The notes beneath the pieces were generated by a model. That model searched no databases. It saw only the letters and a program-made list of their open reading frames with translations, and was not told where the DNA came from. From the NCBI GenBank assembly GCA_013214575.1, contig JABSSD010000078.1, positions 1 through 64,000 of the forward strand: a stretch of DNA of 64,000 bases, written 5' to 3'. This stretch comes from Paracoccaceae bacterium (lineage in GTDB: Bacteria > Pseudomonadota > Alphaproteobacteria > Rhodobacterales > Rhodobacteraceae). Shown here piece by piece: positions 1 through 64,000 of the stretch (position 1 is its first letter; the number at the start of each line of letters is the position of its first letter). Both the position numbers and the translations under genes were made by a program.

Positions 1-75
1 ACCACGCTGCTTCAGGGCTCGATTGTAGTCCGACCAGTTCTTAGTCTTGTAAGTCGTTGGTGTCCAGTTGCTCAT
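1..75 (-). CDS. IS5-family transposase, N-terminal fragment at window edge
   Basis: The first 25 residues (MSNWTPTTYKTKNWSDYNRA...) match the conserved beginning of IS903-group transposases, which open with a Y-K/R-T-x-N-W-x-x-Y-N-x-A-L-K-x-R-G pattern. The ATG is at base 75 reading leftward, 47 bp inside the terminal inverted repeat, as usual for these elements. The DDE catalytic part lies outside the window, so whether the gene is intact cannot be judged. Confidence 0.75.
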   Translation of the reverse strand, partial: MSNWTPTTYKTKNWSDYNRALKQRG

Positions 76-139
76 CACCGCCAGCTATCACGCTGGATTC
101 ACAACATGAATCCCCTCATTCGATTTATGCAACAAAGCC
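1..139 (-). mobile_element. IS903-like (IS5 family) insertion sequence, 5' end only
   Basis: This is the terminal part of an insertion sequence whose body lies left of the window. Bases 122-139 read on the minus strand as GGCTTTGTTGCATAAATC, which differs by one base from the IS903 terminal inverted repeat as I remember it (GGCTTTGTTGAATAAATC). The transposase start codon is 47 bp inside this end. The element stops at base 139, inside a RelA/SpoT-domain reading frame that continues to the right. Its other end and any 9-bp target duplication (expected to be bases 140-148) are not visible. Confidence 0.75.
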
Positions 140-661
140 CCTCAACATGCATGGGCAACTGCAGTTGAAATAGCCGATCTAATTACGTCAAATCGAATAA
201 AATTCGCCCAAGCACAGCCTCACTATTTACGCTACTTTCAGTTGGCTAGTGAGATCATCGCGCGAACTACAGAACAGAGAAATTCGTGTTGTAAAGATTT
301 GTCGGACAAGCAACTTAGAAGTGATTTTCTTGCAGCGGACAATCGGCTGGGGCTTTTGAGAACCTTTAAGAATCTTCGTGGTGCTTCGAATGAACGCCTG
401 AAATTCCGCAAGAACACACTACTTATTTTTCAATTTGATGTTGAAGACGAGAGCAAGAGATTGTTGATGAAGTCGTTTGATAACGTCAATCGTGCAATTG
501 AAGCTTATGATGAACTTGAAAAAGAGTACGGCGAAAAGGCTGATATTGTTTTGGTGCGTGGTGAAAGTGAAGAGAATATTCGTGACGTTTTCCGAAACTA
601 CTTCTCTGATTCTAGGGCTTTCGTTGACTTTATTGAGAAAGGTCTGCAGGTGCTTAAATAG
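140..661 (+). pseudogene. RelA/SpoT-domain protein, 5' part removed by IS insertion
   Basis: The frame is open from the IS junction at base 140 and begins P-Q-H-A-W-A-T-A-V-E, the H-A-W-A-T-A-V-E motif of small RelA/SpoT (ppGpp synthetase-like) proteins of the COG2357 type. It continues through a C-terminal part with the D-I-V-L-V-R and N-Y-F-S-D-S-R patterns seen at the end of such proteins, and stops at 661. The N-terminal part that would hold the nucleotide-binding and catalytic residues is missing at the insertion point. A TTG at 242 could in principle start a 139-residue product, but it lies within the domain and has no convincing ribosome site, so I treat the gene as a truncated remnant. 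Family assignment is from motif memory; loss of function is inferred. Confidence 0.7.
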
Positions 662-1185
662 TAGAAATGTCCTTGTTGGGTTTTACCCTGCTCACCAACC
701 AAACAGCGCCCGAATAAGGCTCTGCCTGTTCCAACCTGAAATGATCCCCCTGATCATTTTCGAGACGGTTCTCACTCCCCCCGGGAAGGCGCTTTGCGCC
801 CACCCAAGGTCAGGCGCTGCCCTTCGTTCTATTATCTGAACCGTGCCGCTTGCTACTTGCGCAATAGGTCCCACCAGTTCGAGCCGGGCGGCTCCGCCCT
901 ACGGACTAAAAATCATCACCCAGATGGTTGCCGGGACAGACGCCAATCCCCCACGGATTAACCGCTCGCCGCAAACCCTACAGTCTAGAGTGTTTGGGGT
1001 GGTGTACCCTCCCACAAAAGGAAGCTCACCCTCTGGGTGAATGATGTGGGGCGTTCACACTCGCGGCGTTTTCTGTGCTTTTGCGCTGGGATTTGACTGG
1101 GGTTTGACTGGGGCGCGAGATCCTCCACCCGGGGGCGGGCCTTCGGGTGGATCACTGTTATATAGAGACCGGCGGTCTCGGTCTG
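662..1185. other. Gene-poor stretch of about 520 bp
   Basis: No convincing gene is seen here; the short open frames on both strands have no family likeness and no good start signals. There are a few hairpins: TCACCC/GGGTGA near 1027-1041, and a longer one near 1121-1152 (arms around CCACCCG/CGGGTGG). A TTTGACTGGGG unit is directly repeated near 1091-1115. It lies between the truncated RelA/SpoT gene and the 3' end of the entericidin-like gene, so it may be decayed accessory DNA. Confidence 0.4.
1165..1179 (-). terminator. Hairpin downstream of entericidin-like gene
   Basis: GAGACC/GGTCTC arms with a 3-nt loop lie 6 bp after the stop codon of the minus-strand lipoprotein gene. The bases that follow on the minus strand are only AT-rich (TATATAACAG), not a clean U tract, so termination is likely but not certain. 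Confidence 0.35.
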
Positions 1186-1323
1186 TTAAAATGAGTCTTG
1201 AACGGTCTGTACGGCCCCACTGATAGCGCTACCTGCCTTGCTGATGTCCCTGCCCGCACCCTTGGTGGTCTCGCAGGCGGTCAGGCTGAGCAGGGCAAGG
1301 CCCAGGGCGATAAATCTGATCAT
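1186..1323 (-). CDS. Entericidin A/B-like small lipoprotein
   Basis: This 45-residue protein starts with a hydrophobic signal (MIRFIALGLALLS) ending in the lipobox L-T-A-C, so Cys17 should be lipidated after signal peptidase II cleavage. The mature part E-T-T-K-G-A-G-R-D-I-S-K-A-G is the pattern of entericidin EcnA/B-family peptides, which form small amphipathic helices in the cell envelope. A GGAGA ribosome site lies just before the ATG at 1323. Entericidins are linked to stationary-phase lysis in enterics; in alphaproteobacteria the role is mostly unknown. The gene stands alone, ahead of a short hairpin. Family membership is well supported; the function is inferred. Confidence 0.8.
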   Translation of the reverse strand: MIRFIALGLALLSLTACETTKGAGRDISKAGSAISGAVQTVQDSF

Positions 1324-1495
1324 GGTTGTCTCCGTTTTTGGTCTGGCCAAGACCTACCAGCATCCCCCGACTATCACCAGAACGGCCGCCGACTGCGGTT
1401 GTCTCGCCAAAACGGTCTCCTCATTTCCAGCGAGTTTATTGTTCTTGGACAAGGAACTAGTATTCTAGTACCGCCACAGGTGGCGCAGGTTTAAG

Positions 1496-1783
1496 ATGGG
1501 AGCGATGCAGGTGAATTTTGCCGCACGCAGAAATACGCTGGAGAGTCAGCGCAAGCGATTGGCCGGGGTGGCTCCATCCGGTCCAGGGTCGCTGCTGTCC
1601 GGCTGGCGCTGCGGTCAGAAACTGCCGTATTTTGAGGTCGACGAGCTGCGCCAGATCGAAGTGGCGCTGGCCCGGCTGTGGGAGGGCAGTTATGGCTTCT
1701 GCCAGATCTGCGGCGATGACATTTCCGACGAGCGTCTCGACCAGCTTCCCGCCACGCCATTCTGTCAATGCTGTGCCGTCTGA
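1496..1783 (+). CDS. DksA/TraR-family C4 zinc finger protein
   Basis: This 95-residue protein has a C-terminal C-Q-I-C-G ... F-C-Q-C-C zinc finger (residues about 69-93), the four-cysteine C-x2-C-x17-C-x2-C module of DksA/TraR proteins, preceded by a Glu/Arg/Leu-rich helix. It is shorter than DksA (about 150 residues) and resembles the short TraR/DksA-like proteins common in Rhodobacteraceae. It may act on RNA polymerase, but the acidic coiled-coil tip of true DksA is not obvious. An ATG at 1505 is a possible alternative start. It is not clearly in an operon with the PhnA-like gene that follows. Confidence 0.8.
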   Translation: MGAMQVNFAARRNTLESQRKRLAGVAPSGPGSLLSGWRCGQKLPYFEVDELRQIEVALARLWEGSYGFCQICGDDISDERLDQLPATPFCQCCAV

Positions 1784-1853
1784 TTGCCCTGCTTTCCTTT
1801 GCCCCGCGCCTGACCTATAGCAGCCCTGACCCTTGATTTCCGGAGCTTGCCCA

Positions 1854-2363
1854 ATGACCTGTGCCCTTTGTTCTGCCGACGCACCGCTGTCCGACTACCC
1901 TGTCACCGGCGGCCCTGATGGCGCCAGCGCTGCGCTCTGCGGTCGCTGTCTGACGCAGATCGAAGGCACGCTGGAGGCCAGTCACTGGCGCTGCCTGTCG
2001 TCGTCGATGTGGTCTGAGGATGTGGCGGTGCAGGTGCTGGCCGCCCGGCTGTTGAGCCGGTTGTCGGATCAGGACTGGGCGCGCGATTTGAGCGATCAGC
2101 TGTGGCTGGACGACGACACCCGCGCCTGGGCCGAGAATGTTGCCGCTGCCAGTCAGCACAAAGACAGCAACGGCGTGCAGCTCAACCAGGGCGATACGGT
2201 GGTGCTGATCAAGGACCTGGTGGTCAAGGGGGCCGGGTTTACCGCCAAGCGCGGCACCGCAGTGCGCAGTATTTCTCTGGTGGCGGATAACCCCGAGCAT
2301 ATCGAAGGCCGGGTCGAGGGCCAGCGTATCGTTATTTTGACCCAGTTTGTCAAAAAGAAATAG
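1854..2363 (+). CDS. PhnA/YjdM-family zinc-ribbon protein
   Basis: This 169-residue protein has an N-terminal C-A-L-C zinc-ribbon half with a second C-G-R-C pair, and the C-terminal PhnA/YjdM domain: K-D-S-N-G-V ... G-D-T-V-V-L-I-K-D-L-x-V-K-G ... K-R-G-T, ending L-T-Q-F-V-K-K-K. Despite the historic name alkylphosphonate utilisation protein, the family has no proven phosphonate role, and no phn genes are near. The frame is open to a TTG at 1833, but the ATG at 1854 has a GGAG ribosome site 8 bp upstream and gives the family's normal start, so I chose it. Confidence 0.85.
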   Translation: MTCALCSADAPLSDYPVTGGPDGASAALCGRCLTQIEGTLEASHWRCLSSSMWSEDVAVQVLAARLLSRLSDQDWARDLSDQLWLDDDTRAWAENVAAASQHKDSNGVQLNQGDTVVLIKDLVVKGAGFTAKRGTAVRSISLVADNPEHIEGRVEGQRIVILTQFVKKK

Positions 2364-2464
2364 CGCGGCGGCATCAGGTGACGCAATTTCCATTTCGCCC
2401 CGTTGCCGCGCCTGCGGGGATGTGGCACAACCTTTGTAACCGACTGAACAGATGAGTTTAGCAC

Positions 2465-3118
2465 ATGACTGACTTTGCCGAACGCCGCCGCATGATGGTT
2501 GATACACAGGTCCGCCCGTCGGATGTCACCAAGTATCCAATTATCGAAGCAATGCTGCACGTACCGCGTGAGAATTTTGTAAGCGGCGCCCAGCGTGAAG
2601 CGGCTTATGCCGACCAGAATATCGATCTGGGGCAGGGCCGCACATTGCTGGAACCACGCACCCTGGGCAAGATTCTGGATGCGCTGGACGTGCAGGGCGA
2701 CGAGCTGGTGTTGGATGTGGCCTGTGGCATGGGCTACTCCTCGGCCGTTGTGGCCCGCATGGCGCAGATGGTGATCGCGGTCGAAGGCGACGAAGAGCTG
2801 GCCGCCGAGGCGCAGGTGCAACTCAGCGAGATTGGCGCCGACAATGCCATCGTGCATGTGGCACCGCCGCATGAGGGGGCTGCGGAACACGGCCCCTACG
2901 ATGTTATCATGGTGCAGGGCGGAGTCGAAGATCTTCCGGCGCCGCTACTGGCGCAGTTGAAAGATGGCGGGCGGATTGCTGCTATCTTTATGACCGGCGC
3001 CTTGGGGCAGGTCAAAATCGGCTATAAGACCGGTGAGCAGATCTCATGGCGGTTTGCGTTCAACGCAGGTGCGCCGATCCTGCCGGGCTTTGCTGCGGCG
3101 AAAGAATTCACGCTCTGA
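2465..3118 (+). CDS. pcm: Protein-L-isoaspartate O-methyltransferase family protein
   Basis: At 217 residues it is the usual size for PCMT proteins. The SAM-binding loop D-V-A-C-G-M-G-Y-S-S (residues 84-93) and the later G-P-Y-D-V-I-M-V-Q-G-G segment match the class I methyltransferase fold of this family. PCMT methylates isoaspartyl residues in aged proteins to start their repair. The N-terminal R-R-x-M-V-D-T-Q-V-R-P start is typical of the shorter Rhodobacterales form, which may have diverged from E. coli Pcm in substrate. It lies just upstream of tolC and popZ, an order I recognise from related genomes. Confidence 0.85.
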   Translation: MTDFAERRRMMVDTQVRPSDVTKYPIIEAMLHVPRENFVSGAQREAAYADQNIDLGQGRTLLEPRTLGKILDALDVQGDELVLDVACGMGYSSAVVARMAQMVIAVEGDEELAAEAQVQLSEIGADNAIVHVAPPHEGAAEHGPYDVIMVQGGVEDLPAPLLAQLKDGGRIAAIFMTGALGQVKIGYKTGEQISWRFAFNAGAPILPGFAAAKEFTL

Positions 3119-3253
3119 TCCCAGTCGGGGCTGAGCTTGATTTGCAGCCCGGTGCTGCGGCGACCAGATTAGTGTTCTGGCTTGGGAGTGTTTTTCCCGG
3201 GTCAGATCTCAATGGAACGGGCTGCAACAGCTCTGGCAGGTGAGGCAAAATAG

Positions 3254-4672
3254 ATGCGCAAGACGGTTTCAAAAGGATTTTTCAAGACCTGTGTTTTTGC
3301 GGGTGGCCTTGTTGCCGTGGCGCTGGTCCCCAAGTCTGCGCAGGCGGACAATATCTCGGATGCCATGATTGGCGCCTATAAAACCAGCGGTTTGCTGGAG
3401 CAGAATCGGGCTCTGCTGCGGGCGACAGATGAAAATGTGGCGATTGCGGTGGCGCAGCTGCGTCCGGTGATCAGCTGGACCATCTCGGCGGAGCAGTCCT
3501 ATAATCGCACCAACACCGGGCTCGGGATTTCGCAATCCAGCAATGACGGGCTGTCCACAGGCATCAGCCTGCAATGGTTGCTGTTTGACGGTGGTGCTTC
3601 GCAACTCGACCAACTGGCGGCGCAAGAGACGGTTCTGGCAACCCGGCAGTCGCTTCTCAACATTGAGCAACAGGTTATGTTCTCTGCGGTGCAGGCCTAT
3701 GTGAATGTCTTGCTGCAGCAAGATACCGTGGCGCTGCGCGGCAATAACCTGCGCCTGTTGCAAGAAGAACTAAAAGCAGCGCAGGACCGGTTTGAGGTCG
3801 GCGAAGTGACCCGGACGGATGTGGCCCTGGCGCAAAGCCGGGTGGCGGGGGCTCAGGCCAGCCTGGCAGAAAGCCGGGGCGATCTGGTGACCGCCCAGGC
3901 GGTCTATATTGAGGTGGTTGGTCACTCATCGGGGGGGCTTGCTGGACAACCCAGCCTGCCACAGCGGGCGACCTCAGTGCAGGCGGCACATGCCATTGCG
4001 GCGCGCAATCATCCCTCCTTGCTGGCACAGCAGCACGCGGTAAAGGCCGCGGATCTGTCTGCGAAAAGCACCGCCAAATCCTTGGGCCCAAGCGTGTCTT
4101 TCTCCGCGACGGCCGCCTATTCTGATGGCTGGAGCGGGTCGGGTGGGTCTGATAACTCCAGCACCAGCATTACCCTGTCGCAACCGATCTACGCCGGTGG
4201 TGCGCTGGCCGCCAGAAGTCGCGCCAGCGTGGCCCGAGTGGATGCCGAAAAGGGCGCGTTGATTTCAGTGCAGCGATCGGTGGCACAGTTTGTCAGCCAG
4301 GCCTATGCGGTGCTTGAGGCCTCGGGCGCCAGTTTGCTGTCCTCGAACGAGCGGGTGCGTGCGGCGCAGGTCGCCTTTGACGGGATTCGCGAAGAGGCGA
4401 CCCTGGGCGCACGGACAACTCTGGATGTCCTGCAGTCCGAGCAAGAGCTGCTTGATGCGCAGACCGCGCGGGTTCAGGCCCGTGCCAATCAGGTCATCGC
4501 GGCCTTTGGATTGCTCAGCTCGCAGGGGCTTCTCACCGCCGAACATATGGGGCTGGCAGTGGAAATCTATGATCCGACCCTGTATTATAATCTGGTCAAG
4601 GATGCGCCAACCTATGTCAGCCAGCGCAGCAAGGATCTGGACCGGGTGATGAAGGCCCTGGGAAAGAATTGA
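3254..4672 (+). CDS. tolC: TolC-family outer membrane channel protein
   Basis: The 472-residue precursor has a signal peptide cleaved after about residue 31 (V-P-K-S-A-Q-A). The body shows the duplicated TolC layout of long helical coiled-coil segments around strands, for example Q-L-R-P-V-I-S-W and the later S-L-G-P-S-V-S-F, each followed by a gapped strand pair. TolC trimers form the outer-membrane exit duct of type I secretion systems and RND or ABC tripartite pumps. An RND pump operon lies at the far right of this window, but there is no direct link to it. The start is supported by a GAGG ribosome site about 9 bp upstream. The gap to pcm is 135 bp, so it probably has its own promoter. Confidence 0.9.
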   Translation: MRKTVSKGFFKTCVFAGGLVAVALVPKSAQADNISDAMIGAYKTSGLLEQNRALLRATDENVAIAVAQLRPVISWTISAEQSYNRTNTGLGISQSSNDGLSTGISLQWLLFDGGASQLDQLAAQETVLATRQSLLNIEQQVMFSAVQAYVNVLLQQDTVALRGNNLRLLQEELKAAQDRFEVGEVTRTDVALAQSRVAGAQASLAESRGDLVTAQAVYIEVVGHSSGGLAGQPSLPQRATSVQAAHAIAARNHPSLLAQQHAVKAADLSAKSTAKSLGPSVSFSATAAYSDGWSGSGGSDNSSTSITLSQPIYAGGALAARSRASVARVDAEKGALISVQRSVAQFVSQAYAVLEASGASLLSSNERVRAAQVAFDGIREEATLGARTTLDVLQSEQELLDAQTARVQARANQVIAAFGLLSSQGLLTAEHMGLAVEIYDPTLYYNLVKDAPTYVSQRSKDLDRVMKALGKN

Positions 4673-4748
4673 CAATTCGTTCTATCAGTTGTGCGGTAAA
4701 ACTAACCCCGTTACACTGCGTGTATTATGCGACAGGGATGAGTGAGCG

Positions 4749-6038
4749 ATGTCCGAACCTGTAACCCATGCTGAGATAGAGGACGTGCTGTCTTCGATTC
4801 GCCGATTGGTGAGTGAGGACGGTCGCGAGACTGTTGTCCCCGGCAGGCCAGCCAGCACCGGGAAACCGGTTGCGCGCCTGGTCCTGACGCCCTGCTTGCG
4901 GGTGGCGGATGATCTGGTGGATGCGACCGCCAAGGAAACACAGGCCGGTGATGCGCTGGCCGGTGATGCGCTGGCCGGTGATGCGCTGGCCGGTGATGCG
5001 CTGGCCGGTGATGCGCTGGCCGGTGATGCACAGGCTGATCCTGAGTTGAGCGACCTGGCAAGCAAAATCGAAACAGCTATTTTTGAGTCGCGGCTTGCCG
5101 AGCCTGGTGCCGATAAGCCAGAGGGGCAGCCATCCGCGGGGTGGGAAGCCGACCATCTTGTCGACGAAACCCATGAATATCCTGTTGCCGCCTCCCACTC
5201 TGTCGATCCGGAAGACCATTGTGACGATACTTTTCTACACGCGGTGGCGCCGGTTGCAGTGAATCCGCAGGCCGGTGATGCACCCTGGCAGGATCCCGGC
5301 GCGACCTTGTTTGCCGCCGCAGGCGGGGCGGATGCGGTTGCCGACAGCGCCGCCGAGGCCGAGACCGCTGACGCGGCCAAGCCCGCCACCAGTTTTGCCG
5401 AGAAGATTGCAGCTCTGGAAGCGGCGATTGGCCAGGCGGATGAACAATGGGAGCCGGACGGCGAACCCGGCGAAGCCAATGCGGGCACCGCGGTTGAAAC
5501 GCTGGCCTGGGAAGATCTCGAAGACGAGTTGGTTGAGGTGGCGCCGCTCAGCGCTGATGAGGCAGATGACTGTGCCGACAGTGATCCGCAGCGCGATATA
5601 ACCCCCGAGATTGCGCCCGAAATCGTGCCTGAGAAGGACTCTGAGAGCGCAGCCGAGATTATCCCGGAGATCGCGCCTGAGTTTGCCCCGGAGACTGCGC
5701 CTGAGAATATAGCCGCGTTTGATCCGCCCAGTATCGATCCGCCCAGTATCGATCTGCCTGAGGTCGATACGCCCAGTATCGATCCGCCCAGTTATGATCC
5801 GCCTGAGGCCGAGCCTCTGGAGGCCATTGATCTGGCCGAGCAGGCCGTTGCCGACGAAGTCCTTGGCGCACTGGCGGCTGATGAGGCGGTGATGGACGAA
5901 GAATCACTGCGTGAACTGGTCGCTGACATCGTGCGCGAAGAGCTGCAGGGCGCCTTGGGCGAACGCATTACCCGCAATGTGCGCAAGCTGGTGCGCCGCG
6001 AGATCCACCGCGCCCTTGCGGTGCAGGATCTGGGCTGA
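4749..6038 (+). CDS. PopZ-like polar organising protein (DUF2497 family)
   Basis: The 429-residue protein has the conserved N-terminal helix M-S-E-P-V-T-H-A-E-I-E-D-V-L-S-S-I-R-R-L and a conserved C-terminal helical part (E-E-S-L-R-E-L-V-A-D-I-V-R-E-E-L-Q through R-E-I-H-R-A-L). These are the two conserved ends of PopZ/DUF2497 proteins. Between them is a long acidic, proline-rich disordered linker, as in Caulobacter PopZ, where it drives formation of a polar condensate that anchors chromosome origins. The linker holds a run of A-G-D-A-L repeats (see repeat entry) and D-P-P-S-I blocks. It is longer than Caulobacter PopZ (177 residues). It follows pcm-tolC; cobQ converges on its 3' end 9 bp away. 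Polar localisation is inferred from family. Confidence 0.85.
   Translation: MSEPVTHAEIEDVLSSIRRLVSEDGRETVVPGRPASTGKPVARLVLTPCLRVADDLVDATAKETQAGDALAGDALAGDALAGDALAGDALAGDAQADPELSDLASKIETAIFESRLAEPGADKPEGQPSAGWEADHLVDETHEYPVAASHSVDPEDHCDDTFLHAVAPVAVNPQAGDAPWQDPGATLFAAAGGADAVADSAAEAETADAAKPATSFAEKIAALEAAIGQADEQWEPDGEPGEANAGTAVETLAWEDLEDELVEVAPLSADEADDCADSDPQRDITPEIAPEIVPEKDSESAAEIIPEIAPEFAPETAPENIAAFDPPSIDPPSIDLPEVDTPSIDPPSYDPPEAEPLEAIDLAEQAVADEVLGALAADEAVMDEESLRELVADIVREELQGALGERITRNVRKLVRREIHRALAVQDLG
4944..5033 (+). repeat. Six in-frame 15-bp tandem repeats in popZ linker
   Basis: The unit GCCGGTGATGCGCTG (A-G-D-A-L) occurs six times in a row, the last ending GCACAG (A-G-D-A-Q). Units are identical at the DNA level apart from the last, which suggests recent expansion by slippage. 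Gain or loss of units keeps the frame. Confidence 0.95.
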
Positions 6039-6047
6039 TCCCTTAGA

Positions 6048-7514
6048 TCACGGTTGAGCTCCGCTTTTGACAGGTCTTGCCAGCTCCAGCAGCTGATCGA
6101 GATCCATGTACTGCTCCAGATGATCGGCCAGATCGTCGAGCGTCGCCTCAACCCCATCCTCATAGCCAATGCAGCTCTCAGAGCCCAGGCCAGCCAGGAA
6201 TTTGGCCCGGAAGACATCCGAGCTGAACAGCCCGTGCAGGTAAGAGCCGCGCACCCGTCCATCTGCGGAGGCAGCCCCCTCGGGGCGTCCCTCGACGTTG
6301 AGCCAGGCGCGGGCGCAATCCGGCCCCTCGCTGCGGCCCATGTGGATCTCATATCCCGATACCGGCTCATTGCCGTCGATGGTATGGGCTTGGCGCAACG
6401 CGACTTTTTTCTCGCCCGACATGGTTGTCCAGATGTCCAGCAGCCCAAGCCCGGCCACTTTGCCCGGCTTGCCGTCAACTCCCTCGGGGTCGTTGATCTC
6501 GTTGCCCAGCATCTGATAGCCACCACAGAGCCCCAGCACGTGGCCGCCGCGGCGATAGTGCGCCAGAATGTCGATGTCCCAGCCCTGCGCCCGCAGATAG
6601 GCCAGATCGCCAATGGTGGATTTGCTGCCGGGAATCAGCACCAGATCGGCATCGCCGGGCAGGGCGCGTCCGGCCGGGATGATTTCCACCGTGACATTGG
6701 GCTCTGCCGCCAGCGGGTCCAGATCGTCGAAGTTCGCCATCCGCTCCAGTTGCGGCACCACCACCTTGCAGGCACCGCCCTTGCGTGAGCGGATGTCCAT
6801 CATATCTTCGGCAGGCAATTTCCAGGCGTCAAAGAACCACGGGATGACCCCCAGCGACGGCCAGCCGGTGCGGCGCACAATGTCATCGCGACCGCCGTCA
6901 AACAGGCTCAGATCGCCGCGAAACCGGTTCACCGCAAAGCCAACAATGTGATCCAGATCCTGCTGATCTAGAACCGCGTGGGTGCCGACGATCTGCGCAA
7001 TCACCCCGCCGCGATGGATGTCGCCCAGCAAAACCACCGGCACATCGGCGGCGCAGGCGAAGCCCATATTGGCGATGTCATTCTGGCGCAGGTTGGTTTC
7101 GGCGGGCGATCCGGCGCCTTCGATCAGCACCAGATCAACGCCCGCCGCCAGCCGGTGAAAACTGTCGAGCACCGCCTCTAGCAGCCCGCTTTTGTCGCGC
7201 ATAAACGACCCGGCCTGCTGGCTGCCGCGCCGCTTGCCCTGAACGATCAGCTGAGCGCCTGTGTCGCTCTCGGGCTTCAGCAGCACCGGGTTCATATCGG
7301 TATGGGGCGCCAGCCTGGCTGCACGGGCCTGCAGGGCCTGAGCCCGGCCTATTTCACCGCCCTCAGGGGTGACGGCGGCGTTGTTCGACATGTTCTGTGG
7401 CTTGAACGGCGCAACCCGCAATCCGCGGCGCACAAAGGCCCGGGCCAGACCTGCCACAATCATCGATTTGCCGACATTGCTGCCGGTGCCCTGTATCATG
7501 ATTGCCCGCGCCAT
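6048..7514 (-). CDS. cobQ: Cobyric acid synthase
   Basis: This 488-residue enzyme amidates the b, d, e and g side chains of adenosylcobyrinic acid diamide with glutamine and ATP in cobalamin synthesis. The N-terminal [12 protein letters not shown] (modified P-loop of the dethiobiotin synthetase-like domain) and K-P-Q-N-M-S-N-N are hallmark motifs. The C-terminal class I glutaminase-like domain contains [10 protein letters not shown] with the nucleophile Cys. The frame is open 83 codons further upstream, but the ATG at 7514 has an AGGAGG ribosome site and gives the family start. It is a lone cob gene here, with no cobalamin riboswitch seen upstream. Confidence 0.95.
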
Positions 7515-7627
7515 GGTCGGCCTCCTGTGGTTCGATTTACATGCGCTATTCTGCGATGTGGAAAGCCCGCCGTATGGCAAAGGGCCGTCGGGATTGCAGC
7601 CTGTAAAAACACATAGATGAAATAGAA

Positions 7628-7653
7628 AAACGCGCCCCTCAGGACGCGTCTTT
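7628..7653 (-). terminator. Rho-independent terminator of the 7678-7995 gene
   Basis: On the minus strand an AAGACGCG/CGCGTTTT stem (one G-U pair) closes a 10-nt loop and runs into a T-rich tail. It lies 25-50 bp after the stop codon of the 105-residue gene. Confidence 0.65.
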
Positions 7654-7677
7654 TCTGTAGTCTGTTTGCGACTTGTT

Positions 7678-7995
7678 TTAGGCGGCTTCGGCCTGCGCTG
7701 CGTTGCGGCGCTCGCTTTCTTCACGGGACAGCGCAACCGAGGTGCGGACACCGCGACCGACAAAGTCCATCAGTCCGGACACAACCCGCTCATTGGGGTC
7801 GATACCGGCACAGGACAAAACTTCGCGACCATCGCGCGAGCGTGCCCAACGAGCGATCTGCTCGGGTCCATTGCCATATTTCTTGTCATCAGCAATGGCA
7901 TCATCCAACGCAGCCAGCACAACAGCTGCGAACAGTTTACGGGCACGGTTGCCTTGTTCGTTATTAAAGGCGGTGCCGTCAACGAAATCTCTCAT
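7678..7995 (-). CDS. Conserved Rhodobacteraceae protein, possibly DUF6280
   Basis: This 105-residue soluble protein ([22 protein letters not shown]) looks highly conserved in Roseobacter-group genomes as I recall it, and I tentatively place it in DUF6280. It has helical, charged sequence with no signal peptide, no membrane segment and a single cysteine (L-S-C-A-G-I-D). It is transcribed away from efp, across a 217-bp divergent spacer, and ends at a good terminator, so it is a single-gene unit. Its function is unknown. Confidence 0.75.
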
Positions 7996-8212
7996 CTCGC
8001 ATCCTTTGTTGTTCTTGCTATTGCAATTCTTGGCGTGGCGCTCCTTATGACTGATCCAGAACGATTCGGATAGGCTCTTGTTGCATAGCTGTTATGCAAA
8101 TTGTGCATACCTTTTCGCCACCACCTACTAAATATCGTTGTCTTGCCAGTCTGGGACCTGCCAGATATAGGTTCGGTTAACAAATCATCAACCTCCGGAG
8201 GGGTATTTTCTC

Positions 8213-8776
8213 ATGCCTAAGATCAATGGAAACGAAATCCGCCCCGGCGCTGTGCTTGAACATAACGGCGGACTTTGGGCCGCGGTGAAGGTCGATCACG
8301 TCAAACCCGGCAAGGGCGGTGCCTTTGCCCAGGTCGAACTGCGCAATCTTCGTAACGGCTCCAAGCTTAACGAACGGTTCCGTAGCGCCGATAAAGTTGA
8401 AAAGGTCCGGCTGGAGCAGAAGGACCAGCAGTTTCTCTATGAGAACGACGGAATGCTGGTGTTCATGGACATCGAAACCTATGAGCAGATTGAATTGCCG
8501 ACCGCATTGCTGGGCGATCGTCGTCCCTTCCTGCAGGATGGCATGACCATTGTTGTGGAGTTTCACAACACCGAGGCGCTGCATGCAAAAGTTCCGCAAA
8601 AGGTGACGTGCAAAGTTGTCGAGACCGAGCCGGTGGTGAAAGGTCAGACTGCGGCAAAATCCTTTAAGCCAGCGGTTCTGGACAATGGTATCAAAGTCAT
8701 GGTGCCACCCTTTGTGGGCCAGGACGAATTGATTATCGTCAATACCGATACCATGGAATACGCGGAACGCGCCTAA
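8213..8776 (+). CDS. efp: Translation elongation factor P
   Basis: The 187-residue protein has the three-domain EF-P length and the domain I loop K-P-G-K-G-G-A-F with Lys34, the residue that is beta-lysylated in E. coli EF-P. EF-P binds between the P and E sites and relieves ribosome stalling at polyproline stretches. The ATG at 8213 has a GGAGGGG ribosome site upstream. It is a single gene closed by a strong terminator at 8800-8829. The proline-rich proteins elsewhere in the window (PopZ linker, RND tail) would be plausible clients, which is inference. Confidence 0.95.
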
Positions 8777-8799
8777 GCGGGGCCGCAGCACCAGAAAAG

Positions 8800-8829
8800 C
8801 CCCGTGCCGTTACCGGCGCGGGGTTTTTT
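8800..8829 (+). terminator. Rho-independent terminator of efp
   Basis: A 10-bp CCCCGTGCCG/CGGCGCGGGG stem with one G-U pair and a TTAC loop is followed by six T residues, 24 bp after the efp stop codon. Confidence 0.85.
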
Positions 8830-8857
8830 CGTTTGGTTGCGTTCGGTTGGCGCCGGG

Positions 8858-9391
8858 TCAGTTCATTGTCAGGGAGAAACCGCATTCATCCATCATCTTG
8901 CCATAGGCCGCAGTGAACCCGTCCAGCGATGCGGTTGCAATGATCTTGTTGTCTGCATGCGCCTCAACCCTGGAGCCGCGCCGCATCGCCATCAGCATCA
9001 ATAAAACCGAGTTCTGCTGTGGGCTGCTTTCGGCCTGAAAAAACCCCTCGTCGTTGACATAGGCCATTGCCTGGCCGGCAACATTGGTGCCTGAGTCGAA
9101 TTTGAACTCGATGGCTTGCTGGTCGTACATCACGGTCTTGTGGTGTCTGGGGGCAATTTCAATCAGTCGAGGCGCCGGGAAGAAATCAGGCGGTCCGGCA
9201 TCTCCGTTTGACACCTCCAGCGCCCAAACCGGGTCTCCGTCGCCGCCGGTATGGGCATAACAGGTGACCCTCAGGTCTTCGCCGGTGTCAAATTGATCGG
9301 TGGAGACATGCCAGTCGTTGTAATTCCAATAGCCGGCGGTGGCAGGCAGCGCCGGGGCGGTGGCCAATGCCAAGGCAAAAATTAATCGCAT
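8858..9391 (-). CDS. Secreted protein of unknown function
   Basis: The 177-residue product starts with a clear signal peptide (M-R-L-I-F-A-L-A-L-A-T-A-P-A-L-P-A-T-A-G) and should be periplasmic. The mature part begins Y-W-N-Y-N-D-W-H-V and has two cysteines (one near C-Y-A-H, one near D-E-C-G-F) that may pair. I do not recognise a family. The ATG at 9391 is preferred over the in-frame TTG one codon earlier because it has an AAGGAC ribosome site. The gene converges on the efp terminator and appears monocistronic. Confidence 0.7.
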   Translation of the reverse strand: MRLIFALALATAPALPATAGYWNYNDWHVSTDQFDTGEDLRVTCYAHTGGDGDPVWALEVSNGDAGPPDFFPAPRLIEIAPRHHKTVMYDQQAIEFKFDSGTNVAGQAMAYVNDEGFFQAESSPQQNSVLLMLMAMRRGSRVEAHADNKIIATASLDGFTAAYGKMMDECGFSLTMN

Positions 9392-9536
9392 CAATCCGTC
9401 CTTTTATATCTTTACCAAAATTTGGCACAGAGACGCGGAATTTCCCAATCATGTTCATCTAAAATTAATCAGAATGATCCGTCTTTCATCGGCAATTTTG
9501 CGCCTGACTGGGTTTGAGGCATATATTTATGAGCTG

Positions 9537-10451
9537 TTAACGGGGGGGTGGCAGGATATCCCGCAATAATTCAAATTTGACACGATTTGCGCTGACCTGC
9601 CGGTAGAAGGCGATCAGGAAGGCGGTGGGGCCCTGCAGACGGGACAATCCCAGAGTGGCAGCCACAACGGTGCCGACGTCGGTGCGCCCCTGCAGCACCA
9701 GCCAGCCCCCCAGCATCAGCACCGCGACGGTGCCTGCTCCGTTGATTGTGCTCAACAAAAACTTGGTCGACAGTTTCCAGATGAACATCTGTCGGCGGGT
9801 TTCAAAAATCCGGTCGAATTCATCCAGAACCGATTGCTCTGCTGCCGCCACCTCGGCGGCACCGATCTGATCGGTGGCTCGGCGCAGAATGCGCACCCGG
9901 TCGGCCACCAGAGCGTTGATCCGGTTTTGGCTGAACAAGACCAATAGAACCTGCGGCGCAATCATCGCCAGCGCAATGGTGCCCAATTGCGGTTGGGTCG
10001 AGGCAATAAAGCCAATCACACTGATCAAAGTGCCGATCTGCACCACTGGCTCGGAAAAGGCGCTGCCGGCGAATTTGCCCAACTCCTCGGCCTCGGCGGA
10101 AATGGCGGTGGTCAGGGTGCCGGTTTGAATGGCACCCGACTCAGGCCGGTTGCGATTGGTGGTGGAATATAACCGCTGCCTGAGCAGCCGGATAATATCC
10201 TCGCCCAGCACCCCGGACCGTAGTCCCAGCAGCCATTTCAGCACCAGGCTCAGCACGATGGCTCCCATCATGCCCGCCCCCAGCCAAAACAGCGACGCCG
10301 CCGTCGCCGCGCCATCGGCCAGCGTGTTGACGATTTCCTGCTGGAACTTCAGCGGCAGCGCCGCCAGGGCGGCAATTGATATTGAAAAAGCAATCAAAAC
10401 AAGCTGGCGGCGTCCGCTGACGCGCCAGATGGCGGTATATAACTGTCGCAA
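9537..10451 (-). CDS. ABC transporter transmembrane domain protein lacking ATPase domain
   Basis: This 304-residue protein matches the type I exporter membrane domain only: an N-terminal TM hairpin, T-L-T-T-A-I-S-A-E-A-E-E-L-G-K-F-A-G-S-A-F-like intracellular helices, and about six membrane spans. It stops at I-L-P-P-P-R, about where the linker to the nucleotide-binding domain would begin. No Walker A or signature motif follows. The only start upstream of the first span is a TTG at 10451 with a GAGG site 7 bp before it; a stop codon lies just upstream. It may need an ATPase encoded elsewhere or be a domain remnant under its own selection. The ygfZ gene lies just upstream on the same strand (56-bp gap). 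Confidence 0.7.
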   Translation of the reverse strand: MRQLYTAIWRVSGRRQLVLIAFSISIAALAALPLKFQQEIVNTLADGAATAASLFWLGAGMMGAIVLSLVLKWLLGLRSGVLGEDIIRLLRQRLYSTTNRNRPESGAIQTGTLTTAISAEAEELGKFAGSAFSEPVVQIGTLISVIGFIASTQPQLGTIALAMIAPQVLLVLFSQNRINALVADRVRILRRATDQIGAAEVAAAEQSVLDEFDRIFETRRQMFIWKLSTKFLLSTINGAGTVAVLMLGGWLVLQGRTDVGTVVAATLGLSRLQGPTAFLIAFYRQVSANRVKFELLRDILPPPR

Positions 10452-10507
10452 AGGCGGCCTCGTTCCTTACCTGTCGTTTTGGATCGTGGACCGGATTGCG
10501 GTGCAAC

Positions 10508-11248
10508 TCAACCCGGATTGGTCCATCGAACAACGGCCGCATCGGCCTGCATGTCACCGCTGGCGCGGTCAAACCGCAGATAGGCCAGCGCACGGCGGCC
10601 GGATTGGGTGAACAGGGTGCCCACCACTTTGCCCGCCGCCATGATCGCGGTGCCGGGTGGTGCCTGGCCGTCGATGTCGACCTGGCACAGGCCCTTGCGC
10701 AGGGTGGTCTTGTGTTTCATCCGCGCGGTGACTTCCTGACCGACATAACAGCCCTTGCGGAAATCAACGCCGTTCAGAGCCTCAAAGCCGATCTCCAGAA
10801 TGAAACTGTCAGCGGTCAGCTCGATGCCGGTTTCAGGGATACAATGGGCCACCCGGATGGCATCCCAGTCACTGCCGTCATCGCTGCTGGTGTCTCCATA
10901 CAGCCGCCAGCCCAAGTCGCCGTGCCGGGGGTCGCTTAAGGCGCCGGCCGGGGCAGGGCCGGTGCCGCGCGCCACCTGATGGTCACTGTCTGTTATTTCC
11001 ACATTGGCCCGCAACCGGTACATCATCAGCCGCTTTGACAGCCCGTCCGCCAGCGTGGCGGCGACGTCCAGCAACACATCTTCGCCCTCAGCCAGAAGAA
11101 AGAAATCGGCCAGATACTTGCCCTGCGGCGTCAGCATCGCGGCATAGACCAGGCCCTGGTCGATCCTGGATACATCATTGGTCACCAGCCCCTGCAAAAA
11201 GCTGCGGGTATCCGGGCCGGACAGGCGCAGTATGCGACGTTGGCTCAT
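10508..11248 (-). CDS. ygfZ: YgfZ/CAF17-family folate-binding Fe-S assembly protein
   Basis: The 246-residue protein carries the signature K-G-C-Y-V-G-Q-E-V-T-A-R of the YgfZ/GcvT-like family, whose members bind tetrahydrofolate and help maintain some 4Fe-4S enzymes. The N-terminal R-I-L-R-L-S-G-P-D-T-R-S-F-L-Q-G-L-V-T-N-D-V is also typical. The frame extends upstream, but the ATG at 11248 has a GGAGA site 6 bp before it. It is divergent from the glycosyltransferase gene at 11326. Confidence 0.9.
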   Translation of the reverse strand: MSQRRILRLSGPDTRSFLQGLVTNDVSRIDQGLVYAAMLTPQGKYLADFFLLAEGEDVLLDVAATLADGLSKRLMMYRLRANVEITDSDHQVARGTGPAPAGALSDPRHGDLGWRLYGDTSSDDGSDWDAIRVAHCIPETGIELTADSFILEIGFEALNGVDFRKGCYVGQEVTARMKHKTTLRKGLCQVDIDGQAPPGTAIMAAGKVVGTLFTQSGRRALAYLRFDRASGDMQADAAVVRWTNPG

Positions 11249-11325
11249 TTGGGTCTCCATTGGCATGGTGATAATCTGTCTCAGTGATATAGCAACGGTA
11301 CCGGAAGAAAACAGGAAAACGCCAG

Positions 11326-12006
11326 ATGCCCGCCGAGATAAGCCTTGTGATCCCAACCCTGAATGCCGCCGAGGACCTGCCGGCTTGCCTGGAGTCACTG
11401 ATGGAGGGGCTGGCCGCCGGGCTGATCCGCGAGCTGGTGATCAGCGATGGCGGCTCACTGGATGCCACCGGCCAAATTGCCGAGGCGGCCGGCGCAAGGC
11501 TGCATCACGGACCGGCGTCGCGGGGCGGCCAATTGCAGCGGGGCTGTGCGGCGGCAAAGGGCAACTGGTTGCTGGTGCTGCATGCCGATACCCAGCTTGA
11601 ACAGGGCTGGAGCCAGGTGGTGTCGCGGCATTTGCGGGACGGCGGCGGCAGGCCGGCCTATTTCAGGCTGAGGTTCCGGGCCAGCGGCGTGATGCCCGGT
11701 CTGGTGGCCGGTTGGGCCAACTGGCGGTCCCGGCTGTTTGGATTGCCCTTCGGGGATCAGGCGCTGTTGATCCGCCGCGAGGACTATGAGGCGGCCGGGG
11801 GCTACCGGGATCAGCCTCTGATGGAAGACCTGGCCCTGGTACGCTGTCTAAGCGATCTGGTCGAACTGCCAGCCAATGCCCTGACTTGTGCTGCGCGCTA
11901 TCAGCAGCAGGGCTGGCTGCGCCGCGGCACCCGCAACCTGCTAATGCAGCTGCGCTATGGCTTGGGTGCCCGACCCGAGGCGCTGGCCCGATCTTATGAC
12001 ACGTGA
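11326..12006 (+). CDS. TIGR04283-type family 2 glycosyltransferase
   Basis: The 226-residue enzyme has a GT-A fold start (I-S-L-V-I-P-T-L-N-A-A-E-D-L), the E-L-V-I-S-D-G-G-S-x-D-A-T nucleotide-sugar loop, H-A-D-T-Q as the metal-binding D-x-D-like motif, and F-G-D-Q-A-L-L-I-R-R. This combination matches the TIGR04283 group, often annotated as arsenosugar biosynthesis glycosyltransferase. The DUF2064 partner commonly found beside it is not here, so the substrate is uncertain. It ends 27 bp before the convergent stop codon of the ABC exporter gene, with a hairpin repeat between them. Confidence 0.8.
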   Translation: MPAEISLVIPTLNAAEDLPACLESLMEGLAAGLIRELVISDGGSLDATGQIAEAAGARLHHGPASRGGQLQRGCAAAKGNWLLVLHADTQLEQGWSQVVSRHLRDGGGRPAYFRLRFRASGVMPGLVAGWANWRSRLFGLPFGDQALLIRREDYEAAGGYRDQPLMEDLALVRCLSDLVELPANALTCAARYQQQGWLRRGTRNLLMQLRYGLGARPEALARSYDT

Positions 12007-12010
12007 GGTT

Positions 12011-12037
12011 GTGGTGCGTGCAAGCACGCACCCTACA
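12011..12037. repeat. Hairpin repeat family A, copy 1
   Basis: GGTGCGTGC-AA-GCACGCACC is a perfect 9-bp inverted repeat between two convergent genes; with flanks it matches copies at 19043 and 23111 over 27 bp with few changes. The TAG stop codon of the ABC exporter gene lies inside it (12033-12035). It could serve as a two-way terminator. Confidence 0.8.
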
Positions 12038-13901
12038 TCGGTCCGGAGCCAAAGACCTTGCGGCCAAGACGTTGCCACCAGCTGGGCTGGATGGTGGCCT
12101 GCTGAGTCAAAGACGGCGCCTGAGCCGCAACCCCCTGCGGGTCGACCAGGGTTTTGCCATCCTGGAATTGCAGCCGGTACAGATCGGCATAGATGCCCCC
12201 ACGGGACAGCAGCTCATCATGGCTGCCCTGGTCGGCAACCTGACCCCGTTCCATCACCACAATCTTATCGGCGTTGCGGATGGTCGACAGCCGGTGGGCG
12301 ATGACCAGGGTGGTGCGCCCGCCGGAGAGCCTGTCCAGCGCCTGTTGCACCACCTTCTCGGATTTGGCATCCAGCGCCGAGGTGGCCTCGTCCAGCAGCA
12401 GAATGGGACTGTCGCGCAGCAGCGCTCGGGCGATCACCACCCGCTGTCGCTGGCCCCCCGAAAGCGCCGAGCCGCGTGGCCCAACCAGGGTGTCCAGCCC
12501 ATCGGGCAGTTTGGGCAGGAAGTCGGCCACATGGGCCGCCTCAAGCACCTCTTGCAGCCGGGCATCGCTGACATCGGTGGCGCCCAGCAAAATATTCTCG
12601 CGCAGGGTCTCGTCGAACAGCAGCGCCTCTTGGGTGACCACCGAAAACAGATTGCGCAGATCGGCCAGGGCCAGATCGGACACCGCAATGCCGTCGACGG
12701 TCACCGTGCCCTCCTGAGGATCGATTAACCGGGTCAACAGATTGAAAATGGTCGATTTTCCTGCCCCAGAGGCCCCCACCAGGGCGGTGGTCTTGCCGGC
12801 CTCGGCGACCAGCGACAGATTGCTCAGCACCGTCGCCTCGCCATAGCGCAGGGTCACCGCATCCAGCTGGATGCAAGGCAGCCCGGTGGGCAGCGCCAGT
12901 GGCGTGGCGGGCGAGGTCAGCTGGATCGGCGCATCCATCAACTCCTTGATGCGCTCCAGTGCCGCCGCCGCTGACTGCCAGATGCCGCTGATTGCTGCCA
13001 GCCGCCGCATCGGATCAAACGCCAGGCCGATCGCGGTGAAAAAGGTCATGAACTGGCCAACAGTTTTCTCGCCGGAAATGATCTCGCCGCCGCCGTAGAG
13101 CACCACCCCCATTACCCCAATCCCGGCCATCATGTCGATCATCCCGGTGATCGACGCGGTGCCCAGCGAGGCGCGTATTTCGGCGCGTACAAAGGTGGTG
13201 GTCTGACCGGCGAATCGGTCGGTCTGGTAGCGCTCAAGATTGTTCAGCTTGATCGGCACCATGCCGTGAAAGATCTCGTCCAGACGCACCGCCAGAGAGG
13301 CGCCCAGATCGCGGGCCAGGCTGGACTTCTTGCGCACATAGCGCTGGATGCCTGCAATCGGCAGCAGCACCAGTGGCAGCCCGATCAGCATGATCACGGT
13401 CCAGATCCAGTCGACGCTGATCGCTACGCCAATGACCGCCACCAATTGCGCCATGTCGCGGCCGGCACCGGTGACCACCGCCCGCCAGACCTGGTTGATG
13501 GCGCCAACGTCGCTTTGGATCCGCTGGATCAGAAAACCGGGCGGGTGGATCTGGTGAAACGAGGCGTCCTGCCGGATCATACGGGCCAGCATATCCTTGC
13601 GCAGATGCGCCGCCGAGGTTTGCGAGATCTTGCTGAGGATGACCTTTTGGCCAACGCTGGACAGGCCACGCAGGGTGAAGATGACAAAAAACGCCAGCGC
13701 CACCCAGAACAGGGCGTCGGTGTCACCGGCCACAAAGACAAGGTCGAACATCGGCTGCATCATGTAACTGAGCCCGCCGACGGTGCCGCCCTCGACCAGC
13801 ATGAACGCGCCCGCAAGCGCCAGCAGGGGCATGTGGTGGCGCAGATATCCCCGCCACAGCCAACCCATCAACTCACGAGAAGACTTCGGTTTGCCGGTCA
13901 T
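12033..13901 (-). CDS. MsbA-like ABC exporter (fused membrane and ATPase domains)
   Basis: This 622-residue half-transporter has an N-terminal six-span membrane domain and a C-terminal nucleotide-binding domain with Walker A G-A-S-G-A-G-K-S-T, signature L-S-G-G-Q-R-Q-R-V, Walker B I-L-L-L-D-E-A-T-S-A-L-D and H-loop I-A-H-R-L-S-T. It should work as a homodimer in the inner membrane, exporting lipids or hydrophobic molecules. Without a lipid A gene cluster nearby, MsbA itself cannot be claimed. The ATG at 13901 is chosen because GGAGG lies 11 bp upstream; an ATG 11 codons earlier lacks one. The stop codon lies in a dispersed hairpin repeat. Confidence 0.9.
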   Translation of the reverse strand: MTGKPKSSRELMGWLWRGYLRHHMPLLALAGAFMLVEGGTVGGLSYMMQPMFDLVFVAGDTDALFWVALAFFVIFTLRGLSSVGQKVILSKISQTSAAHLRKDMLARMIRQDASFHQIHPPGFLIQRIQSDVGAINQVWRAVVTGAGRDMAQLVAVIGVAISVDWIWTVIMLIGLPLVLLPIAGIQRYVRKKSSLARDLGASLAVRLDEIFHGMVPIKLNNLERYQTDRFAGQTTTFVRAEIRASLGTASITGMIDMMAGIGVMGVVLYGGGEIISGEKTVGQFMTFFTAIGLAFDPMRRLAAISGIWQSAAAALERIKELMDAPIQLTSPATPLALPTGLPCIQLDAVTLRYGEATVLSNLSLVAEAGKTTALVGASGAGKSTIFNLLTRLIDPQEGTVTVDGIAVSDLALADLRNLFSVVTQEALLFDETLRENILLGATDVSDARLQEVLEAAHVADFLPKLPDGLDTLVGPRGSALSGGQRQRVVIARALLRDSPILLLDEATSALDAKSEKVVQQALDRLSGGRTTLVIAHRLSTIRNADKIVVMERGQVADQGSHDELLSRGGIYADLYRLQFQDGKTLVDPQGVAAQAPSLTQQATIQPSWWQRLGRKVFGSGPM

Positions 13902-14140
13902 AAGGGGGGATTCCTCCAGGACATGTGGTGACATTCAGGGGCCTTTTATGATGCCCCGGGGCCATTTAACCATCTGTACCCAAGGGCGCAAGCTTTGCCG
14001 GGCATGGGGACGGCGCCATGCCCTTGGCGGCTCTGTGTTATTGGCTGGATTGACGCGCCGGGTGTTGGCGATAGGGTGGGCTGAAATATAGCGGCAAACG
14101 GCACCCCGTCAGGGGGCCACCGACAAGGGAAAATAGACCA

Positions 14141-15355
14141 ATGGCTGACACTGTGAACCTGGCGGCAGGGCGCCCCTATCTGGCCATTCCGGGGCCTTCG
14201 GTGCTGCCGGATCAGGTGCTGCAGGCGATGCATCGGCCGTCGCCAAATATCTATGCGGGTGAACTGGTCGAGATGACCGATGGCTTGATCCCGGATCTGC
14301 AACGGGTGGCGCGAACCCGACACCATGTGGCGATCTATATTGCCAATGGCCATGGGGCCTGGGAAGCGGCCCTGGCCAATGTCATCTCACCGGGGGACCG
14401 GGTGCTGGTTCCGGGCACCGGCCATTTTGGTCTTGGCTGGGCGCAGGTGGCGCGGGGGCTGGGGGCCGAGGCCGAGCTGCTGGAGCACCGCAAGCATTCT
14501 CACTGGGATCTGGCGCGGGTGGCGCAGAGCCTGAAGGCTGATCCCGACCACCGGATCAAGGCGGTGCTGGCGGTGCATGTGGATACCTCATCCTCGGTGC
14601 GCAATGATATTCCGGCGTTGCGGGCGCTGATGGACGAGCTGAAACACCCGGCTCTGCTGATGGTCGACTGCATTGCCTCGCTGGGCTGTGAACAGTTTGA
14701 GATGGATGCATGGGGCGTCGATGTGATGGTCACGGCCAGCCAAAAGGGGCTGATGGTGCCCGCCGGTCTGGGCTTTGTCTTTTTTAATGAAAAAGCCGAT
14801 GCCATGCGCCATGCGATGCCGCGGGTCAGCGGGTACTGGGATTGGCAGCCGCGCGCCCGGCCGCAGCAGTATTACCAGTATTTCAATGGCACCGCCCCCA
14901 GTCATCATCTCTATGGCTTACGGGCAGCGCTGGATCTGATCCAGGCCGAGGGGCTGGAGAATGTCTGGGCCCGGCACCAGCGGCTGGCCCAGGCCATCTG
15001 GGCCGCCTGCGAGGTCTGGGGACAGGATGGCGGCCCGCTGCGTCTGAACGTTTCGGACCCGGCGCTGCGCTCCCATGCGGTGACCTCGCTGCAGATCGGA
15101 GCGCCGGACGGCACCCGTCTGCGCGACTGGCTGGAGCATAATCTGGGCCTGACCCTTGGGATTGGTCTTGGCATGGCGCCGACCAACTCGGCGGCGCGGG
15201 ACGGGTATTTCCGGCTGGGTCATATGGGCCATGTCAATGGCCAGATGGTGATGGGCTTGCTGGGCGGGATCGAGACCGGGCTGCAGGCGCTGAAAATCCC
15301 ACATGGATCCGGTGCGGTTGATGCCGCAGCCAGCGTCTTGGCGGCGGGCCAGTAG
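14141..15355 (+). CDS. Class V aminotransferase (alanine/serine-glyoxylate aminotransferase family)
   Basis: The 404-residue PLP enzyme shows the family's N-terminal P-G-P-S-V-L-P, the D-C-I-A-S-L-G loop with the PLP-binding Asp region, and the Schiff-base lysine in T-A-S-Q-K-G-L-M-V-P-A-G. Related enzymes move the amino group of serine or alanine to glyoxylate in photorespiration-like or serine-cycle metabolism. In Roseobacters several paralogs exist, so substrate preference is uncertain. It diverges from the ABC exporter across about 240 bp and looks monocistronic. Confidence 0.85.
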   Translation: MADTVNLAAGRPYLAIPGPSVLPDQVLQAMHRPSPNIYAGELVEMTDGLIPDLQRVARTRHHVAIYIANGHGAWEAALANVISPGDRVLVPGTGHFGLGWAQVARGLGAEAELLEHRKHSHWDLARVAQSLKADPDHRIKAVLAVHVDTSSSVRNDIPALRALMDELKHPALLMVDCIASLGCEQFEMDAWGVDVMVTASQKGLMVPAGLGFVFFNEKADAMRHAMPRVSGYWDWQPRARPQQYYQYFNGTAPSHHLYGLRAALDLIQAEGLENVWARHQRLAQAIWAACEVWGQDGGPLRLNVSDPALRSHAVTSLQIGAPDGTRLRDWLEHNLGLTLGIGLGMAPTNSAARDGYFRLGHMGHVNGQMVMGLLGGIETGLQALKIPHGSGAVDAAASVLAAGQ

Positions 15356-15410
15356 GGGCGCTCTGGCCGCCCCAAGCGGTAAAGACAGATCGCCTGGCGC
15401 AGGGCAGCGG

Positions 15411-15590
15411 CTAATTCAGGCGCTGCTCCAGCAGGTCAATGACATGGTTGAGCAGCACCGCCAGCACCAGCACCGGGATCAGCCCGTAAAGCATCCAGAT
15501 GACGACAAAGATCCACATTATATTGATGCCCAGAAAGGTCATTGCTGCGGCAAGGATATCGGGCGTCTGAGGGTGTTTTCGATCTTGCAT
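15411..15590 (-). CDS. Small membrane protein downstream of hisC-like gene
   Basis: This 59-residue protein (M-Q-D-R-K-H-P-Q-T-P-D-I-L-A-A-A) has two hydrophobic stretches, around G-I-N-I-M-W-I-F-V-V-I-W-M-L and L-I-P-V-L-V-L-A-V-L-L, so it is a likely inner-membrane protein. A GGAGG ribosome site sits 6 bp before the ATG at 15590. The reading frame is open further upstream but without a comparable start signal. It lies 94 bp downstream of the aminotransferase gene on the same strand and may be co-transcribed. Function unknown. Confidence 0.65.
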   Translation of the reverse strand: MQDRKHPQTPDILAAAMTFLGINIMWIFVVIWMLYGLIPVLVLAVLLNHVIDLLEQRLN

Positions 15591-15684
15591 AGGGGCCTCC
15601 GGTTTCGGGGGATACTTGCAATAATCTAGCTCAGGCGCTGGTAATGTCCGGTAAAAGCGGAGCCAATTTGTCGTGAAAACCCCG

Positions 15685-16809
15685 TCATTTTGCAGATCGT
15701 GCCGTGTCACGCGCAGTGGCGAGTGCGGCGGGCAGGGCGGCGGCAAAGGTGTCAAGATCATCTTGCGGGCCGCAGCTGATGCGAATGCAGCGGTTCTGCG
15801 GCGCGGCAAAGGGCATCCGCACAAAAATCCCCTGGGCAATCAGCGCCTCTAGTACCCGCTTGGCAAAATCACTGTCAGAGCCGCAGTCCAGGGCCACAAA
15901 ATTGGTGGCGCTGGGCAGGGCGGTCATCCCGTTGGCGCGGGCGATGTCTGTGATGCGTTGGCGGGCGGTGGTGATCTGCTCCAGCACATGATCCAGCCAG
16001 CGCTGATCGCGCAGCGCCGCCAGAGCCCCGGCCTGAGCGATGCGGTTGACGCCAAAATGATTGCGCACCTTGTTGAAGGCGGAAATCAGCTCGGGCGCCG
16101 CCAGGGCGTAGCCGATCCGCGCTCCGGCCATGCCATAGGCCTTGGAGAAGGTGCGCATTCTGATCAGCCGTGGATCATCCGCCGCAACCGGTGCGGCGGT
16201 GCCTTCGGGCGCGCATTCAACATAGGCTTCGTCCAGCAATAGCAGGCAGTCCTCGGGCAGCTGGTCCATCGCCGCGACAATGTCCGCGCCCGGGTGGCAG
16301 CTGCCCATCGGATTGTCGGGATTGGCCAGATAGACGATCTTGGCGCCGACCTCAGCCGCTTTGGCAAACAGGCTGGCGGGGTCTTCGCGATCTTCGACAT
16401 AAGCCACGGTGTGGATGGTGCCGCCAAAGCCGCTGACATGGTAGTTGAAGGTCGGATAGGCCCCCAGCGAAGTGACAACGCTGTCCCCCGGCGAGATCAG
16501 CAGCCGCACCAGATAGCCCAGCAAGCCATCGATACCTTCGCCCACCATGATGTTCTGTGCCTCGATGCCATGATGCGCCGCCAGCGCCTGACGCAGGTCG
16601 TGGTTTTCGGGGTCGCCATACATCCAGACGTCCCCGGCGACCGCCTGCATCACGGCAATCGCCTGTGGCGACGGACCAAAGATGTTTTCATTGGCCCCCA
16701 ACCGGGCCGCAAAACCCGCGCCTCGGGCACGCTCCTGGGTCTCGGGGCCGACAAAGGGCACCGTGGCGGGAAGGGATTGGGCAAGCGGGGTGTAGCGAGG
16801 ATTTGACAT
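15685..16809 (-). CDS. Histidinol-phosphate aminotransferase-like PLP enzyme
   Basis: The 374-residue class I/II aminotransferase contains the PLP-lysine motif R-T-F-S-K-A-Y-G-M-A-G-A-R-I-G-Y-A, the N-P-D-N-P-M-G motif and L-L-D-E-A-Y-V-E. These are the HisC subgroup hallmarks. HisC makes L-histidinol phosphate from imidazole acetol phosphate, but such paralogs can also use aromatic amino acids. No other his genes lie nearby, so I leave the symbol blank. The ATG at 16809 is preferred over a TTG six codons upstream, though its ribosome site is weak. Confidence 0.85.
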   Translation of the reverse strand: MSNPRYTPLAQSLPATVPFVGPETQERARGAGFAARLGANENIFGPSPQAIAVMQAVAGDVWMYGDPENHDLRQALAAHHGIEAQNIMVGEGIDGLLGYLVRLLISPGDSVVTSLGAYPTFNYHVSGFGGTIHTVAYVEDREDPASLFAKAAEVGAKIVYLANPDNPMGSCHPGADIVAAMDQLPEDCLLLLDEAYVECAPEGTAAPVAADDPRLIRMRTFSKAYGMAGARIGYALAAPELISAFNKVRNHFGVNRIAQAGALAALRDQRWLDHVLEQITTARQRITDIARANGMTALPSATNFVALDCGSDSDFAKRVLEALIAQGIFVRMPFAAPQNRCIRISCGPQDDLDTFAAALPAALATARDTARSAK

Positions 16810-16942
16810 AGCCGCAGATAAACGCAACGGCAGCGTGGCTGCAAGGCCCAGATGCCCCGACGTTGCACTGGATTGGGGGCGGCTTCCACTGCAGATTGGC
16901 AGCCGGAATGTAGAATAATGTCAAAGACTGGAGGCCAGGCTG

Positions 16943-17725
16943 ATGGCGCGGGTATCAATCGAATACAAAGACCACATTGCCCATGTAACCCTGACACGCG
17001 GCGACAAGATGAACGCGCTGGACAGCGAGATGGTCAAAGCGATCATCGCTGCCGGACAAGAGGTCGCCACATCGGATGCGCGGGCCGTGGTTCTGTCCGG
17101 CGAGGGTAAGAGTTTCTGCGCCGGGCTGGATCTGATGAGCTTTGCCCAGATGGGCCAGGTGGATCCCAACGAATGGCTGATGAAGCGCAGTCACCACGAC
17201 GCCAATGAGATGCAAGAGGTGGCGATGGTCTGGCGCCGGTTGCCGGTGCCGGTGATCGCCGCGATCCAGGGGGTTGCCTATGGCGGCGGGCTGCAACTGG
17301 CACTGGGGGCAGACATACGAATTGCCGCAGCCGATGCCAGGCTGTCGGTGATGGAACTGAAATGGGGCATTGTGCCTGACATGGGCGGCATGGCGCTGCT
17401 GCCGCGGCTGTTGCGCTCTGATGTGCTGCGCCGACTGACCTATACAGCCGAGGTGGTACCGGCCGAGCAGGCGCTGGACTGGGGTCTGGTGACCGAACTG
17501 GCTGACGATCCTCTGGCGCGTGCCGTGGAGCTGGCCAGCCAGATCGCCAACCAGAGCCCCGCAGCCATCCGCGCCGCCAAGCGGTTGATTGAGCAGGCTG
17601 AGGCCGAGGATCGGCGGGCGGTGTTGCTGGCGGAATCAACGGCGCAGGTGGCGTTGATTGGCAAGCCCGAGCAGATGGAAGTGATTGCGGCGCAGATGGG
17701 CGGCCGCAAGCCGGTGTTCAAGTAA
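16943..17725 (+). CDS. Crotonase (enoyl-CoA hydratase/isomerase) family protein
   Basis: The 260-residue protein has the crotonase oxyanion-hole segments F-C-A-G-L-D-L and Q-G-V-A-Y-G-G-G-L-Q-L-A. One catalytic Glu is present in L-S-V-M-E-L-K-W-G, matching Glu144 of rat hydratase, followed by G-I-V-P-D-M-G-G. The second hydratase Glu (Glu164 in rat) aligns with Arg/Leu in R-S-D-V-L-R-R-L-T, so a standard hydratase is unlikely; isomerase or another crotonase reaction fits better. GGAGG lies upstream of the ATG at 16943. It is divergent from the hisC-like gene. Confidence 0.85.
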   Translation: MARVSIEYKDHIAHVTLTRGDKMNALDSEMVKAIIAAGQEVATSDARAVVLSGEGKSFCAGLDLMSFAQMGQVDPNEWLMKRSHHDANEMQEVAMVWRRLPVPVIAAIQGVAYGGGLQLALGADIRIAAADARLSVMELKWGIVPDMGGMALLPRLLRSDVLRRLTYTAEVVPAEQALDWGLVTELADDPLARAVELASQIANQSPAAIRAAKRLIEQAEAEDRRAVLLAESTAQVALIGKPEQMEVIAAQMGGRKPVFK

Positions 17726-17772
17726 ACAGAGGAGGGAAGGAGGGGCGCTGCCCCTCGCGCCTCTAGCGCTCA

Positions 17773-17799
17773 CCCCGGGATATTTCTGGCCAGATGAAG
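17773..17799 (+). repeat. Intergenic repeat family B, copy 1
   Basis: The motif CGGGATATTTCTGGCCAGAT followed by GAAG is one of four related GGxxTATTT...AGATGAAG-like sequences in this window (others at 31075, 46163 and 48504). It lies between two convergent genes. Function unknown. Confidence 0.5.
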
Positions 17800-17860
17800 C
17801 AGCGGCGCGGTTGTTCCCCGGGACCAGATGTGGGTGGGGTCACGGTGCTGCCAGAATAAG

Positions 17861-17889
17861 ACCCGCAACCCTCTATGAAGGGCGCGGGT
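17861..17889 (-). terminator. Terminator of aldolase gene
   Basis: On the minus strand ACCCGC/GCGGGT arms enclose a 17-nt loop that itself holds CCCT/AGGG, and CTTATT follows. It starts 25 bp after the aldolase stop codon. Confidence 0.5.
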
Positions 17890-17913
17890 TTCTGCGATGT
17901 ATTGCAGGAGCGC

Positions 17914-18816
17914 TTACAGCGAGGCCTGATAGATCTTGTCGATATTGGCGCCCAGGGCGGCGTGATAATCGGCGTCGCTCATCGTGACATTCAGTCTTTC
18001 GGTCAGTGCCCGCGAGAAAGAGGCGATCATCTTGGTGTTCTGGCTGAGCAGGGCGCAGGCCTGATCGGTGGAATAGCCGCCCGACAGAGCCACGACGCGC
18101 ACCACATTGGCATGGTCGGCCAGCGCGTCATAGAGACCGGAGACATTTGGCAGGGTCAGCTTCAGCGACACCTTGATGTCGCTCGGCAGAGCGTTCAGCT
18201 GCTTGAGCAATTCCGCCTTGAGCAGGATCTCAGCCTCTCCCTTGGTGGCGGAATGGATATCAATTTCGGGTTCGATAATCGCCAGCAGCCCAGCCGCCGT
18301 AATCTGTCTGGCCAGCTCAAACTGCTGGGCAACAATAGCGCGAATACCGTCGACATTGGCCTCTTTGATGACCGACCGCATTTTGGTGCCAAAAATACCC
18401 GCCTTGGCGGCGCGGGCCAGCAGCGCGTCAAGATCGGCAATTGGCTTCATCAGCTGAGCCCCGTTGGCCGCATCGACCAGACCCTTGTCGACTTTCAGAA
18501 ATGGCACAACACCGCAGCGGTCCCACAGGTAGGCCGCCACCGGAACGCCATCGATCTGTGCATCCATGGTCTTTTCAAACAGGATCGCGCCGAGAATTTT
18601 CTGGCTGTTGAAGTCGGGTGTCTGGATGATCCGGGCGCGCATCTTGTGGATTTCGCCAAACATCTCGTCTTCATTGGAATAGGCATCGTCGGTGACGCCA
18701 TAAAGCGCCAGCGCCTTGGGAGTGGAGCCACCGCTTTGGTCGAGAGCGGCTATGAAACCGGCGCCATTGGCGATGCGGTCAAGTTGCTGCTGCTGAATGG
18801 AAACGTCTTGTGTCAT
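17914..18816 (-). CDS. Fructose-bisphosphate aldolase, class I
   Basis: The 300-residue enzyme matches the compact bacterial class I aldolase (Staphylococcus Fda-like): A-A-L-D-Q-S-G-G-S near the N-terminus, the Schiff-base lysine region S-L-K-L-T-L-P-N, and S-G-G-Y in the phosphate-binding loop. It splits fructose 1,6-bisphosphate into dihydroxyacetone phosphate and glyceraldehyde 3-phosphate, or runs in the gluconeogenic direction. The frame extends 82 codons further upstream, but the ATG at 18816 has a GGAGA site and gives the family start. Two LacI-type operator-like half-palindromes lie about 80-110 bp upstream. pyrG ends upstream on the same strand with its own terminator. Confidence 0.9.
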   Translation of the reverse strand: MTQDVSIQQQQLDRIANGAGFIAALDQSGGSTPKALALYGVTDDAYSNEDEMFGEIHKMRARIIQTPDFNSQKILGAILFEKTMDAQIDGVPVAAYLWDRCGVVPFLKVDKGLVDAANGAQLMKPIADLDALLARAAKAGIFGTKMRSVIKEANVDGIRAIVAQQFELARQITAAGLLAIIEPEIDIHSATKGEAEILLKAELLKQLNALPSDIKVSLKLTLPNVSGLYDALADHANVVRVVALSGGYSTDQACALLSQNTKMIASFSRALTERLNVTMSDADYHAALGANIDKIYQASL

Positions 18817-18894
18817 AGGCCCAGTTCTCCACAAAGGTTTGGTCTCGGCCCATCTATCATGCTGTTTTGTAGGGCGACACCCATCGCGCCTGAC

Positions 18895-18929
18895 CGATTG
18901 CGCTAACAATGTGATTGGTGGCGCTAACA
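18895..18929. promoter_or_regulatory. Two LacI-family operator-like sites upstream of aldolase
   Basis: CGATTGCGCTAACA (18895-18908) and TGGTGGCGCTAACA (18916-18929) match the palindrome TGTTAGCGCTAACA at 11 and 12 of 14 positions. They are spaced 21 bp apart, two helical turns, as for paired operators. LacI-type regulators of central carbon metabolism in Rhodobacter (CceR-like) use this type of palindrome, as I recall. Binding is inferred. Confidence 0.45.
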
Positions 18930-19003
18930 GCAATAAAAAGCCGGAGACGGGCGCCACCGCGCGGCGCTGCTTCTGATGAAACACTTGGCGCACAGACAAA
19001 ATT

Positions 19004-19029
19004 GGGCGCGCCAGAGATCCGGCGCGCCC
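19004..19029 (-). terminator. Terminator of pyrG
   Basis: A perfect 9-bp GGGCGCGCC/GGCGCGCCC stem with an 8-nt loop is followed on the minus strand by AATTTTG. It lies about 50 bp after the pyrG stop codon. Confidence 0.65.
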
Positions 19030-19042
19030 GTTTGTAAATGGC

Positions 19043-19069
19043 TGTAGGGTGTGTGCTTGCACGCACCAC
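19043..19069. repeat. Hairpin repeat family A, copy 2
   Basis: The sequence TGTAGGGTGTGTGCTTGCAC followed by GCACCAC is the same 27-bp unit as copy 1 read on the other strand, with one base change that becomes a G-U pair in the stem. It lies 9 bp after the pyrG stop codon. Confidence 0.8.
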
Positions 19070-19077
19070 GCTTGGGG

Positions 19078-20721
19078 TCAGACCAGACGTGAGGTCTCGA
19101 TTGCCGCGCGCACAAAGTCACTGAACAATGGGTGCGGAGAGAACGGTTTGGATTTCAGTTCCGGGTGGAACTGCACCCCGATGAACCAGGGGTGATCTGT
19201 CCACTCAACAATCTCGGGCAGGCGGCCGTCCGGAGACATGCCGGAGAACCGCAGGCCAACGGCCTCCAGCTGGTCCCGGTATTTGATATCGACCTCATAG
19301 CGGTGACGGTGACGCTCTTCGATATGGGTGCTGCCATAGATCCTGGCCACGTTGGAGCCTTCGGCCAAGGTGGCATCATAGGCCCCCAGGCGCATGGTGC
19401 CGCCTTTGTCGTCATCGGCGCTGCGCTGAACCTTGTGGTTGCCCTGCACCCATTCCTTCAGGTGATAGACCACCGGCTCAAAGCGCTTTTTGCCCAGCTC
19501 GTGATCAAACTCTTCCGAGCCAGCCTCGGAAATGCCGGCCACATTGCGGGCGGCCTCGATCACCGCCATCTGCATCCCCAGGCAAATGCCCAGATAGGGC
19601 ACCTTGTGCTCGCGGGCGTATTGCGCCGCCTTGATCTTACCTTCGGTGCCTCGTTCGCCAAAGCCGCCGGGCACCAGAATCGCATGGAAACCCTGCAGAT
19701 GCGGGGTGGCATCTTCGGTGTCAAAGGTCTCGGCGTCGACCCATTCGATCTTGACCTTGACCCGGTTGGCCATGCCGCCGTGAGTCAGCGCCTCGGCGAT
19801 CGACTTATAGGCGTCTTCCAGCTGGGTGTATTTGCCAACAATGGCAACCTTGACCTCGCCCTCGGGATTATAGACCCGGTCGGCCACATCTTCCCAGCGG
19901 CTCAGGTTTGGCTTGGGCGCTGGCGAGATGCCAAAGGCGTCCAGAACCGCCTGATCCATGCCTTCGCGATGATAGGCCAGCGGCGCCTCGTAAATTGATT
20001 TGAGATCCTGCGCCGCGATCACCGCCTCGGGTCGCACATTGCAGAACAGCGCCAGCTTATCGCGTTCCTTCTGCGGGATCGGTCCCTCAGAGCGGCAGAC
20101 CAGAATATCCGGTGCCAACCCGATCGAGCGCAGCTCTTTCACCGAGTGCTGAGTCGGCTTGGTTTTCAGCTCGCCGCTGGCCTTCATATAAGGCAGCAGC
20201 GTCAGGTGCATGTAGACACATTGGCCGCGCGGCTTATCCTGACCATACTGGCGGATCGCTTCAAAGAACGGCAGCCCTTCGATGTCACCGACGGTGCCAC
20301 CGATCTCGCAGAGCATGAAATCGACCTCATCAGCGCCAATATCAAGGAAATGTTTGATCTCGTTGGTGACATGCGGGATCACCTGAATGGTCTTGCCCAG
20401 GTAATCGCCACGGCGCTCTTTTTCCAGCACGTTGGAATAGACCCGACCGGATGAGATCGAGTCGGTCTTGCGGGCGGCAACTCCGGTAAAGCGCTCATAA
20501 TGGCCCAGATCCAGATCGGTCTCGGCGCCATCATCGGTGACAAAGACTTCGCCGTGCTCATAGGGGCTCATGGTGCCCGGATCGACGTTCAAATATGGAT
20601 CCAGCTTGCGCAGCCGCACGGAGTACCCGCGGGCTTGCAACAGCGACCCCAGAGCCGCCGAAGCGAGACCTTTGCCAAGGGAGGAAACCACCCCGCCAGT
20701 AATAAAGATATAACGCGCCAT
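19078..20721 (-). CDS. pyrG: CTP synthase
   Basis: At 547 residues this is a full-length CTP synthase. The N-terminal synthetase domain starts [18 protein letters not shown], the ATP/UTP-binding loop. The C-terminal class I glutaminase domain has the nucleophile in L-G-I-C-L-G-M-Q-M and the His-Glu pair in Q-F-H-P-E. It makes CTP from UTP, ATP and glutamine. secG lies just upstream on the same strand (173-bp gap with a hairpin), a neighbourhood common in alphaproteobacteria. Confidence 0.97.
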
Positions 20722-20843
20722 AGCTGTTCGGCTACCCCCGTGAGAAGTCGTGAAGAGATCAGAATTCAGGTGCCCATTAGGTTTCGAAAAACCAAAGCAT
20801 CACGGGACTTTGCTAATAGAGGATTCTTGCGACCAACACAAGA

Positions 20844-20868
20844 GAGCCGCAAGATGCGGTTGCGGCTC
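20844..20868 (-). terminator. Hairpin between secG and pyrG
   Basis: GAGCCGCAA/TTGCGGCTC is a perfect 9-bp stem with a 7-nt loop, 27 bp after the secG stop codon. The tail on the minus strand (TCTTGTGTTG) is only partly T-rich, so it may attenuate rather than fully terminate. Confidence 0.45.
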
Positions 20869-20894
20869 AAATTCCCCGTCTAGGTATGGTTCGA

Positions 20895-21269
20895 TCAGTC
20901 TGCGCTGGGGACCAGCGGTGCATTGTCACCTTCGGCCGGCGGCAAAAGGTCGCTGCCAAGCGGTGCCAGCGGCGCAACGGGGGTCCCGTCACTGCTTTCA
21001 GTTGTTGCCGCCGCATCACTGCGATCCAGAACCGAGGCGCCCGCAGATCTCTGTGCCGCCAGAACGGTCAGGGTGATCGAGGTGGTGATAAAGGCAATGG
21101 CAAGGATCCAGGTCACTTTGCTCATTGCTGTCGCAGCTGAGCGGCCCGACTGGGCACCGCCGCCGCCGCCACTCATGCCAAGGCCTCCGCCTTCGGACCG
21201 CTGCAAAAGAACGGTGGCGATCAGGCCAAGGGCCAGAAAAAGGTGAATAATAAGAACAACGTTTTCCAT
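20895..21269 (-). CDS. secG: Preprotein translocase subunit SecG
   Basis: The 124-residue protein has two membrane helices (residues about 4-20 and 53-71) joined by the SecG loop L-L-Q-R-S-E-G-G-G-L-G-M-S-G-G-G-G-G, and an acidic, proline-rich tail. SecG helps SecYE during SecA-driven export. The reading frame is open far upstream, but the ATG at 21269 with AGGGA before it gives the family start M-E-N-V-V-L-I-I-H. The tail is longer than in E. coli SecG, as is common in alphaproteobacteria. Confidence 0.93.
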   Translation of the reverse strand: MENVVLIIHLFLALGLIATVLLQRSEGGGLGMSGGGGGAQSGRSAATAMSKVTWILAIAFITTSITLTVLAAQRSAGASVLDRSDAAATTESSDGTPVAPLAPLGSDLLPPAEGDNAPLVPSAD

Positions 21270-21431
21270 GGGTCCCTGCGGTATTTGGCTGAGTATCGGC
21301 CGGTATGTAGGCAAGTTTGCAGAGCGGGGCAAGAGCCGAGTTTGCGGATCGGCGAGGAGAATGTTCATTCGCGTTGTTCGCAAGCGGCAATGGGGCTGGA
21401 CAGGGCGCCAACAAATTCGCACTCTGCACCC

Positions 21432-22070
21432 ATGCCCCATGATCACAGCGACCACCCGCATGCCCTGTTGCCGCCGGAGCCCGCGCTGCGGGTCAAGGCC
21501 CTGGAAACGATTCTCATCCGCAAGGGGTTGATTGATCCGAAGGCGCTGAATGAGATCATCGACACCTATCAAAACAAGATCGGGCCGCAAAACGGCGCCC
21601 AGGTGGTGGCCCGCGCCTGGAGCGATGCAGAGTTCCGCGCGGCTTTGCTGTCGGATGCCACCGCAGCGGTTAGCGATCTGGGCTATTTTGGCCGCCAGGG
21701 TGAACATATGGTGGCGGTGGAGAATACCGATGCTGTGCATAATATGATCGTTTGCACCCTCTGCAGTTGCTATCCTTGGCCGCTGCTGGGAATTCCGCCA
21801 GCCTGGTATAAATCGGATGCCTACCGGGCCCGGGTGGTGCGCGAGCCGCGCAGGGTGCTGGCTGACTTTGGCGTCACTCTGGCCGCTGGCACCGCCGTGC
21901 GGGTCTGGGATTCCACCGCCGAGATCCGCTATCTGGTGATTCCAATGCGCCCCGCAGGCACCGAGGGGCTGGATCTGGAGGCGCTGGCCGCCCTGGTGAG
22001 CCGCGACAGCATGATCGGCACCGCCCTGGCCCAGAAACCGGCCCAGAAACCGACGCAGGACCCCGGATGA
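21432..22070 (+). CDS. nthA: Nitrile hydratase alpha subunit, cobalt type
   Basis: This 212-residue subunit holds the metal-binding motif V-C-T-L-C-S-C (Cys108, Cys111, Cys113). Thr in the second position marks the Co(III) type, where Fe enzymes have Ser. The three cysteines and two backbone amides bind the metal, and two of the cysteines are normally oxidised to sulfinic and sulfenic acids. The enzyme hydrates nitriles to amides. The ATG at 21432 gives an N-terminus M-P-H-D-H-S-D-H-P-H with several histidines, as in related proteins. The start overlaps no gene; the stop overlaps nthB by ATGA. It sits divergently from secG. Confidence 0.95.
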   Translation: MPHDHSDHPHALLPPEPALRVKALETILIRKGLIDPKALNEIIDTYQNKIGPQNGAQVVARAWSDAEFRAALLSDATAAVSDLGYFGRQGEHMVAVENTDAVHNMIVCTLCSCYPWPLLGIPPAWYKSDAYRARVVREPRRVLADFGVTLAAGTAVRVWDSTAEIRYLVIPMRPAGTEGLDLEALAALVSRDSMIGTALAQKPAQKPTQDPG

Positions 22071-22774
22071 GCCGCCTTCACGACATGGGCGGCCGATTCG
22101 GCGATGGTCCGGTGATCCCCGAATCACCTGACGCGCCGGTCTTTGCCGCAGACTGGCAGGCCCGCGCCCTGGCGGTGACACTGGCTTGCGGGGCGCTGGG
22201 GCAATGGAATATCGACATCTCCCGCCATGCCCGAGAGCGCCTGTCGCCGCAGGATTATACCGGGTTCTCCTATTACCAGATCTGGATCTCGGCGCTGGCC
22301 GACCTGCTGGTCGAACGGGGGGTGCTGACCGAGGCTGATCTGGCCGGCCAGGAGCAGGAGCAGGATCGGGATCAGGGACAGGCGGATAACCCCGCGCATC
22401 CTCTGGCCGCCAGAATGCTCAATGCCGAGGCGGTGGCGGCGGTTCTGGCACAGGGCGGGCCCGCCAGCCGTGACAGCGACCAGCGGCCAAAGTTTTCACT
22501 GGGGCAGGCGGTGCGCTGCCGCCATCCCGCCGACAATTGTCTGGTGGAGGGCGGTCACAGTCGATTGCCGGCCTATGCCGCAGGGGCCCGCGGCTACATT
22601 TTTCGTCTGCACGGCAGCCATGTGCTGCCCGACAGCAATGCCCATGATCTGGGCGAGGCCCCGGAACCCCTGTATGCAGTGCGCTTTGCCGCCCGCGAAC
22701 TCTGGGCCCATCCGGAGCATCGCGACGATCAGGTCATTCTCGACCTGTGGCAAAGCTATCTGGCACCGCTATGA
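22067..22774 (+). CDS. nthB: Nitrile hydratase beta subunit
   Basis: The 235-residue subunit begins M-S-R-L-H-D-M-G-G-R, the usual beta-subunit start, and ends with an SH3-like domain containing F-S-L-G-Q-A-V-R-C and P-L-Y-A-V-R-F-A-A-R-E-L-W, which packs on the alpha subunit and supplies conserved arginines to the active site. The central stretch near residues 100-115 is low-complexity (Q-E-Q-E-Q-D-R-D-Q-G-Q). ATGA overlaps at both ends show tight translational coupling with nthA and the accessory gene. Confidence 0.93.
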   Translation: MSRLHDMGGRFGDGPVIPESPDAPVFAADWQARALAVTLACGALGQWNIDISRHARERLSPQDYTGFSYYQIWISALADLLVERGVLTEADLAGQEQEQDRDQGQADNPAHPLAARMLNAEAVAAVLAQGGPASRDSDQRPKFSLGQAVRCRHPADNCLVEGGHSRLPAYAAGARGYIFRLHGSHVLPDSNAHDLGEAPEPLYAVRFAARELWAHPEHRDDQVILDLWQSYLAPL

Positions 22775-23106
22775 GCAACTGCCTTACAGCAAATGTGCCC
22801 GAGCCGGTGTTTCAGCAGCCCTGGCACGCCCAGGTCTTTGCCCTCACGGTGTCGCTGAACGAAAATGGTCGCTTCACCTGGTCGGATTGGGTGGCTCGGT
22901 TCTCGGCGGTTCTGGCGCAGCATGGGCTGGACAGGGATCTGGACGGCGGCGATGACTACTTTCACGCTTGGCTGGCGACCCTCGAACTGATTCTCGCCGA
23001 AGATGGTGCCGCGCCCGCAGCCGAGGTCGATCACCTGCGCGATGACTGGGAGCGCGCCTATCTGGAGACCCCGCATGGCGCTGTTGTTGACCTCGACGGG
23101 GCCTGA
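22771..23106 (+). CDS. Nitrile hydratase accessory (activator-like) protein
   Basis: This 111-residue protein contains F-Q-Q-P-W-H-A-Q-V-F-A-L-T-V-S-L and F-T-W-S-D-W-V-A-R-F, the beta-subunit-like fold of the P14K/NhlE-type accessory family (TIGR03889 as I recall). In Co-type systems these small proteins bind the alpha subunit and exchange it into the apoenzyme as a cobalt-loading self-subunit-swapping chaperone. It overlaps nthB by ATGA. The reading frame reaches back into nthB, but the ATG at 22771 fits the operon layout. A family A hairpin repeat follows 5 bp after the stop. Confidence 0.88.
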   Translation: MSNCLTANVPEPVFQQPWHAQVFALTVSLNENGRFTWSDWVARFSAVLAQHGLDRDLDGGDDYFHAWLATLELILAEDGAAPAAEVDHLRDDWERAYLETPHGAVVDLDGA

Positions 23107-23110
23107 TTTG

Positions 23111-23137
23111 GGTAGGGTGTGTGCTTGCACGCACCAC
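23111..23137. repeat. Hairpin repeat family A, copy 3
   Basis: GGTAGGGTGTGTGCTTGCAC followed by GCACCAC matches copy 2 at all but one position (G for T at its first base). It begins 5 bp after the stop codon of the nitrile hydratase accessory gene and could end that operon. Confidence 0.8.
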
Positions 23138-23259
23138 TTTTTGCCGCTGTTTTCCGAGAATGTGCCCTCTGCGGCCCGCCGGTGTCGGATTTGTGGTTCC
23201 ACTGGCCTCGCAGCACCGCTATAGGGGGGCCGGTTTCAGACAAATACAAAGGACCAGAT

Positions 23260-24555
23260 ATGGCCAATGTCGTGGTAGTCGGCGCCCAATGGGGTGACGA
23301 GGGAAAAGGCAAGATCGTAGACTGGCTCAGTGAACGCGCCGATGTCATCGTGCGCTTTCAGGGGGGTCACAACGCGGGCCATACACTGGTGATCGACGGC
23401 GAGGTGTTCAAACTTGCCGCGCTGCCATCCGGTATTGTGCGCGGCGGCAAGCTGAGCGTGATCGGCAATGGGGTGGTGCTGGACCCCTGGCACCTGCTGA
23501 ACGAGATCGAAGGCATCCGGAAACAAGGTGTGACCGTCACCCCTGAGACCCTGATGATCGCGGAAAACACCCCGCTGATTCTGCCGATCCACGGTGAGCT
23601 GGACCGCGCCCGTGAAGAAGCCGCCAGCAAGGGCACCAAGATTGGCACCACCGGCCGTGGCATCGGCCCGGCCTATGAGGACAAAGTGGGTCGCCGCTCG
23701 ATCCGGGTGGCCGATCTGGCGGATGAAACCACCCTAGAGGCCCGCGTCGACCGCGCCCTGCAGCATCACGACCCATTGCGCAAAGGGCTGGGGATCGAGG
23801 CGATCGACCGCGACGCCCTGATCGCGCAACTCAAGGAAATCGCACCAAAAATTCTGGAATATGCCGCACCGGTGTGGAAGGTGCTGAACGACAAGCGCAA
23901 AGCCGGCAAGCGGATCCTGTTTGAGGGTGCTCAGGGGGCACTGCTGGATATCGACTTTGGCACCTATCCCTTTGTTACCTCGTCGAACGTGATTGCCGGT
24001 CAGGCTGCCACCGGCACTGGCATGGGCCCTGGCGCCATTGATTTTGTGCTGGGCATCGTCAAAGCCTATACCACCCGGGTTGGCGAAGGTCCGTTCCCGG
24101 CCGAGCTGAACGACGCCGATGGTCAACGCCTGGGCGAACGCGGCCATGAATTTGGCACCAACACCGGACGTCAGCGGCGCTGCGGCTGGTTTGATGCGGT
24201 GCTGGTGCGTCAGACCTGTGCCACCTCAGGGGTCAACGGCATCGCCTTTACCAAGCTGGACGTGTTGGACGGGTTTGAGACCCTGAAGATCTGCACCGGC
24301 TACCTGCTGGACGGCAAACCGTTGGACTATCTGCCCACCGCCGCCGACCAACAGGCGCGCTGCACTCCGGTTTATGAAGAAATGCCGGGCTGGAGCGAAT
24401 CGACTGAGGGTGCGCGCAGCTGGGCCGATCTGCCGGCCAATGCGATCAAATATGTGCGTCGTGTCGAGGAGCTGATCGGCTGCCCGGTTGCGATGCTGTC
24501 CACCAGCCCGGAGCGGGAGGATACCATTCTGGTCACCGACCCGTTTGAAGACTGA
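23260..24555 (+). CDS. purA: Adenylosuccinate synthase
   Basis: The 431-residue enzyme starts [18 protein letters not shown], the GTP-binding P-loop with the catalytic Asp, and has Q-G-G-H-N-A-G-H-T and T-T-G-R-G-I-G-P-A. It joins aspartate to IMP with GTP, the first committed step to AMP. The frame is open 47 codons upstream, but the ATG at 23260 gives the exact family start. The stop overlaps the DUF2842 start as TGATG. Confidence 0.97.
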
Positions 24556-24794
24556 TGGCTGGTAAATCAGGTCTCAGCTACAAGGCCCGGCGGCGCTGGT
24601 CCCTTGTGGTGCTGCTGGTAGGGCTGCCGCTTTATATTATCGTGGCAACCACTCTGGCCGGACTTTTGAACCTGCAATCCGTGCTGCTGCAACTGGTGCT
24701 GTATGGTGTTCTGGGCATTGCCTGGATCCTGCCGTTCAAATCGCTGTTTCGCGGTATCGGACAGGCGGACCCGGATGCGCCAAAGGACGAATAG
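24555..24794 (+). CDS. DUF2842 small membrane protein
   Basis: The 79-residue protein has two membrane helices (about residues 17-35 and 42-60) and the end W-I-L-P-F-K-S-L-F-R-G-I-G-Q-A-D-P-D of DUF2842. The family follows purA in many Rhodobacterales. It starts by a TGATG overlap with purA, so it is translationally coupled to it. Function unknown; a bidirectional terminator follows. Confidence 0.85.
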   Translation: MAGKSGLSYKARRRWSLVVLLVGLPLYIIVATTLAGLLNLQSVLLQLVLYGVLGIAWILPFKSLFRGIGQADPDAPKDE

Positions 24795-24835
24795 GCCTGC
24801 GCCTAACGCAAATAAGAACAGCGCATAACGCAAAT

Positions 24836-24866
24836 AAAAAAGGCAGGTCGAAAGACCTGCCTTTTT
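24836..24866. terminator. Bidirectional terminator between DUF2842 gene and acidic protein gene
   Basis: A perfect 8-bp GGCAGGTC/GACCTGCC stem closes a GAAA tetraloop with A-rich and T-rich flanks on both sides. It serves the convergent transcripts of the purA-DUF2842 operon and the large minus-strand gene. Confidence 0.9.
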
Positions 24867-24886
24867 GCGGTGATGGGGGCGGCGGC

Positions 24887-27079
24887 TTAGCTTGCGGCGC
24901 GCTGACCCGGACGAAAGCCGATCTGGCCCGAGGCGGTGAACTGGCCATTGTGGGTTTTCTCGATCTTGCCTTCGCGCAGCAACAGACCAAAGGAGCGCAA
25001 TCCGTCTTCGCGGTTGAACTCGGCACTGTCCAGCAGTTTGACTTTGTTCATCAACTGCGGCCGTGAGAAGTGATCGCGCCCTTCGATAAAGCTCATATAT
25101 GACGCGGCGGCCTCGAGCAGTTCGTTCAGTTCCACCGCACCGCTTTCCACCGCATATTCGGCAAAGCCGCCGTCGCGGCCCTTGGCGGCGAATTCAGCCT
25201 CATCGGCCTGCGACGAGGCAATCCGGCGGGGCCGCACGGGACCCCTTTTTTGCTTTGGCGCCTCATCAATGCGCTGTTCGGCCACCAGCTTCAGGGGGGC
25301 CGGTCGCTGCACCGTTTCCGGACGCCGCGATACAGTCTTGGCGGCAGAGGGGCGGCGTGGCCGCACCACGCTGGCCAGATCCTCACGGTATTCGTCATCG
25401 CGAAGCTCCGATCCAACAGTGCCTCCGGCCGTCCGTTCCGCCTGAGCCGCAGCCATGGCGGCGCGCAGGTGACCATAGGTCTCGCGAGAGGAGGCAGCGG
25501 CAGGATCTTCCAGCTTTTCATCGGCAGCGGCCATCAGGCGCGACACATCGCTGTCCGGGGTCTCTGCCGCAGTCCGTGTCACCGTCGCAGCTGCGGCCTC
25601 GGCCTCGGCCTCAGGTTCGGTCTCGGTCTCAGGTTCGATCTCGGCCTCAGCGGCCTCTGCTGCTTGCGGCTCTTCGGTCTTATCCGTCGCCAGCAACTCC
25701 GCCTCGACCGCCGCAAGTTCGCGCAGCAGGTCGGCTTCGTCTGCGTCTGATAGCGAGGAATCAAGCCCCGCCTGAGGCTCGTCCTCTGCAACCTCTTCCA
25801 GAACACCGGAGGCAACGGCACGTTCGAGGTCAGCCCGTTTCACCCGAACGATTCGGGCGCGTCTGGCTGGCTTGGGGGCCGCGACTTCGGGTTCTGAGGT
25901 TGAAATCTCCGCTTGCTTGGCCACCTGGGCCAGAATGTTGGCCTCCTCGTCCAGACTGTCAGCCTCACCGGTGCCGGATGGGTCTTCCAAGCCGTCAAAG
26001 AGACTGCTGTCATCCGCGCCCGGCTCGACCGGTTCGGAGATGGCCTCAACCTCAACCTCAACCTCGGCCTCAGCTTCAACCGCTGCCTCATCCTCAGCTT
26101 CGACCTCGATCTCGATCTCTTCTGTCACCTCTGGTTCTGCGAGGGTCTCAGCCTCAGCTTCAATCTCAGTTTCGGGCTCAGCTTCGAGTTCAGCCGCTGC
26201 TTCACTCTCCGCCTCTGCCTCAGGCTGGTCGGCAACCGCCGCTGTCAGACGCTGATCAATGCGCGCCAGCGCCTCGGCAATTTCGACCTGTTCCTGATTG
26301 TCCTCATCCTCGGCAAGCTGGGCCTCATCATCGGCGCGCATGGCGGCGGCAATATCCACCGCGGATTCGGTGATGAAATTCTCGGCGTGCTCGTCTTCCG
26401 AGAACTCTTCTTCACGGGGCGCCTGAGCCACCACGGCACGGATGCGCTGAAGCTTTGCAGCAATGCTGTCTGCCGCAGGGATGGTGTCGTCGCCGATCTC
26501 GGCCCGGGGGGCGTCCACTTCGGTGGCGACAAGATCCTCAACAGGCGGCAATTCAGCCGTTTCGGGCGCGGCAACCGCGGCGGCAATGGCCGCCAGATCC
26601 ACCGGTGCCTCGATGACGGCGGCGGTCGCTGCCGTTGCGGTGACCGGAGCTGTTTCAATCTGGGTCTGCGGCGCTACGTCCACGACCTCGGATTTGGCCA
26701 CTTCGGATATTGGTTCAACAACGGGCGGTTCAACAATGGGCTGCTCCGTGGTTTCGACAACTGTTGCAGGTGGCGCAACCGGAGCGGGGATCACAGCTGC
26801 GTCCGGGGTTGGGCCGGGGAGTGGGCCGGTGGCGCGCAGATGCACGGCGCCGTCACTGGTGCGGGCTTCGACCTGACGGGCAATATCGCGCTGGGCAATG
26901 CGCGTCAGCATCTCGGCATCCGGCTGCGGCGGCTCGGCGCCAAAGTATCGGTCGTCCGATGCCAGATCGCGGAAATACTCGGCAATCGCCTTCATGGTAT
27001 CGAAGGAATCTTCGAAGCCCTCCAGGGTGCAGGAGAACGTTCCATAAGAAACGGTTAAAACTTTGTTATTTTGTACCAT
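24887..27079 (-). CDS. Large acidic low-complexity protein with conserved ends
   Basis: The 730-residue protein has three parts. The N-terminal ~75 residues (M-V-Q-N-N-K-V-L-T-V-S-Y-G-T-F-S-C-T-L-E-G-F-E-D-S-F) look like a folded domain. A long middle is dominated by Glu, Ala, Pro and Val with E-A-E and E-V-E runs. The final ~100 residues (G-F-A-E-Y-A-V-E-S-G-A-V-E-L-N-E-L-L-E-A-A-A) look folded again, with a basic R-K/R-P-R block (near 610-660) before them. I recall homologs in Rhodobacteraceae annotated inconsistently and do not assign a function. The start at 27079 (GAGGAC 10 bp upstream) is preferred to the longer open frame. No signal peptide is seen, so it is probably cytoplasmic. Confidence 0.75.
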   Translation of the reverse strand: MVQNNKVLTVSYGTFSCTLEGFEDSFDTMKAIAEYFRDLASDDRYFGAEPPQPDAEMLTRIAQRDIARQVEARTSDGAVHLRATGPLPGPTPDAAVIPAPVAPPATVVETTEQPIVEPPVVEPISEVAKSEVVDVAPQTQIETAPVTATAATAAVIEAPVDLAAIAAAVAAPETAELPPVEDLVATEVDAPRAEIGDDTIPAADSIAAKLQRIRAVVAQAPREEEFSEDEHAENFITESAVDIAAAMRADDEAQLAEDEDNQEQVEIAEALARIDQRLTAAVADQPEAEAESEAAAELEAEPETEIEAEAETLAEPEVTEEIEIEVEAEDEAAVEAEAEVEVEVEAISEPVEPGADDSSLFDGLEDPSGTGEADSLDEEANILAQVAKQAEISTSEPEVAAPKPARRARIVRVKRADLERAVASGVLEEVAEDEPQAGLDSSLSDADEADLLRELAAVEAELLATDKTEEPQAAEAAEAEIEPETETEPEAEAEAAAATVTRTAAETPDSDVSRLMAAADEKLEDPAAASSRETYGHLRAAMAAAQAERTAGGTVGSELRDDEYREDLASVVRPRRPSAAKTVSRRPETVQRPAPLKLVAEQRIDEAPKQKRGPVRPRRIASSQADEAEFAAKGRDGGFAEYAVESGAVELNELLEAAASYMSFIEGRDHFSRPQLMNKVKLLDSAEFNREDGLRSFGLLLREGKIEKTHNGQFTASGQIGFRPGQRAAS

Positions 27080-27225
27080 AGGAATCTTGTCCTCGCCAAA
27101 GCTATTGCCGTTTACATAATGGGCGCAGAGCGTCAAATTCTGTCCGAATCCGTGCAATTGATCGTATCTTTTTGTGACCAGATTATGGCCTGTTTCGAAA
27201 ACTGCAGAAATACCGGGGTAGAGCG

Positions 27226-27888
27226 ATGATTGTTGAACGAAACGAGCCGGTAACGCTGGTGGGCGGTGGCACAGTTGCGCCGGGGGATTTGGCCTATGCT
27301 ATGTCTCTGGCACCCTTTCTGGTTGCCGCTGACAGTGGTGCCGACCGGGCCTTTGCGGGTGGCTATCAGCCGCAGCTGGTGATCGGCGATCTGGATTCCC
27401 TATCGAATGTAGTGCGCAACCAGTTGGCGCCAAATATGATTTTTGAAATTGCCGAGCAGGACAGTACCGATTTCCACAAGGCCCTGCGCCATATCAAGGC
27501 GCCTGTGGTGGTGGCGGTTGGGTTTTTGGGGGCGCGGGTGGACCATCAACTGGCCGCCTTCAACACCCTGGTGCAGGCCCTGCCCAGCCCCTGTATTGTG
27601 TTGGGCGAGCACGAAGTGATTTTTCATGTGCCGCGCCAGATCCGCCTGCCGACCGTCGCCGGTGACATCGTGTCCCTGTTTCCCATGGGCGCTGTCAGCA
27701 GTGGTTCGACCGGGCTGAAATGGCCGCTGGAGGGGGTGCAGATGTCGCCGATGGGGCTGATCGGGACCTCAAATGAGGCCCTGGGCCCGGTCTGCCTGAG
27801 CCCGGATGGGCCCGGCCTGCTAGCCCTTATACCGCGGCACCATCTGCCGCAGCTGATGCCGCTGATTTCGCGGGCCCGGTCCTGGTAG
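27226..27888 (+). CDS. thiN: Thiamine diphosphokinase
   Basis: The 220-residue enzyme has the thiamine pyrophosphokinase motifs A-A-D-S-G-A-D, V-I-G-D-L-D-S and D-S-T-D-F-H-K-A-L, which bind ATP and Mg, plus a C-terminal beta domain with L-K-W-P-L-E-G. It transfers pyrophosphate from ATP to thiamine to make the cofactor. It is divergent from the large acidic gene. Its last 62 bp overlap the 3' end of the convergent EamA transporter gene. Confidence 0.9.
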   Translation: MIVERNEPVTLVGGGTVAPGDLAYAMSLAPFLVAADSGADRAFAGGYQPQLVIGDLDSLSNVVRNQLAPNMIFEIAEQDSTDFHKALRHIKAPVVVAVGFLGARVDHQLAAFNTLVQALPSPCIVLGEHEVIFHVPRQIRLPTVAGDIVSLFPMGAVSSGSTGLKWPLEGVQMSPMGLIGTSNEALGPVCLSPDGPGLLALIPRHHLPQLMPLISRARSW

Positions 27889-28786
27889 CCCGCAGCTGCC
27901 GGGCGGCACTCTGTTCGCGCAGGATAACATAGAGCCCGGCGGCAATGGTCACCGCAATCCCGACTGAGGCCAGGGTGTTGGGCAATTGGTCAAAGATCAG
28001 CCAGCCCAGCAGGGTTGCCACCGGGATCTCAAGATATTGCATGGAGGCCAGCGTTGAGGCTGGCGCATAGCGCAGGCTCCAGGTCATCAGCAGATGGGTG
28101 ACGGTGCCCAAAACACCGATGGCCGCCAGCAAAGCCCAATCCTGGCCCTGCGGGACCAGCAGCTTCAGCGGGGCGATGTCCAGCTGGGTGCCGAGCAACA
28201 GCAGCGGCGCCAGCAACAGGCAGGCCATCAGGCCCGACACCGCCTGCAGGCCAATCGGGTCGGTCTTTTTGGCGATCTGGCGGGTCACCAACATGAAGAA
28301 GGCAAAGATCACCGCCATCAGCAGCGGCCACAGGGCGGGCCAGCCGACCTGGATGAAACTGGGCTGGATCACCAATAGAGTGCCGCCAAAGCCAACGATG
28401 CAGGCCCCCAGGCGGCGCAGTCCAATCTCTTCGCCAAGCACGTATTTGCCCAGCAACAGCATAAGGAATGGCATCACAAAAGCGATCGCAATCGCATCCG
28501 CCAGCGGCAGATATTTCAGCGCGGTGAACATGGCGCCAATGCCACCGATATGCAGCAGCGTGCGCAGAAAGGTCAGCTGCAACACCCGGCCCCGCATGCG
28601 CCATTGGCGGCGAGTGGCCCAAATCAATGGGGCCAGTAGCAGGAACTGTATCGCAAAGCGGACAAACAGCAATTCGCCCAGCGGGATGGTGCCGCCGAGC
28701 AGCTTGGCCACCGCGTCGCCCATGGGGGCAACGATACAAAACCCCAGCATCAACAGGATACCAAGAGTGGGATGATCTCGTGTCAT
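27827..28786 (-). CDS. EamA/DMT-family transporter
   Basis: The 319-residue protein is almost wholly membrane-embedded with about ten predicted spans in two EamA repeats, ending with an Ala/Arg-rich tail (L-R-A-T-R-T-G-P-A-K-S-A-A-S-A-A-A). It belongs to the drug/metabolite transporter superfamily; the substrate cannot be told. Its C-terminal tail is encoded opposite the end of thiN, a 62-bp overlap, which suggests one of the two genes gained an extended end. Confidence 0.85.
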   Translation of the reverse strand: MTRDHPTLGILLMLGFCIVAPMGDAVAKLLGGTIPLGELLFVRFAIQFLLLAPLIWATRRQWRMRGRVLQLTFLRTLLHIGGIGAMFTALKYLPLADAIAIAFVMPFLMLLLGKYVLGEEIGLRRLGACIVGFGGTLLVIQPSFIQVGWPALWPLLMAVIFAFFMLVTRQIAKKTDPIGLQAVSGLMACLLLAPLLLLGTQLDIAPLKLLVPQGQDWALLAAIGVLGTVTHLLMTWSLRYAPASTLASMQYLEIPVATLLGWLIFDQLPNTLASVGIAVTIAAGLYVILREQSAARQLRATRTGPAKSAASAAADGAAV

Positions 28787-28847
28787 TCTTAAACGCTAGC
28801 CTAGATTTGCAGAATTGCAAGCCGTGGTTGTGATCCGCGGCGTCGAT

Positions 28848-30221
28848 TCAACAATTTGGCACATTGACCGCCAATCCCCCCAGCGATGTTTCCTTGTATT
28901 TCTCATGCATGTCCTCGCCGGTCTGGCGCATGGTTTCGATCACCGCGTCCAGTGGAACAAGATGCTGACCGTCGCCGCGCAGGGCCAGCGATGCGGCGGA
29001 CACCGCTTTGATCGTGCCCAGCCCGTTGCGTTCGATGCAGGGCACCTGTACCAAGCCCTTGATCGGGTCGCAGGTCATGCCCAGATGGTGCTCCAGGGCA
29101 ATTTCAGCGGCGTTTTCGACCTGTTCCGGGCTGCCGCCCATGACCGCGCAGAGACCGGCCGCGGCCATGGCCGCCGCAGAGCCGACCTCGGCCTGACAGC
29201 CGGCCTCGGCGCCGGATATCGAGGCGTTGTATTTCACCAGCCCGCCGATCGCCGCTGCCGTCAGCAGGAAATCCTCGACATGGCTGGGCGCGGCTCCGGG
29301 CACGTGATCGAGATAATAGCGCAGGGTGGCCGGCAGCACCCCGGCGGCGCCATTGGTGGGGGCGGTGACCACCTGCCCACCGGCGGCGTTTTCCTCGTTC
29401 ACCGCCATCGCATAGACGATCATCCAGTCGTTGATGGTATGCGGCGCCACCAGGTTCATGCCGCGTTCGGCTTGCAGCGCGTCATGAATGCCCTTGGCGC
29501 GGCGGCGCACGTTGAGGCCGCCGGGCAGGATGCCATCGCGCACCAGCCCGCGTTCGATGCAATCATTCATCACCTGCCAGATCCGCGCGGTGCCCTTGGC
29601 CAGGCTTTGCGCGCAACCCCGCGACACCTCGTTGGCGCGTTTCATGCCGGCAATGGTCTTGCCGCTGGACTTGGCCATCTGCAGCATCTCGACGGCAGAT
29701 TTGAAGGGGAAGGGAACCGGTGCCCCTTCGTCGGTGTCCTTGCCGCTGGCCAGCTCTTCCTCGGTCAGCACAAAGCCACCGCCGACGGAATAATAGACCT
29801 GCTGCAGCGACACGTCGCCCTGCGCATCGGTGGCCATCAGGATCATGCCATTGGCATGGCCGGGCAGGGTATGATCATAGTCAAAGACCATATCGGTGTC
29901 CGGATCAAACTGCAGATCCCCCAGCCCCTCGGGCTGCACCAGTTTCTGGGCCCGGATCGCCGTCAGCACCGCCTCGGCCTTGGCATCGTCATAGGTCTCG
30001 GGCAGAAATCCCGCCAGCCCCAGAATGGTGGCGCGGTCGGTGGCATGGCCGACGCCGGTGAAGGCCAGCGAGCCATGTAGCGAGGCTTTGACCCCGTGGA
30101 ATTCAAACGGCGAGTCGCGCATCAGGTCGAGAAAACGCGCGGCCGCCACCATTGGCCCCATGGTATGTGACGACGATGGGCCGATGCCGACTTTGAACAT
30201 GTCAAAAACAGAGAGGAACAT
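28848..30221 (-). CDS. sdaA: L-serine ammonia-lyase (iron-sulfur type)
   Basis: The 457-residue single-chain enzyme joins the beta domain ([10 protein letters not shown]) and the alpha domain ([25 protein letters not shown]), where conserved cysteines hold the 4Fe-4S cluster. It converts L-serine to pyruvate and ammonia. The start at 30221 overlaps the GST stop codon as TAATG, so the pair forms an operon with translational coupling. Confidence 0.93.
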
Positions 30222-30928
30222 TATGTGGGGGACCCTTCGGGAGGTTTGGCTAGAAACGGGCTGGTGAACGGGGTCGCCCCAAGGCCTTCGGCACAACGGG
30301 CGGCTGAAACGGAGGCGCGCAGCTCAAGCTTGGCGCAGATGGCCTGCAGGTTCGGATACTGCGCCAGCACCATCCAGCTGCGGTCGCTGCCGAGTGGATA
30401 AAGCGCCATCCAGCGCAGCTGACAGGCCAGGTAAAGATCCAGAACCGACGGCTCATCACCGCCAAGCCAGCTGGGTCTCTGCGCGGCGGCGGCCTCGATA
30501 TTGCTCAGATGGCGGTGCAGGCGCTGGCGCTGGATGCGGCGCAACTGATGCTGTTGTGTCGGATCGGTGCCAATATAGTGCTCTGGGTAAAACAGCATGC
30601 GCAGGTCCGCATGCAGGGTGTTCGAGGTGAAGAACAGCCACTTCAGAAACCCCGCCCGCTGGTCACTGTCCACAGGTGGCGCCAATGCGCCATGGCGGTC
30701 GGAGAGCCACAGCAGAATGGCCGCCGTTTCAAACATCGGCCCGTCCGGGGTTTCCAGCACCGGGATCAACCCATTGGGATTGAGCGCCCGGTAGGCGGCG
30801 CTGCGCTGCGCCCGCGCCCGTCTGTCGACAAGCACCGTCTCATAGTCTTGGCCCAATTCTTCCAATGCCAGCCGGATCACCAGCGAAGCATTGTCAGGGG
30901 CGTAGTGCAGGCGATAGCGCTTTGTCAT
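30221..30928 (-). CDS. Glutathione S-transferase family protein
   Basis: The 235-residue protein has an N-terminal thioredoxin-fold domain (R-Y-R-L-H-Y-A-P-D-N-A-S-L-V-I-R-L-A-L-E-E-L-G, then N-P-N-G-L-I-P-V-L with the cis-Pro, and F-E-T-A-A-I-L-L-W-L) and an all-helical C-terminal domain with V-L-D-L-Y-L-A. The N-terminal Ser-containing loop suggests a beta/zeta-type enzyme. The ATG at 30928 starts the domain; an extension upstream is not needed. It is the first gene of the operon with sdaA. Confidence 0.85.
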   Translation of the reverse strand: MTKRYRLHYAPDNASLVIRLALEELGQDYETVLVDRRARAQRSAAYRALNPNGLIPVLETPDGPMFETAAILLWLSDRHGALAPPVDSDQRAGFLKWLFFTSNTLHADLRMLFYPEHYIGTDPTQQHQLRRIQRQRLHRHLSNIEAAAAQRPSWLGGDEPSVLDLYLACQLRWMALYPLGSDRSWMVLAQYPNLQAICAKLELRASVSAARCAEGLGATPFTSPFLAKPPEGSPT

Positions 30929-31239
30929 GGCGTTAGTCCTAAACCAGGGGCCGGGGACACCGATGTCCAATTGCGTCGTTTCCCATCGGAAACACGAAAT
31001 TTGCACCACCTGTCGGATGGCGCGGCAGCCGTCACCGGCACAATTGGCGGCGCCGCCTGTCTGACCGCGGCATTGAGTATTTGCAAAAAGATGAAGGTCT
31101 GGGAGGGGGGTATCTTTTTATAAATGCTCAATCGCAACTTAGCCAAAATAGCGCCGATCGCCGTGGGGATGAAATGTTCCTCGCAACCTTGGCCCGCTTT
31201 GCCTATAACCCGATAAAACGTCCCTACGGAGTCACCGCC
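30929..31239. other. 311-bp divergent spacer between GST-sdaA operon and rpiA
   Basis: No gene is seen. It should hold the promoters for both directions. One copy of intergenic repeat family B lies at 31075-31096. The rpiA frame is open into this spacer from 31081 but without a good start. Confidence 0.5.
31075..31096 (+). repeat. Intergenic repeat family B, copy 2
   Basis: GAGTATTTGCAAAAAGATGA followed by AG resembles copies at 17773, 46163 and 48504. Unlike the others it lies upstream of genes rather than downstream. Confidence 0.45.
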
Positions 31240-32028
31240 ATGACCGGAGAACTGTCCCCTATCGACAAGGCCAAATTTGTGGCCGCCAAACGGGCCGCCG
31301 ATTTTGTCGAGGATGGTATGCGCGTTGGGTTGGGCACCGGATCAACCGCCGCCTGGCTGGTGCGCTGTCTGGGGGAAATGGTGCGCGACGAAGGGCTGAA
31401 GTTCAAAGGCGTGCCCACCTCCACCCGCACCGCTGAGTTGGCGCGGGAGGTTGGCATTGAGGTGATCTCGCTGGATGAGGCCAAGTGGCTGGACCTGACC
31501 ATTGACGGGGCCGATGAATTCGACGGTGATATGAACCTGATCAAGGGTGGCGGCGGCGCGCTGCTGCAGGAAAAGATTGTCGCCACGGCAAGCGATCAAA
31601 TGGTGGTGATCACCGATATCAGCAAAGAGGTCGGAACACTGGGGGCCTTTCCACTGCCCGTCGAGGTGATACCCTTTGGCTGGCAGACCACCCATGCGCT
31701 GATCGAGGAAACCCTTATTTCCATGGATGTCATGGGGCGGTCCGCCACCCTGCGGATGAATGGCGACCGGCCCTTTATCACCGACGAGGGCAACCATATT
31801 CTGGACCTGCATTTGCAACGCATCGGCAACCCTCGGCAACTGGCGCTGGTGATGAACCAAATTCCGGGGGTGGTTGAAAACGGCTTGTTCATTGATATCT
31901 GTGACACCGTGGTGATCGGCTATGGCGATGGCAAGGTCGAGGTGCGCGACATCAATGAAGGCACAGTGACACATGACCGGTTGGATTTTGTTGAAAGCGA
32001 CAACCTGTTCACCGACCTGACGGACTAA
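31240..32028 (+). CDS. rpiA: Ribose-5-phosphate isomerase A
   Basis: The 262-residue enzyme has the phosphate-binding G-L-G-T-G-S-T-A, the catalytic D-G-A-D-E-F and K-G-G-G-G-A-L-L-Q-E-K motifs of RpiA. It interconverts ribose 5-phosphate and ribulose 5-phosphate in the pentose phosphate pathway. The ATG at 31240 has GGAG 9 bp upstream; the frame extends to 31081 without a comparable start. gor follows after 12 bp, so the two are probably co-transcribed. Confidence 0.95.
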   Translation: MTGELSPIDKAKFVAAKRAADFVEDGMRVGLGTGSTAAWLVRCLGEMVRDEGLKFKGVPTSTRTAELAREVGIEVISLDEAKWLDLTIDGADEFDGDMNLIKGGGGALLQEKIVATASDQMVVITDISKEVGTLGAFPLPVEVIPFGWQTTHALIEETLISMDVMGRSATLRMNGDRPFITDEGNHILDLHLQRIGNPRQLALVMNQIPGVVENGLFIDICDTVVIGYGDGKVEVRDINEGTVTHDRLDFVESDNLFTDLTD

Positions 32029-32040
32029 GGAAAGACGACC

Positions 32041-33399
32041 ATGGGTTTTGATTATGATCTTTTTGTCATCGGCGGCGGCTCGGGCGGCGTGCGGGCGGCG
32101 CGGGTGGCGGCGGCTGAGACCGGTGCCAAGGTGGCGCTGGCCGAAGAGGACCGTTACGGCGGCACCTGTGTGATCCGCGGCTGTGTGCCCAAGAAGCTGA
32201 TGGTGTTTGCAAGCGAATACGCCACCATGGTCGAAGATGCGCAGGCCTATGGCTGGGACATCAAACCGGGCGCGTTCAACTGGGATCATTTTCGCGGCAA
32301 GATGCACGCCGAGCTGGACCGGCTGGAAGGCATCTATCGCAACATCCTGAAAAACAACGGCGTAGAGACATTCGACGCCCGGGCCAAGCTGGTGGATGCC
32401 CATAGTGTTGAGCTGTCGGACGGCACCCGTAAAACCGCCAAGCACATTCTGATCGCCACCGGTGGTCATCCGGTCAAACCCGACATTCCCGGTGCCGAAC
32501 TGGCGATCACGTCTAACGAGATCTTTCATCTGGAGGTGCTGCCCAAGACGATGCTGATCGTTGGAGGCGGCTATATTGCCAGTGAATTTGCCGGCATCAT
32601 GAACGGCCTGGGCGTCAAGACCACTCAGTTCTATCGGGGTGCGCAGATCCTGCGGGGCTTTGACGACGAGGCGCGCGGGCTGGTCTGTGAAGAGATGTGC
32701 CAGGCGGGCATCGACGTGCATCTGGGCACCAATGTGCTGGAGATGCGCCGTGAGGGCGATCAGGTCTGGGTCAAGGCGACCAACGGTGAGGAGCGGCTGT
32801 TTGATCAGGTGATGTTTGCCACCGGTCGGCTGCCCAATGCCGATGATCTGGGGCTCGAGGCGCTGGGCATCGCACGGGGTCGCAAAGGGGAGATCGTGGT
32901 GGATGACTACAGCCAGACTGCGGTGCCATCGGTCTATGCCATTGGCGATGTGACCGACCGGGTCAATCTCACTCCGGTGGCGATCCGCGAGGGCATGGCC
33001 TTTGTTGAAACCGTGTTCAAGGGCAACCCCACCAAGCCGGATTACGCGCTGATCCCAACGGCCATCTTTACCCAGCCGGAAATGGGCACCGTGGGGCTGA
33101 GCGAGGAAGAGGCGGCCGAGCAGGAGCCGATCGAAGTCTACTCAACCAGCTTCAAGCCGATGCAACAGGCCTTTGCGGGACGCGCCCAACGTGTTTTGAT
33201 GAAACTGGTGGTCAGCAAGGCCAGCCGCAAGGTTCTGGGCTGTCACATCGTCGCACCGGGCGCCGGTGAGATGATCCAGCTGGCGGGCATCGCGGTCAAG
33301 ATGGGCGCCACTAAGGAAGATTTCGACCGGACAGTGGCGGTTCATCCGACCATGTCCGAAGAACTGGTAACGATGAAAACACCTGTGCGCAGCGCTTGA
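32041..33399 (+). CDS. gor: Glutathione-disulfide reductase
   Basis: The 452-residue flavoprotein starts with an FAD loop (I-G-G-G-S-G-G) and the redox-active disulfide G-G-T-C-V-I-R-G-C-V-P-K-K (Cys43, Cys48). The NADPH loop is V-G-G-G-Y-I-A-S-E-F-A-G and the catalytic His-Glu is in A-V-H-P-T-M-S-E-E at the end. It reduces oxidised glutathione with NADPH. Pairing with rpiA is natural, since the pentose phosphate pathway supplies NADPH, though this is inference. Confidence 0.93.
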   Translation: MGFDYDLFVIGGGSGGVRAARVAAAETGAKVALAEEDRYGGTCVIRGCVPKKLMVFASEYATMVEDAQAYGWDIKPGAFNWDHFRGKMHAELDRLEGIYRNILKNNGVETFDARAKLVDAHSVELSDGTRKTAKHILIATGGHPVKPDIPGAELAITSNEIFHLEVLPKTMLIVGGGYIASEFAGIMNGLGVKTTQFYRGAQILRGFDDEARGLVCEEMCQAGIDVHLGTNVLEMRREGDQVWVKATNGEERLFDQVMFATGRLPNADDLGLEALGIARGRKGEIVVDDYSQTAVPSVYAIGDVTDRVNLTPVAIREGMAFVETVFKGNPTKPDYALIPTAIFTQPEMGTVGLSEEEAAEQEPIEVYSTSFKPMQQAFAGRAQRVLMKLVVSKASRKVLGCHIVAPGAGEMIQLAGIAVKMGATKEDFDRTVAVHPTMSEELVTMKTPVRSA

Positions 33400-33467
33400 A
33401 TTTCGGCGTTTAGATCACAGGTTAGCACAAATGCCGCAACTCGCGGCGAGATAGGGATAGGGATAAT

Positions 33468-34616
33468 ATGTCGGGCAACAGTGGTGGTCCCTGGGGGGGC
33501 GGAGGCTCTTCCGGTGGCGGAGGCAACAAGGGTAACGGCGACAACAACAACGGTGGCGGTAAACGTCCCGGTGATGACGGTCCGCAGATCCCTGAGATCG
33601 ACGAGCTGGTGAAAAAAGGCCAGGAACAACTGCGTGTGCTGATGGGCGGACGTGGCGGCGGCGGTCAGGGCGGCGGCAATCGCGGCACTGGCGCTTCGGG
33701 ACCCTTGTTCACCAAAGGCACCGTAGGACTGGCAGCCCTTGCTGCTGCGGTTCTGTGGGGCATGGCCAGCTTTTATACGGTCAAACCCGAAGAACAGTCG
33801 GTTGAACTGTTCCTGGGCAAATATTCAGCCACTGGCGAACCGGGCCTGAACTTTGCGCCATGGCCACTGGTCACCGCCGAGGTGATCCCGGTCAAGGTGG
33901 AACAGACCGAGACCATCGGGGCGGGCTCGCGCGGCAATGATGCCGGGCTAATGCTGACCGGTGATGAAAACATCATCGACATCGATTTTCAGGTGGTCTG
34001 GAACATCAACGATCCGGCCAAATTCCTGTTCAATCTGCGCGATCCGCAGCAGTCCATTCAGGCGGTGTCTGAATCGGCGATGCGTGAAATCATCGCCCAG
34101 TCGGAACTGGCACCGATCCTCAACCGGGACCGGGGTATCATCTCGGACAGTCTGCAAGAGCTGATCCAGTCGACGCTGGACAGCTATAACAGTGGCGTCA
34201 ACATCATCCGGGTCAACTTTGACGGTGCCGATCCGCCAGAGCCGGTCAAGGATGCGTTCCGCGCCGTGCAATCAGCAGGTCAGGAACGTGACCGGTTGGA
34301 AAAGATGGCTGATGCCTATGCCAACCAGATTCTGGCGGGGGCCCGTGGCTCATCTGCCCAGACCCTGGAAGAAGCCGAAGGCTATCGTGCCCAGGTGGTG
34401 AACGAAGCTGAAGGTGAAGCCAGCCGTTTCACCGCCGTTTTGGAAGAATACCTCAAGGCACCGGTGGTGACGCGCAAGCGCCTGTATCTGGAAACCATGG
34501 AAGTGGTTCTGAGCCGGGTCGACAAGATCATCCTGGATGACACCACTGGTGGCAATGGTTCGGGCATCGTGCCCTATCTGCCGCTGAACGAACTACGCCG
34601 GACGGAGGGCAACTAA
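33468..34616 (+). CDS. hflK: FtsH protease activity modulator HflK
   Basis: The 382-residue protein has a Gly/Asn-rich N-terminus (G-G-S-S-G-G-G-G-N-K-G-N), a single membrane helix near residues 87-103, and a long SPFH (band 7) domain followed by a coiled-coil. HflK and HflC form a periplasmic cage around FtsH and tune membrane-protein degradation. The stop overlaps hflC as TAATG. Confidence 0.95.
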   Translation: MSGNSGGPWGGGGSSGGGGNKGNGDNNNGGGKRPGDDGPQIPEIDELVKKGQEQLRVLMGGRGGGGQGGGNRGTGASGPLFTKGTVGLAALAAAVLWGMASFYTVKPEEQSVELFLGKYSATGEPGLNFAPWPLVTAEVIPVKVEQTETIGAGSRGNDAGLMLTGDENIIDIDFQVVWNINDPAKFLFNLRDPQQSIQAVSESAMREIIAQSELAPILNRDRGIISDSLQELIQSTLDSYNSGVNIIRVNFDGADPPEPVKDAFRAVQSAGQERDRLEKMADAYANQILAGARGSSAQTLEEAEGYRAQVVNEAEGEASRFTAVLEEYLKAPVVTRKRLYLETMEVVLSRVDKIILDDTTGGNGSGIVPYLPLNELRRTEGN

Positions 34617-35500
34617 TGCGGAAAACTACATTTCTCTTGCCCCTGCTGGTGCTTGCCATCGTGGCGGGCCTGTCGGCAGTGTTCATCGTGGACGAGCGTG
34701 AAAAAGCGCTTGTGCTGCAATTTGGTCGGGTTGTCTCGGTCAAGGAAGAGCCCGGATTGGCGTTCAAGATCCCGCTGATCCAGGAGGTCGTGACCTATGA
34801 CGACCGCATCCTGAGCCGCGAAGTTGGCCCCTTGGAGATCACCCCGCTGGATGATCGTCGCCTGGTGGTTGACGCCTTTGCCCGCTACCGCATCGCCGAT
34901 ATCCGCCGGTTCCGCCAAGCGGTGGGTGCCGGTGGCATCGCCACTGCTGAAAACCGGCTCGATTCGATCCTGCGGGCGGAAATCCGTGAGGTTCTGGGTT
35001 CGGTCAGCTCCAATGACATCCTGTCGTCCGACCGGGCGGCGCTGATGCTGCGCATTCGCAACGGTGCCATTCTTCAGGCCCGCGCTCTGGGACTTGAGGT
35101 GATCGACGTGCGGCTGAAACGCACCGATTTGCCGCAGGCCAACCTGGAAGCCACCTTTGCCCGGATGCGCGCCGAGCGGGAACGTGAAGCCGCAGACGAG
35201 ATCGCCCGTGGTAAGGAAGCCGCGCAGCGGGTTCGGGCGCAGGCCGACCGTACTGAGGTTGAACTGGTCTCCGAAGCTGAGCGTGAAGCCGAGATCATTC
35301 GCGGTGAGGCAGATGCCCGACGCAACGCGATCTTTGCCGAAGCTTACGGTAAGGACATCGAGTTCTTTGAGTTCTACCGGACATTGGCCGCTTATCGCGC
35401 GTCGATGCTGGCAGGCAATTCCTCGATGGTGCTGTCGCCTGACTCGGAGTTCTTCAACTATCTGAAGTCCTCGACCGGGGCTGCTGCTGACCAAAACTGA
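34616..35500 (+). CDS. hflC: Protease modulator HflC
   Basis: The 294-residue protein has an N-terminal membrane anchor (residues about 5-23), the SPFH domain beginning V-D-E-R-E-K-A-L-V-L-Q-F-G, and a coiled-coil with A-R-M-R-A-E-R-E-R-E-A, as usual for HflC. It is coupled to hflK and to the DUF2065 gene by TAATG and TGATG overlaps. Confidence 0.95.
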   Translation: MRKTTFLLPLLVLAIVAGLSAVFIVDEREKALVLQFGRVVSVKEEPGLAFKIPLIQEVVTYDDRILSREVGPLEITPLDDRRLVVDAFARYRIADIRRFRQAVGAGGIATAENRLDSILRAEIREVLGSVSSNDILSSDRAALMLRIRNGAILQARALGLEVIDVRLKRTDLPQANLEATFARMRAEREREAADEIARGKEAAQRVRAQADRTEVELVSEAEREAEIIRGEADARRNAIFAEAYGKDIEFFEFYRTLAAYRASMLAGNSSMVLSPDSEFFNYLKSSTGAAADQN

Positions 35501-35694
35501 TGGCGATGATCTTTCTGGCCCTCGGGCTGGTGCTTATAGTAGAGGGGCTGGCCTATGTGCTGGCCCCTTCTCTTGTTGAGCGACTGTTGCAGATGATGCG
35601 GCAGTTGGGCCTGACTGAGCGGCGTCAGATCGGCGCCATGGGGATTGGTCTGGGGTTGATCCTGCTGTGGATTGCACATCTTTTGGGCGCGTAG
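35500..35694 (+). CDS. DUF2065 membrane protein
   Basis: The 64-residue protein has two membrane helices separated by V-E-R-L-L-Q-M-M-R-Q-L, with the R-R-Q-I-G-A-M-G-I-G-L-G-L pattern of DUF2065 (YjeT-like). The family follows hflC in many proteobacteria. It begins by a TGATG overlap with hflC. Function unknown, likely linked to FtsH-HflKC membrane quality control by position. Confidence 0.88.
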   Translation: MAMIFLALGLVLIVEGLAYVLAPSLVERLLQMMRQLGLTERRQIGAMGIGLGLILLWIAHLLGA

Positions 35695-35915
35695 ACTGAC
35701 CCTTGGGGGTTGCGCCTTAATCTGGGACAGTCGATGGGCGGATTTTAGCGCACCCGGCGGCTGGATTGCGCGGCTTTGACTGTAACTTCGCTCACTTCAA
35801 ATTGAAAATGTGCAACATTTATTGCGGCAAGCGCGGAAGTGACTACATTGTCTTTCAGGCCTCCCAGGGATCAGGTTTTGGACCCGCCGTTTGGTGCACA
35901 AGGAGGAGCGCAACA

Positions 35916-37448
35916 ATGATAAGGAGTAGATCCGTGCAGGCTCAGGCAAAAGCAGTTTCAATCAGCCAAGACCGACCGGCCAATGGCCGCCGGCTGATGT
36001 GGCTGACGTTGGTGACCACCATGTTGATTTTGGCCCAGGCAATGGTGGCCCAGGCACGCCCTGAAAGCCTTGCGCCGCTGGCTCAGAAAATCAGCCCGTC
36101 CGTGGTCAATATTACCACCACAACCGTCATCGAGGGCCGGACCGGACCGCAGGGCATCGTGCCCGAAGGATCCCCGTTTGAGGATTTCTTTCGCGAGTTT
36201 CAGGACCGCAATGGCGACGGCAACGACAACGGCAATGGCGAAAGCCGCAGGCCGCGCCGCTCGTCGGCGCTGGGATCGGGATTTGTGATCTCCGAGGACG
36301 GCTATATTGTCACCAACAACCATGTGATCGCCGGTGCCGATGAAATCGAGATTGAGTTCTTCCCCGGCGATGGTCAGCCCAAGGAATTGCTGGCGGCCAG
36401 ATTGATTGGCACAGACGAGAAAACCGATATTGCGCTGCTCAAGGTCGACGCGGAATTCCCGCTGTCTTTTGTGACCTTTGGCGACAGTGACACCGCGCTG
36501 GTTGGCGATTGGGTTGTGGCGATGGGCAATCCGCTGGGGCAGGGCTTCTCGGTGTCCGCCGGGATCGTGTCGGCCCGCAACCGCGAGCTGAGCGGTTCTT
36601 ATGATGATTACATCCAGACCGATGCGGCGATCAACCGGGGCAACTCGGGGGGGCCGCTGTTCAATATGGACGGCGAAGTTATCGGAGTGAACACCGCGAT
36701 ACTGTCGCCCAATGGGGGCTCGATTGGTATTGGCTTCTCAATGGCGTCGAATGTGGTCAGCAAGGTTGTCGACCAGCTAAAAGAATTTGGTGAAACCCGC
36801 CGCGGCTGGCTGGGCGTGCGCATCCAGGATGTGGATGACGATCTGGCCGAGGCCATTGGTCTGGCCAATGTCGCCGGGGCGCTGGTCACAGATGTGCCCG
36901 AGGGCCCGTCCAAAGAGGCCGGATTGTTGGCAGGGGACGTGATCCTGACCTTCGACGGTGTTGATGTGAAGGATACCCGCGCCCTGGTGCGGCAGGTTGG
37001 CGCCACCGAAGTCGGCAAGGCTGTGCGCGTTGTGGTGCACCGGGATGGCGGCACTGAAACCCTGTTGGTTACTCTGGGACGGCGTGAAGACGCCGAGCGC
37101 AATGCCGGGTCCGCTGGCGGTGACGATGACGCAATGCCTGAAGTCGCCGAGAAGGAGCTGTTGGGGCTGACCATCGGCATGCTGACCGAGGAGATGCGCG
37201 GTGAGCTGAATGCGCCTGAAGGCACCGATGGTGTGGTTGTCTTGTCGGTCGACGAAACCTCGGAGGCCTGGGAAAAAGGTCTGCGTGGCGGTGATATCAT
37301 CACCGAAGCGGGTCAGCAGAAGGTGATGGTGATTGCTGATTTTGAAGACCGCATCGCCGAGGCCAGAGAGGCCGGGCGCAAGTCGCTGTTGCTGCTGGTA
37401 CGCCGCAATGGCCAACCCCGGTTTGTTGCGCTGAACTTGGGCAAGTAA
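35916..37448 (+). CDS. DegP/Do-family periplasmic serine protease
   Basis: The 510-residue protein has an N-terminal signal segment (M-W-L-T-L-V-T-T-M-L-I-L-A-Q-A-M-V-A-Q-A, residues 28-47), a trypsin-like domain with triad His136, Asp171 and Ser244 (G-N-S-G-G-P-L), and two PDZ domains. It should act as a periplasmic protease and chaperone. An AGGAGGAG ribosome site 7 bp before the ATG at 35916 fixes the start. A linker rich in Asn, Asp and Gly (D-R-N-G-D-G-N-D-N-G-N-G) sits in the LA-loop region. The gene follows hflKC after a 221-bp spacer and ends at a terminator. Confidence 0.92.
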   Translation: MIRSRSVQAQAKAVSISQDRPANGRRLMWLTLVTTMLILAQAMVAQARPESLAPLAQKISPSVVNITTTTVIEGRTGPQGIVPEGSPFEDFFREFQDRNGDGNDNGNGESRRPRRSSALGSGFVISEDGYIVTNNHVIAGADEIEIEFFPGDGQPKELLAARLIGTDEKTDIALLKVDAEFPLSFVTFGDSDTALVGDWVVAMGNPLGQGFSVSAGIVSARNRELSGSYDDYIQTDAAINRGNSGGPLFNMDGEVIGVNTAILSPNGGSIGIGFSMASNVVSKVVDQLKEFGETRRGWLGVRIQDVDDDLAEAIGLANVAGALVTDVPEGPSKEAGLLAGDVILTFDGVDVKDTRALVRQVGATEVGKAVRVVVHRDGGTETLLVTLGRREDAERNAGSAGGDDDAMPEVAEKELLGLTIGMLTEEMRGELNAPEGTDGVVVLSVDETSEAWEKGLRGGDIITEAGQQKVMVIADFEDRIAEAREAGRKSLLLLVRRNGQPRFVALNLGK

Positions 37449-37468
37449 CCGCGTCACTCTGTTGAGTT

Positions 37469-37502
37469 TTAAAAGGCCGGGCATAACGCCTGGCCTTTTT
37501 TC
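37469..37502 (+). terminator. Terminator of degP-like gene
   Basis: AAGGCCGGGC/GCCTGGCCTT arms (one G-U pair) with an ATAAC loop are followed by a run of six T residues, shortly after the protease stop codon. Confidence 0.8.
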
Positions 37503-37572
37503 GTCTTGCGGGGCAGGGGAAGATGTCAGGCCAATATCTCTGGCCAATATCCCAGGGGAAGACGACAGAGAA

Positions 37573-37601
37573 AGAGCCATGTGCGAGGGGCACATGGCTC
37601 T
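37573..37601 (-). terminator. 12-bp hairpin downstream of Crp/Fnr gene
   Basis: AGAGCCATGTGC/GCACATGGCTCT is a perfect 12-bp stem with a GAGGG loop; on the minus strand TTTCTCTG follows. It lies about 160 bp after the regulator stop codon, so it may be a terminator or another structured element. Confidence 0.45.
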
Positions 37602-37759
37602 AATTAAAAGGGACGAGGCAACGGGATGGAACAGGCGTGCCTCGCCTTGATGTGACTATGCATCGATTGTGTGCTGTGGTCTGTGATCCAGGTCACAGGA
37701 GTTTGACAATGGCGCAAGTTTTTTGACCTGCTGTGATCCGCCATCGCCAGGGTGCGCGG

Positions 37760-38428
37760 TCAGATCAGTTCGGGTTCCGCCAACCCGCCGAGGGCGGTGC
37801 GATCGAGAATAACCACGCCGCCGCGAGAGATTTCGATGACGCCGCCCCGTTTCCACGCCGCCAGGGTTTTGGACACCGCCTCGCGGGTGGCGCCGATGAA
37901 CTCGGCGAGGTCCGATTGCGACAGTGCCAATCTGCCACTTCCCGTTTCAGAGGTCAGGTGCAACAGCTTGCGGGCCAGCCGCACCGGCATCGCCAGAAAA
38001 ACCTGTTCGTTGTACTGATTGCCCATCCAGCGCATGCGCTGCCCGGCCAGCCGCAACAGATCGCCGGCCAGTTCTGGGTGGCGCAAAATCTGTGCGATGA
38101 CATCCCGGTTGCGCAGCCGCAGCACCCGGCTGGGCTCCAGTGCGGTGGCGGTGGCGGTGCGGTTGCCGGGGTCAAACAGGGCAATCTCGCCAAACACCGC
38201 GCCGGGTCGCATGATGTCGAGGGACAGTTTGCGCCCGGCTGCCGACAGGATCGAAATCTCCAGCGCCCCGTCGGTGATGGCAAACAGCGCATCTCCCAGA
38301 TCGCCCTGTTCAAACAGCACCTCACCGGATTTCAGCCGGACCTCACTGGCCTGGCTTTCCAGCATCTGTTTCAGCTCGGCAGAAATGCCCGACAGGAAAC
38401 CGGTTTGCGGCAGGTGATCGAGTGGCAT
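37760..38428 (-). CDS. Crp/Fnr-family transcriptional regulator without cysteines
   Basis: The 222-residue protein has an N-terminal cNMP-binding-like barrel (G-E-V-L-F-E-Q-G-D-L-G-D-A-L-F, P-G-A-V-F-G-E-I-A-L-F-D) and a C-terminal winged helix with L-S-Q-S-D-L-A-E-F-I-G-A-T-R-E-A-V-S-K-T-L. It contains no Cys, so it cannot be an oxygen sensor of the FNR Fe-S type; a nucleotide or other ligand is more likely. The ATG at 38428 has GGAGA 7 bp upstream. Targets are unknown. Confidence 0.85.
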   Translation of the reverse strand: MPLDHLPQTGFLSGISAELKQMLESQASEVRLKSGEVLFEQGDLGDALFAITDGALEISILSAAGRKLSLDIMRPGAVFGEIALFDPGNRTATATALEPSRVLRLRNRDVIAQILRHPELAGDLLRLAGQRMRWMGNQYNEQVFLAMPVRLARKLLHLTSETGSGRLALSQSDLAEFIGATREAVSKTLAAWKRGGVIEISRGGVVILDRTALGGLAEPELI

Positions 38429-38500
38429 TGGAGGTCTCCATTCCGTATGTGGCGCCATGTCTGCGCCGGCAGTGATGATTTCACAGTGGATGAGGGGTGA

Positions 38501-39013
38501 TCAGCCTGCAATGGCCACAAGCCCCAATTGGCGAGCTGCCGCCAGCGATAACAGGTTGCTGTTCAGCCCCTGGGGCTTTTGATAGCGGCGCACTGCGGCC
38601 CGGGTGGCCCGGTCCATCTGGCCAGTGATGGCGCCGTGATACAGCTCACGGGCGGTCAGCGCCCGTTGCACCGAGGCGATGAGCGCAGGTGTCAGATCGG
38701 CGGCGCAGAGGATTTGGTACCAGCTGTCGCGACGCGGGCGGACAATATCCTGCCGGGTTTCGGTTTTGAACACCGCCGGCTGGACCACGCTGCCATCTGC
38801 CAGCACCTCGGCCGGGTGCAACATCACCTGATGGGTGATTGTTTCAATGATCGCCGGCCTGGTCTGCTTGCCCCAGCAACTGTCCGCTGCCGCCCCCGGA
38901 GGGGCGTTCAGGCCGCCCCGGGTGACGGTTGCGGTATTGGCGTCTGGCGGGGCGCAGGCGCTCAGACTGCCCAGCACTAGGACAGCCACAAGAAAGGGTC
39001 GGATCGGGGTCAT
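38501..39013 (-). CDS. Lipoprotein with peptidoglycan-binding domain
   Basis: The 170-residue precursor has a signal with lipobox (L-V-L-G-S-L-S-A-C-A), so it should be membrane-anchored at Cys20. The C-terminal half (S-V-Q-R-A-L-T-A-R-E-L-Y-H-G-A-I-T-G-Q-M-D then R-A-V-R-R-Y-Q) matches the PGRP-type PG_binding_1 helix repeat. The middle, with paired cysteines in D-S-C-W-G-K and I-L-C-A-A-D, is not recognised. The ATG at 39013 has a weak site upstream. It may tether the membrane to the wall. Confidence 0.75.
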   Translation of the reverse strand: MTPIRPFLVAVLVLGSLSACAPPDANTATVTRGGLNAPPGAAADSCWGKQTRPAIIETITHQVMLHPAEVLADGSVVQPAVFKTETRQDIVRPRRDSWYQILCAADLTPALIASVQRALTARELYHGAITGQMDRATRAAVRRYQKPQGLNSNLLSLAAARQLGLVAIAG

Positions 39014-39059
39014 GCTCGAAAGTCTCTGCTGGCTGCTCTGCCGGGCGGTTTGGCGCAGA

Positions 39060-39973
<914 letters not shown>

Positions 39974-39974
<1 letters not shown>

Positions 39975-40777
39975 TGTTTGTCCCGGGCGAGGTGGCGCGG
40001 CGTCTGACGCTTCGCCCTTGGCCCGGTCCTACCCGCCACGCGCTGCAGGTGTTGCGTCTGTGGCTTGGCGGGCTGGCGCTGATGGCTGCCAGCATGGCCC
40101 AGGCGACACCACCGGATGTGATCGTTTCAGCCCAATTTACCGAGCCCACCAGCCGTTATGATCACGCTATTCTGGGCGATGATGTGGAATGGGGGGCGTT
40201 GCTGCTGACGGTGGAGGCTTGTTCCGGCTGCGACGGCAGCCAGACCTACAAAGTGATCATCCGACTGCCGGAAACCCATGTTTTTGAGGATCTTGAACCG
40301 CGCATCATCGAGGGCGATGACGGCCCGACTCTGGTGATGGTGGTGGAAAGCAGCCTGACCCAAGGCGCCCGACTGTCGCTGTATGACGAGCGTGGGCTAT
40401 ATGCGGCGACACCGTTCATTGGCCGCCCACATCGCTGGCTGGCGCCGATTGGATCCGCCGATCTGGATGGCGACGGCTGGCCCGAGGTGGCCTATATCGA
40501 CCGCCCCCATCTGGCCAGGACGCTGCGGATCTGGAGCTTGCGGGAGGGTGAGCTGGTTGAGGTCGCCAGTCAGAGTGGGCTGACCAATCACCGGATTGGC
40601 GAGGATTTCATTACCTCCGGTATCCGTGACTGTGGCGATGGGCCTGAGGTGGTGACGGTGGACAGTGGCTGGTCGCGGATTGTGGCCTCGACACTGCAGG
40701 GTGGTGAGGTCAACAGCCGGGATATTGGGCTGTTCAGGGGGCGGCCGAGTATGGAGCGGGCGTTGGAGTGCCGGTGA
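39974..40777 (+). CDS. Secreted FG-GAP/VCBS repeat-like protein
   Basis: The 267-residue product has a signal peptide (hydrophobic core L-W-L-G-G-L-A-L-M-A-A-S-M-A-Q-A) and an FG-GAP/VCBS-like repeat with the calcium-loop pattern G-S-A-D-L-D-G-D-G-W-P-E-V-A-Y. Paired cysteines in E-A-C-S-G-C may form a disulfide. It starts by a TGATG overlap with the ferredoxin gene, an arrangement I recall from related genomes, but the functional link is unclear. A DUF/VCBS name would be as good. Confidence 0.7.
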
Positions 40778-40898
40778 GGGGGCTTGTAGACTAAGGAGTG
40801 AACAGCATCATATTGGTGCTATAGAATTTTTACGAGTAGACCTCTCACCAATTCAGAACATTCTGAGGTAGCTGGCCCACCCACGCCTTCTCAACCCT

Positions 40899-41375
40899 CT
40901 AATAATTCAAAATCTCAATGAACCGTGAGTGCTCGACGATCAGCCTAAATGTCATTTCAGTTTGTATGACAATTGGTGGCATCTCTGTCTCGGAGGCCAT
41001 AAAGGCTAGTTGCGACCTTGCCTGCCGCCACTCCCTGCCGCTCACGGAGTGACCGTCCCCAACCGTATAAATTACCGCCCGGCGGGCATTCTCTTTGGTG
41101 GAAACAAAAAACGTCGGGCAGGCGTCTGCCGCGTCTTTCCCCAAGCCCCCATTGGACGATCTATACACCTGGTGAAATGATAGCGGGGCTACCGTGTCCT
41201 TTCTTGAAAAACCTCCAATATCGCCGCAAGCCGCGATAACAGCATGTTGTTCTTTGTTCGCCCGCTCAAACACCCAAGAGGAGTATCCAGTTGAACCTGC
41301 AAAACTTGGAACTGAAGCCAAGATAAAGGCGCTGGTGATGAGAGTAGACCCCCAGAACACAATGCGCCTTGTCAT
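40899..41375 (-). CDS. Exported protein of unknown function
   Basis: The 158-residue product has an N-terminal signal (I-V-F-W-G-S-T-L-I-T-S-A-F-I-L-A-S-V-P-S-F-A-G) and two Cys (A-A-C-G-D-I and D-A-C-P-T-F) that may pair. I do not recognise a family. The ATG at 41375, with GAGAGA 10 bp upstream, is preferred over a GTG three codons earlier. Codon use is more AT-rich than in neighbouring genes, suggesting transfer. Confidence 0.6.
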   Translation of the reverse strand: MTRRIVFWGSTLITSAFILASVPSFAGSTGYSSWVFERANKEQHAVIAACGDIGGFSRKDTVAPLSFHQVYRSSNGGLGKDAADACPTFFVSTKENARRAVIYTVGDGHSVSGREWRQARSQLAFMASETEMPPIVIQTEMTFRLIVEHSRFIEILNY

Positions 41376-41720
41376 CGTGGGCACGTCTCTCGAAAGCCAT
41401 TTTAACAGGTTGATATCCTGAAGATGGAATTTTCTAATTCAATCTGAAATCCAAATTCTTACTGTAGATAATCTGTTTTACATCGACTGCAGTAACTTGC
41501 CGTAATCTTAAATGAAATACACTGAAGGCGGGAAAACTAATCTTGTGTTTCTCGCCAAGCGGCCTATGCCTAGGGTCAGGATCCATTGATAGTCTGACAG
41601 TTCGCTGATTCACTGCTCCGAAAGAAGGGCGGAATTTTGAGCGATCTGTTTTGGCTGTCGGAGGCGCAAATGGCGCGCCTTCGTCCTGACTTTCCACAGC
41701 CCCACGGCAAGCCGCGTGTT

Positions 41721-41760
41721 CACTGCCCGTCAGGGTATTGCGTAGCCATGTCCCGAGAGG
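41721..41760 (-). repeat. 40-bp insertion, copy 1 (inverted)
   Basis: This 40-bp block separates the codons R-V and D-D-R-R of the transposase, which are adjacent in the family. Its reverse complement matches 42072-42111 at 35 of 40 positions. Confidence 0.85.
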
Positions 41761-42071
41761 GATGACCGGCGTGTTCTCAGTGGGATTATATTTGTTAATC
41801 GCAATGGGTTGTCTTGGCGGGATGTGCCTGCAGAATATGGCCGACCTAAGACGCTTTACAACCGTTGGATCCGCTGGAGCGGCAAGGGTATCTTTGCCCA
41901 TATTCTGATGAAACTGGCGCGCGAAGGCGACAAAACCGATGTGCTGATGATCGGTGCAACACACTTAAAGGCACATCGCAGGGCATCCAGCCTGGGGCGA
42001 AAAAAACAGCAAAAGGCCGCATGATTGGCCTAACAAAGGGCGGGCTGAACTCAAAACTGCATGCTGTGCCC

Positions 42072-42111
42072 CCTCTCGGGACATTGCTTTGCAATACCCT
42101 GCCGGGCAATG
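42072..42111 (+). repeat. 40-bp insertion, copy 2
   Basis: This block begins CCTCTCGGGACATTGCTTTG and lies between CCC and AAG codons after L-H-A-V; removing it restores the frame to A-L-D-R-P-I. It holds two small hairpins, ATTGC-TTT-GCAAT and CCC-TGCC-GGG; the second is kept in copy 1. Confidence 0.85.
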
Positions 42112-42577
42112 AAGGCTTTGGACCGCCCGATCTGGATGTTCCTGAGCGCCGGAAACTTCAGCGACGCCGCCGCCGCACGGGCCCTTCTGTCGTCTCTCCC
42201 GAAGACCAAGTGGCTGCTGGCGGATCGCGGTTGCGACGCCGATTGGTTCCGTAATGCATTGAAAGATCGGGGAATCGCCGCCTGCATCCCGTCACGCAAG
42301 AACCGAAAGGTAATCATCCCGCACGACACCGTTCGGTATCGTCAGCGCCACCGTACCGAGAATATGTTCGGGAGATTGAAGGATTGGCGACGCATCGCAA
42401 TGCGTTATGATTGATGCCCTGAAATTTTCCTATCGGCCATCGCGCTGGCCGCTACTGTCATTTTCTGGCTATGAGTCCTGACCCTACCTAAAGCCAGCGC
42501 TTTTAAACATCATTTTGACCGTCAGCAGCGCATTCTTTCGCGATGATTTGTCAATTTTCCCAGCACATTGATTTTGC

Positions 42578-42970
42578 ATGATACTAAAAATTAAAAAACT
42601 CTGGTTTTGGCTGTGGGGCTGGACATGGAGTGAAGTCCCTTTGCCTTCAGGTATCGTTGTTGGACTAATGAAGAATAGGAGAGCGGTGCATAAGGCCATC
42701 TACTTGCGGCAAGACCCATCGGTCTACTCTACTATTTCGATAGCAGACCTCAGGGGGCAATGTAGATCACCTTGGCGCATTCGAACGTGGCCAATAATTT
42801 GCAAGTTTTATAATAGCAAACAGCAATCGAAACTGCCGTATGATTACTTTTATGACGCGGATTACAACGCGACCTATAATTCGTCAGACGGCGATTTGTT
42901 TTGTTTCCCGTTCAACGATATTCCTGAAATTGACAGCCTCAAAACAGAATTCCGTAAGTCGGGAGCCTGA
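42578..42970 (+). CDS. Protein of unknown function in accessory patch
   Basis: The 130-residue product (M-I-L-K-I-K-K-L-W-F-W-L-W-G-W-T-W-S-E) has an aromatic N-terminus, several Tyr and Asn, and a D-Y-F-Y-D-A-D-Y-N-A-T-Y-N segment. I recognise no family. No clear ribosome site precedes the ATG. Codon use is AT-rich, as in the other unknown gene of this patch. It may be real but foreign, or a decayed fragment. Confidence 0.4.
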   Translation: MILKIKKLWFWLWGWTWSEVPLPSGIVVGLMKNRRAVHKAIYLRQDPSVYSTISIADLRGQCRSPWRIRTWPIICKFYNSKQQSKLPYDYFYDADYNATYNSSDGDLFCFPFNDIPEIDSLKTEFRKSGA

Positions 42971-42985
42971 AGGCGCTGTCTCGCG

Positions 42986-43052
42986 TCCCGCCGCGCAGCG
43001 GCGCTGGGCCCAACGGGAGGCGGCATCGCAAGATGCCAGGTGACGGGCGGGA
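42986..43052. other. Hairpin-rich segment, possible structured RNA or mobile repeat
   Basis: An outer TCCCGCC/GGCGGGA stem (42986-42992 with 43046-43052) encloses GGGCCC and a perfect GGCATC-GCAA-GATGCC hairpin with a GNRA-type loop (43022-43037). CGCCG/CGGCG arms (42989-43003) offer an alternative pairing. Further right, GTTTGGCGG (43056-43064) is complementary to CCGCCAAAC (43174-43182). Transcription is not shown. Confidence 0.35.
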
Positions 43053-43208
43053 GAGTTTGGCGGCGGGGCAACCCATGGGTTTCCGGGGTTTGCATGTTCA
43101 TGAAACCTGCCTGAGAAGAACACGGTTCCGAACACTCAATCACATCTGGCTTGCCAGCTTACAAAGTCACCGCCCGCCAAACGGGGCAGGCGGCAACGCT
43201 TTGATGTT

Positions 43209-43266
43209 TTACTTCAGCGCGCGCCAGCCAATGTCGCCTACTTGAGGGCGCGCCAGCCAATGTCGC
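43209..43266 (-). repeat. 29-bp tandem duplication of purD 3' end
   Basis: 43238-43266 (the real purD end, R-D-I-G-W-R-A-L-K-stop) and 43209-43237 match at 26 of 29 positions. The three differences are all at third codon positions and keep Ala, Leu and stop (GCC/GCG, CTC/CTG, TAG/TAA). Confidence 0.9.
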
Positions 43267-44503
43267 GACGCATAAAGCCGCCGGGCCAGATGATGGCATC
43301 CGCTGCCGCATAGGCGCGGTCGCGGGCCTCTTGCAGGGTTTCACCCCGGGCAGTCACGTTCAGCACCCGACCGCCGGTGGCCAGTATCTTGCCGTCCTGC
43401 GCCTTGGTGCCGGCGTGGAACACCATATTGCTGGCATCCTCGGGCAGCGCGTCCAGGCCTTTGATCTCGGTGCCTTTTTCATAAGACCCAGGATAGCCAT
43501 TGGCGGCCATGACCACGGTGATGGCATGATCGTCGGCCCAGTTGACCTGGGCGCGGTCCAGGTGGCCCTCGGCGGCAGCCTGCATCAGGTCCAGTGCCTG
43601 CGCGCCCAGACGCATCATCAGCACCTGACATTCGGGGTCGCCAAAGCGCACGTTGTATTCCACCAGCCGGGGCTGTCCGTCCTTGATCATCAGACCGGCA
43701 TAGAGAATGCCCTGATAGGGCGTACCACGACGGACCATTTCCAACATCGTTGGCTTGATGATCTCATTCATCGCGCGGGCCTCGACCTCGGCGCTCAGCA
43801 TCGGCGCCGGGGAGTAAGCCCCCATGCCGCCGGTGTTGGGGCCGCTGTCGCCCTCACCAACCCGCTTGTGGTCCTGCGCCGATCCCATCGACAGCACCTC
43901 GGTGCCATCAACCAGCACAAACAGCGAGGCCTCTTCGCCCTCCATGAACTCCTCGATCACCACCTCGGCGCCGGCCGCGCCAAAGGCACCGCCAAACATA
44001 TCGTCGATGGCCGCCAGCGCGGTGGCCTCGTCAAACGCCATGATCACGCCTTTGCCGGCCGCCAGACCATCGGCCTTGACCACAATCGGCGCGCCCTGCT
44101 CGCGGATGTAATCCTTGGCAGCCTCGGCCTCGGTAAAGTGGCCATAGCCTGCGGTGGGGGCCTTGACGGCGGCGCAGATCTCTTTGGTAAAGGCTTTTGA
44201 CGCCTCCAGTCTGGCAGCTGCCCCAGACGGGCCGAACACCAGCAATCCGGCATCACGCAGCCGGTCAGACACGCCAGCGGCCAATGGCGCCTCGGGGCCG
44301 ACAATGACAAAGTCGATGGCGTTTTCTTCGGCAAAAGTGACAACTGCGCCGCCATTGTTGATGTCCAGATCGGCGCAACTGGCGATCTGCGCGATACCGG
44401 CATTGCCGGGGGCCACGATCAGCTTGTCACATTTGGGGTTCTGCATCACTGCCCAGGCCAGCGCATGTTCACGCCCGCCGCCGCCGAGGATAAGGATATT
44501 CAT
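43238..44503 (-). CDS. purD: Phosphoribosylamine-glycine ligase
   Basis: The 421-residue enzyme begins M-N-I-L-I-L-G-G-G-G-R-E-H-A-L-A-W and has the ATP-grasp domain with G-G-M-G-A-Y-S-P-A-P and Y-N-V-R-F-G-D-P-E-C-Q. It makes glycinamide ribonucleotide in purine synthesis. The ATG at 44503 has GGAGC 8 bp upstream; the longer open frame is ignored. The last 29 bp are repeated, with silent changes, just after the stop codon. It is divergent from xseA. Confidence 0.96.
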   Translation of the reverse strand: MNILILGGGGREHALAWAVMQNPKCDKLIVAPGNAGIAQIASCADLDINNGGAVVTFAEENAIDFVIVGPEAPLAAGVSDRLRDAGLLVFGPSGAAARLEASKAFTKEICAAVKAPTAGYGHFTEAEAAKDYIREQGAPIVVKADGLAAGKGVIMAFDEATALAAIDDMFGGAFGAAGAEVVIEEFMEGEEASLFVLVDGTEVLSMGSAQDHKRVGEGDSGPNTGGMGAYSPAPMLSAEVEARAMNEIIKPTMLEMVRRGTPYQGILYAGLMIKDGQPRLVEYNVRFGDPECQVLMMRLGAQALDLMQAAAEGHLDRAQVNWADDHAITVVMAANGYPGSYEKGTEIKGLDALPEDASNMVFHAGTKAQDGKILATGGRVLNVTARGETLQEARDRAYAAADAIIWPGGFMRRDIGWRALK

Positions 44504-44714
44504 CGAGAGTGCTCCGATCTGCTTGGCCTTGCTTGTCGGGCGTTCTATGCTGCGCGCGACCGTAGAACAAGAATAACCTAGAGTGTGTCGCATCTGACAG
44601 GGGGCAAGCATTTCCCTTGTAGGCCGAGGCAGCGTTTGACGAAGCAAGCACGTTCGGGCCACAAAGGGCGTTCGGTGTGATGCAACACACACTATCCTTT
44701 GGCGGAGCAGCCCA

Positions 44715-46148
44715 TTGTCAGATCTGTTTGATGACCCGACCCCGGGTCAGAACACCCCCGAATTCACCGTCTCGGAACTGTCCGGTGAGATCAAGCGCAC
44801 GCTTGAGGGCACCTTTGGCCGTATCCGGGTGCGCGGCGAGGTGGGGCGGGTGTTCAAGGCACGCTCGGGGCATCTGTATTACGACGTCAAGGATGACCGC
44901 TCGGTGCTGGCCTGCACCACCTGGAAGGGCCAGGTGGCCAATTTGGCGGTGGTGCCCGAAGAAGGGCTGGAGGTGATCGTCACCGGACGGCTGACCGCCT
45001 TTGGCGCCCAGTCGAAATACAACATGAACGTCGAAGAGGTCTCGGTGGCGGGGCAGGGCGCGCTGATGGCGCTGCTGGAGAAACGCAAGAAGCAGCTCGA
45101 ATCTGAGGGCCTGTTTGCCGCCGAGCTAAAACAGCCACTGCCCTATCTGCCACGCTTCATCGGCGTGGTGACCTCGCCCTCGGGGGCGGTGATCCGCGAC
45201 ATCCTGCACCGGTTGTGGGATCGGTTCCCGCGCAAGGTGCTGGTCTGGCCGGTGGCGGTGCAGGGCAAAAACTGTGCCGCCGAGGTGGCCAATGCCATCG
45301 ATGGTTTCAACGCATTCACCCCCGGCGGAGCGCTGCCGCGCCCGGATCTGATCATCGTCGCCCGGGGCGGCGGCTCGGTCGAGGATCTCTGGGGCTTCAA
45401 CGAGGAAATTGTCGCCCGTGCGGTTGCGGCCTCACAAATCCCGCTGATTTCAGCCGTCGGCCACGAAACCGACACCACCCTGATCGACTTTGTCTCCGAT
45501 CAGCGCGCCCCAACCCCCACCGCAGCGGCGGAACTGGCGGTGCCGGTGCGGCTGGAGCTGCTGGCCTGGACCGGTGAACAGGGGGCACGGATGACCCATG
45601 CCGTAGGTCAATCGGTGCAGCAGCGCAAACAGCGGCTCAAGGATCTGTCGCGGGCCCTGCCAAAGCCCGAGCGGCTGCTGGATGAGCCGCGTCAAAAGCT
45701 GGATATCCTGTCCGACAAATTGCCCAACGCACTGATCCGGGGGGTGCAGAACCGCCGGGTTCTGCTGAGCCAAACCTCCGCCGGCCTGCGGCCGCAGGCC
45801 CTGCAACAGCTGGTGGCAAGACGGCGCGACAAGTTGATCAGCCTGTCGTCACAACTCAGCCTGCGGTCGACCTCGCAGAGCCTGGCGCTGCAGAAAGAAC
45901 GGCTGAGCCACCTGTCCAAGCAGCTGGATGCGGTGCAAAGGCAGCGGGTTGGTAAAGCACGGCAAAACCTCGACAGCAGCAGCCGCCAGCTGGAAATCCT
46001 CAGCTACCGGGCGACGCTTCAGCGCGGCTATGCGGTGGTGCGCAGTGGCGCGCAATTGATTACCAATACCCTCGATGCGCAGGCGGCAACGGCGCTGGAA
46101 ATCGAATTTTCCGACGGCAAGGTTCAACTGGGGGCCACAGCGGATTAA
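44715..46148 (+). CDS. xseA: Exodeoxyribonuclease VII large subunit
   Basis: The 477-residue protein has the N-terminal OB domain (F-G-R-I-R-V-R-G-E-V-G, then H-L-Y-Y-D-V-K-D-D) and catalytic core with P-R-P-D-L-I-I-V-A-R-G-G-G-S-V-E-D-L-W and G-H-E-T-D-T-T-L-I-D-F-V-S-D-Q-R-A-P-T-P, then a coiled-coil. With XseB it degrades single-stranded DNA from both ends. It starts at a TTG (44715) with GGAG 8 bp upstream. xseB is not next to it. Confidence 0.94.
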   Translation: MSDLFDDPTPGQNTPEFTVSELSGEIKRTLEGTFGRIRVRGEVGRVFKARSGHLYYDVKDDRSVLACTTWKGQVANLAVVPEEGLEVIVTGRLTAFGAQSKYNMNVEEVSVAGQGALMALLEKRKKQLESEGLFAAELKQPLPYLPRFIGVVTSPSGAVIRDILHRLWDRFPRKVLVWPVAVQGKNCAAEVANAIDGFNAFTPGGALPRPDLIIVARGGGSVEDLWGFNEEIVARAVAASQIPLISAVGHETDTTLIDFVSDQRAPTPTAAAELAVPVRLELLAWTGEQGARMTHAVGQSVQQRKQRLKDLSRALPKPERLLDEPRQKLDILSDKLPNALIRGVQNRRVLLSQTSAGLRPQALQQLVARRRDKLISLSSQLSLRSTSQSLALQKERLSHLSKQLDAVQRQRVGKARQNLDSSSRQLEILSYRATLQRGYAVVRSGAQLITNTLDAQAATALEIEFSDGKVQLGATAD

Positions 46149-46162
46149 GCGCCGCCGCCCGG

Positions 46163-46196
46163 TTTCTTTTTGCTGAAAATACTCAAATCCCGGAGG
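46163..46196 (-). repeat. Intergenic repeat family B, copy 3
   Basis: On the minus strand this reads CCTCCGGGATTTGAGTATTT then TCAGCAAAAAGAA, matching the family at GAGTATTT and the A-rich end. It lies between the convergent xseA and small secreted-protein genes. Confidence 0.45.
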
Positions 46197-46201
46197 TTGC
46201 C

Positions 46202-46606
46202 TCAGACACCGACGTCTGGGCCATAGCACAGCATCTCTTCATCCAGATCCTCGACCTCATACAGTTCGGTGGCCTGCGGGCTGTTCTCGAACCGGGCCAC
46301 CAATCCCTGTGGCTCCAGTGAAAAGCGCCAGCATTGGGGATCACTGCGATGCTGGTAGATAAAACAGATCTGGCCGGCCTCTTCGTACCAGTGCCCGGTC
46401 TCGCAGCGGCCATCCAGAAAAGACCACAACACCCGGCGGCCTGGCAAATATCGCTCAACCCCATAGGGGCTTCCATCAAGCCCATAATACAGGGTGCGCC
46501 CCAGGGTGTAGCGGTCAAACGCCTCGCCTGTCATCGGTTCTCCCGCGCTCAGCGCGGCGGGCAACAGAGGTAACAGGACCAGGGGAATCATCAAACAGTG
46601 ACGCAT
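46202..46606 (-). CDS. Secreted protein of unknown function
   Basis: The 134-residue precursor has a signal peptide (M-R-H-C-L-M-I-P-L-V-L-L-P-L-L-P-A-A-L-S-A-G). The mature part has G-R-T-L-Y-Y-G-L-D-G-S-P-Y-G-V-E-R-Y-L and Q-H-R-S-D-P-Q-C-W-R-F, with cysteines that may pair. Similar small exported proteins occur in Rhodobacterales, but I give no function. The frame extends further upstream; the ATG at 46606 gives the best signal sequence. Confidence 0.65.
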   Translation of the reverse strand: MRHCLMIPLVLLPLLPAALSAGEPMTGEAFDRYTLGRTLYYGLDGSPYGVERYLPGRRVLWSFLDGRCETGHWYEEAGQICFIYQHRSDPQCWRFSLEPQGLVARFENSPQATELYEVEDLDEEMLCYGPDVGV

Positions 46607-46736
46607 TGGGCAACTGTGGCAGATTAACCGGCACCCGGCTATGGGCATGGCCTGGTGGCAGGGGGGTGTAGCGTCACCTTTGACCCGCGCCGGTTGACAG
46701 GGCAGGCTGCGACGCAAACCCCCAAGGAGACGCCCC

Positions 46737-47387
46737 GTGGCATTGGAAAACACCTTTCTGGCAGCCGCATTGCTCTGTGCGCTGGCCTTTCTTTGGCAGG
46801 TTCGCCTGCCGCAGTCGGCTCTGCGCAGCGCCTGTAAAACCGCGGCTGTGCTGCTGCTGGCGCTGGCCGCAGCCCAGAGCGCAGCGCCGCCGCTGCTGAT
46901 CCTGGCGCTATTGGCCTGCGCCGCCGGTGATTATTGCCTGTCGCGCGACGGTGAGGGGTATTTCATGGCTGGCATCGGCGCCTTCGCGCTGGGCCATCTG
47001 GGCTATACCGCCTTGTTTCTGGGCCAGGCTGACAGCGCCTGGACCCGCCTGACCACGATGCCGCAATTGGCACTGATGCTGGCAATGATTTGTATCGGTT
47101 TTGTTATGGCCTGGCTGCTGGCGCTCCGCGCAGGCGCGCTGAAGGCGCCGGTGCTGTGTTACATTCCGATTATTCTGGGCATGGGCGTGGCGGCGCTTTG
47201 CCTGCCCGGGCAGGGCCCCCTGATCTGGCTATTGCCGGCCGCACTGAGCTTCATCCTGTCGGATTTGCTGCTGGCCAGCGAGATTTTCCTGCTGCCCAAG
47301 GATCACCCGGCGCTGCGCGTCACGCCCTATATTGTCTGGGTGACCTATTGGGGCGCCCAGCTCGGGTTTTTTGTCGCATTTGCCTGA
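46737..47387 (+). CDS. YhhN/TMEM86-family lysoplasmalogenase-like membrane protein
   Basis: The 216-residue protein is almost entirely hydrophobic with about eight spans and carries the family motifs G-D-Y-C-L-S-R and S-D-L-L-L-A-S-E-I-F. Human TMEM86B hydrolyses the vinyl ether bond of lysoplasmalogens; bacterial members are less studied. It starts at GTG (46737) with an AAGGAGA site 6 bp upstream. It is divergent from the preceding secreted-protein gene and 62 bp before ftsY. Confidence 0.85.
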   Translation: MALENTFLAAALLCALAFLWQVRLPQSALRSACKTAAVLLLALAAAQSAAPPLLILALLACAAGDYCLSRDGEGYFMAGIGAFALGHLGYTALFLGQADSAWTRLTTMPQLALMLAMICIGFVMAWLLALRAGALKAPVLCYIPIILGMGVAALCLPGQGPLIWLLPAALSFILSDLLLASEIFLLPKDHPALRVTPYIVWVTYWGAQLGFFVAFA

Positions 47388-47449
47388 GGCGCTTTGCATG
47401 TGGCTGCAATCCGCATTATGTGAGGACAAAACCCTTTGCGGAGACCATG

Positions 47450-48502
47450 ATGGCGTTTTTCTCCAAATTAAAAGACCGGCTGTTCAAATCCTCATCGAAA
47501 CTGGAACAGGGGCTGGAGGCAATTGTCGACGAGACGGCTGCCGCTGCAAGCCCGGCGGCCGACTCGGCAGTCCATACTGCACCAGAAACCCGGTCCCAGC
47601 CCGCCTCCCAGTCCGCTTCTCCGGGCGTGTTAGGCCGTCTGCTGGGGCGCCAGGCGGACGAACCCCGCCGGGTGTTGGACGACGATATGCTGGAACAGCT
47701 CGAAGAGCTTCTGATCGCGTCCGATATGGGGGTGGACACCGCGCTGCGGGTCACCGCCAATATGGCCGAGGGACGCTTTGGCAAACGGCTGTCCACGGTT
47801 GAGATCAAGCAACTTCTGGCGGCAGAAATCGCCCGCATCATGGAAAACGTCGCCAAACCGATGCCGATCTATTCCAAGCGCCCACAGGTGGTGCTGGTGG
47901 TTGGCGTCAATGGATCCGGCAAAACCACCACCATCGGCAAATTGGCCAGCCAGTTCAAGGCGGCCGGAAAAACGGTGGTGATCGCTGCCGGTGACACTTT
48001 TCGCGCCGCCGCGGTGGAACAGCTACAGGTCTGGGGGGACCGGGCCGGGGTGCCGGTGCTCACTGCACCCGAGGGCTCAGACCCGGCCTCGCTGGTGTTT
48101 GATGCGCTGACCAAAGCCCAGGCAGACGGCGCTGACCTGCTGATGATCGACACTGCTGGCCGGTTGCAGAACCGCGCCGACCTGATGGAGGAACTGGCCA
48201 AGATTGTCCGGGTGATCCGCAAGGTCGACCCCAGCGCTCCCCATAATACTCTGCTGGTGCTGGATGCCACCACCGGCCAGAATGCGCTGAACCAGGTCGA
48301 AGTGTTCCAGAAGATCTCGGATGTGTCCGGACTGGTGATGACCAAACTGGACGGCACCGCCCGCGGCGGCGTGCTGGTGGCGCTGGCCGACAAATTTGGC
48401 CTGCCAATCCATGCGATCGGGGTTGGTGAGCAGATTGACGATCTGGCCCCCTTTGACCCGCAGGAGTTTGCCGCGGCGCTGACCGGGCTTGACGCCCGCT
48501 GA
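47450..48502 (+). CDS. ftsY: Signal recognition particle receptor FtsY
   Basis: The 350-residue protein has an Ala/Ser-rich N-terminal segment (shorter than in E. coli) and the NG domain: P-loop G-V-N-G-S-G-K-T (residues 152-159), D-T-A-G-R-L-Q-N, and T-K-L-D-G-T-A-R-G-G. It takes ribosomes from SRP to SecYEG at the membrane. Two tandem ATGs exist; 47450 has GGAG at 6 bp and is preferred over 47447. EamA and yciB genes follow on the same strand. Confidence 0.95.
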   Translation: MAFFSKLKDRLFKSSSKLEQGLEAIVDETAAAASPAADSAVHTAPETRSQPASQSASPGVLGRLLGRQADEPRRVLDDDMLEQLEELLIASDMGVDTALRVTANMAEGRFGKRLSTVEIKQLLAAEIARIMENVAKPMPIYSKRPQVVLVVGVNGSGKTTTIGKLASQFKAAGKTVVIAAGDTFRAAAVEQLQVWGDRAGVPVLTAPEGSDPASLVFDALTKAQADGADLLMIDTAGRLQNRADLMEELAKIVRVIRKVDPSAPHNTLLVLDATTGQNALNQVEVFQKISDVSGLVMTKLDGTARGGVLVALADKFGLPIHAIGVGEQIDDLAPFDPQEFAAALTGLDAR

Positions 48503-48503
48503 G

Positions 48504-48556
48504 CCTTTCTTCTTGTTGAAAATACCTTCCGGGGGTCCGGGGGTGGAAAACCCCCG
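48504..48556 (-). repeat. Intergenic repeat family B, copy 4, with hairpin
   Basis: On the minus strand it reads CCGGAAGGTATTTTCAACAA then GAAGAAAGG, preceded by a CCGGGGGTTTT-type GC-rich hairpin (GGGGGT/ACCCCC). It fills the spacer between ftsY and the EamA gene. Confidence 0.45.
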
Positions 48557-48585
48557 GCGCCAACGGCTGACGTAAGGCACGTAAT

Positions 48586-49488
48586 ATGAGCGACTGGCTG
48601 ATATCTCTGGAAGGCACCGAAGCAGGTCATCAAGCGGCCCTGATTTTGGCGCTGATGGCGGCAGTGCTGCATGCGGTGTTTGGCGCCTTGCAAAAAGGCC
48701 GCCATGACCCCTGGCTGTCGCGCGGCGCCATTGATGTCTCCTATGGCCTGATGGCAGCCCCGTTTGCGCTACTGGTGGTGCCCTGGCCAGAGCCGCATAT
48801 GTGGGTGATCTTTGCCGCGGTCTGGGTCATTCACACGCTATACAAAATCCTGCAGGCGCTGGCCTATACCAAGGGTTCCTACACCGTGGTCTACCCGGTG
48901 GTGCGCGGCACCGGGGCGTTGTTTACGGTGATCGGTGCCTATGTGCTGTTTGGCGAAAGCTTTAGCCAGATCCAGTGGTCCGGGGTGATGGTGCTGCTGG
49001 CGGGCATATTTGGTCTTGCGGGTTATAACCTGCGCTATCTGGAAACCAACCGCGATACCCTGGTGATTGCCCTTGTGCTGGCCGGGATCACCGGGCTGTT
49101 TGTGGCGCTCTACACCACCTATGATGCCTATGGCATCCGCGCCACGGCGGATCCGTTCACCTTTCTGGCCTGGTTCTTCATGATCGACGGGGTGGCGATG
49201 CCGCTCTATGCTGCTCTGCGCTACCGGGCGATGAGGACCCCGCCGACACTGGGCCCGCTGATGCTGCGTGGGTTGTTTGGTGGCGCGGTGGCGGTTTTGT
49301 CCTTTGGCTCGATCATGCTGGCGACCCGGCTGGATAAGGTCGGCGAGGCGGCAGTGCTGCGCGAGACCTCAACGGTGTTTGCGGCGCTGATTGGCTGGCT
49401 GGTGCTGAAAGAGAGTGTTGGGCCCCGGCGCATTGCCTTGATGGCTTTGATCGCGCTGGGCGCCGTGATAGTGGAGATGGGCGGATAA
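48586..49488 (+). CDS. EamA/DMT-family transporter
   Basis: The 300-residue protein has about ten membrane spans in two EamA halves and begins with a short hydrophilic stretch. It has the family's end-of-span G-E-S-F and L-K-E-S-V-G-P-R-R motifs. Substrate unknown. Placed between ftsY and yciB, an order I recall from Roseobacter genomes. Confidence 0.85.
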   Translation: MSDWLISLEGTEAGHQAALILALMAAVLHAVFGALQKGRHDPWLSRGAIDVSYGLMAAPFALLVVPWPEPHMWVIFAAVWVIHTLYKILQALAYTKGSYTVVYPVVRGTGALFTVIGAYVLFGESFSQIQWSGVMVLLAGIFGLAGYNLRYLETNRDTLVIALVLAGITGLFVALYTTYDAYGIRATADPFTFLAWFFMIDGVAMPLYAALRYRAMRTPPTLGPLMLRGLFGGAVAVLSFGSIMLATRLDKVGEAAVLRETSTVFAALIGWLVLKESVGPRRIALMALIALGAVIVEMGG

Positions 49489-49537
49489 GGCGGCGCCTGC
49501 ACGGCGCCCCCCGCGAGATGGAACAAAAGGACAGGTT

Positions 49538-50155
49538 ATGGCCAAGACCAAGATCAACCCGATGCTGAAGGTGGCGTTGGAAATGGGCCCCATCGTGGCG
49601 TTCTTTATCGGTTATCTGAAACTGAAAGACAGCAGTTTTCTGATTGCCGGTACCGAGTACCAGGGGTTTATCGTTGTGACCGCCGCCTTCATCCCATTGA
49701 TGGTGTTGTCCTCGGCCATTCTGTGGAAGCTGACCGGCCACCTGTCGAAGATGCAGGTTGTGACGCTGGTGCTGGTCATTGTCATGGGCAGCCTGTCTGT
49801 CTGGCTCAATGACGACCGCTTTTTCAAGATGAAGCCGACGATGATCTACCTGCTGTTTGGCGGCGTGCTGGGCTTTGGCCTGCTGCGCGGCAAAAGCTAT
49901 TTGAAGGTGGTGATGGAGGAGGTGCTGCCGATGCGCCAGGAGGGTTGGATGATCCTGACCAAACGGCTGTGTTTGTTCTTTCTGGGGCTGGCGCTGCTGA
50001 ACGAGGCCATCTGGCGCACACAGAGCACCGAAAACTGGGTCTATTTCAAGACCTTCGGGCTGACGGCGGGTGTTTTCGTTTTCTTTATCTCGCAAAGTGG
50101 CCTGTTCCAGAAATACGGCGAAGAGAGTAAAGACACCACGGACGCGGCTGAATGA
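49538..50155 (+). CDS. yciB: YciB-family inner membrane protein (septation protein A-like)
   Basis: The 205-residue protein has five to six spans and the family pattern L-E-M-G-P-I-V-A-F-F and K-P-T-M-I-Y-L-L-F-G, then N-E-A-I-W-R and W-V-Y-F-K-T-F-G. YciB (also IspZ) helps cell envelope synthesis and septation in enterics. An AAAAGGAC site precedes the ATG. It ends about 110 bp before the convergent GST gene. Confidence 0.9.
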   Translation: MAKTKINPMLKVALEMGPIVAFFIGYLKLKDSSFLIAGTEYQGFIVVTAAFIPLMVLSSAILWKLTGHLSKMQVVTLVLVIVMGSLSVWLNDDRFFKMKPTMIYLLFGGVLGFGLLRGKSYLKVVMEEVLPMRQEGWMILTKRLCLFFLGLALLNEAIWRTQSTENWVYFKTFGLTAGVFVFFISQSGLFQKYGEESKDTTDAAE

Positions 50156-50264
50156 ACGGCGCACAATAACAACCGGGGGCTCCCGCGTCTTTGGCATCAC
50201 ATCACAGATGTGACACCAAGCCTTGGGCGTGGCAGCGCGCCGGGGGCGCGCTGCGGGTCGGCTG

Positions 50265-50963
50265 CTAGCGTTTGAACAACAGATCCTTCGCCGCCTTGCT
50301 TTGCGGGGCGCCGCGCAGTTCCAGCGCCAGCGCCTGACCGGCAATTACCCCGGGGCGGCTGCCGACCAGATCCAGCCAGCGCGCCAGATGTGGTTTGTCA
50401 TCAAGCGTTTGCTGTTGCCCCTGCCAGAGCGAGGCCCAGGGCCATATCGCCATATCGGCGATGCTGAAATGCGCACCGGCGACATAGGTGTTTCGCGCCA
50501 GTTGCCGGTCCAGCACACCGTAGAGCCGCGCCACCTCGGCCCGGTAGCGGTCTTTGGCATAGGGGATATCCTGCGGTGGCTCCATTTTGGGGGCGTATTT
50601 CAGGAAATGATGCGCCTGACCGGCCATTGGGCCGAGCCCGCCCATTTGCCACATCAGCCATTGATCGACCTGCAGTCTGGCCCGGTCATCATTGCCATAG
50701 AACCGCCCGGTCTTGCGCGCCAGATACAGCAGAATCGCGCCGCTCTCAAACAGCGAGAGGGGGGCGCCGTCCGGCCCATCCGGGTCGGTGATGGCCGGCA
50801 TCCGGTTGTTGGGGGCGATTTTCAGAAAATCGACCCCAAACTGATCACCCTTGGAGATGTCAATCAGGTTCAGCCGGTAGGGCAGGCCCATTTCCTCCAG
50901 CGCGATGGAGATTTTCCATCCGTTTGGGGTTGGCCAGTAATAGAGCTGAATTGGCTGCTGCAT
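50265..50963 (-). CDS. YfcG/YghU-like glutathione S-transferase
   Basis: The 232-residue protein has the Nu-class start Q-L-Y-Y-W-P-T-P-N-G-W-K-I-S-I-A-L-E-E, then I-S-K-G-D-Q-F and N-R-M-P-A-I-T-D, and L-F-E-S-G-A-I-L-L-Y-L-A. Nu-class GSTs (YfcG) act as disulfide-bond oxidoreductases with two bound glutathiones. A GGGAGG site precedes the ATG at 50963. Monocistronic. Confidence 0.9.
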   Translation of the reverse strand: MQQPIQLYYWPTPNGWKISIALEEMGLPYRLNLIDISKGDQFGVDFLKIAPNNRMPAITDPDGPDGAPLSLFESGAILLYLARKTGRFYGNDDRARLQVDQWLMWQMGGLGPMAGQAHHFLKYAPKMEPPQDIPYAKDRYRAEVARLYGVLDRQLARNTYVAGAHFSIADMAIWPWASLWQGQQQTLDDKPHLARWLDLVGSRPGVIAGQALALELRGAPQSKAAKDLLFKR

Positions 50964-51206
50964 AAATACCTCCCGCAGGGTTTGGCTGTGATCAAATCTG
51001 TTTCAGCCCCGCTGATAAGAGTGCGGCAGGGATCCGGGGTCAATAGCGGCTGATTTTCAGCCAGACGGTTGGCTGCGTATAACTCACGGGGATTACACAA
51101 ACCTGTGAAACACGGGCATGTGTGTGCTGGTTCACTGTTTATGTCGCATGGCTTCGGTATGGTCGGCGCAGTATCAAACCGCCAAACAACAGCCTTCGGA
51201 GGCAAA

Positions 51207-51806
51207 ATGTCAAACCCCCCTGTGACCCGCCGTTACGCGCTGATGGGCGCTGCCGCTACGTTGATGACGCCGTCGATCCTGCGGGCGCAATCATTGGATG
51301 CGTTTCCGGCTGATGAGAGCCCCATCGAAGAGGTGGTGCCGGTCAAGCGCAATATTTCGGCATTTCAGAAACAGCAGTGGCAGGATCACTTTGAGGCGCT
51401 GGGGGTTGGCTGCCTGCTGGCGGATATCAGCAGCCGGGCGGTGCATTACTGGGGCGGTGACGGGGTGACCTATCGGCTGTTCCCATCCTCGGTGCCGATA
51501 ACCGAAGAGCTGACCCGGCGCGGTTACAGCAAGGTGGTCCGCAAGGCGCAGAACCCCAGCTGGACCCCGACGGCATCGATGCGCGAGAGAGATCCGTCGC
51601 TGCCGCTGCGGATGGAGGGCGGTGCCGGCAACCCGCTGGGCACCCGCGCCATGTATCTGGATTGGCCGGCCTATCTGGTTCACGGCACCCATGATACCCG
51701 CAAGATTGGCCGCCAAAGCTCTTCCGGCTGCATCGGCTTATACAATCAGCATGTGGAAGACCTGTATGAGCTGGTGCAGGTGGGCACGCAGGTCAGACTG
51801 CTCTGA
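51207..51806 (+). CDS. L,D-transpeptidase (YkuD domain), Tat-like signal
   Basis: The 199-residue precursor begins M-S-N-P-P-V-T-R-R-Y-A-L-M-G-A-A-A, a twin-arginine-like signal (R-R-Y-A-L). The C-terminal part has the catalytic motif H-G-T-H-D-T ... S-S-S-G-C-I-G-L-Y-N of YkuD enzymes, which make 3-3 crosslinks or attach lipoproteins to peptidoglycan. A CGGAGG ribosome site fixes the start at 51207. It ends at a strong terminator shared with mmsA. Confidence 0.9.
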   Translation: MSNPPVTRRYALMGAAATLMTPSILRAQSLDAFPADESPIEEVVPVKRNISAFQKQQWQDHFEALGVGCLLADISSRAVHYWGGDGVTYRLFPSSVPITEELTRRGYSKVVRKAQNPSWTPTASMRERDPSLPLRMEGGAGNPLGTRAMYLDWPAYLVHGTHDTRKIGRQSSSGCIGLYNQHVEDLYELVQVGTQVRLL

Positions 51807-51815
51807 GCGCAAAGA

Positions 51816-51845
51816 AAATGGCCGCAGATCACTCTGCGGCCATTC
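51816..51845. terminator. Bidirectional terminator between L,D-transpeptidase and mmsA
   Basis: AATGGCCGCAGA/TCTGCGGCCATT is a perfect 12-bp stem with a TCAC loop and A/T-rich flanks on both sides. It serves both convergent genes. Confidence 0.85.
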
Positions 51846-51869
51846 TTTAATTCAGGTCAGAGGCGGAGT

Positions 51870-53369
51870 TTATTCCATCACTGGGATAGAGAACTCGCCG
51901 CCTTCTTTGATGCCCGAGGGCCAGCGTGCGGTCACGGTTTTGGTGCGGGTGTAGAACTTGAACGCATCCGGGCCGTGCTGGTTGAGATCGCCAAACACCG
52001 ATTTCTTCCAACCGCCAAAGGTGTGATAGGCCAATGGAACCGGGATTGGCACGTTGATGCCGACCATGCCAACATTGATCCGGTTGGCAAAGTTACGGGC
52101 GGTGTCACCATCGCGGGTGTAGATCGCGATGCCGTTGCCATACTCGTGGTCCATCGCCAGCTGGATGGCCTCCTCATAGGTTTCTGCACGCACAGTTGTC
52201 AGCACCGGGCCAAAGATCTCTTTGGTGTAGATATCCATGTCTGGGGTGACGTTGTCGAACAGGTGCGGGCCAACAAAGAAGCCTTCCTCGTAGCCCTGCA
52301 GCGAGAAATCGCGCCCGTCGACCACCAGTGTGGCGCCTTGATCGATACCCGTTTCAACCAGACGCAGGATGTTTTCCTTGGCGGCGCTGGTGATCACCGG
52401 ACCATAGTCGACATCATTGCCCGAGGTGTAAGGGCCGACCTTGAGGCTCTCAATCCGCGGGATCAGCTTTTCGATCAGCTTGTCGGCAGTTTCTTTGCCA
52501 ACTGGAACCGCAACCGAGATCGCCATGCAGCGTTCGCCAGCCGCGCCGTAGCCGGCACCGATCAGCGCGTCGGCGGCCTGGTCCAGGTCAGCGTCGGGCA
52601 TGATGATCATGTGGTTCTTGGCGCCACCAAAGCACTGAACGCGCTTGCCCTGGGAACAACCGGTGCCATAGATATATTCGGCAATCGGGGTTGAGCCAAC
52701 AAAGCCAACCGACTGCACGGTGTCATTGTAGAGGATCGCATCAACAGCTTCTTTGTCGCCGTTGACCACCTGAATGATACCCTTGGGCAGGCCTGCTTCT
52801 TCCAGCAGTTCGGCCAGCATCAAAGGCACCGACGGGGCGCGCTCGGAGGATTTCAGGATAAAGGCGTTGCCGCAGACGATGGCAGGCGCAAACATCCACA
52901 TTGGGATCATCGCCGGGAAGTTGAACGGGGTGATACCCGCAGATACACCCAGCGCCTGGCGCATGGAGTACATGTCGATGCCGGGGCCGGCGCTGTCGGT
53001 GAAATCGCCTTTCAGCATCTGTGGTGCGCCGATGCAATATTCGACAACTTCCAGGCCGCGTTGTACGTCGCCTTTGGCGTCGGGGATGGTTTTACCGTGC
53101 TCGCGGCTCAGCGCCTCGGCCAGCTTGTCCATGTCGCGGTTCAGCAGCGTCACGTATTTCATCATCACCCGGGCGCGACGCTGGGGGTTTACCGCTTCCC
53201 AGGCCGGTTGCGCCGCCTTGGCGATGGCAATCGCGGCGTCCATCTCTTCTTTGGAGGCCAAAGGCACCCGGGCCTGTACTTCGCCGGTGGCCGGATTGAA
53301 TACATCAGCAAAACGTCCGGATGTACCTTTGACGTGTTCACCGTTGATAAAATGAGTCAGTTCTTGCAT
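51870..53369 (-). CDS. mmsA: CoA-acylating methylmalonate-semialdehyde dehydrogenase
   Basis: The 499-residue enzyme has the aldehyde dehydrogenase fold with catalytic Cys281 in G-A-A-G-E-R-C-M-A and the G-I-T-P-F-N-F-P NAD-binding region with Asn150, and F-G-G-A-K-N-H typical of MMSDH. It converts methylmalonate semialdehyde to propionyl-CoA in valine (and related inositol) breakdown. GGAGA precedes the ATG. A LysR gene is divergent and may regulate it. mmsB is not adjacent. Confidence 0.95.
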   Translation of the reverse strand: MQELTHFINGEHVKGTSGRFADVFNPATGEVQARVPLASKEEMDAAIAIAKAAQPAWEAVNPQRRARVMMKYVTLLNRDMDKLAEALSREHGKTIPDAKGDVQRGLEVVEYCIGAPQMLKGDFTDSAGPGIDMYSMRQALGVSAGITPFNFPAMIPMWMFAPAIVCGNAFILKSSERAPSVPLMLAELLEEAGLPKGIIQVVNGDKEAVDAILYNDTVQSVGFVGSTPIAEYIYGTGCSQGKRVQCFGGAKNHMIIMPDADLDQAADALIGAGYGAAGERCMAISVAVPVGKETADKLIEKLIPRIESLKVGPYTSGNDVDYGPVITSAAKENILRLVETGIDQGATLVVDGRDFSLQGYEEGFFVGPHLFDNVTPDMDIYTKEIFGPVLTTVRAETYEEAIQLAMDHEYGNGIAIYTRDGDTARNFANRINVGMVGINVPIPVPLAYHTFGGWKKSVFGDLNQHGPDAFKFYTRTKTVTARWPSGIKEGGEFSIPVME

Positions 53370-53493
53370 TGGATTCTCCGCTATTTAGTTGAGCTGAGCA
53401 TAGGCTTGCAAAAAACGTCGGAAAAGAGGAAATATTCCAAATAGGTTTTGCAGGAACGCAAAGCGTCAGCAGAAGTTGAACGGGGCAAAGAGA
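53370..53493. promoter_or_regulatory. Divergent spacer between mmsA and LysR gene
   Basis: An inverted TGCAAAA (53407-53413) and TTTTGCA (53446-53452) flank a short palindrome GGAAATATTCC. This is a plausible place for LysR binding between the two promoters, though the spacing is not a standard T-N11-A box. Confidence 0.3.
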
Positions 53494-54399
53494 ATGATGA
53501 GTTCAGATCCGCAATGGGATGACATGAAAGTTTTTCTGGCAGTGGCCCGCGAGGCCAGTCTGTCCGGCGCTGGGCGGATATTGAACATGGACCCGGCCAC
53601 AGTCGGCCGCCGGGTCGCCCGATTCGAAATCGCACTGGACACCCAGCTGTTTGTGAAATCGCCGCAGGGCTATGCGCTCAGCTCGGCGGGGGATCGGTTG
53701 CTGGTTCATGCCGAAGAGGCAGAGCAGGCGATGCGGGCGGCCAAGGAAACCCTGAACGGCCCCAGCGAGACCCTGTCCGGGCAAATTCGCATTGGCGCCC
53801 CGGACGGCAGTGCAAATTACCTGTTGCCGCAGGTTTGTGCGCAGATCGGGGAAGACAACCCGGATCTGGATATTCAGATCGTCTCGTTGCCGCGGGTGAT
53901 TAATCTGGGACGCCGGGAAGCGGATATGGCCGTAACCGTGAGTGCGCCAACTGCGGGCCAGCTTTTGGTGCAAAAAATCAGTGATTATAAGCTGCACATG
54001 GTGGCCTCGCGTCATTACCTGAAACAGCACCCCAAAATTCAGACACTGGACGATTTGAAGGCGCATAAAATGATCGGGTATATACCTGATATGATATTCG
54101 ACCGAGAGCTGGATTATCTGCGTGATATCGGCATTGAGCGTGTCGCGCTTGCCTCAAACTCTGTTTCGGTTCAGTTGAAGATGGCGGCGCAGGGGACTGC
54201 CTTATGTGTTGCGCATGATTTCACGTTGCCGTTTTATCGGCCGCTGCGCAAAGTTCTTGCGGATAAAATCAGCCTGACCCGCAGCTTTTATCTTGTTCGT
54301 CATCAGGCGGATCAGCGCAGCGAACGTTTGAACCGTTTTGCCGAGGCGCTGAGCAAAGGTATCCGCGACGAGGTGGTGCGTTTGGAAGGGTTGACTTGA
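53494..54399 (+). CDS. LysR-family transcriptional regulator
   Basis: The 301-residue protein has the N-terminal winged helix (D-M-K-V-F-L-A-V-A-R-E-A-S-L-S-G-A-G-R) and effector-binding domain with G-Q-I-R-I-G-A-P-D-G. It lies divergently from mmsA, so autoregulation and control of mmsA are likely (inference). The ATG at 53494 is preferred over a TTG at 53476; a second ATG follows at 53497. Confidence 0.9.
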   Translation: MMSSDPQWDDMKVFLAVAREASLSGAGRILNMDPATVGRRVARFEIALDTQLFVKSPQGYALSSAGDRLLVHAEEAEQAMRAAKETLNGPSETLSGQIRIGAPDGSANYLLPQVCAQIGEDNPDLDIQIVSLPRVINLGRREADMAVTVSAPTAGQLLVQKISDYKLHMVASRHYLKQHPKIQTLDDLKAHKMIGYIPDMIFDRELDYLRDIGIERVALASNSVSVQLKMAAQGTALCVAHDFTLPFYRPLRKVLADKISLTRSFYLVRHQADQRSERLNRFAEALSKGIRDEVVRLEGLT

Positions 54400-54459
54400 C
54401 ACTGCGGTCTATTGCGGCAACCCTTGGAAATACGATGTAAAATTTCAGAGGGAGCGCCC

Positions 54460-54894
54460 ATGCTAGTTCACTTAATTCTGAAATCCAAGGCGAGCGAAGG
54501 GGTTGTTACCATCTCCCCGGACGCCAGCATTTCCGAAGCCGCAAAATTGTTGTCAGATCGCCGGATCGGCGCCGTCGTTGTGTCCTCTGATGGGGAACAT
54601 GCCGAGGGGATCTTGTCCGAGCGAGATATCGTCCGTGAATTGGGCAAATCCGGTGGCGGCTGTCTGGACAAGAAAGTGAGCGGCTATATGACCCGCAAGC
54701 TGATCACCTGCACCAGCCACGACAATGTTGGCCAGATTCTGCAGCAGATGACCAACGGACGATTCCGCCACATGCCAGTGATCGAAGACGATAAACTGAT
54801 CGGGCTGATCAGCCTGGGAGACGTGGTCAAGGCGCAATTATCGCAGGTCGCGATGGAAAAGAGTGCTCTGGAAGGCATGATCATGGGGCATTAG
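54460..54894 (+). CDS. CBS-domain pair protein
   Basis: The 144-residue protein consists of two CBS domains (I-S-P-D-A-S-I-S-E-A-A-K-L-L and M-T-R-K-L-I-T-C-T-S-H-D-N-V), with the first ending G-I-L-S-E-R-D-I-V-R-E. Such stand-alone pairs bind adenine nucleotides and sense energy or redox state. GAGGGAG 6 bp before the ATG at 54460 fixes the start. The LysR gene ends 60 bp upstream and coaD starts 94 bp downstream. Confidence 0.85.
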   Translation: MLVHLILKSKASEGVVTISPDASISEAAKLLSDRRIGAVVVSSDGEHAEGILSERDIVRELGKSGGGCLDKKVSGYMTRKLITCTSHDNVGQILQQMTNGRFRHMPVIEDDKLIGLISLGDVVKAQLSQVAMEKSALEGMIMGH

Positions 54895-54988
54895 GTCTCA
54901 GGCGGGGTCTCAGTATTTTCCCGCTCTTGTGCTGCACCGCGCAAATGTGTTTGCGTGTGCAGCATAATTGACTCAGCAGGAGGCCGCC

Positions 54989-55483
54989 ATGCGCGTTGCT
55001 TTGTACCCAGGTACCTTTGATCCCATTACCATTGGCCATGTCGATATCATCCGTCGTGCGACCGCATTGGTGGACAAACTGGTCATTGGGGTGGCGATCA
55101 ATCGCGACAAGGGACCGATGTTTTCCCTCGAAGAACGCGTTGCGATGATCGAGGCGGAATGTGTCGCGCTAAGCGATGAGACCGGCACTGAAATTGTGGC
55201 CCACCCGTTTGAAAACCTGCTGATTGACTGTGCCCGCGATGTCGGCGCCCAGATCATTGTCCGGGGACTGCGGGCGGTCGCAGATTTTGAGTATGAATAT
55301 CAGATGGTTGGAATGAACCGGGCGCTGGACAGCTCGGTTGAGACGGTGTTCCTGATGGCCGAAGCCCGGCACCAGGCGATTGCCAGCAAGCTGGTCAAGG
55401 AAATCGCCCGTCTGGGAGGCGATGTGTCCAAATTTGTCACGCCCAGGGTGAATGAGGCCCTGCTGCAGCGATTGAGCGAATAG
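54989..55483 (+). CDS. coaD: Pantetheine-phosphate adenylyltransferase
   Basis: The 164-residue enzyme begins M-R-V-A-L-Y-P-G-T-F-D-P-I-T-I-G-H-V-D, the nucleotidyltransferase T/H-x-G-H motif, and has I-V-R-G-L-R-A-V-A-D-F-E-Y-E. It makes dephospho-CoA from 4'-phosphopantetheine and ATP. CAGGAGG precedes the ATG at 54989. Confidence 0.96.
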   Translation: MRVALYPGTFDPITIGHVDIIRRATALVDKLVIGVAINRDKGPMFSLEERVAMIEAECVALSDETGTEIVAHPFENLLIDCARDVGAQIIVRGLRAVADFEYEYQMVGMNRALDSSVETVFLMAEARHQAIASKLVKEIARLGGDVSKFVTPRVNEALLQRLSE

Positions 55484-55746
55484 CCCCGCCGGCCCTTCCT
55501 TAACCCTAAGCCATAGCTTTCTTGTGTGCTCTGCAAGCCCTTGTTCACGGGCTTCTGCTGCTTTGCCATAGGCCGCCATTGCCCAAAAGCAAGATCCGCA
55601 ATAGATACGGGCGAATTTTACAGGCAGTGGGGGTCTGTCACGATTGGCGCCGGGGGCAACAAGACGTGTTTTGACCGCTCCTGCCGAGGCTGATAGATTG
55701 GCTCAACTCAGCGGGAGGGACACCCCCGCAGATGGAAGGGAATACA

Positions 55747-57597
55747 ATGGCGGGAACAGCCGGAAGCGGAGGGCTGGGTGCCCTGGCAATTGGCGGCATC
55801 GCGGCTGCGGCGGTGGTGATTGGCGGTGTGGTGCTGGTGCAATTTGGGGTGTTCAACTCCGAACCGCCCGTTGTTGATCCGGTGGTGACCGCGCAACAGG
55901 CGGCGCCAGACGCCGGGACGCCCGATGTTGCCGCGGTGTCAGAGCCTGCCAATACAAATGCGCCGACAGTTACAAATGCGCCGACCGGTGATCAAAATCA
56001 GCCAAACAGCGGATCACTGTCTGATGGCTCAGAAGTGCCTATTGCTGCGACATCGACACCTGCTGTTGCCGATCCTGCTGACCCTGTTGATCCTGCTGAC
56101 CCTGTGGCAGAGGCACAGGACGTGGCACAGGAACGGGCACTGGTCAAAACAATCGAGCGGGCTGATGCTATTGCAGACAGCACCGAAACGGAGGTCAGGG
56201 CCGAAACGCAGGCCCCGCAGGAAACCCCTGACGACATCGGGACCGCAGCGCTTGCCCAACCCGAAATAACACCTCCTGAAAACACCTCGGAAGAGACGTT
56301 TGTTCTGACCGCACCCGAGCTGGATCTGGTGCGCTTTGATGCCGACGGTGCTGGCCTGATTGCCGGACGGGCGCAGGTGGGCGTGCTGGTCTCGGTTTTG
56401 CTGGACGGCAAGGTTCTGGACCAGTTTGAGGTGCAGAATGGCGGCGAATTCGTGTCGTTCTCGTCGATTAATCCCAGTGCCGAGGCCCGGGTTGTGTCTT
56501 TGCAGGCGGCTTTCAATGGCCAGTTGGTGATGTCGGATGCCACCTTTATTCTGGCCCCCAGCGCCGCCGCTGCGGTGGTGGCGACAGCCAGTGAACCACC
56601 ATCGGAGCAGGATGTTGCCCAGGCTGATGTGACGCCGGAGGTGCAAGGTGGCAGTGTCGCTCCCGAGGAACTCACCGAGGCCGCCGCGCCAGCCGTTGCA
56701 GCACCGGATGTGACCGCCAAGGCAAGCGCCGCTGTAGTCGTTGCCGAGGCCAGCTCGCTATCCGAAGATCCAACGGCAGAGCCACCCGCCGCGGTCACAG
56801 ACCAGCCGGTCGAGGTTGCGCAGGCCGCAGACAAACCGGTGAGCGCTGTCGCAACAGCAGCGGTAATACCGCAACCGGTGTCTCCGCCCGTGTCACAGCC
56901 TGTGACAGAAACTGAGACTGAGACCGTTGCCGAGGCTGTAGCTGAGACTGTAGCTGAGACTGTAGCCGAGCCCGTGGCAGAGATTGTAGCAGAGACTGTA
57001 GTTGAGACTGTGCCGCAGCCGCAGCCAAAGTCTGCGCCGGTCTTGATGGCCATTCTCAAGGCGGATGCCGATGGGGTTGAGCTTGTTCAGCCGGCCGGTC
57101 CGATCGCCCCCGAACTGGTGGGCAAAGTGTCCCTGGATCTCATCAGCTATAGCGACGAGGGCGATGTGCAGCTTGCGGGCCGCGCCGCGCCGCTCTCTCG
57201 GGTGCGTGTCTATCTGGACAATAGCCCGGTGGGTGATTTTCAGGCCACCGAAGACGGTCGTTGGAAAGGTCAGCTGCGCGATGTGGAGCCGGGGATCTAT
57301 ACCCTGCGTCTGGATGAGCTGGATGGCGCGGGCAAAGTCCTGAGCCGCCTGGAAACTCCGTTCAAGCGAGAATCTCCCGAGGCCCTGAAGCCCGCTGCTG
57401 TCGCAGGCGTCAGCCCGGCCCAGGCACCGCCGCCAATCCGCGCTGTGACGGTGCAAAAGGGCGATACGCTCTGGGCAATCTCACGCGAAAGATATGGCGA
57501 TGGGCTGCTCTATGTCCGGCTGTTTGAGGCCAACCAGGATGCAATCCGCGATCCTGACCTGATTTATCCGGGGCAGATATTCTCTATCCCAGAGTAA
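55747..57597 (+). CDS. LysM-domain protein with repetitive acidic linker
   Basis: The 616-residue protein has an N-terminal membrane helix (A-L-A-I-G-G-I-A-A-A-A-V-V-I-G-G-V-V-L-V, about residues 11-30), a long acidic, Ala/Val/Pro-rich linker with a V-A-E-T run (E-T-E-T-V-A-E-A-V-A-E-T-V-A-E-T), two small domains with R-A-Q-V-G-V-L-V-S-V and R-A-A-P-L-S-R-V-R-V-Y-L-D, and a C-terminal LysM (V-Q-K-G-D-T-L-W-A-I-S-R-E-R-Y-G). It is probably anchored in the inner membrane and binds peptidoglycan. GGAAGGG precedes the ATG at 55747. Confidence 0.85.
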   Translation: MAGTAGSGGLGALAIGGIAAAAVVIGGVVLVQFGVFNSEPPVVDPVVTAQQAAPDAGTPDVAAVSEPANTNAPTVTNAPTGDQNQPNSGSLSDGSEVPIAATSTPAVADPADPVDPADPVAEAQDVAQERALVKTIERADAIADSTETEVRAETQAPQETPDDIGTAALAQPEITPPENTSEETFVLTAPELDLVRFDADGAGLIAGRAQVGVLVSVLLDGKVLDQFEVQNGGEFVSFSSINPSAEARVVSLQAAFNGQLVMSDATFILAPSAAAAVVATASEPPSEQDVAQADVTPEVQGGSVAPEELTEAAAPAVAAPDVTAKASAAVVVAEASSLSEDPTAEPPAAVTDQPVEVAQAADKPVSAVATAAVIPQPVSPPVSQPVTETETETVAEAVAETVAETVAEPVAEIVAETVVETVPQPQPKSAPVLMAILKADADGVELVQPAGPIAPELVGKVSLDLISYSDEGDVQLAGRAAPLSRVRVYLDNSPVGDFQATEDGRWKGQLRDVEPGIYTLRLDELDGAGKVLSRLETPFKRESPEALKPAAVAGVSPAQAPPPIRAVTVQKGDTLWAISRERYGDGLLYVRLFEANQDAIRDPDLIYPGQIFSIPE

Positions 57598-57616
57598 GTT
57601 TTTGAAAACACAATGA

Positions 57617-57643
57617 AACGCGCCTTTTCTGGGCGCGTTTTTT
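57617..57643 (+). terminator. Terminator of LysM gene
   Basis: An AACGCGCC/GGCGCGTT 8-bp stem with a 7-nt loop is followed by a T tract, 20 bp after the stop codon. Confidence 0.85.
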
Positions 57644-57707
57644 GTGGCTTGCGTCTGGCCTGCTTCGGACCCAACACTAAGCCCGAGATGTCTAGCAAGG
57701 AAAAGCC

Positions 57708-59516
57708 ATGACCCAGAGCGATGATGTGACAGCCCGCGAGGAACGCCGCTCAAGCCTGCGTACCCTGCGCCGTGTGGGCCCCTATCTTTGGCCCGCAGGC
57801 CAGGCCTGGGTCAAGCGCCGGGTGGTTCTGGCGTTGTCGGTGCTGGTGCTGGCCAAACTGATCGCGGTCTATACGCCGATCCTCTACAAGGGGGCGGTCG
57901 ACAATCTGGCAGGCGAGGGGGTGCCGGATCTGGCGCTGGGCGCCATTGGGCTGACGGTGGCTTACGGCGTGGCGCGGATCATGACCATTGGCTTTCAGCA
58001 ATTGCGCGATGCGATCTTTGCGCCGGTGGGCCAACGGGCGCTACGCCGTCTGGCGCTAGAGACCTTTGCCCATATTCACCGGCTGTCGATGCGCTATCAC
58101 ATCACCCGCAAGACCGGCGGGCTAAGCCGGATCATCGAGCGCGGTGTTAAGGGCGTCGAATTCCTGCTGCGGTTCATGCTGTTCTCGGTCGGGCCACTGA
58201 TCCTGGAGCTGACCATGGTGGCGGTGATCCTGGCGGTGATGTTTGACATCCGCTATCTGCTGATTGTTGCGGTGACCATCGGCCTGTATGTCTGGTTCAC
58301 CTTTGCCGTCACCGAATGGCGGGTGAAGCTGCGCCGCGAGATGAACAAACAGGACACCGACGCCAACCAAAAGGCGATCGACAGTCTGCTGAACTATGAA
58401 ACCGTCAAATACTTCAACGCCGAGGCACGCGAGGCAGACCGTTATGACAGCTCTATGCGGGCCTATGCCGCGGCGGCGCTAAAGACCGCCTATTCGCTGG
58501 CGTTCCTGAACTTTGGCCAGAGTGTGCTGATTACCCTGGGGCTGATCGGAGTGATGGTTCTGGCGGCGATTGGGGTGCAGGAGGGCACCTTAACGGTGGG
58601 CGATTTTGTCATGGTCAACGCCTATATGATCCAGATCACCGTGCCGCTGAACTTTCTGGGCACGGTTTACCGCGAGATCCGTCAGAGCCTGGTGGATATG
58701 GGCGAGATGTTTGATCTGCTGGAGCAACCCGCCGAGGTCTCGGATCGCGACGGTGCGGCTGCCTTGAAGGTCAATGGCGGGCGGATAACCCTGCGGGATG
58801 TGCGTTTTGGCTATGACACTGAGCGTGAAATCCTGAAGGGGATCTCTCTGCAGGCCGAGGCAGGTCAGACGGTGGCGATTGTTGGATCAACCGGATCGGG
58901 AAAATCGACCATCGGGCGGCTGTTGTTCCGGTTCTACGATGTCAGCAGCGGGGCGCTGTTGATTGATGGTCAGGACGTGCGCGACGTGACCCAGGCTAGC
59001 CTGCATGAGGCCATTGGTGTGGTGCCGCAGGACACTGTGTTGTTCAACGACACCATTGGCTATAACATCAGCTATGGTCTGGAAGGCGCCACCCAGGAGC
59101 AGATCGAACAGGCGGCGCGGGATGCGCAGATCCATGATTTCATCCAGTCCCTGCCGGACGGCTATCAGACCACGGTGGGGGAACGGGGGCTGAAACTCTC
59201 GGGCGGTGAAAAGCAGCGGGTTGGCATTGCCCGTACCCTGCTCAAGGATCCGCCGATCCTGCTGCTGGACGAGGCGACATCGGCGCTGGACAGTGACACC
59301 GAGCAAGAGATCAAAGAGGCTTTGGCGCGGGCAGGCAAGGGACGCACGGTGATCACCATTGCGCACCGATTGTCGACCATTGCCGAGGCGGATCAGATTG
59401 TGGTGCTGGAGCGCGGTGAGATCTGCGAAGTGGGCAGCCATGACGAATTGCTGGCCCTTGAGGGTCGCTATGCCCATCTGTGGCAGCGCCAGCAGGCGGA
59501 TCAAGAGGTGGCCTAA
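57708..59516 (+). CDS. Atm1-type ABC exporter
   Basis: The 602-residue half-transporter has six spans in its N-terminal half and an ATPase domain with Walker A G-S-T-G-S-G-K-S-T, signature L-S-G-G-E-K-Q-R-V and L-L-L-D-E-A-T-S-A-L-D. The S-L-L-N-Y-E-T-V-K-Y-F-N-A-E segment between spans marks the Atm1/HMT group, which exports glutathione-linked metal or sulfur compounds. AAGGAAA precedes the ATG. In the order coaD-LysM-Atm1 it follows related genomes. Confidence 0.92.
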   Translation: MTQSDDVTAREERRSSLRTLRRVGPYLWPAGQAWVKRRVVLALSVLVLAKLIAVYTPILYKGAVDNLAGEGVPDLALGAIGLTVAYGVARIMTIGFQQLRDAIFAPVGQRALRRLALETFAHIHRLSMRYHITRKTGGLSRIIERGVKGVEFLLRFMLFSVGPLILELTMVAVILAVMFDIRYLLIVAVTIGLYVWFTFAVTEWRVKLRREMNKQDTDANQKAIDSLLNYETVKYFNAEAREADRYDSSMRAYAAAALKTAYSLAFLNFGQSVLITLGLIGVMVLAAIGVQEGTLTVGDFVMVNAYMIQITVPLNFLGTVYREIRQSLVDMGEMFDLLEQPAEVSDRDGAAALKVNGGRITLRDVRFGYDTEREILKGISLQAEAGQTVAIVGSTGSGKSTIGRLLFRFYDVSSGALLIDGQDVRDVTQASLHEAIGVVPQDTVLFNDTIGYNISYGLEGATQEQIEQAARDAQIHDFIQSLPDGYQTTVGERGLKLSGGEKQRVGIARTLLKDPPILLLDEATSALDSDTEQEIKEALARAGKGRTVITIAHRLSTIAEADQIVVLERGEICEVGSHDELLALEGRYAHLWQRQQADQEVA

Positions 59517-59581
59517 CGGCGAGGCCCTGGCGGCATATCCTGGCCTGAGGCCGGGTGATCCAATATCCATGGAATAAATGC

Positions 59582-59622
59582 AAAGCGGCCCCTGACGTTT
59601 GACTGTCAGGGGCCGCTTTTTG
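59582..59622. terminator. Bidirectional terminator between Atm1-type and RND genes
   Basis: AAAGCGGCCCCTGAC/GTCAGGGGCCGCTTT is a 15-bp perfect stem with a short loop and T/A tracts on both sides. It serves the convergent Atm1-like and RND genes. Confidence 0.9.
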
Positions 59623-59630
59623 GTTTTGGC

Positions 59631-62600
59631 CTATTCGGCGAGGTGGAGCGTCGGCTCGTCAGGCTCTATCGTCTCGGCGACCTTAGGCTGAGGCTTAGGC
59701 TGAGGCTTAGGCTGCGGCTTGGGCTTGGGCGGGCCATCGATCACCGAATCCCACTGGATTTCGGTGGTGGGCATTTTGCGCGCCCTGCGGGCCAGCCGCA
59801 TGTCCTGGGCGATAAGGCTGGAGCGACCGCCGGTGATCCGGGCCAACAGGCGACCCATCCAGGACAGATAGGTGCCTAGCCAGATGCGTATTGCCAACAT
59901 CGAGGGCGTTACAATCAGCGTCAGCACGGTGGCAATGCCCAGACCAAACACCACCGCCGTTGCCAGTTGTTTCCACCACAGCGAGGTCGGGCTGTTGATG
60001 GAATAGCCGCCGTCGATGAAATCAAGGCTAAGGCCAAACATCATCGGCGCCAGACCGGCCATGGTGGTGATGGTGGTCAGCAGCACCGGCCGAATGCGGG
60101 CCTCGGCGGTGCGAATGATCGCCTCGATCCGCGGCATGTGCTGGCTGTACTCCTGATAGGTGTCGATCAACACGATGTTGTTGTTCACCACAATCCCCGC
60201 CAGCGCCACAATGCCGGTGCCGGTCATGATGATCGAGAACGGTTGCCCCATCACCATCATGCCGACCAATACGCCGGTGGTCGACAGCACTACCGCCAGC
60301 AACACCAGTATCGAGTTGTAGAACGAGTTGAACTGCGCCAGCAGGATCACAAACATCAGCCCCAGCGCGCCGGCAAAGGCGTTCATCAGGAAGGCCCCGG
60401 ATTCAGCCTGTTCCTCTTGGTCGCCGGTCCACTCCCAGATCACCGCCGAGGGCAGCGGATCGGTGTCCAGCCACTCGGTCAGCACCTCGATCCGCTCGCT
60501 CGCGTTGATCGGAGCAAACCGTGCGCCGTCTTCCAGCGCCTGATGCAGGTCTTCACTAGAGGATGCGCCGGTGAGTTGAACAAGCTCCAGCTGAGTGCCA
60601 CCCGGACCCTCAAACACTTCGGCGCTGGCACTCGCGCCATCACCCACCGCCGTGAACAAGGCCAGACGGATGTCTTCGCCCGTCTCTGGATCCGTGCCAA
60701 CCAGCTTTTGCAGCCCCGGTGCGACGTCCGCTTTGACGTCAAAATACCGTTGCTGGCCGACGCGGTTGATCTCGGCCAGCTTGGGCACTGGCTTGCGGGT
60801 GATGAAGTTGGACAAGGGCACCAGCCCGTCTGCGGTGCGCAGTTTCAGGTTGTCCAGCGTCGACAGTACCCGGTCTTTTTCCGGCAGCCGCACCCGGATC
60901 TCGATTTCCTCATCCGAGCTGTCGACCCGCATGGTGTCCAGCAGGATACCGCGGGTAACCAGCTGCACCATCGCCCCCACGGAGGCCACATCGGCGCCGT
61001 AGCGGCCAGCCTTTTCCACGTCGACGTTGATCTGCCAGTCAATGCCGGGCAGCGGCAGGCTGTCTTCGATCAGGATCAGACCGGGGGTTTGCTCAAAGTG
61101 GGCACGTGCTGCCAAGGCAGCTGTAGTCAACTCGTCCCATCCGTCGCCTTTGAGACGCAAATGGATCGGCTTGCCCTGACCGGGGCCCTGTTCCAGCACC
61201 GCCATCTCGGCGATAAATCCGGGCAGCTTGGCCAGTTCGGTCTCCAGCTCTGCGATCACGGTTTTACCGTCAAAATCAGTGGCGGTAACGCGGCGGTTTA
61301 GCAGGCCAAAGAACCAGCTTTCAGATTGCGTTGGGCGATCTTCCCAGGCGATGATTTCGAACTGGACCTGACCGACGGTATCGGCTGGCGACTGACCGCC
61401 ACCGGGACCGCCGGTATCCAGACCACCCTCGCCGGCAAAGGCAAAGACGTTGATCACCGCCGGATGGGCCGAGATCACCTCTTCAACCTGTTTCACCAGC
61501 GCGTCGTTCTCATACAGCGAGGTATTGCCACGGGCGCGCACATAGACCGTGGCCTGCTCTGGCTCGGTATCGACAAAGAATTCAACGCCGTTGTTGTTTT
61601 CGCTGAAGGCTGTGAACACCGTCATAATGGCAAAGCCAACGGCACCGACGGCGACAATCGGCATCACTGGATTGCCAACGATAAACTTGATGAAATGGCC
61701 AAACGGGGTGTGGTGATAGCCCGGCTCAACCGTCTTTTCACGCCGTTGAATGCCGGCCGCGCCCAGAATGACCGAGGCGGCAAAGGCCGACAAGATCAGC
61801 ACCAGCGCACCAACCAGAAGGGGTGCAGCGCCACTGCTGCCCTCCGCCATGATGTAGTCCGGGTTCAGCGTCTGCATGGCACCGACAAACATGCCGTACA
61901 TCGGCAGCGGCACCAGGGGGACACGAATCCACCAGGGCAGAGCCGCGCGCAGCCCGTCGGACAGCTGTTCAAAAAGCCGGCTCATGCGCCCGGAGACACC
62001 GCCGACGACTGGCAGGTATATCAAAGCCACCAGCAGCGAGGCCGACAGCACAAAGATCAGGGTGATTGGCAGCATGCTCATGAACTCGCCCGGCACCCCG
62101 GGCCAGAACAGCATCGGCAGGAAGGCACAAAGGGTGGTTGCCGTCGAAGAGACAACCGGCCAGAACATCCGCTGCGCCGCCTCGACATAGGCGTGCATTG
62201 GGCCGATACCCTGTTTGATCCGCTTGTCGGCGTATTCCACCACCACAATGGCACCATCCACCAGCATCCCCACCGCCAGGATCAGACCAAACATCACCAT
62301 GTTGGAAATGCTGATGCCCATCAACGCGAGGAAGGCAAAGCACAGCAGGAACGAGGTCGGGATGGCAAAGCCCACCAGAAAGGCGGCGCGGCTGCCCAAT
62401 GAGGCAAGGATCACGATCATCACCAGCGCCACCGCCGTCAGCACCGAGCCCTCGAGCTGGCGCACCATCGACCCCACCCCCCGGCTTTGGTCGTTTGAGG
62501 TGCCCACGGTCACTGCCGCCTGCAGTTCCGCTGGCCATTTCGCCTGCGCCGCGGCCAGTGTGGCCTTCACCTGATCCACCGTGTCGATCAGGTTATAGCC

Positions 62601-63461
62601 TTTGCGTTTCACCACTTGCAGCGCGACGGTGTTGTCGCCGTTAAATCGGGCGGTGCCCCTGCGGTCTTCAAAGGTGAAATTGATCTCGGCCAGCTCACCC
62701 AGGGTCACCACACGGTCGCCGTTGATCTTGACCGGCAGGGTGTAGATGTCGCTGACGTCGTGAAAGGAGGATGGGATGGTGACCGAGAAGGTGCCCTGTT
62801 TGGTCTCCACCTCGCCAGCTGCGATCAGCTGGTTGTTGTTGCGCACCACATTGATCAGTTCCAGCGCGGTGACGTTATAGGCCTCCAGCCGCAGTGGGTC
62901 GATCAGCACCTCGACCATTTCATCGCGGTTGCCGGCAATGCCGGCCTCCAGCACCGAATCGATGGCTTCAAAATCGTCCTGCAGATCCTTGGCAATGCGC
63001 GCCATGGTGCGTTCCGGCACGTCGCCGGTCAGGTTGACGATGACAATCGGGAATTCCGAGAAGTTGATTTCATTGATGGTATAGGATTCGGCGCCATCGG
63101 GGAAATCAGCCGCAGCCGAGTTCATCGCATCGCGCACGTCGGCAATGATGGCGGATTTATCCCAGCCAAAATCAAATTCCAGCGCAATACCGGCATAGCC
63201 TTCGGCGGCGGTGGAGCTCATCTTGTCCAAACCGTCGAGGTCGGCCAGTTCGGTTTCCATCACCTTGACCAGCAGGCTTTCCGAATCGACGGCGGAAATG
63301 CCGGGGAAGGGCACCGATATGAACAGAGCCGGAATTTCAATGTCCGGCTCACCTTCTTTGGGAAGGCTGGAATAGGCAAAGCCGCCGACCAGTATGGAGA
63401 TTACGATAAAGGCAATGACCATTCGGGCCCGATCGGCGGCCCAGCTGACAATCCCGATCAT
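59631..63461 (-). CDS. RND efflux transporter permease
   Basis: The 1276-residue protein has the RND layout of two homologous halves, each with a large periplasmic loop and about six spans, plus a long tail. It is longer than AcrB (about 1050). In TM4 the motif reads G-M-L-V-D-G-A-I-V-V-V-E-Y; the usual second Asp (D408 in AcrB) is Gly. The tail has a K-P-Q-P repeat encoded by 12-bp units (59684-59728). It forms an operon with the membrane fusion protein upstream (ATGA overlap). Substrate unknown. Confidence 0.92.
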   Translation of the reverse strand: MIGIVSWAADRARMVIAFIVISILVGGFAYSSLPKEGEPDIEIPALFISVPFPGISAVDSESLLVKVMETELADLDGLDKMSSTAAEGYAGIALEFDFGWDKSAIIADVRDAMNSAAADFPDGAESYTINEINFSEFPIVIVNLTGDVPERTMARIAKDLQDDFEAIDSVLEAGIAGNRDEMVEVLIDPLRLEAYNVTALELINVVRNNNQLIAAGEVETKQGTFSVTIPSSFHDVSDIYTLPVKINGDRVVTLGELAEINFTFEDRRGTARFNGDNTVALQVVKRKGYNLIDTVDQVKATLAAAQAKWPAELQAAVTVGTSNDQSRGVGSMVRQLEGSVLTAVALVMIVILASLGSRAAFLVGFAIPTSFLLCFAFLALMGISISNMVMFGLILAVGMLVDGAIVVVEYADKRIKQGIGPMHAYVEAAQRMFWPVVSSTATTLCAFLPMLFWPGVPGEFMSMLPITLIFVLSASLLVALIYLPVVGGVSGRMSRLFEQLSDGLRAALPWWIRVPLVPLPMYGMFVGAMQTLNPDYIMAEGSSGAAPLLVGALVLILSAFAASVILGAAGIQRREKTVEPGYHHTPFGHFIKFIVGNPVMPIVAVGAVGFAIMTVFTAFSENNNGVEFFVDTEPEQATVYVRARGNTSLYENDALVKQVEEVISAHPAVINVFAFAGEGGLDTGGPGGGQSPADTVGQVQFEIIAWEDRPTQSESWFFGLLNRRVTATDFDGKTVIAELETELAKLPGFIAEMAVLEQGPGQGKPIHLRLKGDGWDELTTAALAARAHFEQTPGLILIEDSLPLPGIDWQINVDVEKAGRYGADVASVGAMVQLVTRGILLDTMRVDSSDEEIEIRVRLPEKDRVLSTLDNLKLRTADGLVPLSNFITRKPVPKLAEINRVGQQRYFDVKADVAPGLQKLVGTDPETGEDIRLALFTAVGDGASASAEVFEGPGGTQLELVQLTGASSSEDLHQALEDGARFAPINASERIEVLTEWLDTDPLPSAVIWEWTGDQEEQAESGAFLMNAFAGALGLMFVILLAQFNSFYNSILVLLAVVLSTTGVLVGMMVMGQPFSIIMTGTGIVALAGIVVNNNIVLIDTYQEYSQHMPRIEAIIRTAEARIRPVLLTTITTMAGLAPMMFGLSLDFIDGGYSINSPTSLWWKQLATAVVFGLGIATVLTLIVTPSMLAIRIWLGTYLSWMGRLLARITGGRSSLIAQDMRLARRARKMPTTEIQWDSVIDGPPKPKPQPKPQPKPQPKVAETIEPDEPTLHLAE

Positions 63462-64000
63462 TGCGAGACCTCACGGTAGGTCGGCACCACCGGAACGCCT
63501 GCAATGACAAAATCCTGCCCAACAACAATGACATCGGCCTTTTCGGGCAGACCCGTCACCCAGACACCGTCGACCTCGTCGCGCAACAGGCGCACCGGAT
63601 AAAAGGCAACGATCTGGCTTTGGTTGACCACCCGGACCCCCAACTGACCTTCGTTGTTCAGGGTCAGCGAGGATTGCGGCAGCTTATGGGCGCGCTCGCC
63701 CGGCGCAGAGATGAAGATATTTGCGGTTTGGCCGTCGCGGATCGACAGGTCGGCATTGTCGACGGTGATCTGCACCTCAAACGTCCGGGTGGTTGGATCG
63801 GCTGAGCGGCTGAGGAAGGTCACATTGCCCTGCACCTGCTGACCTGCGGCCAGTTCAGCCCCCGCCAGAGCGCCGACCTGGATCCGGTTGACCTCGGTCT
63901 CGGGCACAAAGCCAACAACTTTGATGGTGTCGAGCTGGATGACCGTGGCGCAGAGACTGCCGGTCTGCATCAGGCTGCCCAGTTCGGCGGAATCGCTTTC
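63458..64000 (-). CDS. RND membrane fusion protein (HlyD-like), C-terminal part
   Basis: The 180 residues in the window cover the end of the lipoyl or hairpin region (G-S-L-M-Q-T-G-S-L-C-A-T-V-I-Q-L-D), a beta-barrel (V-V-G-F-V-P-E-T-E-V-N-R-I-Q-V-G) and the membrane-proximal domain. The frame is open to the window edge, so the 5' end lies outside. It ends with a 4-bp ATGA overlap with the RND gene. It should bridge the inner-membrane pump and an outer channel such as TolC. Confidence 0.9.
   Translation of the reverse strand, partial: ESDSAELGSLMQTGSLCATVIQLDTIKVVGFVPETEVNRIQVGALAGAELAAGQQVQGNVTFLSRSADPTTRTFEVQITVDNADLSIRDGQTANIFISAPGERAHKLPQSSLTLNNEGQLGVRVVNQSQIVAFYPVRLLRDEVDGVWVTGLPEKADVIVVGQDFVIAGVPVVPTYREVSQ

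Follow-up and report, generated by a model that had tools for sequence, protein, structure and literature searches.

A dispersed hairpin repeat of about 40 bp, probably a non-autonomous mobile element of Rhodobacterales, with two copies in one IS5-type transposase gene

The window is the whole stretch of DNA analysed, 64,000 nucleotides from a Paracoccaceae bacterium (assembly GCA_013214575.1, contig JABSSD010000078.1, positions 1 to 64,000). It contains an insertion sequence (IS) of the IS5 type, about 912 bp in size, with DUF4096 and DDE_Tnp_1 domains; its listed homologues are annotated as IS5 family or ISPso2-like. Two small hairpin elements of opposite orientation are inserted in the transposase gene. 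The features are as follows.

41573..42484 (about), forward strand: host IS, IS5 type, with ends GGGTCAGGA/TCCTGACCC and TA on both sides
41637..42475, forward strand: transposase coding sequence, broken by both hairpin elements
41721..41761, forward strand: hairpin copy 1, class GGGYATTGC, a net 40-bp insertion after CGTGTT
42071..42111, reverse strand: hairpin copy 2, a net 40-bp insertion, antisense to the transposase

The 40-bp blocks at 41721-41760 and 42072-42111 are reverse complements at 35 of 40 positions, a figure given in the initial annotation and reproduced by recount. The extended arms (41719-41761 and 42071-42113) are 88% complementary, and this inverted pair is the sole repeat of at least 20 nt found in positions 41000-43000 of the window. 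Copy 1 is sense to the transposase and its stem is partly decayed; block 1 folds no better than shuffled sequence (z −0.02). Copy 2 adopts the structure of the family when folded, and block 2 folds better than shuffled sequence (z −2.09). Within the 64-kb window no further element scores beyond the two blocks (next matches at E ≥ 0.5).

Homologues without the blocks are present on plasmids, so that the reported 40-bp breaks relative to the IS family hold. Among 20 plasmid homologues listed, 19 are shorter than the matched window stretch by 80-81 bp and one by 70 bp. In pairwise alignment, the first site shows a 40-bp gap in the homologues of both P. pantotrophus and D. shibae; the second is likewise short of 40 bp in total, which the aligner spreads over three gaps. 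A matching blockless member of the IS5 family also has a frame change between its parts (query 1-112 and 109-252). A second IS copy in the genome is 94% identical, has unrelated flanks and carries both blocks; by the initial annotation, such copies with the blocks as normal sequence would refute insertion, an outcome borne out by half: this copy fits it, and the plasmid homologues, which lack both blocks, do not. The window copy has a TGA near the end of the transposase, which the second copy does not have. The inverted copies lie 309 nt apart within one gene, as a local template switch would leave them. This origin, raised at the outset, is excluded by the other dispersed copies, and homologues without both blocks speak equally against ordinary IS sequence; together these two explanations retain next to no probability.

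The blocks are members of a dispersed hairpin repeat, 37-45 bp in length. When the IS is blasted against its own genome, many block-only matches are obtained, in both orientations. The 13-base end motif occurs 50 times, and its reversed control once. A covariance model of the repeat, built from 19 copies, gives at least 117 matches in the own genome at E ≤ 1 and at least 103 at E ≤ 0.01; genome counts are lower bounds, 146-150 of about 4,000 candidates being scored. Within the genus, seven of eight genomes are positive at E ≤ 0.01, including G001 with a single weak match (genomes are cited by G numbers, loci by L numbers). Of 41 genomes scanned at the same threshold 19 match, with zero matches in the 16 from outside the family. 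Family-wide, with one genome per genus, 22 of 61 are positive at E ≤ 0.001; the search for the 40-mer elsewhere, proposed in the initial annotation, thus has a positive outcome both in the own genome and in the family. Four of 190 genomes of a class-wide sample are positive at E ≤ 1e-4, among them G172 and G183 from other families; the matches in G183 are weak and are not found by the score matrix. Matches per genome are 131 in G003, 31 in G020, 13 in G009 and 11 in G004.

Plasmids hold matches at 189 places in 102 records, and the genera named in this tally are of the Roseobacter group and its relatives. The exact pattern is found in 88 stretches of the genome collection, and nearly all of the 80 listed titles name Rhodobacterales. 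One of the pattern matches, L153, stands in a record titled Enemella evansiae TN21-6, probably a mislabelled assembly. Two contigs of the viral collection match the repeat. No Rfam covariance model has a match overlapping the blocks at E ≤ 10, and no paper describing a repeat of this kind in Rhodobacterales or Roseobacter was found in the open-licence literature. Among the places listed for G020, match pairs recur at 99-bp spacing (810707/810806 and 1268910/1269009), which suggests another multiplied IS with two inserts. Roseobacter-group marine bacteria carry a swarm of such hairpins, landing cleanly and repeatedly in transposon genes.

Ends of the element are constant, CACTGCCYGGCA at the 5' side and GAGAGGG at the 3' side. 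The stem sequence ranges from GGGCATTGC to GTGCATGT, TGGTTTGC or GGGTATGT, its complement always being present. Loops are mostly purine-N-A triplets. In 146 distinct rows 97% of the cells are paired, and the covariation score is 0.349 versus 0.090 for shuffled rows and at most 0.036 with slid partners, in an alignment that was fitted to the model under test and favours that model. T-G plus G-T pairs number 55, C-A plus A-C pairs 13. The former are thus tolerated and the latter are not; therefore the structure belongs to one strand. For the consensus, RNA folding parameters give the covarying structure and DNA parameters do not. DNA parameters prefer a structure of three small hairpins; this rival structure is without covariation (0.094 versus 0.093 shuffled) and was rejected.

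Half elements were observed at two loci (L318, position 546, and L319, position 1501). They consist of CACTGCCCGGCAG, followed by TAAAA in both, with no second half within 3 kb. In L318 the sequence after the half element resembles, by eye, the end of an IS110-type IS; half elements of the L318 type may derive from insertion of an IS into the hairpin.

Flanks of the copies were compared with every fetched locus. An empty allele is present for 112 of 233 unique copies, at 60 of 159 distinct sites; net lengths of 34-46 bp were accepted. The net gain is 39, 40, 41, 42 and 43 bp at 1, 17, 37, 3 and 2 sites, respectively. At the 55 sites with 39-41 bp there is accordingly no room for a target duplication. 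A net gain of 42 bp occurs at only three of the 60 sites; a single insert, in S. pontiacus BL28, is in frame. The target is one-sided: NYRTY precedes the element at 165 of 233 copies (3.1% of background positions) and YCRTY at 86 of 233 (1.0% of background), and the 3' side shows nothing comparable except a G. The NYRTY bases are present in empty alleles and therefore are target, not element tag. An intact IS30 with zero inserts is carried by a plasmid of Sulfitobacter SK025. The same IS30 with one 42-bp in-frame insert (98.5% identity) is carried by a plasmid of S. pontiacus BL28, and a plasmid of S. pontiacus S1704, 99.2% identical to that of BL28, has a second, 41-bp insert in the IS30. By this series of zero, one and two inserts, insertion is recent in places. 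The dispersed copies, the empty alleles and the Sulfitobacter series together bear out the initial annotation of a tiny mobile palindromic element, and IS alleles without the blocks, which it had proposed to look for, are the plasmid homologues described above. In IS3 of G003 two adjacent inserts (L097 and L098) are fused, and about 160 bp of IS between them are lost; element-element recombination generates deletions, as here.

Most copies reside in or next to transposase genes. Of 233 copies, 192 have a transposase at a distance of at most 450 bp, 106 of them on both sides, by search with a library of 19 transposase proteins drawn from the loci studied; those scanned with Pfam were confirmed. 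With library proteins of the own locus left out, 183 of 233 copies remain near a transposase. On the same contigs, in the genome scan, 94 of 115 copies are near a transposase versus 10 of 204 control positions placed at least 1.5 kb away from copies. By genome, transposase-near copies number 33 of 41 in G000 and 26 of 33 in G003. Twenty neighbours unassigned before widening of the library are mostly transposases or integrases, and seven have no Pfam match. Host IS families are IS5, IS3, IS110, IS21, IS66, IS30 and IS481-like. Counted by distinct site, 80 elements are oriented against the transposase and 42 in its direction. From the frequency of targets alone, 55% antisense would be expected (p 0.009), so the antisense bias is at most mild. 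A different insertion, of about 55-70 bp with internal repeats, was observed in the IS3 orfA of G003 (L096, L097 and L098, alignment columns 526-585). It reads GATTGAGCCGGAACGG...ATATCCCGGTG, is absent from L079 and L076, and is perhaps a second small mobile repeat.

Alternatively, a small number of old insertions could have given rise to all copies, with IS transposition and gene conversion as the only means of spread. Multiplication of block-bearing IS is observed: in G003 one IS110-type IS has five full-length copies, about 99% identical and every one with both blocks, and in G078 four IS5 copies share one hit pattern; the two that were read contain two variant blocks each and have a nonsense codon in common. 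Since this nonsense-bearing IS5 was multiplied, disabled copies can multiply, via a trans-acting transposase or by gene conversion. In the G003 IS110, 7 of 36 variable positions lie inside the 41-bp block (p 6e-5), including a compensated pair, as if the blocks were replaced by other copies. Filling of the same site in diverged homologues points the same way: of 714 homologous pairs below 85% identity, 200 are filled at the same site, compared with about 12-14 YCRTY target sites in an IS5 gene. A test of element similarity at same sites (p<1/20000) was set aside because many loci had been fetched with the exact pattern and hence are alike. The few-insertions explanation is opposed by the 159 distinct sites across many IS families, by unrelated stems within a base of one site (L132, L229 and L295) and by the new insertion between the two S. 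pontiacus plasmids, and is decidedly unlikely. Same-site filling across genera is partly recurrence, given the number of YCRTY sites per gene and the unrelated stems at a single one.

Most inserts are frame-shifting, and both orientations occur. It is conceivable that excision of the block from RNA, or skipping of it during translation, keeps the interrupted transposase working, as with byp elements. The G003 IS110 copies could be read so: the block is inside the transposase in all five, there is no stop or indel, both frames are open, and variable codons are five synonymous to one not after the block and five to five before it. Where copies share a filled site, the substitutions between them are biased by codon phase both before and after the block, and the block-bearing genes of L228, L227, L126 and L176 look otherwise intact in the stretch read. 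This bias is, however, explicable by recurrent insertion at shared sites, and the remaining evidence is adverse to bypass. Doubly blocked, nonsense-bearing copies were multiplied in G078, stops are present in L084 and L085, and in L183, whose insert occupies the site used in L228, the frame changes immediately upstream. Insertion in both orientations also speaks against it, and net lengths of 40, 41 and 42 would need different jumps. Bypass is thus most improbable. At positions 590 and 750 of L195 two blocks lie within one open transposase ORF of 375 codons; the frame is lost at the first block and apparently regained at the second.

No mobilising enzyme was found among the Y1, Y2 and reverse transcriptase families tested. 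Y1 tyrosine transposase (PF01797) is present in G000 (one match, with internal stop), G002, G007 and G014, and the size, hairpin, one-sided target and absence of target duplication are REP- or IS200-like, as expected of a REP-like repeat whose mover is a RAYT. The family has no match in G003, G020, G009 and G004, which hold 131, 31, 13 and 11 repeat matches, and the copies stand in transposase genes with NYRTY as target rather than tag. Movement by a RAYT is therefore unlikely. An RNA copied back into DNA, of the retron, group II intron or DGR type, would agree with the consensus covarying fold given by RNA parameters and with wobble tolerated on one strand only. Reverse transcriptase (PF00078) has no match in G000, G003, G004, G007 and G009, in a search set that did not include G020, and this origin is very unlikely. 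Neither RAYT nor reverse transcriptase is supported as sole mover, several copy-bearing genomes being without the gene. Y2 (PF04986) is over-represented in copy-rich genomes (5 of 8 versus 1 of 17 and, in the one-per-genus set, 5 of 10 versus 4 of 51). It is missing from copy-bearing G020, G062, G067, G075 and G078, and four genomes have it without repeat matches. IS load is a likely common cause of this association. Ends of IS91 copies, the elements of the Y2 type, show no resemblance to the block. A search of the own genome with half elements gave no longer relative in the 11 loci inspected. The initial proposal of a MITE fragment is not supported, no source element with matching ends being found in this limited search. 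HUH enzymes act on a folded single strand in trans. By analogy, the best guess for the mover is an enzyme acting in trans on one folded strand; that RNA and not DNA parameters give the conserved fold is in tension with a pure single-stranded DNA model.

Several known systems resemble the repeat. IS200/IS605-type elements have hairpin ends and insert 3' of a short motif without duplication. The repeat shares with them the hairpin, insertion 3' of a short motif and lack of target duplication, and differs in that the Y1 gene is absent from several copy-rich genomes and no autonomous partner was found. Small dispersed repeats of Nostoc are tiny, dispersed and mobile-looking, as is the repeat, the likeness being by description alone. 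Byp elements are hairpins of about 40 nt in coding genes of yeast mitochondria, where bypass was shown; the repeat has the same size and also lies inside coding genes, but in bacteria. CGTC-tagged REPs, according to the available part of PMC3733652, are hairpins of 20-40 bp in high copy, common in alphaproteobacteria, with stems of 8-9 bp and a CCA tail; the CGTC families are without a dedicated transposase, some members lie within genes, and most REPs are intergenic. The Roseobacter genera named here are not mentioned in that part of the source. The repeat shares with REPs the imperfect palindrome of 20-40 bp in high copy. It differs in its ends and stem and in its IS residence, compared with the mainly intergenic location in that portion of the source; further, the GTAG/GGAG or CGTC tag is part of a REP, whereas here the 5' bases vary and lie in empty alleles. 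From RAYT-linked REPs it differs in the absence of the Y1 gene from G003, G004, G009 and G020. Rickettsia palindromic elements and bacterial MITEs are 100-200 bp long, most with target duplication and TA ends, and Neisseria repeats of 107 bp are reported fused to transposase ORFs (PMC2229807, in the part available). Palindromic, non-autonomous and also inside genes, the repeat is like them as that part describes them. Likeness to Rickettsia palindromic elements, suggested initially, stands only loosely: these are at least 100 bp, in-frame and peptide-giving, and the repeat is a net 39-43 bp, under half that size, mostly frame-shifting and hosted by transposase genes. Unlike MITEs, it leaves no room for a duplicated target at 55 of the 60 sites, within a search range of 34-46 bp. 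REP-like in its size and MITE-like in its passivity, the element departs from both kinds in features that were tested.

The two blocks are probably copies of a family of non-autonomous mobile elements of about 40 bp in the order Rhodobacterales. The substrate would be one particular single strand, because G-T/G-U pairs are tolerated and the complementary C-A mismatch is not. A trans-acting enzyme would recognise the folded strand by its ends and join it to the target. Once in an IS gene, a hairpin copy would be carried along passively with each copying of the IS; the IS copy that receives an insert would normally be knocked out by it. As a counter-point, block 1 itself no longer folds. Beyond this, it is possible, though doubtful, that an undescribed transposition system is present, in which an enzyme outside the tested families moves a folded strand of about 40 nt and prefers transposase genes. 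On the same tentative footing, only the constant ends and the fold would be read, and the element may be a parasite or a host brake of ISs. If true, few mobile elements with a definable structure would be smaller.

The combination is unusual: an element of about 40 bp has ends that are constant and a stem that is free in sequence but paired, inserts cleanly at a one-sided target and resides in other transposons. It is family-wide, recently active, without known enzyme and occurs in cultured bacteria, where the question of the mover is directly testable. It also explains many frame-broken transposase genes of Rhodobacterales left blank by annotation.
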